The notes beneath the pieces are model-generated. The model was not told where the DNA came from. It saw only the letters and a program-made list of their open reading frames with translations, and ran no database searches. DNA of 64,000 nucleotides, taken from assembly GCF_000722775.1 (NCBI RefSeq), contig NZ_JPFZ01000010.1:1-64000 (forward strand), read 5' to 3'. The position numbers and the translations under genes were made by a program. Below are positions 1-64,000 of this stretch, one piece after another. The number at the start of each line of letters is the position of its first letter. Within the stretch, counting starts at the first letter, position 1. The DNA comes from Streptococcus mitis subsp. hohhotensis. GTDB taxonomy: Bacteria > Bacillota > Bacilli > Lactobacillales > Streptococcaceae.

Positions 1-1137
1 GACCACTTTATCAAACGTATCATCATTAGTTGTCCAGTCTTGGAAATCAATATGACCTGTTACCAAGTTGACATTGCTCCAACGTTTGAAGTTCAGTGTC
101 TCAACCACATCATCCTTAGCCTTGCTTCCATCTTCGTAAACATAATGAATGGTACGACTAACACTTTCCTTGTTGTCCAAGTTTTCAACGCTTCCTGGCC
201 AACGTGGGCTATCTGGTTGTCCTGGAGTGACTGGTGTATTTGGTTGTGGCTTAGGTTCTTTCGGTGTCACACGTTCGACACGTTCTGAAAGGGTTACTGT
301 GTAGACTTGGTCACGTGCTGTATCGTAGTCATAAACCTTGGCACCACCTGCTGTGAACTCATCGCTGACAAGCTTATAGCCTTGTTTCTTGAATTCATTG
401 ATTTGATTGGTAGTGCTGTAGGCAATGGCTTCCCCTGACTTACCTGTTACTTCATCTGATTTGAGAACATGATTGCCGTTAGTGCTTACATAACGGATAA
501 CAGCTTTTTGAGCATCCTTACGATAAGTGACTGTTTCAACTCGGTCTTGGTCTTTCGCTTGAACTCCACTTACAGCTGGGATTTCTGATTTATCCGCTGT
601 GTAACCTGCGATAGTTGGAGAGACCACTTTATCAAACGTATCATCATTAGTTGTCCAGTCTTGGAAATCAATATGACCTGTTACCAAGTTGACATTGCTC
701 CAACGTTTGAAGTTCAGTGTTTCAACCACATCATCCTTAGCCTTGCTTCCATCTTCGTAAACATAATGAATGGTACGACTAACACTTTCCTTGTTGTCCA
801 AGTTTTCAACGCTTCCTGGCCAACGTGGGCTATCTGGTTGTCCTGGAGTGACTGGTGTATTTGGTTGTGGGCTTGGGTTATCTGGGTTAACGGGTTCGAC
901 ACGTTCTGAAAGGGTTACTGTGTAGACTTGGTCACGTGCTGTATCGTAGTCATAAACCTTCGCACCACCTGCTGTGAATTCATCGCTGACAAGCTTATAG
1001 CCTTGTTTCTTGAATTCTGTGATTTGACTTGTAGTGCTGTAAGCAATCGCTTCTCCTGACTTACCTGTCACTTCATCTGTTTTGAGAACATGATTGCCGT
1101 TGGTACTTACATAACGGATAACAGCTTTTTGATTTTC
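1..1137 (-). repeat. 621-bp tandem repeat units inside the MucBP adhesin
   Basis: Sequence at 1-621 recurs at 622 onward with a 621-base period (207 codons, in frame). The first 240 bases of the two copies are almost identical; one difference is seen at position 99. They differ mainly in a proline-rich linker (positions 255-280 against 876-901). The second copy loses similarity near 1137. More copies may lie beyond the left edge. Confidence 0.9.
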
Positions 1138-2424
1138 TTTTTCAATAACTACATTAGAATCTTTTCCAACAGCGTCTAAATCATTATCATCGTTTGGATC
1201 AATGGTTTTTGTTTCCGCATTATATCCTCGAATAGATTGATTATCACTAATTTTCCAACCAACTGGTGCTTTAGGAATTTCAGTAACATCTGCTCTTGTT
1301 GTATCATTAAAATCGTTTTTATATTGTCGACGAATAGCAGCTTCTTGATTCTCGACTACTTCACCATTTGCATTGATATAATGTCCATTTTTATCGACTA
1401 GATTGATGTAACCTAAGTCTTTATACCAAACATTGATTTCTGTTTCAGGAGTAAAATTCGGATTAACTGTTAACTCATCCACACTCTTAGCATCTGCATA
1501 ATGACCTGGATTGACTGGAGTCATAACTTTCTTGAAAGTATAATCCAAATCTCCGATAGAACGTTTCCTGCGACGTGAACGAGATTGTGCTGCATGAGCT
1601 TCAATAGCACTCTTTAATTGCAAGCGGGCTTCTTGATCTAAGGGAATATTCCATCCGCCTTCTTTATTAGCCCTAGCATCTTCAACTCGGAGTCCTTTAA
1701 CAGGTTTTAAGGCGTTTTTATCTTTTTCTACCGACTCCTTTTCTACATTAGAAGTTTGTTCAACTACTTTTGATTCAGCATTTTTCGTTTCAGTAGATTC
1801 TATTTTACTAACTACTTCAGCTTTATCAACAATTTTAGTCGTAGTTGTCCCTCTATACTCCAAAGCAATAACTGCAGCTTGAAGATCAGACTCTGCTTGA
1901 GATAATTCTGACTCTGTCACATCTGCTTTATTTAATAATCCTTTAGCAGATTGGATATTAGTTTGAAGACGTTTTACAGTATCTTCAGTGTATAACTTAA
2001 GCTCAAATTTTTCTGCACGCGAAAGAGCTGTTAACAATTTTGATTTATCAACAGCACTTTGATGAGAAACTGCTTCTTTTTCAACTTTTGCTTCTTCAAC
2101 TTTTTCTGCTGAGGCTTTAGCATCTTCAGATTTAACTGGAGTTACCTCTACTGGATTAGCAGCCATTGGAGCTGCGTAAGTCATTTCTTTCTTAGCTGTA
2201 GAAACTTCTGCTAGTTTGGTAACTTCTTCTACCTTATCAACAGAAATACTGCTAGTAACTTCTGAATGATGTTCATCTGCTTGTACCGCTTGAGTATTAG
2301 CAGCTGTTCCTAAGACCAAGGCTGTCCCGAGCAAGACACTTGCTACCCCAAAGTGATATTTACGAATAGAGTATCTTTGTTGCAAGCTATACCAGTCAAA
2401 TGATTTTTTATGTGAATATTTCAT
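1..2424 (-). CDS. MucBP-type repeat surface adhesin, 5' part (runs off left edge)
   Basis: The frame is open for 808 codons from ATG 2424 to the window edge; I read it through for stops and found none in the parts checked. The start has a good ribosome site (AGGAG, 6 bases before ATG). The N-terminus carries a YSIRK-type signal (RYSIRKYHFGVASVLLG) with cleavage probably near residue 50. A lysine/glutamate-rich helical segment follows, then a basic SRSRRRKRS stretch near residue 285, also seen in other large streptococcal surface proteins. After that come 207-residue repeats with a MucBP-like part (VIRYVSTNGNHVL, TGKSGE) and a Mub-B2-like part (HYVYEDGSKA, VNLVTGHIDFQDW). The family binds mucins or host glycans at the cell wall; the ligand here is unknown. 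An LPXTG anchor is expected in the missing C-terminus. It is divergent from the Mga-like regulator at 2641, which may control it (inference). Confidence 0.88.
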   Translation of the reverse strand, partial: MKYSHKKSFDWYSLQQRYSIRKYHFGVASVLLGTALVLGTAANTQAVQADEHHSEVTSSISVDKVEEVTKLAEVSTAKKEMTYAAPMAANPVEVTPVKSEDAKASAEKVEEAKVEKEAVSHQSAVDKSKLLTALSRAEKFELKLYTEDTVKRLQTNIQSAKGLLNKADVTESELSQAESDLQAAVIALEYRGTTTTKIVDKAEVVSKIESTETKNAESKVVEQTSNVEKESVEKDKNALKPVKGLRVEDARANKEGGWNIPLDQEARLQLKSAIEAHAAQSRSRRRKRSIGDLDYTFKKVMTPVNPGHYADAKSVDELTVNPNFTPETEINVWYKDLGYINLVDKNGHYINANGEVVENQEAAIRRQYKNDFNDTTRADVTEIPKAPVGWKISDNQSIRGYNAETKTIDPNDDNDLDAVGKDSNVVIEKENQKAVIRYVSTNGNHVLKTDEVTGKSGEAIAYSTTSQITEFKKQGYKLVSDEFTAGGAKVYDYDTARDQVYTVTLSERVEPVNPDNPSPQPNTPVTPGQPDSPRWPGSVENLDNKESVSRTIHYVYEDGSKAKDDVVETLNFKRWSNVNLVTGHIDFQDWTTNDDTFDKVVSPTIAGYTADKSEIPAVSGVQAKDQDRVETVTYRKDAQKAVIRYVSTNGNHVLKSDEVTGKSGEAIAYSTTNQINEFKKQGYKLVSDEFTAGGAKVYDYDTARDQVYTVTLSERVERVTPKEPKPQPNTPVTPGQPDSPRWPGSVENLDNKESVSRTIHYVYEDGSKAKDDVVETLNFKRWSNVNLVTGHIDFQDWTTNDDTFDKVV

Positions 2425-2604
2425 TTTGAACTCCTAGATAATATTTTATAGTTCTCACTCTACAACTATTTGATATATAAATCAATATTATCTAAGCAAT
2501 TAATATATTCTCTTTTTGTACCTAAAAGCCACTTATCTTATTCTCATTTTTCTGATTAAGTAAGACACTTTTTTACTCTAACATTTTTGTACACCTCATA
2601 CAAT

Positions 2605-2634
2605 AATATGATATAATAAAAATAGGAGGAAATT
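2605..2634 (+). promoter_or_regulatory. Extended -10 promoter and Shine-Dalgarno of the Mga-like regulator
   Basis: TGATATAAT at 2609-2617 is a consensus extended -10 (TGN before TATAAT at 2612-2617). No good -35 is seen. AGGAGGAAA follows from about 2624, eleven bases before ATG 2641, which is slightly long spacing. The 216 bases between the two divergent genes are AT-rich and hold both promoters. Confidence 0.6.
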
Positions 2635-2640
2635 AGAAAC

Positions 2641-4125
2641 ATGCGCAATCTTTTATCCACAAAAGATCAAAGACAATTACGCTTAATGGAGAGCCTAATT
2701 CAGAATCGTAATTGGATGAGATTACATGAACTTGCTGACAATTTAGGATGTACAGAACGAATTCTAAAAAGTGATTTAAATGAATTACGTACCGCCTTTC
2801 CAACTATTGACATCCAATCTTCTATTAATGGAATTATGATAGATTTAGATGTGCAGACTAGCGTGGAAGATGTATATCAATATTTTCTTGCCCATTCTCA
2901 ATCTTTTCAATTACTGGAGTATATGTTTTTTAATGAAGGTCTACCGATTTATCGAACCGTTGAAAATCTTCACTCAAGTAATGCCAATCTCTATCGATTA
3001 GGTCGAAATATCACAAAAACTCTATCATCTCAATTCCAAATTGAACTATCTTTTACTCCAACTGAGATACGAGGAAATGAAATCGATATTCGCTATTTTT
3101 ATGCTCAATACTTTTCTGAGCGTTATTATTTCCTAGACTGGCCTTTCCCAGATATCCCTGAAGAGGACTTAACAGAATTTGCTGATTTCTTCTATAAAAT
3201 CACCAATTATCCAATGCGATTTTCAATTTATAGAATGTATAAATTGATGATAGCTATCAGTATCTACCGCATTAAAAATGGTCATTTCATTGACTTACCC
3301 AATCATTTTAACGATGACTACTATCCTCTTTTGATGAATATTCCAAATTTTGAGGAGATACTTGTCCATTTCTCTGAGAAGTTGGGACTTGAAATGACTC
3401 CAGATACAATCGCTCAAATTTTTATTTCTTTTCTTCAGAATGATATTTTCCTCGACCCTCAAGACTTCTTCAATTCTTTAGAAGAAAATAGTGAGGCAAA
3501 GTATTCTTACCAGTTACTCAGTCAAATATTGGAACGTCTAGCAAAACAATTTAAGATTACTTTTACCAACCGCGAAGAGCTTATTTGGCATTTACACAAC
3601 ACTGCTTTCTTCGAAAGACAGGAAATCTTTTCTACCCCAATCTTATTTGAACAAAAAGCATTGACGATTAAAAAATTCGAAGTTTACTTCCCAGACTTTA
3701 TGGGGAGTGCGCGTCAAGAACTGGCTCAATACCGTCAAGCAATTGGACAGCATGACCATCCTGAACAGTTGGAACACTTGATGTACACTATCTTAACCCA
3801 TGCTGAAAACCTCTCTACTCAGTTGTTAGAAAATCGACCACCTATCAAGGTTTTGATTATCAGTAACTTTGACCATGCTATATCCCTTACCTTTGTTGAT
3901 ATGCTTTCCTATTACTGTAATAACCGCTTTACCTTCGATACTTGGGATGAATTGGAAACAAATCCTGAGATTTTAAATCAGACAGGTTATGATATCATCG
4001 TGTCTAATTTCTATATTCCAGGAATTACCAAGAAGTTTATTTGTCAAAATCATCTGTCAATTATGGATTTAGTTAATCACCTCAACACCTTATCAAATGA
4101 GATTCATATATCCAATACTTTATAA
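2641..4125 (+). CDS. Mga/MgrA-family transcriptional regulator
   Basis: The 494-residue protein matches the size and layout of streptococcal Mga-type regulators: N-terminal winged helix-turn-helix (residues about 10-70, LHELADNLGCTERILKSDL), a second HTH near 90-150, then PRD-like and EIIB-like regions. The N-terminus (MRNLLSTKDQRQL, CTER, SSINGI) resembles pneumococcal MgrA from memory, but it is clearly a divergent relative. Such proteins activate or repress surface adhesin and pilus genes in response to growth phase and sugar status. The gene is divergent from one large adhesin and upstream of another, so it is a plausible local regulator of the islet; this is inference. It has its own promoter and ends at a strong terminator. 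Confidence 0.85.
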   Translation: MRNLLSTKDQRQLRLMESLIQNRNWMRLHELADNLGCTERILKSDLNELRTAFPTIDIQSSINGIMIDLDVQTSVEDVYQYFLAHSQSFQLLEYMFFNEGLPIYRTVENLHSSNANLYRLGRNITKTLSSQFQIELSFTPTEIRGNEIDIRYFYAQYFSERYYFLDWPFPDIPEEDLTEFADFFYKITNYPMRFSIYRMYKLMIAISIYRIKNGHFIDLPNHFNDDYYPLLMNIPNFEEILVHFSEKLGLEMTPDTIAQIFISFLQNDIFLDPQDFFNSLEENSEAKYSYQLLSQILERLAKQFKITFTNREELIWHLHNTAFFERQEIFSTPILFEQKALTIKKFEVYFPDFMGSARQELAQYRQAIGQHDHPEQLEHLMYTILTHAENLSTQLLENRPPIKVLIISNFDHAISLTFVDMLSYYCNNRFTFDTWDELETNPEILNQTGYDIIVSNFYIPGITKKFICQNHLSIMDLVNHLNTLSNEIHISNTL

Positions 4126-4128
4126 GAT

Positions 4129-4162
4129 AGAAAAAGTCAGCATAATCCTGCTGACTTTTTCT
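4129..4162 (+). terminator. Rho-independent terminator of the Mga-like gene
   Basis: AGAAAAAGTCAGCA pairs with TGCTGACTTTTTCT across a six-base loop, directly after the stop codon at 4125. A and T runs on both sides would let it work in both directions, so it could also stop transcripts arriving on the minus strand. Confidence 0.9.
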
Positions 4163-4174
4163 CTTATCTGATTT

Positions 4175-4424
4175 CTATACTTCCTTAACAAAAACCAATT
4201 CCTGTGGTTGGGACAGATCTTCTCGGTAGGCAAATCCTGCAAAGCTTAAGCGACGAGCTTCCTCCACAGTTTGTACTTGATTTTCTATCAGAGCTGTTAG
4301 GAAGGCACCACGCGCTTTCTTGGAAATGGTTGAATGTATCTTCAGCTGCCCACCTCTATCCTCCATGAATTTGAAGGTCACCATCTTTTCTCTAATTTCC
4401 TTAGAAAATACAGTCTCAAACTCT
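4175..4424 (-). pseudogene. Duplicate 3' fragment of yaaA
   Basis: This matches the last part of the intact yaaA at 15396-16124 (residues about 160-242), in the same orientation. Similarity begins near 4170 and stops abruptly near 4424. The best internal frame (from ATG 4384) differs from the intact protein at 5 of 69 residues, and DNA differs at roughly one base in ten. There is no upstream coding part and no convincing ribosome site, so it is probably not expressed. It marks the outer edge of an insertion between the two yaaA ends. Confidence 0.85.
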
Positions 4425-4576
4425 GCTTCCTTCTAGGATAAGATTGAAATAAAATATAAACAAATAGATTAGGAAATTTAAATCAATTTCTAAAAATTAA
4501 TTAGAAGTCGTATTATACTATTCTTGTTTCAATACACTATAGTAAATAAGAGGCACTATAATACCTGTCACACGTC

Positions 4577-4610
4577 AAATAGACTGAAGTTTTCACCTCA
4601 GTCTATTTTT
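4577..4610 (-). terminator. Terminator of the giant LPXTG protein gene
   Basis: AAATAGACTGA pairs with TCAGTCTATTT across a ten-base loop, flanked by T runs. It lies about 30 bases past the stop codon of the minus-strand gene at 4643. Confidence 0.8.
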
Positions 4611-4642
4611 CTATTAGATTTCAGAAAGGAAGTTTTTCTTTC

Positions 4643-7600
4643 TTAGTCTTCTTTTTTCTTACGAGCTACGAGTCCGAATACACCCAACATTCCAAGAAGT
4701 CCAAGACTAGTTAAACCAGCCTTATCCTCTGTACCAGTATTTGGTAATTCCTTCTTGTCATTGGCTACGGTTGTTTCAACGGCTACTGGTTTAGAATCAG
4801 TAGAACTTGTCTGAACTGGAGTAGCTACTGGTTTTTCTGGACTTGTAGGAGTCTCTGGAGAGCTTGGTTGCTCTTGATTGATTGGTTTTGTCACTTTCTT
4901 ATAGTGATGTAGTATATTTCCTTTAGCATCCGTTGTTGAATGACTAAATTCATATCCTTCCAACTCTATTGGATTGTGTTTTCCTTCTTTATCTGAAGTA
5001 ATTCGGTTACCATTTTCATCAAGATATTCCGTTACAATCTGAACAGTTGAATCATCATTTTGAGAAATGACTCCTCCACCATTTTGTGATTTAGGCGTTA
5101 CAGTTACACGAACATCCACTGTGATAACTTTACCATTTGGCAATTCAATCGTTACCTTAACTGGATCTTTCTTACCTGGAGTTGTTAAGTCTGGAATGTT
5201 TTCAACCTTAGTAGTTGCTCCTTCTGGTACTTTAATTTGTTTTAAAATATCTTCTGGAGTCAATTTACCTGTTGTAACTGGTGTTTCGATTTCCTTAACT
5301 GGAGTTACAGTTACAGGAACATCCACTGTGATAACTTTACCATTTGGCAATTCAATCGTTACCTTAACTGGGTCTTTCTTACCTGGTGTTGTCAAATCTG
5401 GAATATTTTCAACCTTAGTAATCTTACCACCTTCTGGAATCGTAATTCCTTTAGTGTAATCGTCCCGTGTTAATGGTGTGGTTGTTACTGGAGTCTCGAT
5501 TTCCTTAACTGGAGTTACATTTACTGGTACGTCCACTGTCACTACTTTGCCATTTGGTAATGTTACAGTTACTTTAACTGGGTCTTTCTTACCTGGAGTT
5601 GTTAAGTCTGGAATATTTTCAACCTTAGTAGTTGCTCCTTCTGGTACTTTAATTTGTTTTAAGATATCTTCTGGAGTCAATTTACCTGTTGTAACTGGGG
5701 TTTCGATTTCCTTAACTGGAGTTACAGTTACTGGTACATCCACTGTATAAGATTTACCGTTTGGTAATGTAATCGTTACTTTAACTGGATCCTTCTTACC
5801 TGGTGTTGTCAAATCTGTAAGATCGCCGACCTTAACAGTTGCTCCTTCTGGAATCTTCATTCCTTTTGTATAATCGTCTTTAGTTAAAGGAGTGTTTGTT
5901 ACTGGTGTTTCAATCGGTGTTGGTTTTGTTTCAACTACTTTAATAGTAGCTGGAACTTCTGCTAACACTTTTCCATCTTTATCTTTTACAACTACAGTTA
6001 CTGGTTTATCCCCTGGAGTTGATCCATCATAGGCTTCCGTTGTTCCTTCTGGAATCTTGTATTCGAATGTTGAACCTGCTGGATAATCACCTGGTGTAAT
6101 ACTATCTTCCGCTTTTGGTTTATCCTTATCTTCAGCATTCACTGGAGTTAATTGTTCTTTTCCTTGAACAACTTTGATTTTCGCAGGTACTTCTACAATT
6201 GGATCACCATCTGAATCTTTCACAACTACAGTTACATCTTTTTCACCTGGTGTTGAACCATCATAGGCTTCTGTTTTTCCTTCTGGCGTCTTGTACTCAA
6301 ATGTTGAACCTTCTGGATAATCATCTGGTGTAATGCTATCTTGTGGTTTTGGTTTCTTATCACTTTCAGCATTTACTGGAACATACTGTGTCTTAGGTTC
6401 TACAACAACAATCTTAGCTGGAATTTCTGTAATTGGTTGTCCATTCAGCTTAGCTACTACCGTTACAGGTTTCTCACCTGGTGTTGTTGTATCTACTGGA
6501 GTGTTATCTTTATATTCAAATGTTGTTCCAGTTGGGAAATCATTAGGATTAATGTTATCTTTCGTATCTGGCTGTTTCTTAGCTGGATCTACTGGTACAT
6601 ATTTAGGATAACTTTCCACCACACGTACAGTTGCTGGTACTTCAACAATTGTGTTTCCTTGTGGGTCAAGTACTTCAACAACCACATTCTTATCTCCAGG
6701 TGTTGTTACATCGATTGGACTTGTTTGTCCATCTGGAGTCTTATATCTAAATGTAGATCCTTCTGGATAATCTGTCTTATCAATGCTCTTTTCTGGATCT
6801 GGTTGTTTGTTGTTTTCATCCACTGGAACGATTTGAGGCACACCTTCAACTACTGTAACTGGGACTTTAACAGTCGTTGTTTTTTCTTGACCATCTACTG
6901 TATATTTAACAGTTACATCCACTTCAGTATCTTCTGTTAAGTCTGGAACTGTAATTGTAGCTGTCTCATCAATAGCAACTGTTGCACCTTGAGGTAATTT
7001 TCCTGTAAATGTTCCGTCAGCAATTGCTTGTTTCGCTTGAGCAAGTACTTTTTCTTTTGCTTTTTCTTTATCACCATTTTTAGGAACAAGAATTTCATCA
7101 GCTTCTGGTTTTGGTAAAACTGTTACTGGAACACTTACTGTTTCTGTTAATTTACCATTATCATATGTTACTGGCACATCAACTTTTACATCTTTTGCTC
7201 CTGCTTTTCCTGTTGTTTCTGGTAAGGTTGTTGGTTCACCTTTTGTACCATCTGTTCCTGGTGTTACTGCATCTTTCGCTTGATCAGCTGTCGGTTTTTC
7301 ACCTTCGAGCACGACAATTTTACTTGGAGTTGAGCTTACTACTGTAACTGGGACTGAAATAGTATCTTCTGCTACTACTGTACCTGTGCTATCTTTGTAT
7401 TGAACTTTTACTGGTACAGTGTCCTTATCGCCATTAGAATCTGTTGCTGGAACAGTATATGTTTGATTTGGATCTAATTCTGCTGTAACTCCTGATGGTA
7501 ATGTTAGTTTACCTACTGCAGCTTGTGCTTTTTCTTTCACTGCTGTTTTCAAGCTATCACTAGTTGTATCTTTTAATGTTGTTACTTTTTCTGGTGTTGC

Positions 7601-10600
7601 TTTTGGTAATACTTCAACTGGTACATTTACAGTTTCTTCACGTTTTTTATCACCTGAACCATAATTTACAGTTACTGGCGCTGTTAATGTTTCATCTCCA
7701 ACCTTTCCAGTTGTTTCAGGCAACTTAGTTTCATCTACAGTTTTCTCATTTCCCGTTGTAGTAACTGCATCTTTAAGTTTATCAGTAGTTGGTTTATCCC
7801 CTTCTACTACATAAACTGGTGTTGTAGTTGATACACGTGGTTGAACTTTAACCGTAAACTCTTGCGTAATGTTGTCGTTCATATCTTTCTTCGTATCAAA
7901 TAATGGGTCTTTATCAAACGGATTGTCGACGATATCATATCCCATTGATTTCAATACGTCGATATGAGCTTGCACATCACTTTCAGGAATTGTTTCGCCT
8001 GATTTACCAGTTAGAGTTAAGATATGGTCATTCAACTCAGTTTCTGTTTGAGTTTTTGGATCGACTGAAACAAATTTAACTTTTGCTTTTTGATCGTCTT
8101 TATCATAGGTAATCTTGATGTTTGCTTTTGGATCCGTAATTTTTGGTGGTTTATAACCTTCTGCTGGATTGGCAGGATTTACTAGTTCTAATGGTGTTCC
8201 ATTGCCATCTTTTGAAGTATATCCATCTTTATGAGGAATAATTTGTGTAATTTCACCAGTTTTGGTTGGATCATTTGGATCATTAGGGAATGAAATCGGT
8301 TCTCCATCCTTACCAGTAGTTGGATCAACAGGAATCCAGCTTCCAATCTTCGTATAAGTAACCTTATCCGTTTCATCAGGGATTACTTTTGTATCTTTTG
8401 TAGGAGTTGCTGCTTCTTTGGCTGGAATTTCTTTTTTATCAGCAATATAGCCTGATAGAACATCTACTCCAACTTTATCCCATATTTTATTTGGAGTTTC
8501 CCAATCTGTATAAGTAACTTCTTTTGTAACAAGATTAACGGTCGCTTTTCTTGTGAATGGCACAGTTTGAACAATATCATCCTTGGCTTTTTCTTCAAGT
8601 GCTGTATCAGATTTTTTCTTCACATATGAAATAACACGTTTCGCAGTTGTTTTCAAATCAGTCTCAGTCAGTCCCGCAGGCCATTTTAATTCTGGATTTT
8701 CCCCATTTGGATCTACTGGTGTATCTTTTTCATGAGGAGTTGTTACTGGGACTTCAATAATTCTTGGTTTTACTACTACTTCAAACGTTTGAGAAGGTGA
8801 TGAAGTTCCATCAGTTGGGTTCACATCTTCTTGGTCATCAAAAGTTGGATGATGATTGTCTGCTGTATGGTAGCCATCACTTTCAACTTCGTACCCTTTA
8901 TTTTTCAATTCTTTAATTTTATTTTCAATGTCCGTATTTGTTGGTAATTCTTCACCAGATTTACCCGTTACTTCGTAACTTTGAATCACTTCATTTGTGC
9001 CACTATCAACCTTTTTCTCAATGACTACTGTCGCTTTTTGATTAGATGGAGTATAAGTAATCTCTGAATTCCCAAAGTTATCAGCTGGATTAAATCCGTC
9101 TGGAACTTTATAGCCTTCCTTAGGATTATTTGGATTTTTCGCTGTTAATTCGACTCCATTATAAACAGGAGTAAATCCTGGTACATAAGGAATTGTAATA
9201 GTTCCAAAGTCTCCTGGTTTTGTTGGATCTGTGGGATGATTTGGATAATGAATTTTTTCTGGTGCATCATTTGGTTTCTTACCATTTGGATAAGTTGGAA
9301 CAAATGATCCAATTTCTTTATAAAGAACTTTCTTCACTTCTGGAGTTACAACACCAGTTGAAGTTGGTACAGGTGCTTCTTTTGCAGGAACTGTTTTATC
9401 CGCATTATCTACTAATAAATAACTATTCACAACAGGAGAAGGTACTTTGTTAAACTTACCTTTTGTTCCATCAACTGTTGCATCTGTTAATTTATCCGCA
9501 CCTTCATAAACTGTCCAATCAGAATACGTAACTTCTTTTGTTTCTGGATTAACTGTTGCTGTTCGTTTATACGTTACTTTTTGAACTTTATCGACTTTAT
9601 CCGCTTCAATCGGTTGCGCATCTACTTTATCTTGATCCGCTTCTTTTAAGTACTTAATTGTACGTGTTACTTCTTTTACTAAATTCTCACGTGTTACACC
9701 AGAAGGATAAGTTCCTCGGTTTGAATCTCCCTCTTTAACAGGTGTTCCTTCCGTTTTTGGAGAAACTGGAGATGTCGAACTTGGATCTGTCGGATCTGTC
9801 GTTACCGTTGGATCTACCGTAATTAAATCTAACACATGAACATTCACAGTAGTTTCTGTAGATTTTTTACCTTCACTATCTGTAGATTGTACTTTTACTG
9901 GGTACGTACCTACAACTGTTGTATTTAAGTTACCAGCATCACTAACAGCAATTGATGGTTTAGTTAACTCAACACCATCACGATCATCTTCTAAGTCCGT
10001 TGCAGAAGGAACAGCTTTCTCTAATACCTTTTCATTTGTCCATTTATCAGTTTCTTTCGTTTTATACACATATAAATCAGAATTCTGAACAGCTACTGTT
10101 GGTGCTTCATTTTTCACTTCTCCATAGGCAGGTTCTGATTCATTTCCTGCTTTATCATAGACTGTTACTTTGATACGCTTATCAGGATTTGTACTGTCGC
10201 TTGCTTCATCTAAGTTTACAGTTTCAGGTAATGATAAAACTAATTTGCCATCTACTTCATTTATCTTTTCAGAATCCTTATACCAGCCATCTACTTTCTT
10301 CGTTAAAGTAATCGGTGCGGCTCCATTTGGTAATGTAACTTTTAGAGATGTCACTCCCCCAATAGCATGATTAATGCGATCAACCTTCGTTATTGCTTCA
10401 TCCTCTGTTAAGGTATGATGATTATTATTTTTATCATTGGCAATTAAATCTTGTTTTTCACGAGCCTCATTTGTAACACCTGTTTCATCTTCTGGAACAG
10501 ATATCAGTAATTTTTTAGGTTGATTCCTATCCTTTCCTTCCCCTTTTACTCCGTCTGTATGAATAGCTTCTACTGTTGGTGTCGTTGGTTTTGTTGAATC

Positions 10601-12844
10601 AATATAAATCGTTTTATTGTAGTAATACTCTGGATTGTCACTATTTCTAAGTCCATTGACTACTTCATTATATTTACCTTTAGGAATAATATTTCCTTCT
10701 TTATCTCTCTTTGTACCATCATTGGATACATCCCCAGTATTTAAGATTTGATTATCTTCAGAATCTCGTAATCCATTTGGTAAGAATGTTCTAACTTTAA
10801 ACGTAGCTGTTCCCTTATAGTTATCAGCTGTTGTAAAAGGTAGCTTGAATGAGCGTACACCATCATTAGATCCTACTCCAACATATGGGACATCTCCATT
10901 GTTAGATTTTGATGTATTATATTTTATTCTCAGTTTCCTAGTAGTAGAATCCCAAGAAATATTATTTGCTGATACTGGAACAGAACCAAACCAAACATAT
11001 TGTGTTGGATTGGTAATTTTTTCTGGTAAAACTACACCTTCTGGTACTTCAATTTCTGTTTCTGCTACACCATAATGTCGAACTCCCCCAACACTTTTAA
11101 CAGTAAATTCAAATTCACCAGTTTGTTTTGCTTTATATAAGTTTTCTTCGCCAAATTCATTTTCTGTGTTTTTAGTTTTAACATTAGTGGTCATTTCTAA
11201 TCCAGTACCAACCGCTAAGTTCACTGCCCCTATAAAATAACCATCTTTAACTTTGCTATCCGTACCAGATAAATAACTATTGTTAATAGCTGTCCCATCA
11301 TCAAGTGCTTCAATTTCTACACGTACTCTTGTAGTCGATTGAGGTACTTCATAGATTGCCCGATATTCAGACCAACCATCTCCATTTCCTCCATCTCCTA
11401 CAGGAACAGAGATGTGTTCTTCTTCATATTTTTCACCAATAGTATGGTCATCTCTAATGCTAGAAATTTTTTCTCCTGTTACTGCATCATACATTGTGAT
11501 TTTTACTCTTTCACCTGTGCCAGCAGTACCCATATTACCATATGCTCCACCAGTAATCGCACTAAACATGAGTCTAGAGTTTCCGTTTACAGCGTATTCT
11601 TTAGATATCTTAGTTCCTTTTTCTCCCAACTCTAAGTAATAACCTTTAGGTAGATTATGTGTTCCTACCATACCCGAGTGGTTTACTCCGTTGGCATAGT
11701 TTTGATTGGAAGCATTCACACCAAGTGGATGACCTTCCGATGGAGTTTCATTTTCATTTGGTTGAACTTTCCCATTCAAATCGTATACTTTAGATGATTT
11801 AGGAGCAAATTCAGTTGGTCGATCAGCTGGTATATTTGTTGGAGTTTCTGGCTTAACAGCTGTAACTTTTCCCCCACCTTCAATCTTCCAACCATTTAAG
11901 GCATTATGATGATTAGCTTCATCTGCTGTAATTTCTTTTTCTTTCCATTTGTAAGTGATACTTCCTAAAAGTTGTGTTTTACCACTTTTATTAGTATTTC
12001 TACTCCATTGTTTATTTACAGTTTTATTTTTTGCAGTAGCATTACTGAAATCTATATCTCCAAACTGATTTTTTGCACTTTCAAATACACCGTCAGCTGG
12101 ATTATTTCCCGAACCTATTTTGTTATTGTTCGTTGGTCCTTCGGTTGCTGGAATTATTGGATTAGTTGTAGGAGCAGCTTCTCTAAATCCACTTTCCCCT
12201 TTACCTGGGATAGCTTGTCCATTTCTTGGATCTTGGTTTTTATTTACTTTTTCTTCTTCAGTTATTTCTGATTTGATACTGTTTAGAATGCTAAGGCTAC
12301 TTGAAAGTTGTTTAGCAAGTGCATCAACTTTTGCCTGGCTTTTTGTATCATCATTTAAAAGCTCTTTTGCTTTATTAACCAAAATTTTAGTATCATCGAT
12401 GAATGATTTTGTTCTCTTACTTTCAGTTAATTGACTCAATCGACTTTCAGCTTTAGCAACTAAATCTTCTAACGATGCTGTATTAATAGCAACTTTTTCC
12501 GTTACTACCTTTGGAGTTTCAACTGCACTGGCTTGTTTGTCAGCAGCAGACTCTTTTACAGAAGTATTATTTTGTCCATCGGGCTCTTTAGCAGTAGCAG
12601 ATGCTTGTCCAGTAACTTCCTGAGAGGGATCCGAGGACTTATCAGTTAGATTTTGAGGATTTTGAACTTTTGTAGGTTCTGAATTGGTTAGTTGTTCAGC
12701 CGCTTGGACGCTTCCTCCACCAAGGAAAAACAATCCAGTAGCTACAGCCACACTAGCCGCACCGAAACTGACCTTACGAATACTGTAACGTGTGAATCTC
12801 TCCACTTGCGATTGGCGAACAAAATGTCCATTAGATTTAAACAT
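4643..12844 (-). CDS. Giant LPXTG-anchored multi-repeat surface protein (2733 aa)
   Basis: ATG 12844 has a strong ribosome site (AAAGGAG). The N-terminus has a YSIRK signal (RYSIRKVSFGAASVAV, residues about 20-36, cleavage near AA/AEQ at 50). Then follow: a helical low-complexity segment (about 60-200); a unique globular region (about 350-750, likely the ligand-binding head); Ig/cadherin-like segments (about 800-1010); MucBP-like units with TGKSGE motifs (about 1015-1680); Rib/alpha-like repeats of several types, including four units of about 77 residues (about 2000-2305) and four near-identical units of about 68 residues (about 2308-2588); a Pro/Ser/Thr-rich wall-spanning region; and LPNTG at 2700-2704 followed by a hydrophobic stretch and RKKKED. 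Sortase A would link it to peptidoglycan. It is probably an adhesin or biofilm protein; the ligand is unknown. It lies between two yaaA 3' ends. Confidence 0.93.
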   Translation of the reverse strand: MFKSNGHFVRQSQVERFTRYSIRKVSFGAASVAVATGLFFLGGGSVQAAEQLTNSEPTKVQNPQNLTDKSSDPSQEVTGQASATAKEPDGQNNTSVKESAADKQASAVETPKVVTEKVAINTASLEDLVAKAESRLSQLTESKRTKSFIDDTKILVNKAKELLNDDTKSQAKVDALAKQLSSSLSILNSIKSEITEEEKVNKNQDPRNGQAIPGKGESGFREAAPTTNPIIPATEGPTNNNKIGSGNNPADGVFESAKNQFGDIDFSNATAKNKTVNKQWSRNTNKSGKTQLLGSITYKWKEKEITADEANHHNALNGWKIEGGGKVTAVKPETPTNIPADRPTEFAPKSSKVYDLNGKVQPNENETPSEGHPLGVNASNQNYANGVNHSGMVGTHNLPKGYYLELGEKGTKISKEYAVNGNSRLMFSAITGGAYGNMGTAGTGERVKITMYDAVTGEKISSIRDDHTIGEKYEEEHISVPVGDGGNGDGWSEYRAIYEVPQSTTRVRVEIEALDDGTAINNSYLSGTDSKVKDGYFIGAVNLAVGTGLEMTTNVKTKNTENEFGEENLYKAKQTGEFEFTVKSVGGVRHYGVAETEIEVPEGVVLPEKITNPTQYVWFGSVPVSANNISWDSTTRKLRIKYNTSKSNNGDVPYVGVGSNDGVRSFKLPFTTADNYKGTATFKVRTFLPNGLRDSEDNQILNTGDVSNDGTKRDKEGNIIPKGKYNEVVNGLRNSDNPEYYYNKTIYIDSTKPTTPTVEAIHTDGVKGEGKDRNQPKKLLISVPEDETGVTNEAREKQDLIANDKNNNHHTLTEDEAITKVDRINHAIGGVTSLKVTLPNGAAPITLTKKVDGWYKDSEKINEVDGKLVLSLPETVNLDEASDSTNPDKRIKVTVYDKAGNESEPAYGEVKNEAPTVAVQNSDLYVYKTKETDKWTNEKVLEKAVPSATDLEDDRDGVELTKPSIAVSDAGNLNTTVVGTYPVKVQSTDSEGKKSTETTVNVHVLDLITVDPTVTTDPTDPSSTSPVSPKTEGTPVKEGDSNRGTYPSGVTRENLVKEVTRTIKYLKEADQDKVDAQPIEADKVDKVQKVTYKRTATVNPETKEVTYSDWTVYEGADKLTDATVDGTKGKFNKVPSPVVNSYLLVDNADKTVPAKEAPVPTSTGVVTPEVKKVLYKEIGSFVPTYPNGKKPNDAPEKIHYPNHPTDPTKPGDFGTITIPYVPGFTPVYNGVELTAKNPNNPKEGYKVPDGFNPADNFGNSEITYTPSNQKATVVIEKKVDSGTNEVIQSYEVTGKSGEELPTNTDIENKIKELKNKGYEVESDGYHTADNHHPTFDDQEDVNPTDGTSSPSQTFEVVVKPRIIEVPVTTPHEKDTPVDPNGENPELKWPAGLTETDLKTTAKRVISYVKKKSDTALEEKAKDDIVQTVPFTRKATVNLVTKEVTYTDWETPNKIWDKVGVDVLSGYIADKKEIPAKEAATPTKDTKVIPDETDKVTYTKIGSWIPVDPTTGKDGEPISFPNDPNDPTKTGEITQIIPHKDGYTSKDGNGTPLELVNPANPAEGYKPPKITDPKANIKITYDKDDQKAKVKFVSVDPKTQTETELNDHILTLTGKSGETIPESDVQAHIDVLKSMGYDIVDNPFDKDPLFDTKKDMNDNITQEFTVKVQPRVSTTTPVYVVEGDKPTTDKLKDAVTTTGNEKTVDETKLPETTGKVGDETLTAPVTVNYGSGDKKREETVNVPVEVLPKATPEKVTTLKDTTSDSLKTAVKEKAQAAVGKLTLPSGVTAELDPNQTYTVPATDSNGDKDTVPVKVQYKDSTGTVVAEDTISVPVTVVSSTPSKIVVLEGEKPTADQAKDAVTPGTDGTKGEPTTLPETTGKAGAKDVKVDVPVTYDNGKLTETVSVPVTVLPKPEADEILVPKNGDKEKAKEKVLAQAKQAIADGTFTGKLPQGATVAIDETATITVPDLTEDTEVDVTVKYTVDGQEKTTTVKVPVTVVEGVPQIVPVDENNKQPDPEKSIDKTDYPEGSTFRYKTPDGQTSPIDVTTPGDKNVVVEVLDPQGNTIVEVPATVRVVESYPKYVPVDPAKKQPDTKDNINPNDFPTGTTFEYKDNTPVDTTTPGEKPVTVVAKLNGQPITEIPAKIVVVEPKTQYVPVNAESDKKPKPQDSITPDDYPEGSTFEYKTPEGKTEAYDGSTPGEKDVTVVVKDSDGDPIVEVPAKIKVVQGKEQLTPVNAEDKDKPKAEDSITPGDYPAGSTFEYKIPEGTTEAYDGSTPGDKPVTVVVKDKDGKVLAEVPATIKVVETKPTPIETPVTNTPLTKDDYTKGMKIPEGATVKVGDLTDLTTPGKKDPVKVTITLPNGKSYTVDVPVTVTPVKEIETPVTTGKLTPEDILKQIKVPEGATTKVENIPDLTTPGKKDPVKVTVTLPNGKVVTVDVPVNVTPVKEIETPVTTTPLTRDDYTKGITIPEGGKITKVENIPDLTTPGKKDPVKVTIELPNGKVITVDVPVTVTPVKEIETPVTTGKLTPEDILKQIKVPEGATTKVENIPDLTTPGKKDPVKVTIELPNGKVITVDVRVTVTPKSQNGGGVISQNDDSTVQIVTEYLDENGNRITSDKEGKHNPIELEGYEFSHSTTDAKGNILHHYKKVTKPINQEQPSSPETPTSPEKPVATPVQTSSTDSKPVAVETTVANDKKELPNTGTEDKAGLTSLGLLGMLGVFGLVARKKKED
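5080..6850 (-). repeat. Tandem Rib-like repeat arrays in the giant surface protein
   Basis: Four units with about 205-208 base spacing (5080-5920) share DLTTPGKKDPVKVT and LPNG motifs. A second set with about 230 base spacing (5930-6850) shares STFEYK and STPGEK motifs. Near-identity within the first set, with alternating unit subtypes, shows recent unit copying. Arrays of this kind expand and contract by recombination. Confidence 0.85.
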
Positions 12845-13640
12845 AGTTTAACTCCTTTTAAAATATTTTCAATTAAAAAATATTAATCATTAAACTTATA
12901 TATAATTGCATATTTTTTAATTTTATATTGAATTATACTATTTTATTATTTTAATTGCAACTTTTAACCTTATATATAAAAATAAAAATTTCAAAAAACG
13001 TAAGGATTATTAAAGTCAATTAAATATTAAAAATTATATTAATTCTATGTTTGTTATAATATTTCTAATTATTCCTTATATAAAATAGATTATCGATATA
13101 AATATATACTATATATTCTATCTATATTTTTTAGAGTCTCAAAACAGTTTATAGTGACAAACTAAGTATTAAACATTCAACAATAAATTAATGATGATTC
13201 TAAAAAATATTGAATAAAAAAATAACTACTCCAAAAATAGTATTAGAATAAAACTATCAATAATTACTCTAAACGATGTATCGAACTTCAAGCATCGAAT
13301 AGCTAATCTTTATACTTCTAAAAAAAGAGCAGTAATATAGTCAGTTAATAAAATATTAATCCTTAGCCTCTTGATTTATAATTTATATTTGAAGACAAAC
13401 AACGTAATTAATAACAGTTAGTCTTACCCTAAATATATATTTAAATAAAAAATACTATAAATAAAAATTTACAAATAAGTATTCCTTTGTATTTTAAATT
13501 TTGATATAATTAAACTGCTTTTGATTACTCTCATTACAATAATAATTTCCTTATTAAAAAATTAAAGTTGTTTTCCATTAATTATTAAATAGTGTTTTAC
13601 ACTAGTATTAACTTTACTTTTACTAGAAAATCAAAAGTAT
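12845..13640. other. AT-rich non-coding stretch between giant adhesin gene and IS
   Basis: About 800 bases with visibly very low G+C and no convincing gene on either strand. It must contain the promoter of the adhesin gene on the minus strand, but many TATAAT-like strings occur and none can be chosen. The adhesin Shine-Dalgarno (AAAGGAG) is at its left end. No tRNA, BOX element or clear hairpin was recognised. Confidence 0.6.
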
Positions 13641-13670
13641 GAATCTGAGACAAAATAGTTCTCAGCCACA

Positions 13671-13711
13671 AAAAAGCTAGAGATTTCCAATAGCGGAACT
13701 CTAGCTTTTTA
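13671..13711 (-). terminator. Terminator overlapping the transposase stop codon
   Basis: AAAAAGCTAGAG pairs with CTCTAGCTTTTT across about 16 bases. The transposase TAA falls at the edge of the stem, so the hairpin would end its transcript and can also block minus-strand read-through toward the adhesin gene. Confidence 0.8.
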
Positions 13712-15235
13712 ATTTGGAGTCGTTCTCTTATTGTATTTTAGGAGGTTATTGGCCATAAGTACCAATCCCATGTCAATTCTCACTTGACGCTTCCCTCTCA
13801 GATTACATCTCTTGTACCCCAAACAAGCCTTTATCTGCCCAAAGACAGGTTCCACATCAATCTTGCGTTGAGCGAAAATCTGTCTACCTTGGGGAGATAA
13901 AAGCGCCTGACATTCTTTATCTTTCAAGTTTTGATAGCGTTCGTTTATATACAGTCCCTTTTGAGGAGCTGATTCAGGTTCATCTGCGTAGTAAACCTTG
14001 ATTTCCTGTTGAAAGTCCGTCTGTGTTTTCTGATGTTTGATGTGGTGAAAACGATAGCACCAACCATTAGGATGTGTGTAGCTATCCTCCTTGTCATTAT
14101 AGTGCCAATTCGCTAAGTTTTTAGCTGACTGTTTATACCCTCTCTTTTGTTCCTTATCAAACATGGCATATTTAATCAGATGGTTTACCTGCTTTTCATC
14201 TAAACGAAGGAGGTTCTCTTCACTTCCATATCCAGCATCTGCGACAACTGTCTTTACATCATGCGGATAGGTTTCAAGTAAGGGCAGAAGAGTCTTGGTA
14301 TCTGTCGGATTTGAGAAGACATCATAGTGAAGAACAAATTGGTTTTCAGTAGCGATTTGAAGATTATATGCAGCCTTAAGTTGGCCATTTTTCATATGGT
14401 CTTCCTTCATCCGCATAAAAGTGGCATCTGGATCGGTTTTGGAAAAACTGTTACGCCCTTCAAATGTCTCCTGATAGCTCTCATATTTTTCAGCACGTAC
14501 TGAAAAATCATCTTTGACTTTACGCAAGACTTTCTTGAGTTTACGACGTTGGGTTTTACGTTTATCCTTTCCTTTAACGGGTGTCTCCTCAATGTCCTGG
14601 TTCAGTTTTTCCAATTCTTCTTCAAGGACTTGAGCGAATTCAAGCAACTGCTCTGAAGAAATTTGTTCTTCTTCATCCAGCTTAATAGCCTGATGGATAA
14701 GGGGAGTGATTTCTTCTTGAAAATAGACCTGTATCTGTTCTTGAAGTTTGACAGAAAACTTGTCCGTTGCTTTCTTCCACACGAAACTATACTTATTGGC
14801 ATTGGCTTCAATCTTAGTCCCACCAATAAACAAGCAATCTAAGGTCACTAACTCTTCCATTTTTAAACGAAGATTGAGGTCGATGAAAAGATTGCGAATG
14901 AGTTCTTCCATCTCTTCAGCGACACGAAACCGATTGATAGTGCGATAGCTGACAACCAACTGTCCTGTTAGGTACTGCATAGCCAGATTTTCAACCATCA
15001 TTTTTTCAATTTTTCGACCAGAGAAAATCCCTTGTGAATAGGCAAATAGAAGAGCAGATACAAGCATTTTAGGGTGATAAGACGGGCGACCAAAGGCATG
15101 ATAGAAGGCGTGGAAATGACAATCCTCCAAGGTATTCACCACTTTTTCAATAGTAAAGACGAGATGGTCTTGTGGCAAGAAAGAACGGATTTCTAGTGGT
15201 AAAGTTGTTTGATTTGTGTTATAGTGAATATGCAT
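13709..15235 (-). CDS. IS1182-family transposase
   Basis: The 508-residue protein has the N-terminal DUF772-type region typical of IS1182/IS5-like transposases (YHPKMLVSALLFAYSQG, SYRTINRFR) and a DDE transposase core (VTLDCLFIGGTKIEANANKY, VVADAGYGSEENL, and VEPVFGQIKACLGYKR near the C-terminus, which carries the glutamate). Full length with no frameshift, so probably active or recently active. The start has an upstream GAAAGG-like site. It is insulated by hairpins at both ends of the element. Confidence 0.9.
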   Translation of the reverse strand: MHIHYNTNQTTLPLEIRSFLPQDHLVFTIEKVVNTLEDCHFHAFYHAFGRPSYHPKMLVSALLFAYSQGIFSGRKIEKMMVENLAMQYLTGQLVVSYRTINRFRVAEEMEELIRNLFIDLNLRLKMEELVTLDCLFIGGTKIEANANKYSFVWKKATDKFSVKLQEQIQVYFQEEITPLIHQAIKLDEEEQISSEQLLEFAQVLEEELEKLNQDIEETPVKGKDKRKTQRRKLKKVLRKVKDDFSVRAEKYESYQETFEGRNSFSKTDPDATFMRMKEDHMKNGQLKAAYNLQIATENQFVLHYDVFSNPTDTKTLLPLLETYPHDVKTVVADAGYGSEENLLRLDEKQVNHLIKYAMFDKEQKRGYKQSAKNLANWHYNDKEDSYTHPNGWCYRFHHIKHQKTQTDFQQEIKVYYADEPESAPQKGLYINERYQNLKDKECQALLSPQGRQIFAQRKIDVEPVFGQIKACLGYKRCNLRGKRQVRIDMGLVLMANNLLKYNKRTTPN

Positions 15236-15290
15236 GGGATAGCCTTTCTAAATGGTTTATTATAAATTTGTAAAATCGATAGATTAGACA

Positions 15291-15345
15291 AAAAAGCGAA
15301 CAAGACAGAATTCTGAGTGTCAGATAACTCGTTTTGTTCGCTTTT
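15291..15345. terminator. Inward-facing hairpin near the right IS end
   Basis: AAAAAGCGAACAA pairs with TTGTTCGCTTTTT around a 29-base loop, between the terminal repeat and the transposase start. It is probably a bidirectional terminator that prevents outside promoters (here, yaaA read-through) from driving the transposase. Confidence 0.7.
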
Positions 15346-15395
15346 TATATTTAAGGTTAGACTTTTGTCCCAGACTCTTTTCTTCTATCTATCTT

Positions 15396-16124
15396 CTATA
15401 CTTCCTTAACAAAAACCAATTCCCTCTGCTGTGACAGATCTTCTCTGTAGACAAATCCGGCAAAGCTTAAGTGGCGAGCTTCTTCCACTGTTTGTACTTG
15501 ATTTTCTATTAAAGCCGTTAGGAAGGCACCACGCGCTTTCTTAGAAATAGTTGAGTGAATTTTCAACTGACCGCCTCTATTCTCCATGAATTTGAAGGTC
15601 ACCATCTTTTCTCTGATTTCCTTAGAAAATACGGTCTCAAACTCGGATGACAAGAGAGAAAAAATCACTTCTTCCTGCGTCACAGCTTCATCATAGGTTG
15701 CCTTCCAATGGCTCTTCAAAGTCTTACCAGCGACTTTTAATTTCATCAAAAAGTCCAAACGGTGAGGGGCCATAGGTGACAAGGCTGGAACGACACCGTA
15801 CAAAGCCGAGGTAATGAAGACATGATTTTCAAGATAGGCTTGTTCTGCCTCGGTCAATTTGTCTCGCTTGATATGACGGTACATAAGCCCATCAAAAAGT
15901 TTCAAGGCTGGGTAGTGTTGAGCAGTTTTGTTTTTTAAAGCTTGGATATGTTGAAATTCTTCCGCAGCTTTCTCGGCTGAAACTTTGTAAAAACTCTCCA
16001 ATTGACTAGCAGAATAGAGGGCCAAGGCATCCAGCACGGCCTGACTTTCTGGTTTTAAAGAAGTTGCTTCGATACTCGGCAAGTCTGTGTTCATTTCTTT
16101 TGCTGTTGGGATTAAAATTTTCAT
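15396..16124 (-). CDS. yaaA: Peroxide stress protein YaaA (UPF0246/DUF328)
   Basis: The 242-residue protein starts MKILIPTAKEM and has the conserved family segment around ALSPMAPHRLDF (about residues 115-127) and KARGAFLTALIEN near the C-terminus; length is normal for the family. YaaA of E. coli lowers free iron and protects DNA against hydrogen peroxide; the streptococcal role is taken by analogy. The IS element ends 18 bases past its stop codon, and a second, divergent 3' end of the gene lies 11 kb away at 4175-4424. No clear promoter was identified. Confidence 0.88.
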   Translation of the reverse strand: MKILIPTAKEMNTDLPSIEATSLKPESQAVLDALALYSASQLESFYKVSAEKAAEEFQHIQALKNKTAQHYPALKLFDGLMYRHIKRDKLTEAEQAYLENHVFITSALYGVVPALSPMAPHRLDFLMKLKVAGKTLKSHWKATYDEAVTQEEVIFSLLSSEFETVFSKEIREKMVTFKFMENRGGQLKIHSTISKKARGAFLTALIENQVQTVEEARHLSFAGFVYREDLSQQRELVFVKEV

Positions 16125-16173
16125 ATTAATAGTGTAGCATATTTTTTAGCTACAACCAAGAAATTCATCTGAA

Positions 16174-16196
16174 AAACCTCGGTTTGACCGAGGTTT
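16174..16196 (-). terminator. Terminator between small membrane protein gene and yaaA
   Basis: AAACCTCGG pairs with CCGAGGTTT across a five-base loop, just past the stop of the minus-strand small gene at 16203 and before yaaA. T-rich on the minus-strand side. Confidence 0.8.
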
Positions 16197-16202
16197 CTCT
16201 GT

Positions 16203-16367
16203 TTATTTGGGCCATCCTAACCAGACAGCCACGAGAACAAGGGCTAGACCAGCTAAACTTGTTAAGATAGATAAAAATTTATCTTTTTTCTCCTTGAACT
16301 GAGAAAAACCTATCTTCAAAGCAAGCAGTCCAAGTAGCATTGAAGCAACCATCACATAAAAACCCAT
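16203..16367 (-). CDS. Small membrane protein, 54 aa, function unknown
   Basis: ATG at 16367 follows an excellent Shine-Dalgarno (GGAGGA, 7 bases upstream). The protein (MGFYVMVASMLLGLLALKIG at the start) has two hydrophobic segments, residues about 1-20 and 33-50, joined by a short charged loop (QFKEKKDK), so it is likely a two-helix membrane protein. A terminator follows directly. The good ribosome site and terminator support a real gene. No function can be given. Confidence 0.75.
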   Translation of the reverse strand: MGFYVMVASMLLGLLALKIGFSQFKEKKDKFLSILTSLAGLALVLVAVWLGWPK

Positions 16368-16433
16368 TTGTTTGTCCTCCATTAGTCTTAATTTACCTTA
16401 TTATAACATATACTTCTTAAATAAAGCTTTTTT

Positions 16434-16538
16434 ATACTCAATGAAAATCAAAGAGCAAACTAGGAAACTAGCCGCAGGCTGTACTTGAGTACGGCAAGGC
16501 GACGTTGACGTGGTTTGAATTTGATTTTCGAAGAGTAT
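16434..16538 (-). repeat. BOX element (A-C) abutting a stop codon
   Basis: On the minus strand it reads TACTCTTCGAAAATC (boxA start) through the GCCTTGCCGTA segment to the boxC end CTTTGATTTTCATTGAGTAT; boxB is absent. The boxA end joins the TAA stop codon (16540-16538) of the upstream 531-residue gene as TAATACTC. BOX elements are non-autonomous repeats of mitis-group streptococci whose RNA folds into a stem-loop. Confidence 0.92.
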
Positions 16539-18133
16539 TACTGTACTTTAAAGGTCTTGAGATAGTTATCTTTTCCTACTTGACCTTCGAAGGTTTTACC
16601 ATTTTCAAGGTAAGGAAGGTCATCGGATACTGAGGCCTTAACCTTATATATCTTACCATCAACTTTAAAGAAGTAGACTGTATCGCCCTTGATAACAGCT
16701 GATTTGAGGTCTGCTACCACACCCTTGATACTTTCTGTTGTTGCATTGTCAATTTCAAGGTCGTTTTTATTGGCATACTTGCTGAGCAGCTCTTCCACTG
16801 TCGTAGCAACGATAACATTTTGGTACTCAACTGCATCTACCAGGGCGTACTCTTTGACCAAACCAGCATTGTCCTTCAAGCCCATGATGTAAAGAGGCTT
16901 GTCATTAAGGTTGATGAGGATTGGGAAGGTTGCCTTGTAGGATTTCTCCTGAACAGCACCCTCGGCTGATTCACGGGCTGATTCTTCGGTCGCAGAAGCC
17001 AAGCTGTACTTGGTGATTTCTCCTGTTCGCATATTTTCAAGGATGAAACCAAGATTACTTTCATCCGCATTGGCCGATGTCACACCTGTGTAGAGGTAGA
17101 TGTCATTACCGATAGACAAATAATTATATCCCTTGGTAGTTTGGGTCACGTTTTTCTTGGAAATCATGGCATTCCAGAAACCATCCTTGTACTTGCCGTT
17201 GTAATTGATTTGCTCAATGGTTTCCTCAGCTGGATAGACCCTGTCCACCCATTCTGGAACATCTGACAAGCTGTATTCCTTGGTTTCTCCATTTGTGGCA
17301 TCCAAGATAATGACTGAAACAGGACGAGGAACCGCAAGTCCAAATTGCTTTTGGTAAACTGTAGCCACATAGAAAGGATTGCCCTCATCGTCCACCTCAA
17401 AAGATGGAGTCCTGAAGATTTTAGTTGGGTACTTCAAGCGCAGGTGACGCTTGACATCGCGGTTAAAATACTCCGAGTCCGAATACTTGATTGGTGTCTT
17501 CAAGTCCACCAAGTCCGCATTCCCAGTTACCATGTCCACCTTGATATACTCGCCGATTCCCTTGGCTTGATTATTAAACCACTTGATAGGATCTGCGTAT
17601 TCTAGTGGCGTAACCCGATAAGGCTTCCCATCAATTGTCAATTGGGTATAGGTATCTGCCGCTACGTACTGCGACACCTTATCTGTTAGGGAACCCAAGT
17701 AGCGGTCACCTATTTTTTCAGCAGTACTTCTATCTAAGATAGGAACCTTACTGGTGTCAGTCTTAGGAAATTCAGAAAAGTCTTTTTCCGTCACCGTGAC
17801 TACATTGGCATAATTTTTAGCCTGAAAAATGCTAGAAGTTACCAAGGAAACCAAGGCTGCCAAGAGAAGAATTCCTCCAATAGAAGCTAAAAGGATTTTC
17901 CCTAACCGATTGATTTTGAAACCCTCTAGATTTAAGGCAGCTTCTGCCTTGCCGTGGCGCACATGAACCGTTTTGACCAGATTGATTCCCTTGCCAAAGC
18001 CAAATAAGACTGCTACAACCAGCAAATGCCCACAGAGGAAAAAGAGAAATTCCCAGCTAGTCAGGTTAAGGGGTGGTAAAAAGATATACCAGGTCGTTGC
18101 GATAAAAATAAGTTCAAAGATTATCCGTTTCAT
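16538..18133 (-). CDS. Membrane-anchored protein with large extracytoplasmic domain, unknown
   Basis: The 531-residue protein has three hydrophobic segments near the N-terminus (about residues 4-20, 28-46 and 80-98) and then about 430 residues likely outside the membrane. The latter contains repeats reminiscent of PepSY-type folds (VSVIILDATNGETKEYSL, GFILENMRTGEITKYSL) but I cannot assign a family with confidence. It starts 11 bases past the deformylase-like gene, with an AGGAGGACAGC ribosome site, so the two are probably cotranscribed. Its stop codon is the first base triplet of a BOX element. Confidence 0.8.
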   Translation of the reverse strand: MKRIIFELIFIATTWYIFLPPLNLTSWEFLFFLCGHLLVVAVLFGFGKGINLVKTVHVRHGKAEAALNLEGFKINRLGKILLASIGGILLLAALVSLVTSSIFQAKNYANVVTVTEKDFSEFPKTDTSKVPILDRSTAEKIGDRYLGSLTDKVSQYVAADTYTQLTIDGKPYRVTPLEYADPIKWFNNQAKGIGEYIKVDMVTGNADLVDLKTPIKYSDSEYFNRDVKRHLRLKYPTKIFRTPSFEVDDEGNPFYVATVYQKQFGLAVPRPVSVIILDATNGETKEYSLSDVPEWVDRVYPAEETIEQINYNGKYKDGFWNAMISKKNVTQTTKGYNYLSIGNDIYLYTGVTSANADESNLGFILENMRTGEITKYSLASATEESARESAEGAVQEKSYKATFPILINLNDKPLYIMGLKDNAGLVKEYALVDAVEYQNVIVATTVEELLSKYANKNDLEIDNATTESIKGVVADLKSAVIKGDTVYFFKVDGKIYKVKASVSDDLPYLENGKTFEGQVGKDNYLKTFKVQ

Positions 18134-18144
18134 TTGCTGTCCTC

Positions 18145-18555
18145 CTAAATGATTCGTCCTTCCAAGTGATCCAGTTCATGCTGGCAAATCTGGGCTGGGA
18201 AGCCTGTCAAGGTAATGGTCTGTTCCTGCCACTTGCTGTCACGATAAGCAACCCTTATGGTTTCATAACGCTTAGTTGATCTCACACCTACCAAGGACAA
18301 ACAGCCTTCTTCTGCCTCATAAGGTCCTTCAAATGACAGGAGCACTGGGTTAAACATGACCACGGGAACCAAGCCAAGATTAAAAATAATCACGCGCTTC
18401 TGCACCCCAATCATATTGGCAGCCAGACCGACACAGGTCTCACGATTTGCTAAGAGTGTATCCTGCAAATCTCTGGCAAGATACAGGTCTTCCTGACTTG
18501 CCGGCTGAGATACCTGAGATAAAAACAAAATATCCTTCACAATTTTCTTTTCCAC
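18145..18555 (-). CDS. Peptide deformylase homologue (short, Gln replaced in motif 1)
   Basis: 136 residues. Motif 1 reads GLAAN (43-47) where active deformylases have GxGxAAxQ-type glutamine; motif 2 EGCLS (83-87) and motif 3 HELDH (126-130) keep the metal-binding Cys and both His plus catalytic Glu. Deformylases remove formyl from the initiator methionine of new proteins. It is shorter than the 180-200 residues of the usual streptococcal enzyme, which must be encoded elsewhere. The Gln-to-Asn change affects the oxyanion position, so activity may be weak or altered (inference). Upstream of and close to the 531-residue membrane protein gene. Confidence 0.85.
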   Translation of the reverse strand: MEKKIVKDILFLSQVSQPASQEDLYLARDLQDTLLANRETCVGLAANMIGVQKRVIIFNLGLVPVVMFNPVLLSFEGPYEAEEGCLSLVGVRSTKRYETIRVAYRDSKWQEQTITLTGFPAQICQHELDHLEGRII

Positions 18556-18642
18556 TTCTGCTCACTCCTCTTACTTTTTACTATATTATAGCAATTATAG
18601 CACAAAAGCCGATAACTGCAAGCCCTTTCCCTCAACTGTAGC

Positions 18643-18668
18643 AAAAAGCCATCCGAAGATGACTTTTT
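18643..18668 (-). terminator. Terminator of mgtA
   Basis: On the minus strand AAAAGTCATC pairs with GATGGCTTTT (one G-T pair) around a TTCG tetraloop, followed by T residues. It starts one base past the mgtA stop codon at 18670. Confidence 0.85.
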
Positions 18669-18669
18669 T

Positions 18670-21366
18670 TTAAATCGCATTCTTATCAAAACCGAGTTTG
18701 CGTTGAACAAACTTAACAATTTCGACGATAATAATCATTGAGAAGCTTCCGCCCATAACGATTCCCCATTGTGACAAGTCTAGTTTGGTTACGTGGAAGA
18801 TTCCTTCAAGCGGTTCTACGACGATTGTTGCCATGAGAAGGATGAAGGATACCAAGATGGACCAGTTGAAGGTCTTAGACTTGAATGGACCAACTGTCAA
18901 GATGGACTGGTAAACAGATTTCACATTGTAGGCATGGAAGAGCTGAATCAAACCAAGGGTTGCAAAGGCCATAGTTAGGGCATCTGCGTGAATGGCATGA
19001 TTGTCACCCACGTGAACCGGGTAAAGAAGGGCAAGTCCATAAACACTCATAACAATAGCTGCTTGGAGTACACCTTGATAGATGATAGAACTGAAAACAC
19101 CACCTGAGAAGAAGCTTGCCTTGCGTCCACGTGGTTTATGGTTCATGACACCAGGCTCAGCAGGTTCAACACCAAGAGCGATAGCTGGGAAGGTATCCGT
19201 TACCAAGTTAATCCACAAGAGATGAACTGGTTGCAAGACATCCCAACCAAACAAGGTTGATAGGAAGATGGTTAATACTTCAGCAGTATTGGCAGAAAGC
19301 AAATACTGAATAGTCTTTTGAATGTTTGAGAAGACCTTACGTCCTTCTTCAACTGCAACAATGATAGTCGCAAAGTTATCATCTGCAAGAATCATGTCAG
19401 AAGCTCCCTTAGAAACCTCTGTACCAGTGATTCCCATACCGATACCGATATCGGCTGTTTTCAGAGCTGGCGCATCATTGACACCATCACCTGTCATGGC
19501 AACGACTTTGCCTTGTTTTTGCCAAGCCTTGACGATACGAACTTTGTGCTCTGGAGACACACGGGCATAAACAAAGTATTGACCAACTACTTTTTCAAAG
19601 TCTTCATCTGACAGTTCATTGAGCTCAGCACCAGTTAAAACGTGGCCTTCGGTATCGTTTGCGTCAATGATTCCCAAACGTTTAGCAATAGCTTCTGCAG
19701 TGTCTTGATGGTCCCCCGTAATCATGATTGGACGGATTCCAGCTTCCTTAGCTACACGAACAGCCTCAGCTGCTTCCGGACGTTCAGGGTCAATCATCCC
19801 AATCAAACCAGTGAAGATAAGATCATTTTCTAATTCTTCAGAAGTCAAGTTTTCTGGAATTCTATCAATAATTTTGTAGGCACCTGCAAGGACACGCAAA
19901 GCTTGGTGGGCCATTTCAGAGTTGTTTGTATGGATGAGGTCTGTAACCTTCTCATCAATCGGAGCAATATCCCCAGCCTTATCACGAAGAACACAACGTT
20001 TCAAAAGTTGGTCTGGCGCACCCTTGACTGCTACAAGGAAACGACCATCTGGCAATGGGTGAACCGTTGACATGAGCTTACGGTCAGAGTCAAATGGCAA
20101 TTCAGCTACACGAGGATATTTGTCTAAAAATCCTTTAACATCGTAGCCCTTGTCCAAGGCATATTGAATGAAGGCTGTTTCGGTTGGGTCACCAATCAAG
20201 TTTCCTTCCACATCAATTTTAGTATCATTTGCCAAGACAACTGAACGAAGCAGTGGCATTTCAAGACCTAGTTCAATATCATCAGCTGAATCATGTAGAA
20301 CCGCATCGTAGAAGACTTTTTCGACTGTCATCTTGTTCATAGTCAGCGTACCAGTCTTATCAGAAGCGATGATTTCAGTTGAACCAAGTGTTTCTACTGC
20401 TGGCAACTTACGAACGATAGAGTTTCTTTTAGCCAAAACTTGAGTACCAAGGGCAAGAACGATAGTCACGATAGCTGGGAGCCCTTCTGGAATAGCTGCA
20501 ACGGCAAGGGCAACAGAGGTCATCAACTCACCAAGTGGATTTTTGCCTTGAATGAAAACTCCAACTACAAAAGTAACAAGGGCAATGACCAAGATAGCAT
20601 AGGTCAAGACCTTAGAAAGGTTGTTCAAGTTTTGTTTAAGTGGTGTATCCGTCTCATCCGCATCTTGGAGCATGCCAGCGATATGACCAACTTCCGTGTA
20701 CATCCCTGTATTGACAACAACACCAAGACCACGACCATAAGTCACATTTGAGTTTTGGAAGGCCATATTGACACGGTCACCAATACCAGCATCTGCAGCA
20801 AGTTCAACTGTCAAGTCTTTTTCGACTGGCACAGACTCACCTGTCAGGGCAGCTTCTTCAATTTTAAGAGAGTTGGCTTCAAGCAAACGTAGGTCTGCAG
20901 GTACTACATCACCAGCTTCGAGAGCGACGATATCACCTGGTACCAATTCTTTAGAGTCAATCTCCGCCATATGCCCATCACGAAGAACTCGGGCAGCTGG
21001 ACTAGACATGGATTTGAGGGCTTCGATTGCTTCTTCTGCTTTCCCTTCTTGGTAAACACCAAAGGCAGCGTTGATGATTACCACGGCTAAGATGATAATG
21101 GCATCTGCGATATCTTCCCCACCAGAAGTCACGACTGACAAGATTGCTGCCGCAACTAGGATGATAATCATCAAATCCTTAAATTGCTCGATGAATTTGA
21201 CCAGGATTGATCGTTTCTCGCCTTCTTCGAGTTCATTGTGGCCAAATTCGGCAAGGCGCTTTTCTGCCTCACTTGATGACAAACCTTGCTCGGTCGCATC
21301 CACAGCCTGCAAGACCTCTTCAGGACTCTGAGTGTAAAACGCTTGGCGTTTTTGTTCTTTTGACAT
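18670..21366 (-). CDS. mgtA: P-type Mn2+/Ca2+-exporting ATPase MgtA (CaxP)
   Basis: 898 residues from ATG 21366, chosen because GGAGGAG lies 4 bases upstream; an ATG nine codons earlier lacks this. Key features: TGES (175-178) in the actuator domain, PEGLP (293-297) in helix M4, phosphorylation site DKTGT (aspartate 336), MTGDGVNDAPAL hinge, and ten predicted helices, as in SERCA-like type II pumps. The pneumococcal orthologue exports calcium (named CaxP) and manganese (named MgtA). A yybP-ykoY riboswitch precedes it, so expression should rise when cell Mn2+ is high. The Mn exporter gene mntE is divergent from the same region. Confidence 0.93.
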   Translation of the reverse strand: MSKEQKRQAFYTQSPEEVLQAVDATEQGLSSSEAEKRLAEFGHNELEEGEKRSILVKFIEQFKDLMIIILVAAAILSVVTSGGEDIADAIIILAVVIINAAFGVYQEGKAEEAIEALKSMSSPAARVLRDGHMAEIDSKELVPGDIVALEAGDVVPADLRLLEANSLKIEEAALTGESVPVEKDLTVELAADAGIGDRVNMAFQNSNVTYGRGLGVVVNTGMYTEVGHIAGMLQDADETDTPLKQNLNNLSKVLTYAILVIALVTFVVGVFIQGKNPLGELMTSVALAVAAIPEGLPAIVTIVLALGTQVLAKRNSIVRKLPAVETLGSTEIIASDKTGTLTMNKMTVEKVFYDAVLHDSADDIELGLEMPLLRSVVLANDTKIDVEGNLIGDPTETAFIQYALDKGYDVKGFLDKYPRVAELPFDSDRKLMSTVHPLPDGRFLVAVKGAPDQLLKRCVLRDKAGDIAPIDEKVTDLIHTNNSEMAHQALRVLAGAYKIIDRIPENLTSEELENDLIFTGLIGMIDPERPEAAEAVRVAKEAGIRPIMITGDHQDTAEAIAKRLGIIDANDTEGHVLTGAELNELSDEDFEKVVGQYFVYARVSPEHKVRIVKAWQKQGKVVAMTGDGVNDAPALKTADIGIGMGITGTEVSKGASDMILADDNFATIIVAVEEGRKVFSNIQKTIQYLLSANTAEVLTIFLSTLFGWDVLQPVHLLWINLVTDTFPAIALGVEPAEPGVMNHKPRGRKASFFSGGVFSSIIYQGVLQAAIVMSVYGLALLYPVHVGDNHAIHADALTMAFATLGLIQLFHAYNVKSVYQSILTVGPFKSKTFNWSILVSFILLMATIVVEPLEGIFHVTKLDLSQWGIVMGGSFSMIIIVEIVKFVQRKLGFDKNAI

Positions 21367-21433
21367 GTGTCTCCTCCTTGACATTGTGTGCAAAACAGAC
21401 TCTCTTTTCCCTCATCGCATCTTTTCACGACAA

Positions 21434-21558
21434 ACAAAAAGAGACCTGTTAATCATAACAAGTCTCGCTGTTTAAGATAGGGCCGGAAAGCATACTTTTC
21501 AGTATAAAATTCGGAATGACGACACTATCACAGGTTTCTGCCAGCTACTCCCTTGAGT
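21434..21558 (-). ncRNA. yybP-ykoY Mn2+ riboswitch with terminator platform
   Basis: On the minus strand the leader contains CAAGGGAGTAGC, then GTCGTCATTCCG and a closing CCGGCCCTATCTT, the conserved pieces of the yybP-ykoY aptamer (about 21473-21558). It is followed by an intrinsic terminator: GAGACTTGTT and AACAGGTCTC around GATT, then TTTTT (21434-21465). In streptococci Mn2+ binding by this leader is known to favour read-through into mgtA. The boundary bases of the aptamer are approximate. Confidence 0.88.
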
Positions 21559-21564
21559 AGTACT

Positions 21565-21592
21565 ATTATACCAAATTTTGAAAAGTTTTCAA
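21565..21592 (-). promoter_or_regulatory. Promoter of the riboswitch-mgtA transcript
   Basis: Minus strand TTGAAA (21592-21587) and TATAAT (21570-21565) with a 16-base spacer. Transcription would begin at about 21558, right at the aptamer. Confidence 0.75.
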
Positions 21593-21611
21593 AGAGTAAA
21601 AACTGCCTTGT

Positions 21612-21640
21612 TTGAATTTTCCCTTGAAAACCAGTATAAT
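21612..21640 (+). promoter_or_regulatory. Promoter of mntE
   Basis: TTGAAT (21612-21617) and TATAAT (21635-21640), spacer 17, facing mntE. It lies back to back with the mgtA promoter. Confidence 0.7.
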
Positions 21641-21673
21641 GGTAGAATGCTATGTGACTAGAAAGGAAGTTGA

Positions 21674-22858
21674 ATGAAGCAATCTATCTCAAATCTCAAG
21701 TTAGCTGAGCGTGGGGCCATTATCAGTATTTCGACCTATTTGATCTTGTCTGCAGCAAAATTGGCTACTGGGCATCTCCTTCATTCATCCAGTTTGGTGG
21801 CTGATGGTTTTAACAACGTGTCGGACATCATTGGAAATGTAGCCCTTTTGATAGGGATTCGAATGGCACGCCAGCCTGCAGACCGTGACCACCGTTTTGG
21901 TCACTGGAAGATTGAAGATTTGGCTAGCTTAATCACTTCCATCATCATGTTTTATGTCGGTTTCGATGTACTTCAGGATACCATTCAAAAAATTCTCAGT
22001 CATGAAGAAACGGTCATTGATCCTCTGGGTGCTACTCTAGGAATTATGTCTGCAGCAATCATGTTTGTGGTCTATCTCTACAATACTCGCCTCAGTAAGA
22101 AATCCAACTCCAAGGCACTGAAGGCTGCCGCCAAGGACAATCTTTCTGATGCTGTCACCTCACTTGGTACGACCATTGCCATCCTGGCTAGCAGTTTCAA
22201 TTATCCCATTGTGGATAAACTGGTCGCTATCATCATCACTTTCTTTATCTTGAAAACTGCCTATGATATCTTCATCGAGTCCTCCTTTAGCCTTTCAGAT
22301 GGTTTCGACGACCGTCTGCTTGAGGATTACCAAAAGGCTATCATGGAAATCCCCAAAATCAGCAAGGTTAAGTCGCAAAGAGGTCGCACCTACGGTAGCA
22401 ACATTTACCTTGATATTACGCTGGAGATGAATCCTGACTTGTCGGTTTACGAGAGTCACGAGATTGCGGATCAAGTCGAGTCTATGCTGGAGGAACGTTT
22501 TGGCGTCTTTGATACCGATATCCATATCGAGCCAGCACCTATCCCTGAGGATGAAATTTTAGACAATGTCTACAAAAAATTGCTCATGCGTGAACAATTG
22601 ATTGACCAAGGAAATCAACTGGAAGAACTCTTGGCTGATGATTTTGTCTATATTCGGCAAGATGGAGAGCAGATGGATAAAGAGGCTTATAAAGCCGAAA
22701 AAGAGTTGAATTCAGCTATCAAGGACATCCAAATCACTTCCATCAGTCAAAAGACCAAACTCATCTGCTATGAATTAGATGGTATCGTCCATACCAGTAT
22801 CTGGCGTCGCCACGAAACCTGGCAAAATATCTTTCATCAAGAAACCAAAAAAGAATAG
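21674..22858 (+). CDS. mntE: Manganese efflux protein MntE (cation diffusion facilitator)
   Basis: 394 residues, the length of pneumococcal MntE. Six predicted helices occupy residues 1-215. The metal-site helix reads ADGFNNVSD (43-51) and is followed by HRFGHWK (73-79), the signature of the Mn-selective CDF branch. A cytoplasmic dimerisation domain follows (about 220-300) with a further C-terminal extension. The protein exports Mn2+ by proton exchange. Ribosome site AAAGGAAG lies 6 bases before ATG. Divergent pairing with riboswitch-controlled mgtA makes this a manganese-detoxification locus; no riboswitch is seen on the mntE side. Confidence 0.92.
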   Translation: MKQSISNLKLAERGAIISISTYLILSAAKLATGHLLHSSSLVADGFNNVSDIIGNVALLIGIRMARQPADRDHRFGHWKIEDLASLITSIIMFYVGFDVLQDTIQKILSHEETVIDPLGATLGIMSAAIMFVVYLYNTRLSKKSNSKALKAAAKDNLSDAVTSLGTTIAILASSFNYPIVDKLVAIIITFFILKTAYDIFIESSFSLSDGFDDRLLEDYQKAIMEIPKISKVKSQRGRTYGSNIYLDITLEMNPDLSVYESHEIADQVESMLEERFGVFDTDIHIEPAPIPEDEILDNVYKKLLMREQLIDQGNQLEELLADDFVYIRQDGEQMDKEAYKAEKELNSAIKDIQITSISQKTKLICYELDGIVHTSIWRRHETWQNIFHQETKKE

Positions 22859-22860
22859 AG

Positions 22861-22888
22861 AAATCCTGTCACGAGACGGGATTTTTCT
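22861..22888. terminator. Bidirectional terminator between mntE and the ABC-F gene
   Basis: AAATCCTGTC pairs with GACGGGATTT around ACGA, with T and A runs outside, between two convergent genes whose stops are 36 bases apart. Confidence 0.85.
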
Positions 22889-22894
22889 ATTCTT

Positions 22895-24766
22895 CTAGCT
22901 ATCAAATTCACTTAGATACTCATAGCGTTCGTATTTTTCAAGGAGTGCTTCGTTTTTCTCATCCAGTTCTTTTTGGAGGGTAGCCAGTTTACCAAAGTCA
23001 GATCCGTTAGCCTGCATCTCCTCTTCAATCGCAGCGATACGATTTTCCAAGGCTTCAATATCACCTTCAATACTTGCCCACTCCTGCTTCTCTTGGTAGG
23101 TCATGCGTTTCTTGTCTTCTCTGACCTTGACCACTTTTTCCTTTTCGGCTTTTTGCACTTGATTGGCCATCTCTGTTTCAAAGACTTTTTCATCAAGATA
23201 ATCGGTATAATGGCCAAAGAAAGGACGAATCTTACCATCCTCAAAAGCCAGAATCTTAGTCGCTACCTTATCCAAGAAATAGCGGTCGTGACTAACAGTC
23301 AAAACTGGACCAGCGAAGCCTTGCAAGAAATTCTCCAAAACTGTCAAGGTCGCAATATCTAGGTCATTTGTCGGTTCGTCTAATAGAAGAACATTTGGTT
23401 TTTCCAAGAGCAGTTTGAGGAGATAAAGACGTTTTTTCTCTCCCCCAGACAATTTCTCAATCAAGGTTCCATGCGTCGAACGTGGAAAAAGAAACTGCTC
23501 CAGCAGCTCTGCAATCGAAGTCGTAGAACCACCGCTGGTCTTGACCTCTTCTGCCACTTCCTGCAAGTAATTGATAACTCGCTTGCTTTCATCCAAGCCC
23601 TCAATTTGCTGAGAGAAATAGGCGATGCGAACTGTTTCCCCAATCACAACTTGTCCTTCAGTTGGCTCAAGACTTCCTGCAATCAGGTTGAGGAGGGTTG
23701 ATTTTCCAACACCGTTATCCCCAACGATTCCGATACGGTCTTTGGCCTGAACTAAGAGATTAAAATCTTGCAAAATGGGCTTATTTTCATAGGCAAAAGA
23801 AACATCCTGAAACTCGATGACTTTCTTCCCAATCCGACTGGTTTCAAAGTTCATGGTCAAATCTGTTTCAGCAACGCCACCTGAAACTTCTTTCTTCAAG
23901 TCGTGGAAACGATTGATACGAGCCTGCTGCTTGGTTGCACGCGCCTGCGGTTGTCTGCGCATCCAGGCCAATTCTTGTTTGTAGAGTTGTTCTTTTTTGT
24001 GAAGAAGAGCTGCATCGCGCTCATCTTGTTCAGCCTTAAGGCGAACATAGTCCTGATAATTGCCTTGATACTCGGTCAATCCAGCTCGATCCAACTCGAA
24101 AATCCGTGTTGACAGTGCATCTAGGAAATAGCGATCATGGGTGATAAAAAGGACAGTCTTCTTGGAATTTTTCAAAAAGAGGGTCAGCCACTCGATGGTC
24201 GCAATGTCCAGATGGTTGGTCGGCTCATCCAAAAGCAAGAGGTCGTGGTTGCCAAGTAAGACTTGCGCCAACTGGACCCGTCTTCTCAGACCACCTGACA
24301 ATTCCCCAACAGGAGTGGATAAGTCCTGAATACCCAGCTTGCTAAGGACAGTCTTTACCTGACTCTCAATTTCCCAAGCTTGGAGAGAGTCCATTTCTGC
24401 CATGACCCGTTCCAAATGCGCCTGCTTGTCCTCACTGTAGTTGAGCATAATCAACTCATACTCACGAATGAGCTGGATTTCCTTGAGATCGCTAGATAGG
24501 ACTGTATCCAAGACCGTCTTGCTATCATCAAAATCAGGATCTTGAGTCAAATAACCAATCTGGTAATCATTCTTAGCCGAAAAGGGACTAACATCCCCAT
24601 CAAAGCCAGAAACACCAGAAAGGACGTCCAAAAGGGTGGTCTTGCCCGTTCCATTGACACCAATCAGACCAATTCTGTCTAGGTCATGGATGATAAAGGA
24701 AATATCCTTAAAAACGGTCTTGTCACCGACGGATTTACTTAGTTTTTCAACGATAAAATCACTCAT
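22895..24766 (-). CDS. ABC-F family ATPase (Uup/EttA-like)
   Basis: 623 residues with two ATP-binding cassettes and no membrane segments. Cassette 1: Walker [10 protein letters not shown] (about 36-44), signature LSGGLRRRV, Walker [13 protein letters not shown]. Cassette 2: [29 protein letters not shown]. The linker is rich in Arg/Lys/Gln ([13 protein letters not shown]), as in ribosome-acting ABC-F proteins, and a coiled coil of about 80 residues ends the protein, as in Uup. Likely a ribosome-associated factor; no sign it is a resistance type. It overlaps cca by four bases (translational coupling). Confidence 0.88.
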
Positions 24767-25962
24767 TTTTTCTCCCTCAGATAAGCATGGATGGCTTGAC
24801 GGTCATTTTCCAATTCTCCATCGACAATGGCATACTCAATCTCTGTTAAAATCTCTCCTAAGTCAGGTCCTGGGTGATAGCCATATTCCTTAATCAAAAT
24901 GCCACCATTAATCTGAATTTCTTTCTTGTCATGAATGGTCAAACTCTGATAGGTTTCTGTGATTGCTTGTGGATTGACTTCTTTTCCTTGGGCCTGACGA
25001 AGATTTTCAGCCTGTAAAAGCAAATCCAAGTCAAAGCGATAACAATCGCGCTTGCTCAACTCTCCCTTTTCACGCAAGGTCAAAATAGTCAGCAAATCCT
25101 GAACTTGCTTGGCAAACTGGCGTGAGGTCTTCCAAGCCTTCAAAAATGGCTGCGCATTTTCAATCTCCAAAGCCCACAAAAGAGCTGCCCAGGCTTGTTC
25201 AGAGGATTCAAAGGTGAAATTAGCCTCCAAATCAAACAGTCTGTTGAGCTTGTCTTGGCTAGATGCCATATCAGGGAGATAGTCATAAGCTTGACTCTCA
25301 ATCATGGAAGCCAAACCCCTTCTCCAAAATGGAGCCAGCAAGAGTTTATCAAACTCGACGAAGGTACGCTCTACAGAAATTTTCTCCAAAAGCGGCGTCA
25401 AGGTCTTCATAGCTTCAAATGTTTCTCGCTCAAGTTCAAAGCCAAGACTAGCCTGAAAACGAAAACCACGCATAATCCGCAGAGCGTCTTCGTTGAAACG
25501 CTCACTAGCTACACCAACCGCTCGCAAAACTTGATTTTCTAAATCGTCTAGCCCATGAAACAAGTCAATGATTTCCCCTGTCTCGTCCAAGGCAAAGGCA
25601 TTGACTGTAAAATCACGGCGCTTGAGATCTTCTTCTAGCGAGCGAACAAAAGAAACCGCACTGGGTCTGCGATAGTCCACATAGACGTCTTCGGTCCGAA
25701 AGGTGGTTACCTCATACTCCTCATCCCCATCTAAGACCAAGACGGTTCCATGTTCAATTCCGATATCGGCTGTTCGCGGAAAAATCTGCTTGGTCTCCTC
25801 TGGATAGGAAGACGTCGCAATATCCACATCATGGATGGGACGATTTAGGAGGGCATCTCGAACAGAACCTCCAACAAAATAGGCCTCAAAACCTGCTTCT
25901 TTAATTTTTTCTAATACTGGTAAAGCCTTCTGAAATTCAGAAGGCATTTGCGTTAATCTCAT
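24763..25962 (-). CDS. cca: CCA-adding tRNA nucleotidyltransferase
   Basis: 399 residues. N-terminal class II nucleotidyltransferase head with [10 protein letters not shown] and the metal-binding DVD (HDVDIAT, about residues 40-46), followed by the RRDFTVNA motif (about 112-119) and neck/body helices. It adds or repairs the 3' CCA end of tRNAs. It overlaps dapB at its start and the ABC-F gene at its end by four bases each, so dapB-cca-ABC-F form one translationally coupled operon. Confidence 0.94.
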
Positions 25963-26726
25963 AATAAGTGTTCTAATCCATAGACAAGCTCATGACGCTT
26001 GACAACTTCTTTAATTCCCAAATTCACCCCTGTCATGAAGGAGCTGCGATCATAGGAGTCATGACGGAGGGTCAATCCTTCTCCCTGATTGCCAAAAATG
26101 ACTTCCTGATGGGCTACCAAGCCAGGTAAACGAACTGAGTGGATACGCATGCCATCAAAGTCAGCACCACGGGCACCTGCAATCAGCTCTTCCTCGTCTA
26201 CTGCGCCTTGCTGGATAGAATCTCGAACTTCTGCCATTAACTCAGCTGTTTTAATAGCTGTTCCACTCGGAGCATCCTTTTTCTTGTCATGATGGAGCTC
26301 AATAATCTCCACATTTGGGAAATATTTGGCAGCCTGCTTTGCAAATTGCATAAGCAAGACAGCACCCAAGGCAAAGTTAGGAGCAATCAAGCCACCCAAA
26401 TCTTGAGTACGAGAAAATTCTTTTAGCTCTGCAATTTCTTCACTAGTAAATCCTGTCGTTCCAACTACTGGAGCAAAGCCATTCTCAAGAGCAAAGCGTG
26501 TATTTTCATAGGCAACAGCTGGAGTAGTAAAATCTACCCAGACATCCGCTTCAAAGCCTGTTAAATCAGCCTTATCCTTGAAAACAGGAATACCCTGCCA
26601 TTCTGATTCAGACTCAAAGGGATCCAAAACTGCTACCAAGTCCAAGTCTGGATCAGCCAAGACCATCTGACAAGCAGCCTGGCCCATCTTTCCCTTAAAA
26701 CCAGCAATAATTACTCGAATACTCAT
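25959..26726 (-). CDS. dapB: 4-hydroxy-tetrahydrodipicolinate reductase
   Basis: 255 residues with N-terminal Rossmann motif GFKGKMGQA (about 9-17), VGTTGFT (about 99-105), catalytic [15 protein letters not shown] (about 143-157). Catalyses the NAD(P)H step from dihydrodipicolinate toward lysine and cell-wall precursors. First gene of the dapB-cca-ABC-F operon, separated from degV by 155 bases in which I see no gene. Confidence 0.95.
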
Positions 26727-26881
26727 CTCTACTCCTGTCTAAGATACAAAGCCTGTGAGAACAAAACGTGAAAATAAGAGTTCTGATCAAAGAGTGTCTA
26801 CTCCTTGGAAGAACTATCTTTTTCACACAGGGTTCCAGGCGTGTTCATTTGCTAACTTCTTAACTAAGCTAAAAGTCCCAA

Positions 26882-27730
26882 CTAAATCACTGGAATATAA
26901 CCCAGAGCAATGCTTCCTGATCCTAGGTGTGTCCCAATGACACTACCAAATGTAGCTAGTGAAATATCCGTACCCACTCCAGATTCAAGCAAGTGCTGAC
27001 GCAATTCCTCAGCCTTTTCAGGAGCATTCCCATGAATGACAATGACCCGATATTGGCCTGAAGCCGTTGTTTCCTTGATAATTTCAATTAAGCGTTTGGT
27101 TGCTTTCTTTTCAGTACGAACTTTTTCGTAAACTTCAATCACACCTTGGTCGTTGAAATAAAGGATTGGCTTAATGCTAAGCAAATTGCCCAAAATGGCA
27201 GCCCCATTTGAAAGGCGCCCACCTTTTACCAAATGATCTAAATCATCTACCATGATAAAAGCTGACGTACGGCTGATTTGAATGGCTAGCTTATCCTGAA
27301 TGCTGGCAAAATCATCGCCCTGGTCACGCCAATTAAAGACGCTTTCAACCATGATACCCAGAGGAGCACTTGTAATCAAAGTGTCTGGAAAAGCAATGGT
27401 TAAACCATCATAGTCATCTATCATATACTGAATATTTTGGTAAAAACCTGAAATTCCAGAAGATAGGAAAAGCCCCAAAGCATGTGTATAACCTTGTTCT
27501 TTGAGCGAAGTTAAGATTTCATCTAACTTGGCAATACTTGGTTGACTAGTCTTAGGCAATTCAGAAGCCTGAGCCATTTTTTGGTAAAATTCTTCAGCAG
27601 TCAGATTGATGCCTTCGACATACTCCTCACCATCAATATTGACAGGAATATCCAAGACAAATAAATCTTCTCTTTGCAAGGTCTCTGCACTGAGATAGGC
27701 AGAAGAATCTGTGATAACAGCTAGTTTCAT
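26882..27730 (-). CDS. DegV family fatty-acid-binding protein
   Basis: 282 residues starting [13 protein letters not shown]; the N-terminal TDSSA, TSQPS (about 62-66) and the GRLSNGAA segment are the DegV family marks. Members bind fatty acids, and some (FakB) hand them to the kinase FakA for phospholipid synthesis; which role applies here cannot be told. It begins one base past the DUF1149 gene, so the two are cotranscribed and probably coupled. Confidence 0.88.
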
Positions 27731-27731
27731 A

Positions 27732-28106
27732 TTAGAACTCCAAATTGATTCCTGGTAAGTCTAATGCAATTTCAGTTACTTCGTAAGTCAAACGGTTGAG
27801 CATGTTCAAACATGGACGAGCCAAAGTTTCCACTTCTTCTTGGCTCAATTCACTTGGTTCATTGACAATACGGCCATCGATGTGGTTTACCTGTGAAATG
27901 GTTCCACTGATAACAAACTTATCAAATACAATCATAAAGGTCAAGATGACAATCAAGGAAGTCACTTGATTTTCTTGGTCATGTTGGAGCAATTGGAAGT
28001 TCACATCCACCTTAGTTTCAGGAGCTCCATTTTCATTTTCCCATTCAAAATTACGCGCATCAAAATGATACTGACTAACAAATTCTTGTTCACGTTTAAG
28101 ATTCAT
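27732..28106 (-). CDS. DUF1149 family protein
   Basis: Start set at ATG 28106 (124 residues, MNLKREQEF) because AAGGGAGAAAG lies directly upstream; an earlier in-frame ATG at 28163 has no ribosome site and the sequence between them holds a promoter-like palindrome. The family is restricted to Lactobacillales and resembles SecB-like folds; function unknown. Downstream of glmM and upstream of degV. Confidence 0.8.
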
Positions 28107-28119
28107 GTCTTTCTCCCTT

Positions 28120-28145
28120 GGTACAATATTATAAGCTATTGTACC
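28120..28145 (-). promoter_or_regulatory. Perfect palindrome over a -10 element before the DUF1149 gene
   Basis: GGTACAATA and TATTGTACC form a perfect 9-base inverted repeat separated by eight bases; on the minus strand the centre contains TATAAT. No T run follows, so it is not a standard terminator. It may be a repressor operator on a promoter for the DUF1149-degV pair, or an mRNA hairpin ending just before the Shine-Dalgarno. Confidence 0.5.
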
Positions 28146-28178
28146 ATAATTTTTTATTTTCATCTAGTTTTCTAGGAT

Positions 28179-29531
28179 TTAGTCAATCCCGATTTCAGCT
28201 CGAACTACGTCTGCGATAGTATCAACATAGTAGTCCACTTCTTCTGTTGTAGGCGCTTCTGCCATAACACGTAAGAGTGGCTCTGTTCCACTTGGGCGAA
28301 CAAGGATACGGCCATTCCCTGCCATTTCTTCTTCCATCTTCTCGATGATAGCCTTGATAGCTGGCACTTCCATAGCCTTTTCCTTCATGGCATTTTCCAC
28401 TCGGATATTGACTAATTTTTGTGGATAGATGGTTACTTCTGCAGCCAACTCTGACAAACTCTTACCAGTTTCCTTCATGATTTTAGTCAATTGGACAGCT
28501 GATAATTGACCATCACCTGTAGTATTGTAATCCATCAAGATAACGTGACCAGACTGTTCACCACCAAGATTGTAGCCTGATTTTCTCATTTCTTCAACAA
28601 CGTAACGATCGCCAACTGCAGTAACTGCCTTGTTAATGCCTTCGCGGTCCAAGGCCTTGTGGAAACCAAGGTTAGACATAACGGTTGTCACAATTGTATT
28701 TTGAGCCAATTGTCCTTTTTCAGAAAGGTATTTCCCGATGATGTACATGATCTTGTCACCATCAACGATCTCACCATTTTCATCAACAGCAATCAAACGG
28801 TCACTGTCTCCATCAAATGCCAAACCGATAGCTGACCCGCTTTCTTTAACCACTTCTTGCAGGGCTTCTGGGTGGGTTGAACCAACATTAAGGTTGATGT
28901 TAAGACCATCTGGTGTTTCCCCGATAACTGTTAATTGAGCACCAAGGTCTGCAAAGATTTGACGGGCACTGGTAGAAGCTGCTCCATTAGCTGTATCCAA
29001 GGCAACCTTCATTCCATCAAGAGGAGTTCCAGTTGAAACAAGGTATCCTTCATACTTACGCAAGCCTTCTGGATAATCTACCAAGGTTCCCAATCCTTCT
29101 GCACTTGGACGAGGAAGAGTGTCTTCCTCAGCATCTAGCAAGGCTTCAATTTCTGCTTCTTTTTCGTCATCTAGTTTGAAGCCATCACCACCAAAGAACT
29201 TAATCCCATTATCAAGGGCTGGGTTGTGGCTAGCAGAAATCATGACACCTGCACTAGCTCCCTCAGTTTTAACCAAGTAAGCTACTGCTGGTGTTGCCAG
29301 AACGCCTAGTTTATATACGTGAATCCCTACAGAGAGGAGACCTGCTACCAAGGCCGATTCCAGCATTTCCCCTGAAATACGTGTGTCACGTCCTACAAAG
29401 ACTTTCGGTGCTTCCGTTTCATGTTGGCTGAGAACATAGCCTCCAAAACGTCCTAGTTTAAAGGCCAATTCTGGCGTTAATTCTACGTTAGCTTCTCCAC
29501 GGACTCCATCAGTCCCAAAATATTTACCCAT
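28179..29531 (-). CDS. glmM: Phosphoglucosamine mutase
   Basis: 450 residues. Starts [15 protein letters not shown]; catalytic phosphoserine loop ISASHNP (about residues 98-104), metal-binding DGDSDR (about 240-245), and C-terminal phosphate loop RPSGTEP. Converts glucosamine-6-phosphate to glucosamine-1-phosphate for UDP-GlcNAc and cell wall. Third gene of the conserved cdaA-cdaR-glmM operon; GlmM is known to bind and restrain CdaA in related bacteria. Confidence 0.96.
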
Positions 29532-29555
29532 TTTTATAAAATCCTTTTCCTATTT

Positions 29556-30320
29556 TTAATTCGTTTTTGAACTAGTTGCTTTTGTTGACGAAGATGTCTC
29601 TGACGAACTGCTTGTGCTTGAACTTGGTGCTACTGGTTTTGTAGTGACCTTCATTGTTGTATCAAACGGAGTGATAACTACTGGTAAGACTACCCCGTTG
29701 CGGTCGATTGCCTGCAAAGGTACTGAGCCACTGTAATTACCTGTTATGCGTTCGCTGGTTGGTAAAAGCGCAATAACTTTGTCAATCTTAGCTAATGTTT
29801 CCTGGTCAGTCGTGACCGAAACGCGTTCATTTGACACGGTTACACTATCAAGTTGTAGCTTGGGATCAATCTGGCTTTGGTCAACTTGTGGCACAACAAT
29901 CATCCCATCTCGCTTAACCTTCTTCCCAACTTTCACTGTAATCTTTTGAGGCGTTGCCACAGCAGTCAATCCACTAGGAAGATTTTCAATGTTCAAAGGA
30001 ACTTCAATCGTTCCAACACTAGCATCTGTCAAATCCGCTGTAACCTTAAACTTACGAGTACTTTCCTGCATTTCACTGGCCAAGGTCACACGATTGGCAC
30101 CTGTCAACACAACTGAAACTTCTGATGCAAATCCGCTAATGAAATACTGGTCATCATCATAGTGAATATCGATAGGAACATTTGCTATCGTATTGGTGTA
30201 GGTTTCTGATTTGACCTGTCTTGCGGTATTGTTATTTTGAAAATTAGTCGATGTTGCATAGATGAATAAGACACAAGCAAAAAAGAGAGATGAAATGATA
30301 TATAGACTATTTTTTCTCAT
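29556..30320 (-). CDS. cdaR: CdaR, YbbR-domain regulator of CdaA
   Basis: 254 residues: one N-terminal membrane helix (about 5-23), then two to three YbbR repeats (IDIHYDDDQYFISG, VPLNIENLPSGL, PVVITPFDT) facing outside, and a Ser/Thr-rich tail. Streptococcal form is shorter than the four-repeat B. subtilis protein. It modulates diadenylate cyclase activity. Its start overlaps the end of cdaA by 14 bases. Confidence 0.9.
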   Translation of the reverse strand: MRKNSLYIISSLFFACVLFIYATSTNFQNNNTARQVKSETYTNTIANVPIDIHYDDDQYFISGFASEVSVVLTGANRVTLASEMQESTRKFKVTADLTDASVGTIEVPLNIENLPSGLTAVATPQKITVKVGKKVKRDGMIVVPQVDQSQIDPKLQLDSVTVSNERVSVTTDQETLAKIDKVIALLPTSERITGNYSGSVPLQAIDRNGVVLPVVITPFDTTMKVTTKPVAPSSSTSSSSETSSSTKATSSKTN

Positions 30321-31164
30321 ATTTCCAACCTCCTAGCAAACGGTCCTTAAAACTGACTTTTTCCTCAACAGCTGGCACAAGAATTGAACGTAGTTCTGCT
30401 TCAAATTCTTCAATCGTCAAGTCGTGCTTGAAGACCCCATTGTAGGTAATAGAAATACCACCTGTTTCCTCTGAGACAATGAAGGTCAAGGCATCGGATA
30501 CTTCTGATAAACCGATAGCCGCCCGGTGTCTGGTCCCAAATTCCTTGGAAATTCCTGTACTTTCTGTCAAGGGCAGATAGGCAGAGGTAACGGCAATCCG
30601 ATTTTCTCTGATAATCACAGCACCATCATGTAGGGGAGTGTTGGGAATAAAAATATTGATGAGGAGTTCTGCCGAAATTTTGGCATCCAAGGGAATTCCT
30701 GTCGCGATGTATTCTTGTAAGGTCCGAACCCGTTGAATGGCAACCAAAGCACCAATCTTACGAGGACTCATGTATTCAACTGACTTGACAAAGGCACGAA
30801 TCATTTTCTCTTCTGCACTAATTTGAGTAGTAGAAAAGAAATCTGTCGCCCTTCCCAAGCGTTCCAAACCAGTCCGAATCTCTGGAGAGAAGATAACAAC
30901 CGCAGCAATGACCCCATAGGTAATAATCTGATTAATCAACCAAGAAATCGTTGTTAAACCAAGGATATTGGCCACAACCTGGGCTAATACAAAGATCAAG
31001 ACCCCCCGCACCAAAATCATAATCTTGGTACCAGCTATCGCTTTTGTAAAACGATACAAAACATAGGTCACAATCAAAATATCAAACAGATTGATGGCAA
31101 TACTCCAAGGACTAGAAAACAAGCTAGTCCAATATTGCAGGTTGGATAATTGTTGAAAGTTCAT
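30307..31164 (-). CDS. cdaA: Diadenylate cyclase CdaA
   Basis: Start set at ATG 31164 (MNFQQLSNL, 285 residues) since GGAG lies about 8 bases upstream; a longer frame reaches 31221 without a ribosome site. Three membrane helices (about residues 15-90) precede the DisA_N cyclase domain with the catalytic DGA (PLHDGAVII) and RHR (TRHRAAIG) motifs. Makes c-di-AMP from two ATP, which controls potassium uptake, osmotic balance and wall stress; in pneumococci it also affects competence and beta-lactam response. Confidence 0.94.
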   Translation of the reverse strand: MNFQQLSNLQYWTSLFSSPWSIAINLFDILIVTYVLYRFTKAIAGTKIMILVRGVLIFVLAQVVANILGLTTISWLINQIITYGVIAAVVIFSPEIRTGLERLGRATDFFSTTQISAEEKMIRAFVKSVEYMSPRKIGALVAIQRVRTLQEYIATGIPLDAKISAELLINIFIPNTPLHDGAVIIRENRIAVTSAYLPLTESTGISKEFGTRHRAAIGLSEVSDALTFIVSEETGGISITYNGVFKHDLTIEEFEAELRSILVPAVEEKVSFKDRLLGGWKYEKK

Positions 31165-31200
31165 CTGCTGTCTCCTCTCTGTCCAAACACGTTCCTCTCT

Positions 31201-31209
31201 ATTATACCA
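31201..31209 (-). promoter_or_regulatory. Extended -10 promoter of the cdaA operon
   Basis: Minus strand TGGTATAAT (extended -10, TATAAT at 31206-31201) lies about 37 bases before the cdaA ATG. No good -35 is seen. Confidence 0.65.
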
Positions 31210-31301
31210 TTTTTCTGGCATTTTTTTCCCTATCCTACTTCATTTTAAATTAAGGAAAAATATGATAAAATAAACTGACTAGAAAAAACAAAGGAGAAAC
31301 C

Positions 31302-32270
31302 ATGTCCCAACTCTATGATATCACTATTGTAGGTGGTGGTCCTGTCGGTCTTTTTGCGGCCTTCTATGCCCACCTACGCCAAGCTAACGTTCAAATCATC
31401 GACTCCCTTCCCCAACTAGGTGGACAGCCTGCTATTCTCTACCCTGAAAAGGAAATCCTAGACGTACCAGGTTTCCCAAACCTAACTGGAGAAGAGTTGA
31501 CCAACCGCTTGATTGAACAGTTAAACGGCTTTGATACCCCTATTCATCTCAATGAAACGGTTCTTGAGATTGAAAAACAAGAAGAAGGCTTTGCCATTAC
31601 CACTTCTAAAGGAAGTCACCTGTCTAAAACTGTTATCATCGCTATGGGTGGCGGTGCCTTTAAACCACGTCCGCTGGAACTAGAAGGCGTTGAGGGCTAT
31701 GAAAATATCCACTACCACGTTTCCAACATCCAGCAATATGCTGGGAAGAAAGTGACAATTCTTGGTGGAGGAGACTCAGCTGTAGATTGGGCTTTGGCTT
31801 TTGAAAAAATCGCACCAACTACCCTTGTCCACCGCAGAGATAATTTCCGCGCCTTGGAGCACAGTGTCCAAGCCTTGCAGGAATCATCTGTAACCATCAA
31901 GACACCATTCGTCCCTAGCAAACTCCTTGGAGATAGAAAAACGCTCGATAAACTTGAAATCACAAAAGTTAAATCTGATGAAACAGAAACGATTGACCTA
32001 GACCACCTCTTTGTCAACTATGGTTTCAAATCTTCTGTCGGTAACCTCAAAAACTGGGGTCTGGACCTCAATCGTCACAAGATTATTGTCAACAGCAAGC
32101 AAGAATCTAGCCAATCAGGTATCTATGCTATCGGAGACTGCTGCTACTATGACGGAAAAATTGACCTGATTGCGACAGGCCTCGGAGAAGCTCCAACCGC
32201 TGTCAACAATGCCATCAACTACATTGACCCTGAGCAAAAAGTGCAGCCAAAACACTCAACCAGTTTATAA
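31302..32270 (+). CDS. Ferredoxin/flavodoxin-NADP+ reductase, TrxB-like type
   Basis: 322 residues. FAD-binding GGGPVGLFAAFYA (about 11-23), NADPH-binding GGGDSAVDWAL (about 154-164) and C-terminal GDCCYYDGKIDLIATG. The CxxC pair of true thioredoxin reductases is absent (the stretch around GGDSAVDWA lacks it), which identifies the type 2 ferredoxin-NADP+ oxidoreductase branch. Single gene with AAGGAG ribosome site and its own terminator. Confidence 0.9.
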   Translation: MSQLYDITIVGGGPVGLFAAFYAHLRQANVQIIDSLPQLGGQPAILYPEKEILDVPGFPNLTGEELTNRLIEQLNGFDTPIHLNETVLEIEKQEEGFAITTSKGSHLSKTVIIAMGGGAFKPRPLELEGVEGYENIHYHVSNIQQYAGKKVTILGGGDSAVDWALAFEKIAPTTLVHRRDNFRALEHSVQALQESSVTIKTPFVPSKLLGDRKTLDKLEITKVKSDETETIDLDHLFVNYGFKSSVGNLKNWGLDLNRHKIIVNSKQESSQSGIYAIGDCCYYDGKIDLIATGLGEAPTAVNNAINYIDPEQKVQPKHSTSL

Positions 32271-32275
32271 AAAAG

Positions 32276-32305
32276 AACCACGAGTCACATAGGATTCGTG
32301 GTTTT
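32276..32305 (+). terminator. Terminator of the ferredoxin-NADP+ reductase gene
   Basis: AACCACGA pairs with TCGTGGTT across 12 bases, followed by TT, seven bases past the stop codon. Confidence 0.85.
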
Positions 32306-32573
32306 AAAATGAACTACACCTCAAAAGTTAGACAGAAATACATCTAACTTCTGATATGCAGCCCACCTTCTCTTTGCTCTTGTTTGAATAAGAAATTTTT
32401 TGAAGAATCATTAGATTATACAAAGTATTCATATCAGCCTTTTAAAGCTATATAAAAACTCTCCAACTATTCTATTATACCATATAAAAAAATAAATAAA
32501 TAGACTTGTTTTTTCTTTTTTTTGACGTATACTAATAATAGAAAGCGCTTTAAATAAAATAAAAGGAGGTTTT
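32306..32573. other. Intergenic region with a possible IS end remnant
   Basis: Begins with TGAACTACACCTCAAAAG and TTAGACA, resembling the terminal sequence of streptococcal IS3-group elements (from memory), including the inverted repeat AAGTTAGA / TCTAACTT at 32316-32341. The rest has no gene. Near the right end is a promoter-like TTGACG (32523-32528) and GAAAGCGCTTT (32541), which resembles the core of a catabolite response element. AT-rich. Confidence 0.4.
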
Positions 32574-32789
32574 ATGAGGAAAGTAAATAAGGACATTTTA
32601 TTCTTAACTGGAATCATAGTTTTATGTTTTGGTTTTTTATTATTTCACATCAACCCCTATTATGCCGAACCCTATGCGACACTGAAAGAAAGAATAAATT
32701 TATTCTTTTGGCAACTATATTGGAGACCTGTAGGAACTCTCAGTATTATTTCGGGTTGCATTATAACTTTCAAAGGATTGAAAAAATAA
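32574..32789 (+). CDS. Small two-helix membrane protein, unknown (71 aa)
   Basis: ATG follows a strong AAGGAGG ribosome site (6 bases). Residues about 8-25 and 50-67 are hydrophobic, with a charged, aromatic loop between (YATLKERINLFFWQLYWRP) and a KGLKK tail. It ends ten bases before the secreted-protein gene, so both likely form one transcript. AT-rich compared with the core genes on either side, suggesting acquisition. A role in immunity to, or export of, its partner is possible but unproven. Confidence 0.75.
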   Translation: MRKVNKDILFLTGIIVLCFGFLLFHINPYYAEPYATLKERINLFFWQLYWRPVGTLSIISGCIITFKGLKK

Positions 32790-32799
32790 TCTTTTACTC

Positions 32800-33393
32800 A
32801 TGAAGAAAAAATTTGTTATGATTAAACTGAAACTATTGTTTTTCTCTCTACTATCAAGTCTATTATTCTTAGTCACAACATCTACGGTTTTTGCTGATGT
32901 CTATCCTGGTACAAATTATGAAATTGTATCTAATCGTATTGTAAAAGATATCAACACAGGAGAGTTATTGTCATTTTATACAACTGAACTTAGAGACGCC
33001 TATTTAGAGTCTAAATCTACGTATCAGACTCGTTCTAATGCAACTGGTGTTGCAGACTATAGAACTAAATACTCTCACTCTTACAAGAAAAGCACCACAT
33101 CAGGTCCTGTAAGTTCAACTGCCTATGGTGGAAAAGCTGGAGCTACTCTGACTGTAGGTGCAGGTGTTAGCTTTTCTGCTCCGGAGTCTGGAGCTGGACT
33201 TAGTTTAAATCACTCAGTCTCCCATAACGTACCACCCTACACTTATGGTTATATTAGACTAAAAGCATCTTACACAGTAAACGTTCGTAAACTAGAAGTT
33301 AGATACTTAGGCACCAACAAATGGGTTCCAGCTGGTGAAACCTCTACTATATCGAATGTTAGCGTTTGGAGCGAACTGGTCACTTGGAAATAA
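32800..33393 (+). CDS. Secreted protein of unknown function (197 aa)
   Basis: An N-terminal signal peptide is clear (hydrophobic LLFFSLLSSLLFLVTTSTVF, probable cleavage after FA at about 32). The mature part, about 165 residues, is rich in Ser, Thr, Gly and Tyr with alternating hydrophobic residues typical of beta structure (GKAGATLTVGAGVSFSAP, YGYIRLKASYTVNVRKLEV) and no cysteine; there is no LPXTG, choline-binding or lipobox motif, so it should be released. The ATG lacks a good ribosome site, consistent with coupling to the upstream gene; an alternative ATG lies six codons in. I recognise no family. A bacteriocin-like or toxin role is speculative. Confidence 0.75.
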   Translation: MKKKFVMIKLKLLFFSLLSSLLFLVTTSTVFADVYPGTNYEIVSNRIVKDINTGELLSFYTTELRDAYLESKSTYQTRSNATGVADYRTKYSHSYKKSTTSGPVSSTAYGGKAGATLTVGAGVSFSAPESGAGLSLNHSVSHNVPPYTYGYIRLKASYTVNVRKLEVRYLGTNKWVPAGETSTISNVSVWSELVTWK

Positions 33394-33403
33394 CTCATTA
33401 GAG

Positions 33404-33501
33404 ACTGGGTAAAAACTCAATTTCAGGAGAAAATGAAATAAATTTTCTCACAATAAAACGCATAGTATCACGGTTTTCAATATCTGATATTATGCGTTTT
33501 T
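33404..33501 (+). other. Possible solo IS1182-type end with strong hairpin
   Basis: GAGACTGGGTAAAAAC at 33404 resembles the IS1182-element end in this window (GAGTCTGGGACAAAAG), and like that end it is followed by about 30 bases and then a long hairpin. This could be a remnant of an element end. Weak evidence. Confidence 0.35.
33455..33501. terminator. Strong bidirectional hairpin terminator
   Basis: AAAACGCATAGTATCA pairs with TGATATTATGCGTTTT (one mismatch) around 14 bases, flanked by A and T runs. It would end the transcript of the secreted-protein unit. Confidence 0.85.
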
Positions 33502-33580
33502 GATTTTAAAGAGCTAAATTTCTTAACTTAATGACATTGCTTTTTGCCTTTCCCCTTCTTTTTCAAAAAGCAAAAATGTC

Positions 33581-33610
33581 CTATCAAATTGATAGAGCAT
33601 GTGATATCAT
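33581..33610 (+). promoter_or_regulatory. Promoter of the Fst-like toxin mRNA
   Basis: Extended -10 TGATATCAT (33602-33610) with a weak -35 (CTATCA, 33581-33586) at 18-base spacing. The stretch ATTGATAGAGCATGTGA is almost the same as in the antisense promoter on the other strand at 33962-33991. A hairpin-forming inverted repeat (GACATT...GCTTTTTG / CAAAAAGC...AATGTC) lies just upstream at 33533-33580. Confidence 0.65.
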
Positions 33611-33654
33611 AACGATGGCACTAACGATACTCCTTGGAAAAGGAGGTATTACAG

Positions 33655-33671
33655 ATGCCAGAACTTCTCAA
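33655..33671 (+). repeat. Direct repeat copy 1 of the par-like locus (toxin start region)
   Basis: ATGCCAGAACTTCTCAA covers the toxin start codon and recurs at 33936-33952 as ATGCTAGAACTTCTCAA (16 of 17 identical). In par loci such repeats let the antitoxin RNA, made from the distal copy, pair with the toxin start and block ribosomes. Confidence 0.75.
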
Positions 33672-33750
33672 AATAGTACTTATCGCAGTCATCGAGAGTA
33701 TCATCTCATGGCTGGTGACTCGTTGGTTAGACGATCACTTCGACAAGTAA
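33655..33750 (+). CDS. Fst/Ldr-type small hydrophobic toxin (type I toxin-antitoxin), 31 aa
   Basis: ATG has a near-perfect AAGGAGG site. The peptide starts MPELLKIVLIAVIESIISWL and continues VTRWLDDHFDK: one membrane helix of about 20 residues followed by a charged tail with WLDD, the layout of Fst-family toxins (E. faecalis pAD1 Fst is 33 residues and ends with an acidic/basic tail after a helix). Expression of such peptides damages the membrane and is normally held off by an antisense RNA. The antisense promoter, direct repeats and shared terminator of a par-type locus are all present downstream. A BOX element starts at the stop codon. Confidence 0.8.
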   Translation: MPELLKIVLIAVIESIISWLVTRWLDDHFDK

Positions 33751-33855
33751 TACTCTTCGAAAATCAAATTCAAACCACGTCAGCTTCGCCTTGCCGTACT
33801 CAAGTACAGCCTACGGCTAGCTTCCTAGTTTGCTCTTTTATTTTCATTGAGTATA
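33750..33855 (+). repeat. BOX element (A-C) between toxin stop codon and terminator
   Basis: Reads ATACTCTTCG (boxA) through GCCTTGCCGTA to boxC ending CATTGAGTATA. It joins the toxin TAA directly (TAATACTC) and separates the toxin gene from the terminator shared with the antisense RNA, adding about 105 bases to the toxin mRNA. Without the element the frame would still end at the same TAA. Confidence 0.92.
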
Positions 33856-33887
33856 ACCTTCCTGGTTAGTGCTATCTAACCCAGAAA

Positions 33888-33921
33888 AAATCCCCTCGGT
33901 ACTGCAATACCGAGGGGATTT
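33888..33921. terminator. Shared bidirectional terminator of toxin mRNA and antisense RNA
   Basis: AAATCCCCTCGGTA pairs perfectly with TACCGAGGGGATTT around a six-base loop (CTGCAA), with A and T runs outside. Both convergent transcripts would end here and share the loop for initial pairing. Confidence 0.9.
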
Positions 33922-33935
33922 CTGTTAGCACTAAA

Positions 33936-33952
33936 ATGCTAGAACTTCTCAA
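33936..33952 (+). repeat. Direct repeat copy 2 of the par-like locus
   Basis: ATGCTAGAACTTCTCAA, 16 of 17 bases identical to 33655-33671. It lies in the 5' region of the antisense RNA. Confidence 0.75.
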
Positions 33953-33961
33953 TTCCCCTTT

Positions 33962-33991
33962 ATTATCTCACATGCTCTATTCAATTGTCAA
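33962..33991 (-). promoter_or_regulatory. Near-consensus promoter of the antisense RNA
   Basis: Minus strand TTGACA (33991-33986), 18-base spacer ending TGTGA, then GATAAT (33967-33962); the -35 is perfect and the -10 is extended. It is visibly stronger than the toxin promoter, as expected for an antitoxin RNA kept in excess. Confidence 0.75.
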
Positions 33992-34011
33992 GAAAGAGGT
34001 GTTTTATATTT

Positions 34012-34923
34012 TTATAACTCATCGGCTATCTTATTGATTTTTCTGAGTCTGTGGTTGACGCCACTTTTGGTCAGAGGGTTGCTGAGGCTATCTGCTAACT
34101 GCTGGATAGAGTAGTCTGGGTGCTGAATCCGCAGCTGCGCCACCTCCTGCAAATCCACTGGCAGATTTTCTAAGCCCATGATATCTTTAATTTTACTGAT
34201 ATTGTTGATGGTCTTCATGCTGGCAGAAACTGTTCGAGCGATATTAGCCGTTTCAGCATTATTGGCCCGATTGAGGTCGTTACGAGTTTCTCGTAAAATC
34301 TTAACCCGCTCAAAATCATCACGCGCCTGCATGGCTCCGATGACAATCAAGAAGTCCATAATATCTTCGGCACGCTGGAGATAGGTAACAGCTCCCTTCT
34401 TGCGCTCAAGCACCTTGGCATCCAGCAAAAACTGCTGGAGAAGAGAGGCAATCCCTTGCGCGTGGTCCAGATAAACAGAACTGATTTCCAACTGATACTT
34501 GCCTGACTCAGGGTCACGAATGCTTCCATTTGCCAAGAAAGCACCACAGAGATAGGCACGGCCTGCTTCCTCGTCTGATAAAATCTCCTCGTCAATACCT
34601 GTTTCCAGACCAAAAAAGGAGTCTGCCAAGTGCAAATCACTCAGCAGGTCCTGCACCTTTTCATCTGTAAAAACGGTATAGACCCGATTCTTACGAAGAT
34701 TACTTCTTTGGTGGTGTCGGATTTCCGATTTGATTTCGTAGAAATGAAGAAAGGACTCATAGAGGTGACGAGCCAGTTTGGCATTTTCTGTCACGACGGA
34801 CAAGGTCAAGCCCGAAGTTGAGAGGCCGATACTGCCAGACATCTTGATAATAGCAGATAATTCATGCCGGCTCAGATGGTGTTGACCTAGTATTTCTTCT
34901 TTTACTGCTACTGTGAAACTCAT
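34012..34923 (-). CDS. whiA: WhiA, DNA-binding regulator
   Basis: 303 residues: N-terminal LAGLIDADG-like fold ([17 protein letters not shown], about 120-136) and C-terminal HTH ([26 protein letters not shown]). Homologues affect cell division and chromosome segregation in Firmicutes. Last gene of the coupled rapZ-yvcK-whiA operon, overlapping yvcK by four bases. Confidence 0.93.
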
Positions 34924-35897
34924 TTTCTCACCTGTATAATCCGCATCAACTCATCCACAATCAAATCCCCATCGTGGAAGGCACCCCCATTTTCCAGACG
35001 AAGGAAGTTGGATGAAATCACACGCGGAACCTGCTTACAAAGCCCAGCAAAGTCATGGTCCACCTGCACCAAGTATTCATCAAAGCGATTGGAATTCATG
35101 TATTCCTGAGGCACTTTTTCGATATTCACCAAGACAGTGTCGATAAAAGGTCGGCCAAGGTGACGATGCAAGACTTCCACATGGTCGCTATCTGTAAAGT
35201 GTTCCGTCTCCCCACGTTGGGTCATGATATTGCAGACATAAGCAATTTCTGCCTTAGTTTCCAAAAGCGCCTGACCAATTTCCTTAATTACAATATTGGG
35301 CAAAATCGAGGTAAAGAGGGAACCAGGCCCTAGGACAATCATGTCACTTTCAAGAATGGTCTGCACTACTCGACGGCTAGCCAGAGGTGTATCATCATTG
35401 AGGGTATTGGTCACATAGACATGGTCAATCATGCCCGGATGGTCTGCAATATGACTCTCTCCAGCCACTTCTGTCCCATCCTGAAAAACTGCATGAAGGG
35501 TCAAAGGATGGTCACTGGAAGGATAAATCTTCCCAGTTGTATGGAAAAATTTGCTCAGCAACTGCATGGCATTATAGGTCGAGCCCTGCATTTCTGACAG
35601 GCCAGCAATGATGAGATTTCCCAATGGATGGCCAGCAAAGGCTCCAGCATCCTCAGAAAAGCGATACTGAAAGACCTTCTCATAAAACTTAGGCATATCC
35701 GACATGGCCACAAGGACATTACGAAGATCACCTGGCGGTGTCAATTGTTGCATATTTTTTCGGAGTTCACCTGATGAACCACCATCATCTGCCACCGTTA
35801 CGATAGCTGCGATTTCCACATCTTTTTCCCGCAGACTCTTAAGAATGACAGGGATCCCAGTACCTCCACCAATCACCGTTATCTTTGGTTTTCTCAT
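34920..35897 (-). CDS. yvcK: YvcK/CofD-like gluconeogenesis factor
   Basis: 325 residues; N-terminal [13 protein letters not shown] (about 10-22), [11 protein letters not shown] and PPGDLRN motifs of the YvcK family. Binds UDP-GlcNAc in relatives and is needed for growth on some carbon sources and for normal cell shape. Overlaps rapZ and whiA by four bases each. Confidence 0.92.
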
Positions 35898-36784
35898 GAA
35901 CGGTTTACCGTTTCCTTTCTTCGGTCTTTGTCGCGATGCCCTTCATTAACAGGCCAATTCTTGGATAAGTCCTGCGCCAAGCGTTTAGCAAAAGCCACAC
36001 TACGGTGTTGTCCACCCGTACAACCCATGGCAATGGTCAAAACGGACTTACCTTCCTTTTGGTAACTTGGCAAAATCGGCTCAATCAAGGCCAACAAATG
36101 TTGATAAAAGTCTTCTGACTCAGGATGGTTCATGACATAATCATAAACAGGTTCATCCACACCCGTTTGGTTTCGAAGTTCTGGTAGATAATAGGGATTT
36201 GGCAAGAATCGGACATCAAAGACCAAGTCCGCATCAATCGGGATTCCATATTTAAAACCAAAAGACATGACTTCGATACGGAAAGACTGGGCTTGTTCCT
36301 GATCAGAAAACTGCTCTGCAAGGGTTTTGCGCAGCTCACGTGGAGTAAGTTCAGTTGTATCCACCACATTTTGGCTCATATTTTTCAAAGGCGCCAAGAG
36401 TTCACGTTCCAGCTTGATGCCATCCAAAATCCGTCCATCTGCAGCTAACGGGTGACTCCGTCTGGTTTCCTTGTAACGAGCGACCAATTCCTTATCAGCT
36501 GCATCCAAAAAGAGAATTTTAAAGTCCAGTTCTTCCTTGTTTTCCAACTCATCCAAAACATCTTGAATCTCTGAGAAGAAAGAACGGCTACGCATATCTA
36601 CTACCAAGGCCAACTTATGGTCGTCTTCCTTTGTTTCCACCAACTGCAAAAATTTAGGCAAGAGGGCTGGCGGCATATTATCAATAGTGAAATAACCTAG
36701 ATCCTCGAAGGACTGAATGGCTACAGTTTTTCCTGCCCCACTCATCCCTGTCACAATCACCAAGTGAAGTTGTTTCTTTGTCAT
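35894..36784 (-). CDS. rapZ: RapZ-type nucleotide-binding protein (YvcJ)
   Basis: 296 residues. Walker A GMSGAGKT (about 13-20) followed by [12 protein letters not shown], and the C-terminal [11 protein letters not shown] domain. In E. coli RapZ controls glmS RNA decay; in Firmicutes the role (YvcJ) is less clear, with effects on competence reported. First gene of the rapZ-yvcK-whiA operon. Confidence 0.92.
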
Positions 36785-36835
36785 CTTTTTCTCCTTATAT
36801 CAAAAGAAGCTTGGCAACACCAAACTTCAACTAGC

Positions 36836-37216
36836 TTATCCAATCTCTGCGATGACTTCAATTTCGACTTTTACATCACGAGGAAGACGAGCTACCTCCA
36901 CAGCTGAACGAGCTGGAAATTCCTCTTTAAAGGCCGTTTGGTAAACCTCGTTAAAAGGAACAAAGTCGTTCATATCGCTCAAGAAGCAAGTTGTTTTGAC
37001 AACATGGTCAAAGTCTGTTCCTGCTTCTGCCAAAATAGCACCGATGTTTTTTAAGACTTGCTCTGTCTGTTCTTGGATCGTTTCTCCAACGATTTCCCCA
37101 GTTTCAGGAGAGAGAGGAACTTGACCACTAGCAAACAAAAGGTTGCCAACGATTTTTCCTTGAACATATGGTCCGATAGCCTTTGGAGCTTTGTCTGTAT
37201 GAATTGTTTTTGCCAT
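36836..37216 (-). CDS. ridA: RidA/YjgF family enamine deaminase
   Basis: 126 residues with family motifs GPYVQGKIVGNLLFASGQ and FPARSAVEVARLP, including the conserved arginine. Hydrolyses reactive enamine/imine intermediates from PLP enzymes. AAGAAAAG ribosome site; lies 10 bases past ysxC and may be cotranscribed with clpX-ysxC. Confidence 0.93.
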   Translation of the reverse strand: MAKTIHTDKAPKAIGPYVQGKIVGNLLFASGQVPLSPETGEIVGETIQEQTEQVLKNIGAILAEAGTDFDHVVKTTCFLSDMNDFVPFNEVYQTAFKEEFPARSAVEVARLPRDVKVEIEVIAEIG

Positions 37217-37226
37217 TTTCTTTTCC

Positions 37227-37820
37227 TCACAATTTTTCTAAGATTGCATCCCAAGCCTCATCCATCCCTGCCTTGCTGACAGATGAAAAGAGGATGAAAT
37301 CGTCACTTGGGTCAAAGTTTAATTTCTTTTTGATTGCTGATTCGTGCTTGTTCCATTTACCACGAGGAATCTTGTCCGCCTTGGTCGCCACAATGATGAC
37401 CGGAATCTCATAATACTTGAGAAATTCGTACATCTGCACATCATCTGCTGACGGATCATGACGGAGGTCAACTAAACTGACTACTGCACGGAGATTTTCC
37501 CGAGTCGTTAGGTACTCCTCAATCATGCGCCCCCACTTTTCACGTTCCTTTTTGGAAACGCGGGCATAGCCATAACCAGGCACATCCACAAAGCGCATCT
37601 TGTCGTCAATGTTAAAGAAGTTCAGGAGCTGGGTTTTACCAGGTTTCCCTGACGTACGAGCCAGATTCTTACGGTTCAGCATGGTATTGATAAAGCTGGA
37701 TTTACCAACATTTGAACGCCCTGCAAGAGCGATCTCTGGCAGTTCATCCTGCGGATAGTGGGACTTATTAGCCGCACTGAGCAAGATTTCAGCATTATGT
37801 GTATTAAGTTCCATAGTCAC
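37227..37820 (-). CDS. ysxC: Ribosome biogenesis GTPase YsxC (EngB)
   Basis: 197 residues; G1 GRSNVGKSS (about 31-39), switch I KPGKTQ, G3 DVPGYG, G4 TKAD. Needed for 50S subunit assembly. Follows clpX by two bases, the usual Firmicute pairing. Confidence 0.95.
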
Positions 37821-37822
37821 CT

Positions 37823-39055
37823 CTAGGCTGTTTCTAGGATTGGTTTATCCGTTCCATCGACAGCTTCTTTAGTGATGCGGACCAATTTCACATTTTCCTG
37901 ACTCGGTACTTCAAACATGACGTCTAGCATGGTCTCTTCGATAATCGAGCGAAGACCTCGCGCACCAGTTTTGCGTTCGATGGCTTTATTGGCAATTTCC
38001 TGAAGGGCTTCATCGTCAAATTCCAACTCGACATCATCATAAGAAAGCAAGGTTTGGTATTGTTTTACCAAGGCATTTCTTGGCTCTTTCAAGATACGAA
38101 CCAAGTCATCAACCGTTAATTGCTCAAGAGCTGCAAAGACAGGCAAGCGTCCAATCAACTCAGGGATAATGCCAAATTTTTGAATATCTTCTGCGATGAT
38201 TTCTTGCATGTAAGAGCTATTTTCATCAATCCCTTTATTGTTTTGACCAAAACCGATGACTTTTTCACCCAGACGTTGTTTGACAATTTCTTCAATACCA
38301 TCAAAGGCACCACCCACGATGAAGAGGATATTTTTAGTATCCACTTGAATCATCTCTTGTTGCGGATGTTTGCGTCCACCTTGAGGCGGCACGCTAGCAA
38401 CGGTTCCCTCGATAATCTTGAGAAGAGCTTGTTGCACCCCTTCACCAGAAACATCACGGGTAATCGATACATTCTCACTCTTCTTGGCAATCTTGTCAAT
38501 TTCATCCACATAGATAATGCCACGCTCTGCACGTTCGATATTAAAGTCAGCAGCCTGCAGGAGTTTGAGGAGAATATTTTCTACGTCCTCACCTACATAA
38601 CCAGCCTCAGTAAGAGCTGTCGCATCTGCAATGGCAAAAGGTACATTTAAACTCTTAGCCAAGGTCTGGGCAAGGAATGTTTTCCCTGAACCAGTTGGAC
38701 CAATCATCAAGATGTTTGACTTCTGCAAATCCACATCTTCTGATTCTTCGCGTGTATCGTGAAAATTGATGCGTTTGTAATGGTTGTAAACTGCAACTGC
38801 CAAGGCACGCTTGGCACGATCTTGACAGATTACATAGTGGTTCAAGATATGGAGAAGTTCGATTGGTTTTGGAACTTCAGACAAGTCAGCCAAGACTTCC
38901 TCAGCCAACTCCTCCCGAATGATTTCCTGGGCTAACTCTACACATTCATTACAGATAAAGGCGTTGTTCCCAGCGATTATTTTTTGTACTTCTTCTTGGC
39001 TTTTGCCACAAAATGAGCAATAAACCATCATATCATTATTCCTATTTGTAGGCAT
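37823..39055 (-). CDS. clpX: ClpX, ATP-dependent protease specificity subunit
   Basis: 410 residues. N-terminal zinc finger with cysteines 13, 16, 35 and 38, Walker A GPTGSGKT (119-126), Walker [11 protein letters not shown], sensor and [17 protein letters not shown]-terminal domain. Unfolds substrates for ClpP; essential in pneumococcus. Preceded by a small membrane gene and dfr in the same direction. Confidence 0.96.
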
Positions 39056-39091
39056 GATTTCCTTCCGTTCTATTCTATACTGTCATTCTAT

Positions 39092-39262
39092 CTAAAATAA
39101 GGTCATGTAAAAAGCATGGATACTATTGACCAAATTGGTAAAAGCATTTAACCAGAGCAGGACAGAAAGTCCATAACGCTTTTTACGAAAAGCCTGTGCC
39201 CCAGCAAGCAAACAGACCAAACACAGCATGGCTGTGAAAAAACCAAATATACTACGTTCCAT
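39092..39262 (-). CDS. Small membrane protein between dfr and clpX, 56 aa
   Basis: ATG 39262 overlaps the dfr stop codon by one base (TAATG), so it is translationally coupled to dfr. The peptide begins [20 protein letters not shown] and has two hydrophobic segments (about 5-22 and 33-52) separated by a basic FRKKRY turn. A gene of this size is also present at this place in S. pneumoniae, from memory. Function unknown. Confidence 0.78.
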   Translation of the reverse strand: MERSIFGFFTAMLCLVCLLAGAQAFRKKRYGLSVLLWLNAFTNLVNSIHAFYMTLF

Positions 39263-39768
39263 TAGACTTCCTTTCTCTTGCGGTATTGGATGGTAAAATC
39301 ATAAGGATTTTTCTCATCTTTGGCATAAGATTTGCTTGAAACCGTCTCAAAAAGGGACAGATCAAACTCCTCAGGAAAATAGGTATCTCCTTCCACCCGA
39401 GCATGGATTTGAGTGACAATTACTTCATCGAAATAGGGTTCAAAAGCCTGAAAAATCTGCTTTCCACCAATAATATAGAGATTCTTGTCTTGACCCTGAT
39501 ACCAGTCCAAGACAGACTGGATGTCCTGAAAAGTAGCAACCCCATCTATCTTTTCTTCCGGGTTACGTGTCAAAATCAAGGTCTCCCGTTTTGGAAGCAG
39601 TCGACGTCCCATCCCATCAAAGGTCACGCGTCCCATCAAGATAGCATGATTCAGAGTTGTTTCTTTGAAGTGTTGCAGTTCTGCTGGCAAATGCCAAGGC
39701 AGACGATTGTCCTTGCCAATCACACCCTCTTCATCCTGGGCCCAAATAGCTACGATTTTCTTAGTCAT
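39262..39768 (-). CDS. dfr: Dihydrofolate reductase
   Basis: 168 residues with the substrate-site motif [20 protein letters not shown] (8-27, containing the catalytic acidic region) and YIIGGKQIF. Reduces dihydrofolate with NADPH. Residue 100 is isoleucine, the form found in trimethoprim-susceptible pneumococci; leucine here is the well-known resistance change. Confidence 0.95.
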
Positions 39769-39849
39769 GCTTCCATCCTTTTCACTGATAGTACTATTTT
39801 ATCAAAAAACTCAAAAAAAGACTGGTTTGGAATAGCTTACAGAATAGAA

Positions 39850-39881
39850 AAAAATCCGTAAGAGGCATCCTACAGATTTTT
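39850..39881 (-). terminator. Terminator of dpr
   Basis: AAAAATCCGTA pairs with TACAGATTTTT (one mismatch) across a ten-base loop, about 20 bases past the dpr stop. Confidence 0.75.
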
Positions 39882-39899
39882 ATATGATTATTCTATTTC

Positions 39900-40418
39900 T
39901 TACAAACCAGGTGCTTGTCCAAGTTCTGCCGCAAGCATCCAGATTGTTTTATCAGTTTCAGTTTTAGCGTCTGAGAAGATACCGTTTGTCACATCGTCAC
40001 CTTCTTCATCAGTGACATCCAAACCTTTTTGGAAAAGTTCTGACAAGTAACGGTAGATAGCAAGCACACGTTCCAAGCTTTCTTCAACATTACGGTATTC
40101 ACCAGCTTCTTCTTCGATTTCACTGTTTTGAAGGAATTCTGTCAATGTTGAGAATGGGCTACCACCAAGTGTAATCAAGCGTTCGCTAATTTCATCCAAT
40201 TGACCATCAAGAGCTTCCATGTACTCATCCATTTTTGGATGCCATACAAGGAAACCACGACCACGCATATACCAGTGCACTTGGTGCAAAGCAACGTGGG
40301 CTACATACAAATCAGCAACAGCTTGGTTCAAGACTTCCTTAGTTTTTGCCAATGCTACTGGCGCTGCTTTTGTCAATGATGTTACGTCTTTTACTGCTTC
40401 TTTTTTCAATTCTACCAT
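39900..40418 (-). CDS. dpr: Dps-like peroxide resistance protein Dpr
   Basis: 172 residues, Dps fold. Ferroxidase ligands are visible in order: H48 (HWYMRGRGF), H60 and D64 (VWHPKMDEY), D75 and E79 (DEISER). Forms a 12-subunit shell that oxidises and stores Fe2+ using H2O2, protecting a catalase-less organism. Monocistronic with its own promoter, an operator-like palindrome and a terminator. Confidence 0.95.
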
Positions 40419-40470
40419 TTTATTTTACCTCATTCATTATTATTTGTAACCACTTCTTACTGATTACTAT

Positions 40471-40502
40471 CTTAGTATACTACTAAGAATAACCAATAGC
40501 AA
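40471..40502 (-). promoter_or_regulatory. dpr promoter with palindromic operator
   Basis: Minus strand TTGCTA (40502-40497), 17-base spacer, TATACT (40479-40474). CTTAGTA and TACTAAG (40471-40487) form a perfect 7-3-7 palindrome covering the -10. It matches a Per/Fur-type box pattern (TTAnAAnnATTnTAA) at 10 of 12 fixed positions. Likely a redox- or metal-responsive repressor site; the regulator is not in the window. Confidence 0.6.
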
Positions 40503-40589
40503 GCCAAATGACTCACATGAGAAAAGTTGCAATAGACTGATAATTTAAGAATTTTTTAGAATGAAACCCAGTCCCCTTACACCTCTCTT

Positions 40590-40694
40590 ATACTCAATGA
40601 AAATCAAAGAGCAAACTAGGAAACTAGCCGCAGGCTGTACTTGAGTACGGCAAGGTGACGTTGACGTGGTTTGAATTTGATTTTCAAAGAGTAT
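40590..40694 (-). repeat. BOX element (A-C) between dpr and lytC
   Basis: Same A-C structure as at 16434, read on the minus strand. This copy does not abut a stop codon; lytC ends at 40762. The rest of the 40419-40761 gap holds only the dpr promoter region. Confidence 0.92.
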
Positions 40695-40761
40695 TAACTG
40701 CGACAAAATAAAGAAAAAGAGGATGCAATTTTCTTGCACACTCCTTTCTCAAACTTATATC

Positions 40762-42243
40762 TTAATACCAAACGCTGACGTCAACACGACCACGAATTCC
40801 TTTTAAGTATTCAGATGAGGTATATTGCCATCCTTTTTCACCTGAATAATGAGGATTTGTCCAATCAAGCGCATCAGTATAAGCAGCAACCCAATTGACA
40901 TGTTGCAAAATATCAGGATGATTCAAACGAGTTTGTAAAAGTTGACGGTAGCTATAAACTTTCACATTTTGATAACCAGCCTGTTTCATTGTTGCCATAT
41001 ACTTGTTGATAATCTTGACCCAGGTTCCAGTATCACTTGGAGCTCTCTTGGTCTTATTGCCATATTCCCAGTTCTCAACATCGTAGTAGATAGGGTAAGA
41101 CAAGTTCATCTTGTATTTTTTCAAGAGTTCAATGGTCTGATTAGCATCATTCTCAGCATCAGTCTCATTTTCAGCATAAGTATAGAGATAAACACCGTAA
41201 GGAATTCCAAGACGGTTTAACTCCTTAATATTATGAGCCAATTCCTTGTCCTCAGTTCCACTATAGCCCAAACGAACAATGACTCCATCAACGCCATTAT
41301 CATCAATGACCTTTTTCCAGTCACTGATACGACCATTGTGTTCACTGACATCGATGACCTTTTTAACTTGATCAGTCCCAACTTGTTCTTCACGATGGTT
41401 AAAGAAATAACGTCTGCCATTTCGGTGAACCCAGCCAACATTCAAGTCTTTCTTTTCTTTTAACTCACCTGAGTCAGAAAAAATATAGCGAGCATCATCC
41501 ATGACTAATTCACCAGTAGCCATAGCACCACTTCCTGTCAAATAGTAGTTACCCTGCCACTCATCTTTGGCCATGTAACCCCACTTCTTGAAATAGTACC
41601 ACTTGCCGTCTACCTTTTGCCACTCTTGATTTGCATAAGAACCATCAGACTTGAGATAGAAGTAAGATGAATAGGCTGGATCATAAAGCCATTCATTTTG
41701 CATCATGGCACCTTGACCATTTAGGAAATAACTTCCCTGCCATTGACTTTTAGCTAAATAGCCCCATTTTTTAAAATAGTACCATTTACCTCCAACAGAA
41801 TGCCATTCCTGGTTAGCATAAGAACCATCAGACTTCAGGTAAAACCAATTCCTATAGGCGTTATCATAAACCCATTCATTCTTAGCCATATAACCACCTA
41901 ATTTTAGGTAGTAATTGCCCTGCCACTCATTTTGAGCATAACGACCATCTGACTTAATATAAAACCAAGCCTTATAGTAGTTATCAAAAATCCACTCACT
42001 CTTGGCTTTGGAACCATCAGCCTTTACATAATAATCCCCCTCCCAGTGGGCAGAAGCAGTGGTCTTTACACCTGCACTCGTTTGAGTTTTATTAGAAGAC
42101 TGATTTTGCTCTGAACTACTTGAAACTGTCGTTGTATCCTGCGAAGTTTTTGCTACTTCAGTTTCATTTGCAGCTACATGACTAACTGCCAAGCCTAGTA
42201 AGCAGATACTTGCTAATCCAATTTTTCCAATCTTTGTTTTCAA
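40762..42243 (-). CDS. lytC: Choline-binding GH25 lysozyme (LytC type)
   Basis: Start set at TTG 42243 (493 residues): AGGAGAGG lies just upstream, whereas the only in-frame ATG (42276) sits inside the tpiA terminator hairpin and has no ribosome site. Signal peptide follows (IGLASICLLGLAVSHVAA). About ten choline-binding repeats (WEGDYYVKADG, WYYFKKWGY type) fill residues about 65-265, and the GH25 muramidase domain ends the protein, with catalytic acids in VIDVSEHNG and YYDVENWEYG. Cuts the glycan strand; acts in autolysis and fratricide. The N-terminal CBM/C-terminal catalytic order is the LytC layout. Confidence 0.92.
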   Translation of the reverse strand: MKTKIGKIGLASICLLGLAVSHVAANETEVAKTSQDTTTVSSSSEQNQSSNKTQTSAGVKTTASAHWEGDYYVKADGSKAKSEWIFDNYYKAWFYIKSDGRYAQNEWQGNYYLKLGGYMAKNEWVYDNAYRNWFYLKSDGSYANQEWHSVGGKWYYFKKWGYLAKSQWQGSYFLNGQGAMMQNEWLYDPAYSSYFYLKSDGSYANQEWQKVDGKWYYFKKWGYMAKDEWQGNYYLTGSGAMATGELVMDDARYIFSDSGELKEKKDLNVGWVHRNGRRYFFNHREEQVGTDQVKKVIDVSEHNGRISDWKKVIDDNGVDGVIVRLGYSGTEDKELAHNIKELNRLGIPYGVYLYTYAENETDAENDANQTIELLKKYKMNLSYPIYYDVENWEYGNKTKRAPSDTGTWVKIINKYMATMKQAGYQNVKVYSYRQLLQTRLNHPDILQHVNWVAAYTDALDWTNPHYSGEKGWQYTSSEYLKGIRGRVDVSVWY

Positions 42244-42263
42244 TCTTTCCTCTCCTATAAAAA

Positions 42264-42292
42264 ATGGAACAGACATCTCAATGCTGTTCCAC
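42264..42292 (-). terminator. Terminator of tpiA, just before lytC
   Basis: Minus strand TGGAACAG pairs with CTGTTCCA across 11 bases, followed by TTTTTT. It separates tpiA from the lytC ribosome site, which begins six bases further on. Confidence 0.88.
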
Positions 42293-42309
42293 CTAGCTTT
42301 TGCTACTGA

Positions 42310-43068
42310 TTATTTTACAAAGTCAAGCAAAGCCAAGAAGCTTTCAGCTTCAAGTGACGCACCACCAACAAGGGCACCGTCAACGTCTGGACAAGCCATG
42401 TATGAAGCAACGTTTTCAGGTTTAACAGAACCACCGTATTGAACACGAACTTTGTCTGCAACTTCTTGACCAAAGTCAGCAGCTACAACGTTACGAACAA
42501 CTTTACACATTTTTTGTGCATCGTCTTGTGAAGCTGATTTACCAGTACCGATAGCCCAGATTGGCTCGTAAGCGATAACTGATGCAGCAACTTGTTCAGC
42601 TGTCAAACCAGCCAATGCAGCAGATACTTGAGCACCTACGAATTCAGCAGCTTTACCAGCTTCATAAGTTTCAAGTGATTCACCACAACAGATGATTGGA
42701 AGCATGCCGTTTGCAAAGATTGCTTTTGCTTTTTTGTTGATATCTTCGTCAGTTTCATGGAAGTAGTCACGGCGTTCTGAGTGACCGATAACAACGTAGT
42801 CAGTACCGATTTCTTTCAAAACTTGTGGGCTAGTTTCACCAGTGAAAGCACCTGCATTTTCAAAGTAGCAGTTTTGAGCAGCAACTTTAAGGTTTGAACC
42901 TTTAGCAGCAGCAAGAACAGCTGTCAAATCAAGAGCTGGAGCAGCGATACCTGCTTCAACAAGATCTGATGAAGGAAGTTTTGATGCAACTGCTTCAACG
43001 AATGCTTTAGCTTCTTCTGGATTTTTGTTCATTTTCCAGTTACCAGCGATAAATGGTTTACGTGACAT
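42310..43068 (-). CDS. tpiA: Triosephosphate isomerase
   Basis: Start set at ATG 43068 (252 residues, [16 protein letters not shown]) with AGAGG upstream; seven more codons in frame lack a ribosome site. Catalytic K in GNWKMN, H in IGHSERR, E in [11 protein letters not shown]. Interconverts DHAP and G3P in glycolysis. Highly biased codons fit high expression. Confidence 0.97.
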
Positions 43069-43165
43069 TTCACATACCTCTTTTTTCAATTTATTTTCTA
43101 TTTATTTTATCACAATTAAACACAGCTTGCAAATCTTACTCGGATTTCAAGCCTGCTTGCATGGA

Positions 43166-43843
43166 TTAATCCTTCCAAAGATCCATGGCATTTCTGAAAT
43201 CTGCAGATACCTGTGTCAACTGAGGATTGCTGGCTTCTCTTTCTGCCCGCTTAGCCTCGATTTGAGTCACACTCTTGATTCCTTCATGGCGCCAATTTCT
43301 CAAAATGGCCTGAATGTACTTCCAATTTGCTTTTCCATTTAAAACAGCTTCACGAAGAGCTTCCTTAATCAAGTCAGCACTGGTCCCATCTTCTTTTAGT
43401 GTCTTAGTCAAATCTTCAATCTCAAAAGGCGTCAACAAGCGACCCAACTCCTGTTGGAAGATTTCTACCAAATCCTTGAGCTGGTTTTGAGGTGTCAACT
43501 GATCTGAATTCGAATGAGCAACTCCAAGCAAGTCATCCAAACGTTCCAAAGCTAAACTAGCATCAAAAAGCAATTCGATTTCACCATTCAATTCGATCGT
43601 TCGATACTGAAGTAGTCCCCTCTCCGTCAGATTGGAAATGGACTGATTAACATCCGAAATTTCCTTGCCAATTCTTTCAGCAATCTGGCTTGGGGACATT
43701 TCATCTAGGCCTGTCGTATTTTGCAAATAGAAAAATTGCCAGACCAGAAAATCATCGCTGGAAGGAAAGAGTTCCTTAAAATGCAAGAGCAGGGCACTCG
43801 GCAAAACCAAGTTCCCTGATTTAAAAGCGTCTAAATATGTCAT
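43166..43843 (-). CDS. dnaD: DnaD-family replication protein
   Basis: 225 residues: N-terminal winged helix (MSPSQIAERIGKEISDVNQSI) and C-terminal DnaD domain with YIQAILRNWRHEGI (family YxxxILxxW signature). Primosome component acting with DnaB/DnaI at origins and stalled forks. Nine bases past metA, so likely cotranscribed. Confidence 0.88.
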   Translation of the reverse strand: MTYLDAFKSGNLVLPSALLLHFKELFPSSDDFLVWQFFYLQNTTGLDEMSPSQIAERIGKEISDVNQSISNLTERGLLQYRTIELNGEIELLFDASLALERLDDLLGVAHSNSDQLTPQNQLKDLVEIFQQELGRLLTPFEIEDLTKTLKEDGTSADLIKEALREAVLNGKANWKYIQAILRNWRHEGIKSVTQIEAKRAEREASNPQLTQVSADFRNAMDLWKD

Positions 43844-43851
43844 AATTCCTC

Positions 43852-44796
43852 TTATAAATACCCATATGCAGATGCATCATCTTCTATCTTTCTCCAGTCA
43901 AAGGGCGTCTCCTGATAGACCGCATAGTTTACCCAGTTACTGAAAAAGAGGGCTGCAGATGAAGACCAACAAAGACAAGGTGCCTGATTGACATCATCAT
44001 CCTTAAAGTAATTTTCTGGAATATGTGGGTCTAAACCTGCGTCACGATCTCGGAAATACTCTTTTGCCAAGGTATCACGGTCATACTCCAAATGCCCAAA
44101 ACTATAAATTTCTCGTAAGTCACGACTGGCCAAAATCGAAACCCCAACCTGAGGTCCTTCTGATAAAATTTCAAGATTGGTCTTGTTTAAGACTTCTTCC
44201 TTAGAAATCTCCGTATGCCGTGAATGAGGAGATACATAGCTATCGTCAAAGCCTCTAAAGAGAAGATGACCTTCCTTTAAGGTGTCCTGAGGATAGATAC
44301 CCGATAACTTACTGTCCATCTGGTATTTTTCCACTCCATAGCGCAGATAAAGACCAGCCTGAGCACCCCAACAGATATGAAGGGTCGAATAGACATGAGT
44401 CTTGGACCACTCGATTACCTGACTAAATTCCTCCCAATAGTCCACTTCCTCAAATGGTAAATGCTCAACTGGAGCACCCGTGATAATCATGCCATCAAAA
44501 TACTCATCTTTGACTTCAGGAAAAGTTTTATAAAAGGTCTCCATGTGCTCTGAACGAGTTGTTTTAGAACAGTGGCTCTCCATATAGAGAAAATCGATAT
44601 CCAGTTGCAGGGGTGTATTGGCCAAATGGCGTAACAACTGGGTTTCTGTGACCATTTTCTGTGGCATAAGATTTAAGATTAAAATCTTCAAAGGACGGAT
44701 ATCTTGGTGGGCCGCACGTTGATCATCCATGACAAAGATATTCTCTGTCCGTAAAATCTCAACAGCTGGTAGTTTTTTATCAATTCGAATCGGCAT
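43852..44796 (-). CDS. metA: Homoserine O-acyltransferase
   Basis: 314 residues, MetA/HTS family. Catalytic cysteine in HICWGAQAG (about 139-147), and FGHLEYD providing His and Glu. Activates homoserine with acetyl- or succinyl-CoA for methionine synthesis; Firmicute members of this size mostly use acetyl-CoA. Confidence 0.92.
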
Positions 44797-44843
44797 AACC
44801 CTCTCCTAACTGTATTCTTTCAGGAATCATTGCATATGTTTGA

Positions 44844-45037
44844 AACTCTTCGAAAATCTCTTCAAACCGCGTCAACGTTGCCTTGCCGTAGATATGTTAC
44901 TGACTTCGTCAGTTCTATCCACAACCTCAAAACAGTGTTTTGAGCTGACTTCGTCAGTTTTATCTGCAACCTCAAAGCTGTACTTTGAGCAGCCTGCGGC
45001 TAGTTTCCTAGTTTGCTCTTTGATTTTCATTGAGTAT
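44844..45037 (+). repeat. Composite BOX element (A-B-B-C)
   Basis: boxA (ACTCTTCG to GCCGTAG, about 44845-44892), two boxB units each with TGACTTCGTCAGTT and a hairpin (CTCAAAACAGTGTTTTGAG; CTCAAAGCTGTACTTTGAG), then boxC (44993-45037). The first base of the usual ATACTC end is altered (AAACTC). The remaining bases of the 44797-45174 gap hold no gene. Confidence 0.92.
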
Positions 45038-45148
45038 GAAACTAAAACTCAAACACTTAGTCCTTTTATTATACTGCAAGAAGATATAGTTTTCAATTAT
45101 AGTTTTTCTCTAACTAGCTATAGTCTATTTTTATATCATAATGTAGAG

Positions 45149-45172
45149 AAAACAGCCCTAGGGACTGTTTTT
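45149..45172 (-). terminator. Terminator of apt
   Basis: AAAACAGCCC pairs with GGGACTGTTTT (one bulge) around TA, three bases beyond the apt stop codon. Confidence 0.7.
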
Positions 45173-45174
45173 CA

Positions 45175-45687
45175 TCAATAATGCATGAGAACTTTGTAAT
45201 CGTAGTCACCGATTTTTTCACGGCCGTTCAATTCATCCAATTCAACAAGAAAGGCACAACCTGCTACAACACCACCAAGTTTTTCAATCATCTCGATAGT
45301 TGCCTTAACAGTTCCACCTGTTGCCAAGAGGTCATCTACGATAAGAACACGTTGACCTGGCTTGATGGCATCCGCGTGCATAGTCAAGGTATCAACACCG
45401 TACTCTTTTTCATAGTCAGCAGAAATGACTTCGCGTGGCAATTTACCTGGCTTACGAACAGGCGCGAAACCAATTCCCAACTCAAAGGCAACTGGACAGC
45501 CCACGATAAAACCACGAGCCTCAGGTCCCACGATCATGTCAATTTTCTTGTCAGTAGCATACTGAACGATTTCACGAACAGCGTAGCTATAAGCATTTCC
45601 ATCAGCCATCAAAGGACTAATATCACGGAAGGTAATTCCTTCCTTAGGATAATTTTCAATTGTTGCAATGTAATCTTTTAAATTCAT
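45175..45687 (-). CDS. apt: Adenine phosphoribosyltransferase
   Basis: 170 residues. PRPP-binding motif [13 protein letters not shown] (about 117-129) and [10 protein letters not shown]. Salvages adenine to AMP. Minus-strand TATAAT at 45725-45720 serves as promoter. Last gene of the block that corresponds to SP_1547-1577 in TIGR4 (from memory). Confidence 0.95.
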
Positions 45688-45830
45688 CTTTTTCTTTCTT
45701 TCAAAGTTTTTTACTCTCTATTATACCATATTTTCTAGTAAAGAAGGAAGAGAAAACAGTATTTCATTTGCCCTCACCCTATAAGCCAAATAAGATGACC
45801 ATTTTAGAGAGACTATAACTTACATACAAA

Positions 45831-45852
45831 AACGAGCACTTTCGTACTCGTT
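45831..45852 (-). terminator. Terminator of rplK-rplA
   Basis: AACGAGCAC pairs with GTACTCGTT (one mismatch, a G-T pair on the minus strand) around TTTC, about 20 bases past rplA. Confidence 0.75.
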
Positions 45853-45871
45853 CTCTGATATAAACTACTGA

Positions 45872-46561
45872 TTAAAGTGAGTTTACGTCAACTTTGATAC
45901 CAACACCTTGAGTAGTTGTGATAGTCAAGTTTGTTACGTAAGTTCCTTTAGCTGTAGCTGGTTTTGCTTTTTGGATTGTTTCGTTGAAAGCTTTGAAGTT
46001 TTCAACCAATTTTTCAGCTTCAAATGATACTTTACCGATGATTGCTTGAACGTTACCTGCACGGTCAGCACGGTAAGTGATTTTACCACCTTTAGACTCT
46101 TCAACTGCTTTAGCAACATCCATTGTTACAGTACCAGTTTTAGGGTTTGGCATCAAGTTACGTGGTCCAAGGACACGTCCAAGACGTCCAACAAGAGCCA
46201 TCATATCAGGTGTAGCGATAACTACGTCGAAGTCCAACCAACCATCGTTGATTTTAGCAACAAGGTCATCTTCACCAACAAAGTCTGCACCAGCAGCTTT
46301 TGCTTCTTCAGCTTTTGCACCACGTGCGAAAACAAGAACGCGTGAAGTTTTACCAGTACCGTTTGGCAATACCATTGCTCCACGGATTTGTTGGTCAGCT
46401 TTTTTAACGTCGATGTTCAAGTTGTAAGCAACTTCTACAGTTGCGTCAAATTTTGCAAAGTTAGTTTCTTTTGCAAGTGCCACAGCTTCTTCTACGCTGT
46501 ATGCTTTTGTGCTGTCGATTTTCTCAAGAGCAGCACGAAGTTGTTTGCTTTTTTTAGCCAT
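45872..46561 (-). CDS. rplA: 50S ribosomal protein L1
   Basis: 229 residues, normal length; signature [22 protein letters not shown]. Binds 23S rRNA at the L1 stalk and represses its own mRNA. Preceded by a hairpin that resembles the L1 rRNA site. Confidence 0.98.
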
Positions 46562-46579
46562 TTTCTATTCTCCTTGTAA

Positions 46580-46606
46580 GTGGTTCAATCGATTTTCATC
46601 TCCCAC
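46580..46606 (-). promoter_or_regulatory. Candidate L1-binding hairpin before rplA
   Basis: On the minus strand GTGG and CCAC close a stem that contains GGAGATGAAA and GATTGAA, resembling the L1 site in 23S rRNA. It sits between rplK and rplA, 19 bases before the rplA start. Probably part of translational feedback by L1; assignment by resemblance only. Confidence 0.5.
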
Positions 46607-46658
46607 GTCACTCCTCGAAATGATGAAGTCTTGCGGGTTATATTGGGGGTGTTATTGA

Positions 46659-47084
46659 TTAGTCAACAACAGTGAATCCCATAGAACGAGCAGTACCTTC
46701 GATCATACGCATTGCAGACTCTACGTTTGCTGCGTTCAAATCTGGCATCTTAGTTTCTGCAATTTCTTGTACTTGTGCACGAGTAACTGTAGCAACTTTA
46801 GTTTTGTTAGGTGTACCTGATCCTTTTTCAACACCTGCAGCTTTTTTCAAAAGAACAGCAGCTGGTGGTGTTTTAGTGATGAAAGTAAATGATTTATCTT
46901 CGTAAACTGAGATAACAACTGGAATGATCATACCAGCTTGGTCAGCTGTACGAGCGTTGAACTCTTTTGTGAATCCCATGATGTTGATACCAGCTTGACC
47001 AAGAGCAGGTCCAACCGGTGGAGCTGGTGTAGCTTTACCAGCAGGGATTTGCAATTTTACAAGTTTTTCGACTTTTTTAGCCAT
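46659..47084 (-). CDS. rplK: 50S ribosomal protein L11
   Basis: 141 residues; [21 protein letters not shown] near the N-terminus is diagnostic (residues about 14-34). Binds the GTPase centre of 23S rRNA and is needed for the stringent response. First gene of the rplK-rplA operon, ribosome site AAAGGAGG. Confidence 0.98.
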
Positions 47085-47098
47085 TTTTAAATCCTCCT

Positions 47099-47190
47099 TT
47101 GTGGTTTTGGCGGTAATTAAAGATTTTTACCTCCCACAAGTATGCTTTTCACATACCCATCTATTATACACTATTTATCTGAAATTGCAA
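47099..47190 (-). promoter_or_regulatory. rplK-rplA promoter and structured leader
   Basis: Minus strand TTGCAA (47190-47185) and TATAAT (47168-47163), spacer 16. The leader then has TTGTGG/CCACAA closing an inner GGTAA/TTACC helix (47139-47099), similar in its GTGGGAG side to the hairpin before rplA. Possible L1 operator (inference). Confidence 0.6.
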
Positions 47191-47208
47191 GAGAAAAGTT
47201 TATTTTTT

Positions 47209-47360
47209 ATACTCAATGAAAATCAAAGAGCAAACTAGGAAGCTAGCCGCAGGTTGCTCAAAGCACTGCTTTGAGGTTGTAGATAAGACTGACGAAGTCA
47301 GTTACATATATCTACGGTAAGGAGACGCTGACGTGGTTTGAAGAGATTTTCGAAGAGTAT
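47209..47360 (-). repeat. BOX element (A-B-C) abutting the ldcB stop codon
   Basis: Read on the minus strand: boxA from ATACTCTTCG, one boxB with TGACTTCGTCAGT and CTCAAAGCAGTGCTTTGAG, then boxC. The boxA end joins the ldcB TAA (47362-47360) as TAATACTC. Confidence 0.93.
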
Positions 47361-48076
47361 TAATCGACGTAATCTCCGCCTTCAAAGCCGTAGTATTCTT
47401 CCAAACTGAGACCACTCTCAGCAATTTCTTTAGCTTCTTTTCCGACATAACGAAGGTGCCATTCCTCAGCCATATAGCCTGTTTCCTTTTCCTTGCCTTT
47501 GAGATAACGGACAACAAAGCCATAATCAGCAGCATGGTCTAAGAGCCATTGGGCTGCTTTTTCTTCTGTTACCAAATCACCATCAGTCCCAATCACATCA
47601 AAGGCCAAGCCTGTCTGGTGTTCGCTATAACCAGGTCGAGCAGAATAACGGTCGGCAGCTTCTTTCCCATCTTGATTGACATAATCTTGATAGAGCTTGG
47701 TCTGAGTTTCATAACTTCTAAAGCCACTGTAATGGTCACTGATTGGGAACCCTGCCTCTTGCATGGCTTTGATGAGTTTGACCAACTCTGCCTTAGCTGT
47801 TGGATTTTCCCCTGGATTATAGTCTTTAGACAACGGATAGTGTTTGTTGGCTACGATGATTTCATCGTATTTCCCTTGGATGCTATAGTAGTCTCCTTTG
47901 TTAGCCACTTCTGCTTTTTTCTGGGCAGCTCCTTGAGATTTACTATCGACTGTTCCATCAGCTTTGGCTGTTTGTTCTGTCTTAGCTGCGCCATCTTCAT
48001 TTTTTGCTTTTTCTTGTGAACAAGCTGCTAGACTCAAGGCTAGCAAGGCTGTCAAGACTAGGTATCTTTTTTTCAT
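47360..48076 (-). CDS. ldcB: L,D-carboxypeptidase LdcB (DacB), lipoprotein
   Basis: 238 residues. Lipobox LAAC (C19) after a 15-residue hydrophobic signal; VanY (M15B) domain with zinc ligands in SEHQTGLAFD (about 152-161) and EWHLRY. Trims the terminal D-Ala of tetrapeptide stems after DacA. Starts two bases past the HIT gene. Lipid-anchored at the outer face of the membrane. Confidence 0.93.
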   Translation of the reverse strand: MKKRYLVLTALLALSLAACSQEKAKNEDGAAKTEQTAKADGTVDSKSQGAAQKKAEVANKGDYYSIQGKYDEIIVANKHYPLSKDYNPGENPTAKAELVKLIKAMQEAGFPISDHYSGFRSYETQTKLYQDYVNQDGKEAADRYSARPGYSEHQTGLAFDVIGTDGDLVTEEKAAQWLLDHAADYGFVVRYLKGKEKETGYMAEEWHLRYVGKEAKEIAESGLSLEEYYGFEGGDYVD

Positions 48077-48078
48077 CT

Positions 48079-48549
48079 TTACTCCTTTATTTCTAATAGT
48101 TTATCTACTTCTGATGATAAACATTCGACTAATCTTTTAATCTCATCAGGTTTTGATTGGCAGATTTCTGCTGTCATTTCTTCAAAGGGAACCCACCATA
48201 CTGGACCACGTCCATTGAGACCATAACCATTCATATCACCTCTTCGTCTAGGAAACAGATGCCAGTGGAGATGGGCATCGCCATTTCCTAGCAGTTCGAT
48301 ATTCATTTTCTCAGCAGCAAAGGCCTTGGCAACTGCCTCTTGGACTAGACTCATTTCTTCGAGAAAACGGAGTCTTGTCTCCTTTTTCAAATGGTGCAAT
48401 TCGGTGACGTGTTCCTTGGCTAGAAAGAGACTATAGCCTTCAAAATACTGGTGGTCTCCAATCACAAGATAGCCTGTTTCCAACTCTTTGACAAAATAGG
48501 GATTTTCTCCCTTCTTGATGAGCTCAATTCTCTGGCAAATCAGGCACAT
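48079..48549 (-). CDS. HIT family hydrolase
   Basis: 156 residues. Histidine triad HLHWHLFPR (about 93-101) and an N-terminal CLIC motif. Nucleotide phosphate hydrolase or transferase of unknown substrate. One base separates it from pepA; pepA-HIT-ldcB form one operon. Confidence 0.88.
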   Translation of the reverse strand: MCLICQRIELIKKGENPYFVKELETGYLVIGDHQYFEGYSLFLAKEHVTELHHLKKETRLRFLEEMSLVQEAVAKAFAAEKMNIELLGNGDAHLHWHLFPRRRGDMNGYGLNGRGPVWWVPFEEMTAEICQSKPDEIKRLVECLSSEVDKLLEIKE

Positions 48550-48550
48550 A

Positions 48551-49588
48551 TTAGTCTACCAATACGCTCTTAAGGTAAGCATCAACCATACGCTCCGTTG
48601 CGACAACTGAGTCAATATGGGTACGCTCATAAGAATGACTAGACTCAATACCAGCACCGAGAAGGGCGTGTTTAACCTCTGCCCCTGCGGACATGGCTGC
48701 TGAAGCGTCCGAACCATAAAATGGATAGATGTCCAGCTTAAATGGTATATCTTGCTCTTTCGCCAAGGCAACCAAATGTTGACGGAAGTCATAGTGATAA
48801 GGACCTGAAGCATCCTTGACACAGATGGACACTGTGTACTCATCTGTTTGCTGATCATCCCCCATAGCTCCCATATCCACAGCCAGATATTCGACTACTT
48901 GAGCAGGGATATTAGAGTTAGCACCGTGGCCTACTTCTTCAAAAACTGAAAAAGCAAAATGGGTTGTTACTGGCAATTCAATCTTCTCTTCCTTATAAAT
49001 ACGAAGTAGGTTAAGCAAAATCGCTGCACTGACCTTATCGTCCAAATGACGAGACTTGATAAAACCGGTCTCTGTCACGACAGTTCGTGGATCAAAGCTG
49101 ATAAAATCACCGACTTCAATCCCCAAGGCACGAGTTTCTTTTTCATTAGTTACTTTTACGTCCAAACGCACTTCCATATTGTCTTGCGTGCGTTCTGCAG
49201 TTCCTGCATCCTTGTAAACATGGCAAGAAGTTTGGTGGATGAGGATGGTTCCTGATACTTTTTGACCTGTACTAGCCACATGAACGGTACAGTTTTCTCC
49301 TTCAATCATGTTCCAAGGAAAGCCACCGATACGGTCCAATTTGAGACGGCCGTCTGGTTTAACAGCACGGACAATAGCACCGAGCGTATCTACATGGGCA
49401 GTCACATAGCGTTGCTCTTCATCATTTTGACCTTTAATGGTCACATTGACACCGCCCTTGGCTGTGCGAACCGGCTGGTAACCAAAATCTTCCAAAGTAT
49501 TGACTAAATAGTTCGAAATCTCCCGAGTGAAGCCTGTTGGCGATGCAATAGCTGTTAGTTCTTTGATATATTCTACTGTTTGATTCAT
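48551..49588 (-). CDS. pepA: M42 family glutamyl aminopeptidase
   Basis: 345 residues. Metal ligands in TAHVDTLGA (about 63-71), LDDKVSAAI (about 172-180), FEEVGHGAN (about 202-210) and the terminal SHSYERTH. Releases N-terminal Glu/Asp from peptides in the cytoplasm. Confidence 0.92.
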   Translation of the reverse strand: MNQTVEYIKELTAIASPTGFTREISNYLVNTLEDFGYQPVRTAKGGVNVTIKGQNDEEQRYVTAHVDTLGAIVRAVKPDGRLKLDRIGGFPWNMIEGENCTVHVASTGQKVSGTILIHQTSCHVYKDAGTAERTQDNMEVRLDVKVTNEKETRALGIEVGDFISFDPRTVVTETGFIKSRHLDDKVSAAILLNLLRIYKEEKIELPVTTHFAFSVFEEVGHGANSNIPAQVVEYLAVDMGAMGDDQQTDEYTVSICVKDASGPYHYDFRQHLVALAKEQDIPFKLDIYPFYGSDASAAMSAGAEVKHALLGAGIESSHSYERTHIDSVVATERMVDAYLKSVLVD

Positions 49589-49641
49589 TTATTTACCTCT
49601 TTTGCTACCTATTATAACACATTTATCATCGGATAAAAAAG

Positions 49642-49679
49642 AAAATCACTCCTGTAGACTTAGCTACAAAAGTGATTTT
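49642..49679 (-). terminator. Terminator of brnQ
   Basis: AAAATCACT pairs with AGTGATTTT across about 20 bases containing a second small pairing (TGTAG/CTACA). Lies five bases past the brnQ stop. Confidence 0.8.
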
Positions 49680-49684
49680 AATGA

Positions 49685-51010
49685 TTATTCCATTTCAAAA
49701 ACATCGCTTTCTTGCTTGTTTGGTAAAACCAATGAGATCAAGATTCCGACAACAGCTGGTACTAACCATGGGAGAGATGCCTTGGCAAAAGGAAGAGCGT
49801 TGACAAGGTTTGCAAGAAACTCAACCTTAAACGAGCTTCCTAGTACGCTTGCAATGGCAATGGCTGTAACAACAGCAATTGTCAACTGCATACCTGGTTT
49901 TGAAAGAGCCACAAATTTGTTAACAATGACAATCATAACGATAGCAATCGTGATTGGGTACAAGATAACCAATACTGGAATGGAGTACTTGATAATCGCA
50001 TCAAGACCCAAATTGGCAATGGCAAATCCAATCAAGGTAAAGGCTGTCGCATAAACCTTGTAGCTGATTTGTGGGAAACGCTCATTAAAGAACTCAGCTG
50101 TTGACACAATCAGACCAACTGTTGTTGTGAAGCAGGTTACAGTAACCATGGCTGCGAGGAAGAGTTGAGCTGTTGAACCAAAGATTTCTTGAGTCGCTTG
50201 TGATAAGATGTATACACCTGGTGTTCCACCCTTCATCGCTTCAGCTGGCACTGGGAAATGATTTCCAAGGAAACCTAAACCGATATAAAGGGCGCTGAAA
50301 GCAAGGGCAACAACGATACCAACAACCCAAATGGTTGAAATGTATTCTTTCTTACTTGAAAATCCAAGTTGTTTCAAGGTTTGAACTGCGATTACACTAA
50401 AGGCAACTGAGGCAAGGGCATCCAAGGTATTATAACCTTCTAGGAAACCTGTACCAAAGGCAGAAGCCTGATAAGCAGCTGACGCAGCTTGAGGACTTGT
50501 CCCACCATATTTGATAGCTCCTAGCACAACCAAGATAACAATCAAAATCGCAAAGACTGGTGTTAAAATACGGCCGATACGGTCTAAGATTTTTGATGGA
50601 TTAAGCGAAATTAAATAGGCTGCCGCAAAATACAGAACCGTAAAGACAATCAAACCAAGACCTTTATTTGCATTCGACAAAAGGGGGCTAATCCCTACTT
50701 CGTAAGCTGTTGTAGCTGTACGTGGGATGGCAAAGAATGGGCCGATTGACAAGTAAAGAACTGAGAGGTAAAGAGTCGCAAACCAAGGCGCTATCTTTGT
50801 TGAAATCTCGTAGATATATCCTTTAGGATTGAGCGTTCCAATAATAAGGGTCAAGACTGCGATACCGACGCCTGAAAAGACAAAACCTGCGATGGCAGGA
50901 AGAAAATGTTCTCCAGATAAAGCACCTAGAGAAGGCGGAAAAATCAAGTTTCCCGCACCAAAAAATATTCCAAACAGGAGCAAACCTGTTAGGGCACCTT
51001 TTTTAGCCAT
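49685..51010 (-). CDS. brnQ: Branched-chain amino acid transporter BrnQ (LIVCS family)
   Basis: Start set at ATG 51010 (441 residues) because AAGGAG lies 7 bases upstream and the ATG five codons earlier overlaps that site. Twelve hydrophobic segments; starts KGALTGLLLFGIFFGAGNLI, the family mark. Sodium-coupled uptake of Leu, Ile and Val. Confidence 0.93.
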   Translation of the reverse strand: MAKKGALTGLLLFGIFFGAGNLIFPPSLGALSGEHFLPAIAGFVFSGVGIAVLTLIIGTLNPKGYIYEISTKIAPWFATLYLSVLYLSIGPFFAIPRTATTAYEVGISPLLSNANKGLGLIVFTVLYFAAAYLISLNPSKILDRIGRILTPVFAILIVILVVLGAIKYGGTSPQAASAAYQASAFGTGFLEGYNTLDALASVAFSVIAVQTLKQLGFSSKKEYISTIWVVGIVVALAFSALYIGLGFLGNHFPVPAEAMKGGTPGVYILSQATQEIFGSTAQLFLAAMVTVTCFTTTVGLIVSTAEFFNERFPQISYKVYATAFTLIGFAIANLGLDAIIKYSIPVLVILYPITIAIVMIVIVNKFVALSKPGMQLTIAVVTAIAIASVLGSSFKVEFLANLVNALPFAKASLPWLVPAVVGILISLVLPNKQESDVFEME

Positions 51011-51182
51011 GAAAATCTCCTTCATATTTATAAAATACTGACCTAGTATATCATGAATAGGAGTATGAAAAAAGCTTCACGAAGTAAATATTGAATGTTT
51101 TCAAGATTCTTAAAAATGAGAATTGTCTAAAAATAAGATCCCCTACCCAGTCCACGCCAAGTAGGAGAAAATTCTAATGTTT

Positions 51183-51286
51183 ATACTCTTCGAAAATCTC
51201 TTCAAACCACGTCAGCTTCACCTTGCCGTACTCAAGTACAGCCTGCGGCTAGCTTCCTAGTTTGCTCTTTGATTTTCATTGAGTAT
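51183..51286 (+). repeat. BOX element (A-C) abutting the rhodanese stop codon at its boxC end
   Basis: ATACTCTTCG to CATTGAGTAT on the plus strand. Here it is the boxC end that joins the minus-strand stop codon (TAATACTCAATG on that strand). Confidence 0.93.
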
Positions 51287-51573
51287 TAAAGTTCTTCAAA
51301 GGACATCATGCCACCTTGTACATTGATAACCTCATAACCTTGTTCAGATAAGAATTGGCAAGCACGCGCCGATCTCATTCCAGATTTACAAATAACATAA
51401 TGTAACTGGTCCTTATCCAACTGATCATAGATATCGGCTAATTGACTCAGAGGAAGATTCTGAGCACCTTCTAAATGAAGAGCTTCAAACTCATCCACTT
51501 CTCTCACGTCCACTAAAGAAAGTTGGTCGTTTTGGTAAAGCTGGTAAAATGCGTCAAAGGCTATTTCTTTCAT
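51286..51573 (-). CDS. Single-domain rhodanese-like protein
   Basis: 95 residues; CH2A-like LVDVREVDEFEALHLEGAQN and active-site loop CKSGMRS with the catalytic cysteine. Possible sulfur carrier or thiosulfate sulfurtransferase. Overlaps the UDG-family gene by four bases. Confidence 0.88.
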   Translation of the reverse strand: MKEIAFDAFYQLYQNDQLSLVDVREVDEFEALHLEGAQNLPLSQLADIYDQLDKDQLHYVICKSGMRSARACQFLSEQGYEVINVQGGMMSFEEL

Positions 51574-52160
51574 TCTTTTTCTCCTAAAATAGTTTTAATT
51601 CTTTCTTTCAAATCCGGCACCACTTCTGACTCAAACCAAGGATTTTTAGCCATCCAGATTTGATTTCGCGGCGAGGGGTGAACTAGTGGAAAATAGGTTG
51701 GCAAGTAGTTCTGGTAATGTTTTACCCTTTCTGTCACCTTGCCACTGATTTTCTCCTTTAAATAGTAGGCTTGGGCATACTGGCCAATCAAGAGGGTCAA
51801 TTGGATGTCTGGTAATTCTTGCAAGAGCTGAGGATGCCATTTTTCCGCAAACCCAGTTCTCGGTGGCAGGTCACCTGACTTACCATGCCCTGGAAAGTAG
51901 AAATCCATAGGCAAAACAGCAAAATAACCTGAATTGTAAAAGGTATCTTCATCCACACCTAGCCAATCCCGCAAGCGATCGCCACTTTTATCCTTCCAGT
52001 AAAGGCCTGCCTCTTGGGTTTTAAGTCCAGGTGCCTGACCGATGATATTGATGCGAGCAGTCTTTGGCGCTGCAAAGAGAGGCTCGATGCCACGCTTTGT
52101 ATAGGTAGCATTCTGAGGATCTGCCATAATAGCCTGCTTGATTCTTTCAATTTGAGACAT
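51570..52160 (-). CDS. Uracil-DNA glycosylase family protein
   Basis: 196 residues; N-terminal IIGQAPGLKTQEAG (water-activating loop position, about 39-52) and C-terminal FPLVHPSPRNQIW (about 157-169) fit the UDG superfamily (TDG/family 4-like side). It is distinct from the classical Ung. Likely base-excision repair; substrate range unknown. Confidence 0.82.
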   Translation of the reverse strand: MSQIERIKQAIMADPQNATYTKRGIEPLFAAPKTARINIIGQAPGLKTQEAGLYWKDKSGDRLRDWLGVDEDTFYNSGYFAVLPMDFYFPGHGKSGDLPPRTGFAEKWHPQLLQELPDIQLTLLIGQYAQAYYLKEKISGKVTERVKHYQNYLPTYFPLVHPSPRNQIWMAKNPWFESEVVPDLKERIKTILGEKE

Positions 52161-52213
52161 CTACTTTCCCTCCAAAAAGAAGTCTAAGCATACAATCTCA
52201 GACTTCTATATCA

Positions 52214-53614
52214 TTATTTGATCAATTCGTAAATAGCTTCGGCATAGATTGCTGCTGCACGGAAGAGATCATCCAAGGCGATAAATTCATTTGCTTGGTG
52301 CATGGTGTCAATTGAGTCTGGGAACATGGCACCGTAGGCAACCCCACGCTCCAGCAAACGACCAAAGGTACCACCACCAATAACTTGCTCATGACCTTTA
52401 AGACCAGTTTGTTTTTCATAAACATTCAACAAGGTTTGCACAAGTGGATCTTCCATTGGCACATAGTGAGGGGTATGACCGTGCTCAGAAAGGCTAACAG
52501 AAGCAACTGGCAAGTTTTCAAGGATTGACTTGATTTGTTCTGGACTTGTTCCTTTTGGATAGCGGATATTAAGGGCAATGGTATTATCAGCACTTGTTTC
52601 ATTAAATCGGAAGACGCCTGCATTCATAGAAAGAGCACCCATCTTTTCATCCACATGGGCAATCTTGAGATTTTCACCCTCATGGTCGTTCAAAAGAATT
52701 TTACCAGCGATGTCAAGGTAGTCTTTGGCTGGACCAGCAAAGTCAAACTGGCTAAGGAAGAGGGCTAGGTAAGTCGCACCATTGACACCTGAAGCAGGCA
52801 TAGCACCGTGGGCTGATTTACCAATGATGGTCACCTTGTATTGGCCAGCTTCTTCTTGGAGTTCTCCTCTAAGTTTGTGTTCTGCAACAAAGGCATCTAG
52901 TTTAGCTTGCAAGTCAGCCAAACCACCTGAAACGACAGCTGTTGCTGATTCTGGTACCATGTTTTCACGCAAACCACCTGTGAAGCTGTGAAGACGAGCT
53001 GCACCTGCATTCTCACCTGCAAAGTGAAGGTATTCCGTGATATTTCCTTTTTCACCATTGATGATAGGGAACTCAGCGTCTGGAGAGAAACCAAAGTCTG
53101 GCTTGGCAAGTCCTACGTGCTCGAAGTAGTAGTCCATGTCTGCCCAGCCTGATTCTTCATCAGTTCCGACGATGAAGCGAACTTTCTTAGAAGTTGGAAG
53201 GCCCAACTCTTTGATGATTTTCAAACCATAGTAACAAGCTGTTGTAGGACCCTTGTCGTCCGAAGCCCCACGCGCATAAAGGCGACCATCTTTGATAGTT
53301 GGTGTGTAAGGGTCTGTGTCCCAACCGCTACCAGCTGGCACCACGTCCATGTGGGCAAAGATTCCGAGAACTTCTTCTCCATCACCAAACTCAAAATGTC
53401 CTGCGTAGTTGTCAACATTTTTAGTTGGGTAGCCATCGCGGTCTGCGATTTCAAGGAATTTTTCCAAGGCTTTTACTGGACCAGGCCCAAATGGATGCTC
53501 AGCATCAACCTTGCTATCATCACGTTCTGAGTTAATTTCCAAAAGGCTAAACAAGTCAGCCAAGAGGTCTTCTTTGCGTTTTTCTACTTCTGCTGTAAAA
53601 TCAATTGTTGTCAT
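52214..53614 (-). CDS. pepV: Dipeptidase PepV (M20 family)
   Basis: Start set at ATG 53614 (466 residues, MTTIDFTAEVEK). Metal ligands in FAHMDVVPAG, ARGASDDKGP and VGTDEESGW; C-terminal GGGTFGRL. Cleaves dipeptides with broad range in the cytoplasm. An upstream in-frame ATG lies in the nitroreductase 3' region and lacks support. Confidence 0.93.
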   Translation of the reverse strand: MTTIDFTAEVEKRKEDLLADLFSLLEINSERDDSKVDAEHPFGPGPVKALEKFLEIADRDGYPTKNVDNYAGHFEFGDGEEVLGIFAHMDVVPAGSGWDTDPYTPTIKDGRLYARGASDDKGPTTACYYGLKIIKELGLPTSKKVRFIVGTDEESGWADMDYYFEHVGLAKPDFGFSPDAEFPIINGEKGNITEYLHFAGENAGAARLHSFTGGLRENMVPESATAVVSGGLADLQAKLDAFVAEHKLRGELQEEAGQYKVTIIGKSAHGAMPASGVNGATYLALFLSQFDFAGPAKDYLDIAGKILLNDHEGENLKIAHVDEKMGALSMNAGVFRFNETSADNTIALNIRYPKGTSPEQIKSILENLPVASVSLSEHGHTPHYVPMEDPLVQTLLNVYEKQTGLKGHEQVIGGGTFGRLLERGVAYGAMFPDSIDTMHQANEFIALDDLFRAAAIYAEAIYELIK

Positions 53615-53627
53615 TTTTTTCTTCTTT

Positions 53628-54233
53628 CTATCTTTTCTCGATGATTTCATCTACTGGCAAGCGGTAACTTGGTTCCAATTTTTCGTCTGTGTATCCCACT
53701 GTAATCAAGAGTTCTGGGCGGAAGCGGTCTTCGATATCCAAAACTTCATTGACTTTTGATTTGTCAAAACCAAGAATCAGATTTGATCCGATTCCCTGAT
53801 CTGTAAGAGCCAAAACCAAATTCATAGCAACCAAACCTGCATTGAGGGCTAGATAGTCGCTGACTTGTTGTTCATTGTAACGGGCAAATTCAGCAGGCAA
53901 ATTCTTCATAAAATATTGAAGTTGCTCTTCAGAAAAGTTATTAGCACCACCAACACGAGCAATCTTACGAGCACGTTTAGCCAAATCTGTGTCTGTAAAC
54001 AAGGCAATAGTTACAGGCGCTGATGATACCTGTTCAAAGTTTGAACCGTAAGCCAATTTTGCTAGTTCGGCATTTTTCTCACGCACCACTACAAATTTCC
54101 AAGGCTGGCTGTTGTGGGCACTCGGTGCCAAGGTTGCAATTTCGATAGCCGTACGCACATCTTTTGGATCCACTGGCTTATCAGTGAAATGCTTAGTCGC
54201 ATGACGTTTTTTATTTAATTCAAGAAATTTCAT
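53628..54233 (-). CDS. Nitroreductase family FMN enzyme
   Basis: 201 residues; N-terminal KKRHATKHFTDKPVD and APSAHNSQPWKFVVV are the FMN-binding marks. NAD(P)H-dependent reductase, physiological substrate unknown. Lies 13 bases upstream of pepV. Confidence 0.88.
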   Translation of the reverse strand: MKFLELNKKRHATKHFTDKPVDPKDVRTAIEIATLAPSAHNSQPWKFVVVREKNAELAKLAYGSNFEQVSSAPVTIALFTDTDLAKRARKIARVGGANNFSEEQLQYFMKNLPAEFARYNEQQVSDYLALNAGLVAMNLVLALTDQGIGSNLILGFDKSKVNEVLDIEDRFRPELLITVGYTDEKLEPSYRLPVDEIIEKR

Positions 54234-54403
54234 AATCGATTTCCTTTTCTAATTCTACTGCTTCCATTCTACCATAATTTGAAAGAGCTTGCAGGGATTT
54301 TTCATGATTAAGATTTTTTATTACAGCCATAAAAAATATATATTGGTTCATCAAGAAAGTTTCTGATAAACTAGCAAGTACTTTACATTTGAATGGAGAT
54401 ATT

Positions 54404-55204
54404 ATGAAAAAATTTAGCCTTTTACTACTCATCTTCCCATTTTTAGTTGCCTGTGGAAATCAAGCTACACCTAAAGAAACCAGCTCTCAAAAGACAATCG
54501 TCGTTGCTACAGCTGGTGATGTGCCACCATTTGACTACGAAGATAAAGGCAATCTGACAGGCTTCGATATTGAAGTTCTAAAGGCAGTGGATGAAAAACT
54601 CAGCGACTACGAGATTCAATTCCAAAGAACTGCTTGGGAGAGTATCTTCCCAGGACTTGATTCTGGTCACTATCAAGCTGCAGCCAACAACCTGAGTTAC
54701 ACAAAAGAGCGTGCTGAAAAATACCTTTACTCACTTCCAATTTCGAACAACCCCCTCGTCCTCGTCAGCAACAAGAAAAATCCTCTGACTTCACTTGACC
54801 AAATTGCTGGCAAAACAACACAGGAGGATACTGGAACTTCAAACGCTCAATTCATTAATAACTGGAATCAAAAACATACTGATAATCCTGCTACAATTGA
54901 TTTTTCTGGTGAGGATATCGGTAAACGAATCCTAGACCTCTCTAACGGTGAATTTGATTTCCTCATTTTTGACAAGGTATCCGTTCAAAAGATCATCAAG
55001 GACCGTGGCTTAGATCTCTCAGTCGTTGATTTACCTTCTGCCGATAGCCCCAACAACTATATCGTTTTCTCAAGCGACCAGAAAGAGTTTAAAGAGCAAT
55101 TTGATAAAGCACTCAAAGAACTCTACCAAGACGGAACACTCGAAAAACTCAGTAATACCTATCTAGGGGGTTCTTATCTTCCAGATCAATCTCAGTTACA
55201 ATAA
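54404..55204 (+). CDS. Amino-acid ABC transporter substrate-binding lipoprotein
   Basis: Start set at ATG 54404 (266 residues) with GGAGATATT upstream. Lipobox LVAC (C18) after LLLLIFPF. SBP_bac_3 domain (VATAGDVPPFDYEDKGNLTG, FDIEVLKAVDE). No permease or ATPase gene is adjacent, so it must work with a transporter encoded elsewhere or is an orphan. The only plus-strand gene in this half of the window; its TAA stop abuts a BOX element. Confidence 0.9.
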   Translation: MKKFSLLLLIFPFLVACGNQATPKETSSQKTIVVATAGDVPPFDYEDKGNLTGFDIEVLKAVDEKLSDYEIQFQRTAWESIFPGLDSGHYQAAANNLSYTKERAEKYLYSLPISNNPLVLVSNKKNPLTSLDQIAGKTTQEDTGTSNAQFINNWNQKHTDNPATIDFSGEDIGKRILDLSNGEFDFLIFDKVSVQKIIKDRGLDLSVVDLPSADSPNNYIVFSSDQKEFKEQFDKALKELYQDGTLEKLSNTYLGGSYLPDQSQLQ

Positions 55205-55317
55205 TACTCTTCGAAAATCTCTTCAAACCACGTCAGCTCTATCTGCAGCCTCAAAACAGTGTTTTGAGCAGCCTACGTCTAGCTTCCTAGTTTGCTCTTT
55301 GATTTTCATTGAGTATA
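55204..55317 (+). repeat. Degenerate BOX element (truncated A, partial B, C)
   Basis: boxA breaks off after CCACGTCAGC and joins directly to a boxB fragment (CTCAAAACAGTGTTTTGAG) and boxC. It starts at the stop codon of the lipoprotein gene (TAATACTC). Confidence 0.9.
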
Positions 55318-55326
55318 AGATATATT

Positions 55327-55355
55327 AAAAACGATTGGACCAGTCAATCGTTTTT
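55327..55355. terminator. Bidirectional terminator between lipoprotein and phosphoesterase genes
   Basis: AAACGATTG pairs with CAATCGTTT across GACCAGT, with A and T runs, between convergent genes. Confidence 0.85.
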
Positions 55356-55383
55356 AGTTTGCATTGGTTATTTTAGGAAACTT

Positions 55384-56217
55384 TTACAAAAAATCAAAAT
55401 AATCCTTCACATCTTCTACATACCTATGCTTTTCTATTAAGCTGGCTAAGAGTTCCAGATTGTGTCCCTGATAGTTATCTTCACGACGTAATTCTTCATA
55501 CATTTCGATAAAGGGAAGCCCCTTGGACTTGGCCAATTCTAACTCAGTCTCGTAATCATAAGCAACTTTACGAAATTGTATATTGACCAATTCCCCATCT
55601 TCAACCTCTATCACGGCATACTGGGCACGGTGATTTTTTAACGCCTCCCAATTAAAATAGGGCATACCAATCGAACCTGGATTGATGATTTGTTGCCCTT
55701 GACTGCCATAACGAAGCAACTGCTTGTGAACATGACCATAGACTGCCACGTCCGTTTCCTCATCTAGTAGTTGGTCAAATTTCTCTGTATCATTCTCAAC
55801 TAGCAAGTCACCACCATAGTTCTTATTTGGCAAATTATGAGAGATAGAAAAGCACAAGCCGTCAATTTCTTTCTTTTCCAGCAAAGGTAAGCTTCGTAGC
55901 CATACAATCGTTGCAGGATCCATTCGCTCCATCAAAAACTGGGTCATTCGCATTGACTGGATTTCTTGTGGATGTTCCAAACCATATTCACCATCCAAGG
56001 CCTCAAGGACACAATCATCCCAATTACCTCGAACACTGGCTGTGATAGGAATGTCCTTTAGCAGGGCTACCAAGTCATTTGCACCTGGACCAGGAAGAAA
56101 AATATCTCCCAGAAGCCAGTATTCACTGACTCCTTGATTTTTAGCATCTGCAATCACTGCTTCTAAGGCCGTCGCATTGCCATGAATATCTGATAAAATT
56201 GCGATTTTATGGTTCAT
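55384..56217 (-). CDS. Calcineurin-like metallophosphoesterase
   Basis: 277 residues with LSDIHGN (about 8-14), [30 protein letters not shown] and NPGSIG, all ligand blocks of the family. Cytoplasmic phosphodiesterase of unknown substrate. Its start overlaps the uvrC end by 11 bases. Confidence 0.87.
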
Positions 56218-58054
56218 TGTGGTTTCCTTCCGTTTGGTATTCTACTCTTTCTTCCGCCACTTGAGCCAACTCCACTTCTTCCTGCGGGTTCAACTTCCTC
56301 TGCACTGCTTCTGCGACTGCTCTAGGCACCCCAACTTCGACAATCTCATCCACACTGGCTTCCTTGATTTTGGTCAGAGACTTAAAATGCTTCATGAGAT
56401 TTTGCTTGCGTTTAGGTCCCAGGCCGTCAATGCCATCCAATTGTGATGAAAAGGAATTTTTGGAGCGCAGTTGGCGATGGAAAGTGATAGCAAAGCGGTG
56501 TACCTCATCTTGGATGCGCTGAAGGAGGAAAAATTCCTGAGAATTGCGAGATAACTCCACCACTTCAAGCGGATCTCCAAAGAGCAATTCATGGGTTTGG
56601 TGCTTGTCATTCTTTTGCAGACCTGCAATGGGAATATCCAAGCCTAGCTCCTCTTGGATGACTTGCTTAGCAATATTGACTTGACCTTGTCCCCCATCAA
56701 TCACAATCAAATCTGGCGGAGTCAAGCCGTCACGTTGAACTCGACCATAACGCCTGCGAATGACTTCTCTCATACTGGCATAGTCGTCTGGCCCAACGAC
56801 AGTCTTGATTTTATACTTACGATAATCCTTCTTACTTGGTTTGCCGTTGACAAAGACCACCATGGCAGAAACAGGACTAGTTCCCATGATGTTGGAGTTA
56901 TCGAAGGACTCGATGCGGACTGGTGTCGGGATTTGGAGTAAGCGTCCTAGATTTTCAATAGCCCCTTGGGTCTTTTCGACAGATTTCTCTAGCAGGTTGA
57001 ATTTCTGCTCTAGACTGACTCGAGCATTCTTTATAGCCAAATTGACCAGTTGCTTTTTCTCTCCACGCTGAGGCTTAAGAATCTTGGTGTCTACCAAAGC
57101 CTTGACAGCTTCTTCGTCAATATCCCGCGGAATTAGTACCTCATTGGGAACCAGGTGGGATTTTTCTTGATAGAATTGTCCCACGTAGGTCAAGAAATCC
57201 TCATCCGGATCATTGTAGTAGGGGAAAAGATTGACATCGCGCTCAATAAGCTTGCCCTGACGAACAAAGAAAACCTGTACACACATCCAGCCCTTATCCA
57301 CATAGTAGCCAAAGACATCACGATTTTGGAGATCCTTAGCCATGACCCGTTGCTTGGTTCGAAGTGTTCCAATAGCCTGAATCAGGTCACGGTATTCCGC
57401 TGCACGTTCAAACTCCATAGTCTGGGCTGCCGTTGCCATCTTGCTCTTGAGGTCATCGATAATTTGATCATCCTGCCCTTTCAGAAAATCAGAAACCTCC
57501 TGAGCCATAGACCTGAAATAGTCCTCATCCTTCTTACAGATGGTGTGGGCCATACATTGACCGATATGGTAGTAAAAACAGACCTTAGACGGTGGATTGG
57601 TACACTTGCGAAAAGGGAAAATCCGATCCAGTAATCGCTTGATTTCATTGGCTGCCCCTACATCTGGATAAGGTCCGAAATAAAGACCTCCATCTTTTTT
57701 GACCTGACGAGTGATAATCAAACGAGGATAGCGTTCATTGGTGATTTTGATGAAAGGATAAGACTTATCATCCTTGAGCATGATATTGTACTTGGGCTTG
57801 TTTTCCTTAATCAGGTTGATTTCTAGGAGAAGTGCCTCAATATTGGACTCCGTAACAATAAATTCAAAATCCACAATTTCAGATACCAAGGCCTCTGTCT
57901 TGGTATCGTGACTCCCTCGGAAATAGGACCTCACGCGGTTACGCAGATTTTTAGCCTTTCCTACATAGATAATGGTGCCGTTTTTATCCTTGTGAATGTA
58001 GCAACCAGGGCTGGTCGGCAAGAGCTCTAGTTTTGATTTAATCAAGTTGTTCAT
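56207..58054 (-). CDS. uvrC: Excinuclease ABC subunit C
   Basis: 615 residues. N-terminal GIY-YIG domain ([20 protein letters not shown]), UVR motif ([11 protein letters not shown]), C-terminal RNase H-like nuclease ([18 protein letters not shown]) and HhH region ([16 protein letters not shown]). Makes both incisions in nucleotide excision repair. Confidence 0.97.
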
Positions 58055-58092
58055 AGTTCCATTATAGCAAAAAAGTAGGGAAAGATAATCCC

Positions 58093-58794
58093 CTACTCAT
58101 TGGTCTCATATATTTTTCGAAGTCTTTCAACATCCTCTTCCTGGATACCATAAAATGAACCCGCAGGTTGCATGACAGACTTCTCATCTGTATGGTCCAA
58201 GCCAATCGCATGACCCAACTCATGTTCTGCAGTATGGACAATGCGCTCATAGGAATAGCCATAGTTAGGATTGGACAGATAATAGTGATTCAACCGTACC
58301 GTGACAGACAAGAATTGTCCTGTTAAGAGATTGGTCTGACTTTCCGCTTCTCCTGCCACAGGAGTGCCTCCGTCATTCATCTCCGTAGCCAAGATATCTG
58401 CCTTGCTGGACTCGGTGACAATTTCAAAGTTAAAAGCACCCGTTTGATTCCAATTCTGAATCGCTTCTACATAAGCTTCTTGAAAGTGTGAATCCATCTG
58501 GGGATCCAAGTAAATACGAGCAGAGGCCTGTGGCCACCTTCCTTCAGAGTGTTGATGACTATCTGTCTGGCTTAACTTAGGCAGTTGCCCTGTTCTTTCC
58601 CATTGGTCGATACTTTGTTGACCAATCTTTACTGACCGCTCTGCTTGCTTCAGCGCTCCTTGAAAATCCCCGTTCAGATACCAGAGAAATCCAAAAGCAA
58701 GAGTGCTTAAAAGCAAAACAATCCAAACCAGGCGCCAAAACAAACGCCACACAAAAGAAAAGAAAACCCCTATCAAACGAAAAAGCCAGCGCAT
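58093..58794 (-). CDS. Membrane-anchored matrixin-like zinc metalloprotease
   Basis: 233 residues. A hydrophobic N-terminus (residues about 5-44) forms a membrane anchor or signal. The C-terminal half has the complete metzincin zinc motif [11 protein letters not shown] (HExxHxxGxxH) followed by VMQP, the Met-turn. No pro-domain cysteine switch is obvious. Substrate unknown. It sits between murMN and uvrC with a GGAGGG ribosome site. A related gene is at this place in pneumococci, from memory. Confidence 0.88.
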
Positions 58795-58872
58795 GTCCCT
58801 CCACCTTTCTAGAAAATAAAGACTATTTTACTAAAACAAGCTGAAAGAAAACTAAATACTGGTTTTTTCATC

Positions 58873-61329
58873 TTAACGTCCTACTATTTTTTTGAGTAAC
58901 TGAATAGCTTTGTATTTTAAAGGTGATGGATGGTAACGGAAAGTACCCGCTTTGCGTACAATATAGCCATTAAAATTTTGTTTAAAACGCAAAACACCAT
59001 CACTACCATCAAAAATCCCTTGAATCCCTAGGAAGTTGTATTTAGGTATTCCACGTTTTATGCTTTCCAACATAATATATTTTTGAAGTAGCGCAGGGGC
59101 ATAGAACTTATTAAATTCAGTGTAGGAACCACTAAAGAGGTAAGTCGTTTCCTGAGGCATATAAACAAACAAACTCCCGGCTAAAACAATATCTTCTTCT
59201 CCATATTTTTCAATCAAGTCTCTCGCTTCTGCTTTTCGAACTTCAAACGTTTCAAATTGACTAGAATATTCTCTCAGTTGATTTTGTTTTTTCTCAGAAT
59301 GAGGATTTTTACTCAAATCAAGTCGCAACTTGTCCAAGACTTCTTCTAGTTTACTTTGTTCACCTTGCAATTTGCTCATATACTCCGAAAAATTTAAGCT
59401 TGCTATGAGAAACTCAGCTTGTTCTCCAAAAGCATCATAAAAATGCTCATAGTATTCTAAACTTTTATCACTATATTCTCTACGTTCAGAGGTTTCTTTT
59501 GTTATATTCTTAAAAATTGATAGCTCTTCACGTTTTAACTTTTTCAACCGAATGCCAAACGTTTCAGCCTTTTTCACCAAGGGTTTACCCTTTTTGCTAA
59601 AACTTTTAAGCAAATTCTTTTCAGTTAATTCAGTCAAATCTTTATAGTATAACCAATCTGGTTCTCCACCTGGATAACCTGTTGTCAAGCCATCAAATTG
59701 ATAACCTAAATCAGTTAAACCTTGAATGATACTTTTTTTCTCAGTATCTATTGGATTACCTTCACTATCAAAAGTTTGATAAGTTTCATAAGGTTTTACA
59801 AGCAACTCTAATACACCATTTTGCTTGGCATATTCTTTTAACTCCGCATAAAAAACTGGAAGAGCATCTTGTTGGGTATAAATCGGCCCCGAATTGATCT
59901 CCATATGCAGACCACCCAGCATGGGCAAGCTATAAACCAGAGCTGCAACTTGAATTTCTCCTTCTTGTTTCAAAGCTAGATAAACAATTCGAGCCCCTCT
60001 TTTTTCTAACAAGTCCCCCATCTGAACAGATTGCATAAAGGAACGAGAAGAAACCTGATCAGAATAAGCCTGAAACTCTTCTTTCGTGAGTGTAATTAGT
60101 GCCATATACTTACTTTCTATGTTTTTTCTTAATGTTTTACGGAAATCAAGAGCAAGTCTTAACAGAGGATAGAGAGGATGGGTAGGCATTGTAAATTCTC
60201 CCAAATATTCTTCAATCGTTGGATTAAATTTTTCCTTAAAATGATAAAGTCCACCATTGAGAGAGTTTTCAACACCACCTAAATTTTGCCACAACATACC
60301 TCGCTCAAAGGCATAGCGAGCCGTTTCATACCAAGTTAAAATTGGTGCATTGTAACGTTTAAAATCATCATCCATACCAGCATATAGATTGACAGAGGTA
60401 TTACCAAATTCCAAACTCAAAGTAGCCGCTAAGGGAATGTTTGATTTTCCCATATTCATATATCCCTGCAAGAAATCTATTTCCTCTACCAAACGCTCTT
60501 TTTCCTTCTTCTGTGCCTCTACTTTTGAAGTTCGAGTCGACTTAGTAATCGCCTCTTCCAACGCTTTGTTTTTAGCTAACTGTTCTTCTAATTCTCTTAA
60601 ACGCTTAGAAACATCCAAACTCGTTAGCGTGATATAAGAATCTTCTTTGAAGTTATCTAATAATTTTTTATAATAGGCTTCGTTTCTTAAATGAATCTCT
60701 TTTCGCTTCTCAGTTTTTTTCATCAACTCCGAAAATGAATCTAATAGTTCCAGTCCACCATATTGAATCTCAAGCCCTTTGTTTCGTGCTGTTCGGATAG
60801 CTTGCCTCGTTGATTTAGAAAGTTTATCTTCTTCAAAATTTTCCTTGTATATTTTCGCCTGAATACGAGGCTGAATGGTGTCATCCATCTCGGTTGTCCG
60901 CCCAGACCATTTCACTCCTAATTGCCCTAAAATCTCAACAATAGCAAGATTTTCAGGATATTCTATCTTATCTTGATTGACCAAATATTGAGATAGACAA
61001 ATACTTGGATCGAAAGTCACAAAAACCGCTCTCTTACTGCGAGCATAAGACTTAATAGACTGCAGGACAAACTTTAAAAGTTCTATATCCCTGTAATCCA
61101 ATATAGGTCCTCTTGGAATATAAAACATTTTATAGCCTAAAGGCAGAGATTTTATGAGAATACTAGCCACAGCCAGTAACTTCCCCTCTTCATAGACACC
61201 AAATTTCTCATGATTCCAATCAGATTTCACTTTTTCCCAAGCACTGCTTTGTAATACATTAGCTAATTCATGTTCTTTGACAAACTGATCATATTCTAAT
61301 GTGGGAATGCCAATTTGATAACGGTACAT
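58873..61329 (-). CDS. murMN: Fused MurM-MurN branched-peptide ligase (818 aa)
   Basis: One continuous frame with two FemABX domains. Residues 1-408 are MurM (MYRYQIGIPTLEYDQF; coiled-coil arm around 240-300), 409-818 are MurN (MALITLTKEEFQAYSDQV; arm around 640-700). MurM adds L-Ser or L-Ala and MurN adds L-Ala from aminoacyl-tRNA to lipid II lysine, making indirect cross-links; MurM is linked to beta-lactam resistance. The two are normally separate (406 and 410 residues). Here adding one A to the A6 tract (plus positions 60122-60127) would end MurM as RKKHRK after 406 codons, four bases before the MurN ATG (60105). So this is a one-base fusion or a sequencing error. Confidence 0.88.
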   Translation of the reverse strand: MYRYQIGIPTLEYDQFVKEHELANVLQSSAWEKVKSDWNHEKFGVYEEGKLLAVASILIKSLPLGYKMFYIPRGPILDYRDIELLKFVLQSIKSYARSKRAVFVTFDPSICLSQYLVNQDKIEYPENLAIVEILGQLGVKWSGRTTEMDDTIQPRIQAKIYKENFEEDKLSKSTRQAIRTARNKGLEIQYGGLELLDSFSELMKKTEKRKEIHLRNEAYYKKLLDNFKEDSYITLTSLDVSKRLRELEEQLAKNKALEEAITKSTRTSKVEAQKKEKERLVEEIDFLQGYMNMGKSNIPLAATLSLEFGNTSVNLYAGMDDDFKRYNAPILTWYETARYAFERGMLWQNLGGVENSLNGGLYHFKEKFNPTIEEYLGEFTMPTHPLYPLLRLALDFRKTLRKNIESKYMALITLTKEEFQAYSDQVSSRSFMQSVQMGDLLEKRGARIVYLALKQEGEIQVAALVYSLPMLGGLHMEINSGPIYTQQDALPVFYAELKEYAKQNGVLELLVKPYETYQTFDSEGNPIDTEKKSIIQGLTDLGYQFDGLTTGYPGGEPDWLYYKDLTELTEKNLLKSFSKKGKPLVKKAETFGIRLKKLKREELSIFKNITKETSERREYSDKSLEYYEHFYDAFGEQAEFLIASLNFSEYMSKLQGEQSKLEEVLDKLRLDLSKNPHSEKKQNQLREYSSQFETFEVRKAEARDLIEKYGEEDIVLAGSLFVYMPQETTYLFSGSYTEFNKFYAPALLQKYIMLESIKRGIPKYNFLGIQGIFDGSDGVLRFKQNFNGYIVRKAGTFRYHPSPLKYKAIQLLKKIVGR

Positions 61330-61459
61330 TTCCTACTCTCTTTCCTCCAGTATCTTATTACTATTCTACTACTTTCGTTTGAAAAGTCTAGTGAAAACAG
61401 ACTTCCAGCATTGTTTTAAATCCAAGAATAACTATAAATAGTGGTTCATTTATAAAAAA

Positions 61460-62257
<798 letters not shown>

Positions 62258-62265
62258 CTATAAGA

Positions 62266-62287
62266 AAAAGCCGAAATTCGACTTTCT
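62266..62287 (-). terminator. Probable terminator of the RNase J2 gene
   Basis: Minus strand AAAGTCGAA pairs with TTCGGCTTT (one G-T pair) followed by TTCT. Short loop, so some stem bases would open. Confidence 0.6.
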
Positions 62288-62305
62288 CTCCGTTTATTTC
62301 AACAA

Positions 62306-63967
62306 TTATTTCGCTTCCATGACTACTGGTAAAATAGCTGGACGACGTTTGGTTTGGTCAAAGAGGTACTTGGTCAGATTATCACGAACCTTCCCTTTGA
62401 GATCTGCCCAGTCAAAGTCATCTCCTTGAAGATAGTCTTCTACCGTTTGGTTAATCAATTCTGAACTTTCACGGAGAATATCGCGACTCTTCTTGAGATA
62501 AACAAATCCGCGCGTATGAACACGAGCCTTGGCTACAATTTTCTTCTCACGACGGTTAACGGTAATTGCGACGATGAAAATACCATCCTCTGACAAAACC
62601 TTACGGTCACGAAGAACCACATTGCCAACATCACCAATGGCATTCCCGTCAATCAAGACATCCCCTGCCGAAACCGCTCCAGCTGGGACAAAGTCTCCAT
62701 TCTCATAAGCCATGCTGGTTCCCTTTTTAGGAATGAAAATGCGTTCTGGCAACATCCCAACTGCCATAGCAGCCTTAGCGTGGGCATCCAACTCGCGGTA
62801 TTCCCCTTGAATTGGGAAGAGATACTTAGGTTGCAAGAGATTAATCATCAACTGCAAGTCACGCGCATTCCCATGTCCTGACACACGCAAGCTTTGAGTG
62901 ATCAGTTTGACCACTCCACCAGCTTGGTAAATCATATTTTCCACACGCGCCATGACCGCTTCTTTGGCGATAGATGGAGTCGTTACGATATAGACCAGGT
63001 CACCGTCCTTGATTTCCACATAACGATGGCGCCCAATCGACATCTTGCGAAGACCGTTGATAGGCTCACCCATACGACCTGTCTCAAGGATAATCAACTC
63101 ATGGTCTTCAAAACGAGACATATCTTTTGGCTTAATCAAAAGACTCTCATTAGCTAGAGACAATTTCTTAAGGCGAATAGCAGTGCGGACGATATTTTCA
63201 ATATCAAATCCTGTCAAGACCACACGACGACCTGTTGCATCCGCAGCGTCAAACACCTGCTGGATACGAGAGAGGTTGCTGGCTACTGCTGCAACAATGA
63301 TACGACCATCCCAGTCCGAAATGGTTTGAGTGATCTCGTCCCCAACTTCACTTTCGCTAGCCACTTGGATATTGCTATCTGCATTGGCTGAATCGCTAAG
63401 AAGAGCTAGAACTCCATCACGACCGATTTCTGCCAAACGAGCGAAGTCTGTCGCATAAGATTCACTAGCTGTCTGGTCAAATTTGAAGTCACCTGTATAA
63501 ACGATACTACCTTCAGCTGTCTTCAAGACAACACCCAGACTTTCTGGGATAGAGTGGGTCGTACGGAAGAAGGACACCACAGTTCCTCCAAAATCAATCT
63601 CCGTATCCTCATCGATAACATGGAAATCATTGAATTTCTTAACTGTGTCATTTCCTTTGACAAAGAGTTTGGCCAACTCAATGGTCAGCTCAGACCCAAA
63701 TACAGGCACCTTAGCTTCAGCCAAGAGATAAGGCAGCGCACCAATGGCATCCGCATGGCCGTGGGTCAAGAAGACCCCTGCGATACGGTCGCTATTTTCA
63801 AAAAGGTAGTCCATATTAGGAATAACCACATCCACCCCTAGTTGTTCATTTTCAGGGTACTTTAGACCTGCATCCAAAACGAAAATAGACCCATCGATTT
63901 CAGCGATATACATATTTTTCCCATTTTCACGCACACCACCAAGTGTTGTTAAACTGATATTACTCAT
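62306..63967 (-). CDS. rnjB: Ribonuclease J2
   Basis: 553 residues: metallo-beta-lactamase domain, beta-CASP insert and RMMBL. The metal motif reads THGHADAIG, where RNase J1 has HxHxDH; a later ligand position reads PIQGEYR where J1 has PxHGEYR. These changed residues identify J2, which has little activity alone and works in a complex with J1 in 5'-end RNA processing and decay. ATG at 63967 with GGAGGA upstream. Next to estA as in pneumococcus. Confidence 0.92.
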   Translation of the reverse strand: MSNISLTTLGGVRENGKNMYIAEIDGSIFVLDAGLKYPENEQLGVDVVIPNMDYLFENSDRIAGVFLTHGHADAIGALPYLLAEAKVPVFGSELTIELAKLFVKGNDTVKKFNDFHVIDEDTEIDFGGTVVSFFRTTHSIPESLGVVLKTAEGSIVYTGDFKFDQTASESYATDFARLAEIGRDGVLALLSDSANADSNIQVASESEVGDEITQTISDWDGRIIVAAVASNLSRIQQVFDAADATGRRVVLTGFDIENIVRTAIRLKKLSLANESLLIKPKDMSRFEDHELIILETGRMGEPINGLRKMSIGRHRYVEIKDGDLVYIVTTPSIAKEAVMARVENMIYQAGGVVKLITQSLRVSGHGNARDLQLMINLLQPKYLFPIQGEYRELDAHAKAAMAVGMLPERIFIPKKGTSMAYENGDFVPAGAVSAGDVLIDGNAIGDVGNVVLRDRKVLSEDGIFIVAITVNRREKKIVAKARVHTRGFVYLKKSRDILRESSELINQTVEDYLQGDDFDWADLKGKVRDNLTKYLFDQTKRRPAILPVVMEAK

Positions 63968-64000
63968 TTTTCCTCCGAAAGCTTAGTTTATCTTGATTAT

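What the first reader, a model, noticed from the sequence alone, without database searches (positions are those of the whole stretch)
58873..61329. murM and murN joined into one 818-codon gene by one base in an A6 tract
The minus-strand frame runs through from MurM to MurN without a stop. At the junction the run after AAG has six A (plus 60122-60127). Seven A would give the ending RKKHRK-stop at codon 406, the normal MurM length, and the MurN start at codon 409 gives a 410-residue MurN, also normal. A fused enzyme could channel the two additions; a homopolymer tract could also slip, giving a mix of fused and separate proteins. It could equally be a sequencing error.
Basis: partly seen in the sequence, partly recalled or inferred. 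Interest (0 to 1): 0.75.

Follow-up and report, generated by a model that had tools for sequence, protein, structure and literature searches.

The report
Rare fused murM–murN allele
In a mitis-group streptococcus two neighbouring cell-wall genes read as one long gene because a run of A's at their junction has an uncommon length; a few other Streptococcus mitis genomes have the same run, so it looks like a rare natural variant whose effect on the cell wall is untested.

Summary
Minus strand 61329-58873 is one open frame of 818 codons with two complete FemAB domains, MurM then MurN, joined at an A6 run at 60127-60122; the genome has no other FemAB match. Of 41 genomes with the mitis-type junction, 3 have the window's tract length (window, S. 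mitis SK667, S. mitis DD26) and 38 the common one. SK667 gives the same 818-codon frame; DD26's MurN is cut by an assembly gap. DD26 has another murM background, which suggests more than one origin. Sequencing error is unlikely: no split among 117 ORFs matched from S. mitis 321A, and 95 of 97 A/T runs in gene bodies are equal. The junction is among the most conserved stretches of the locus; murN's ribosome site TAGAAAG and ATG survive. Likeliest: a rare natural fusion allele making a MurM-MurN protein and probably some free MurN; free MurM would need a rare -1 slip at A AAA AAC, with no RNA stimulator found. Channelling and a phase switch are unsupported. Whether the fused enzyme works is open.

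The parts
58873..61329 (-). fused murM-murN open frame, 818 codons
   Evidence: two PF02388 matches
60121..61329 (-). MurM half, codons 1-403 (lacks the last few codons of the usual MurM)
   Evidence: 80-93% identical to MurM of the relatives with the mitis-type junction that were compared
60121..60127 (-). A6 run plus C: heptamer A AAA AAC in the zero frame (AGA AAA AAC)
   Evidence: sequence
60106..60120 (-). short linker, codons 404-408 (IESKY), between the two halves
   Evidence: AlphaFold2 model has residues 397-408 at pLDDT below 50
60113..60119 (-). murN ribosome-binding site TAGAAAG, 7 bases before the ATG, complementary to the 3' end of this genome's 16S rRNA
   Evidence: sequence; 16S 3' end pattern found 4 times in the genome
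58873..60105 (-). MurN half, codons 409-818, with its own ATG kept
   Evidence: 96-98% identical to most 410-residue MurN of mitis-group relatives

Best explanation
A rare natural allele in Streptococcus mitis-like strains. A length change of the A run near the end of murM took the murM stop out of frame, so ribosomes that start at murM continue through murN and make one 818-residue protein of two complete FemAB transferases joined by a short flexible linker (frame shown; protein inferred). MurN can still be started separately at its own Shine-Dalgarno and ATG (inferred from sequence). Free MurM could come only from occasional -1 slipping on A AAA AAC (inferred, expected low). The simplest functional guess is that the fused protein keeps at least part of both activities (MurM adds Ala or Ser to the lysine of lipid II, MurN adds Ala), and that the allele is tolerated because mitis-group strains often vary or lose murM and murN.
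For: Frame and domains. Same frame in SK667 and same tract in DD26. Assembly quality. Private amino-acid changes: window 5 in MurM and 0 in MurN, SK667 1 and 0, within the range of the rows counted (0-19 over 30 rows, 0-6 over 24 rows), so no sign of decay. Model: both halves modelled as FemAB-like domains, mean pLDDT 80.3, linker 397-408 below 50, pTM 0.51; best PDB matches FemA 1lrz and FemX 6snr. murN ribosome site. Natural variation or loss of murM/murN: 2 of 45 rows with an early stop in murM and six rows with a short murN at the usual start, and passages of PMC4863584.
Against: No transcript, protein or muropeptide data. The tract class is rare (3 of 41, one of them a gapped draft). Nothing shows selection to keep the fusion. 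The MurM tail replaced by the linker lies in one of the most conserved stretches of the locus, so losing it may harm MurM. SK667 has shorter runs than 321A at 7 of 26 seven-base A/T runs and longer at none, so a bias in that assembly cannot be wholly excluded. A single assembly error in the window cannot be excluded without reads.
Confidence: 0.62

Rival explanations
1. The fused frame is real DNA but a loss-of-function or damaged allele: MurM without its usual tail, fused to MurN, has little or no activity and the strain has mostly linear stem peptides.
For: Other breaks of murM or murN occur here: L028 murM stops at 213 codons, L043 at 195, and six rows have a murN of 15-44 codons at the usual start. 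Passages of PMC4863584 report mitis-group strains without murM and murN. The rarity of the allele fits a cost.
Against: Both frames are intact over 818 codons in two genomes that differ by about 6%, with no excess of private changes.
Confidence: 0.25
2. Sequencing or assembly error in the A run of the window.
For: Homopolymers are a common error site. The sequencing platform of the window and of SK667 is unknown to me. DD26 is a gapped draft (31 N runs in 140 kb), and a paper that used it names 454/Newbler for its monkey strains (passage). SK667 tends to shorter seven-base runs than 321A (7 of 26).
Against: No split among 117 matched ORFs; 95 of 97 gene-body A/T runs equal to 321A; same tract in SK667, with no split among 83 matched ORFs and 61 of 61 gene-body runs equal.
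Confidence: 0.08
3. A slip or phase switch: the conserved A run toggles, by replication or transcription slippage or by -1 frameshifting, between fused and separate enzymes.
For: Junction among the most conserved stretches of the locus; the window's tract class occurs on two murM backgrounds; A AAA AAC in frame.
Against: The run is short; no stimulatory fold (z +0.49; 137 of 200 shuffles fold at least as well); conservation is also explained by the murN ribosome site and the basic MurM tail; only one consensus state per genome was seen.
Confidence: 0.05

Closest known systems
murMN operon of Streptococcus pneumoniae and the mitis group (separate MurM and MurN)
   Different: Here the murM stop is out of frame, so one 818-codon frame results
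Staphylococcus aureus FemA/FemX and Weissella FemX
   Same: Sequence and fold relatives of the halves
   Different: One FemAB unit per chain, not a tandem
Tandem GNAT proteins (2wpw, 7q3a)
   Same: Two acyltransferase domains in one chain
   Different: Other families and substrates; each FemAB unit itself already holds two GNAT-like halves (recalled)
Programmed -1 frameshifting in IS elements (A_AAA_AAC_1 cluster in PMC4066793, passage)
   Same: Same heptamer in the zero frame
   Different: No evidence that slipping is used here; the same passages call the heptamer inefficient in E. coli

Membership tests
MurM/MurN (FemAB, PF02388) | Full-length FemAB profile match | tested here: met
   positions 3-404 and 1-406 of 406
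MurM/MurN (FemAB, PF02388) | MurM then MurN order in the mitis-group junction context | tested here: met
MurM/MurN (FemAB, PF02388) | Aminoacyl transfer to lipid II | not testable with these tools
   no assay data
Established fusion enzyme | Both domains complete in one frame | tested here: met
Established fusion enzyme | Fused form kept across a lineage | tested here: inconclusive
   tract in 3 of 41 genomes, full fused frame seen in 2; shared or independent origin not settled
Established fusion enzyme | Fused protein made | not testable with these tools
   no proteomics
Programmed -1 frameshift | Slippery heptamer in the zero frame | tested here: met
   AGA AAA AAC at 60129-60121
Programmed -1 frameshift | Downstream stimulatory RNA fold | tested here: not met
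   one 92-base stretch, z +0.49
Programmed -1 frameshift | Upstream Shine-Dalgarno stimulator | not tested
   no call
Phase-variable homopolymer locus | Mixed tract lengths within one strain | not testable with these tools
   only consensus assemblies
Phase-variable homopolymer locus | Long hypermutable run | tested here: inconclusive
   six bases, short by the usual standard (recalled); mutation rate not measured. PMC1088944 concerns transcription slippage, nine bases in many genomes

The most novel reading that the evidence does not exclude
The conserved A run at the murM-murN junction is a built-in switch: populations of S. mitis toggle between separate and fused MurM-MurN, changing how often stem peptides receive one or two added amino acids; the genomes with the window's tract are snapshots of the minority state.
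Probability: 0.05. Interest if true: 0.65.

Novelty: new variant of a known kind. Interest (0 to 1): 0.35.

Why it matters
[quoted passage not shown] pneumoniae (abstract start of PMC12632259), and MurM and MurN together make the branched stem peptides; in that species murM overexpression without murN is toxic (same paper, passages). A natural allele that ties the two enzymes in a fixed ratio is a ready test of whether their coupling matters. If it is inactive, it is another natural loss of branching.

Tried and rejected
Sequencing error as main reading: set aside after frame and homopolymer controls, not fully excluded. DD26 as a broken MurN: I first took its 478-codon frame for a second mutation, but the break lies at a 54-N scaffold gap, so nothing can be said about its MurN beyond that point. 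DD26 as wholly unreliable: of 15 split ORFs (16 rows), 12 adjoin N runs by my eye against and 3 do not; 82 of 83 gene-body A/T runs agree with 321A, so its tract is moderate evidence. SK667 shortening: 7 of 26 seven-base runs of 321A are shorter in SK667, none longer, but in gene bodies 6 of 6 are the same; the 7 lie at gene ends (3, one of them this tract) or between genes (4), so I read it as natural variation. RNA stimulator: none. Rfam: only SpF22 sRNA in 50000-64000. NCBIfam: no model reached its cut-off. Promoter and terminator scan gave nothing that I used. Protein alignments A1 and A4 put MurM rows on the MurN half and were not used; A2, with one MurN row misplaced, was used for the model, so the MurN half rests on four rows. 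A3 was not used. Literature: the listings and the passages I opened show no report of a fused MurM-MurN; I read no paper in full and most listed papers I did not open.

Full report
What is there. On the minus strand, 61329-58873 is one open frame of 818 codons. Pfam FemAB (PF02388) matches it twice, at 60151-61302 (positions 3-404 of 406, 436 bits) and 58888-60090 (1-406, 508 bits); no other FemAB match at E up to 0.001 was found in this genome of 2.13 Mb in 15 contigs. The first half is MurM, the second MurN: the MurM of relatives with the mitis-type junction that were compared are 80-93% identical, and most of their 410-residue MurN 96-98%. The junction reads AGA AAA AAC ATA GAA AGT AAG TAT ATG, with six A at 60127-60122; the murN ATG is codon 409.

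How common it is. A search of 284 Streptococcus genomes, one per species, with the MurM half gave matches in 233. Among the listed rows the open frame exceeds 800 only in the window (819) and G106 (830 by the tool's count, 818 from the ATG), and is 479 in G104 (the match table is truncated below the best rows). I tabulated 45 genomes: the window, 40 others taken from its best MurM matches, and four found only. Four of the 45 have another junction form (L036, L038, L041, L042). Of the other 41, 3 have the window's tract length and 38 the common one. A pattern scan of the GTDB r220 contigs gave 33 records, 31 of the common class and 2 of the window's class, again SK667 and DD26; 29 of the 33 are contigs already in the 45 by their length. 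In 295 genomes of the order, 99 had FemAB matches, and the window was the only listed one with two FemAB matches in one frame (match table truncated, SK667 and DD26 not among the listed genomes).

Is it an error? I compared 144 kb of the window's contig with 140 kb of S. mitis 321A (G103, 94.9% identical over 110,677 aligned bases). Of 135 ORFs of at least 120 residues in 321A, 117 had a match, 115 over more than 95% of their length, 2 only in part, and none was split between frames. In reverse, 119 of 141 ORFs matched, 115 in full, and the only split was the murMN frame. Of A/T runs of six or more in 321A, 95 of 97 in gene bodies (3-97% of an ORF) had the same length in the window, 29 of 30 at gene ends (the exception is this tract) and 48 of 59 between genes. 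SK667: 83 ORFs matched, 82 in full, none split; runs 61 of 61, 20 of 24 and 40 of 48. Against this, SK667's seven-base runs differ from 321A only downward, 7 of 26. DD26 is a gapped draft: 6,510 N in 140 kb; 108 ORFs matched, 80 in full, 15 split, 12 of these at N gaps by eye; runs 82 of 83, 25 of 26 and 41 of 53. DD26's MurN is interrupted by an N gap, not by a shown mutation. A paper that used DD26 (PMC4863584, passages) names 454 3K paired-end reads and Newbler for its monkey strains; the platform for DD26, apparently a human isolate, was not in the passages. I found no platform for SK667 (passages) and do not know the window's. Errors thus do not explain the pattern well: nearly all tract differences fall at gene ends and between genes, where they would be tolerated.

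One origin or several. The window and SK667 are 93.8% identical over 71,842 aligned bases but differ at one site in the 200 columns upstream of the junction motif and at none from 10 to 100 columns downstream. Genomes of the common class are about as close there (G227, G088, G226, G103), because the junction is very conserved, so a shared origin by recombination is possible but not shown. DD26 has the other murM type: 30 differences from the window in the 200 upstream columns, against 2 from its nearest relative, L071, which has the common tract. Two origins is the simpler reading; a short recombination is not excluded.

What the junction does. For conservation I used 30 of the 45 genomes (12 left out for a short, missing or unlocated murN or murM, 3 more as too distant). 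Mean pairwise diversity is 0.003 in the 45 bases that begin 45 before the murN ATG, within the lowest 0.5% of all such windows, against 0.121 for murM and 0.106 for murN; the longest invariant run, 31 bases, begins 28 before the ATG (gaps count as missing, and the murN figure mixes two MurN types). A plain reason is at hand: TAGAAAG, seven bases before the ATG, is complementary to the 3' end of 16S rRNA, found four times in this genome, and the same stretch encodes the basic MurM tail. In relatives with this junction and a full murN, murN starts 4 bases after the murM stop, which suggests coupled translation. In the fused allele the ribosome site and ATG remain, so some free MurN is plausible (inference). 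The murM and murN parts on either side of the junction vary: in L067 and L076 similarity to the window begins only about 20 bases before the tract, apart from one weak piece in L067, and a second MurN type follows the same junction in several genomes.

Slipping. A AAA AAC lies in the zero frame. A -1 slip would end translation at a nearby stop and give a MurM of usual size (reading of the window's own sequence). No stimulatory fold follows in the 92 bases tested. PMC4066793 (passages) calls this heptamer inefficient in E. coli, though it lists one proven IS case. [quoted passage not shown] I therefore expect slipping to be minor.

Does the fusion work? The AlphaFold2 model has two FemAB-like domains, mean pLDDT 80.3, five short stretches below 50 of which 397-408 is the linker, and pTM 0.51, so the mutual placement is unknown. 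Foldseek's best PDB matches are S. aureus FemA and FemX and Weissella FemX. Nothing here speaks for channelling. Private amino-acid changes of the window are 5 (MurM) and 0 (MurN), of SK667 1 and 0, within the spread of the 30 and 24 rows counted. Passages of PMC12632259 say that MurM adds Ala or Ser and MurN then Ala, and that murM overexpression without murN is toxic in S. pneumoniae; a fusion would hold the two enzymes at a fixed ratio. Passages of PMC4863584 report that murM and murN vary and are missing in some mitis-group strains, so an impaired allele would also be tolerated.

Verdict. A real, rare, natural-looking fusion allele of a known operon. New variant of a known kind; modest interest until protein or muropeptide data exist. 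Papers were seen as search listings, abstract starts and passages only; none was read whole.

Noticed in passing
window 51201-51377 (-): Match to Rfam SpF22 sRNA (99.2 bits, gathering 55).
   Followed up: no
window 39848, ORF 39403-39861 (+): A run longer by one than in 321A and SK667, near the end of a small ORF.
   Followed up: partly
L018, L020, L027, L035, L037, L071, L074: A second MurN type of 388 residues (63-65% identical in the five compared; L071 and L074 only by length) sits behind the same conserved junction, which looks like a frequent recombination border.
   Followed up: partly
L008, L029, L030, L031, L039, L040: The murN frame at the usual ATG ends after 15-44 codons; L039 and L040 have a longer frame starting further on.
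   Followed up: no
   Followed up: no
L067, L076, L074: DNA similarity to the window begins only about 20 bases before the tract, apart from a weak piece in L067: the murN junction follows a much diverged upstream sequence. In L074 the locus ends about 750 bases upstream, so its murM is not fully in view.
   Followed up: partly
window 58093-58794 (-): Downstream neighbour: a 233-residue protein with a zinc-protease-like HELGHAIGLDH motif (motif recalled, sequence).
   Followed up: no
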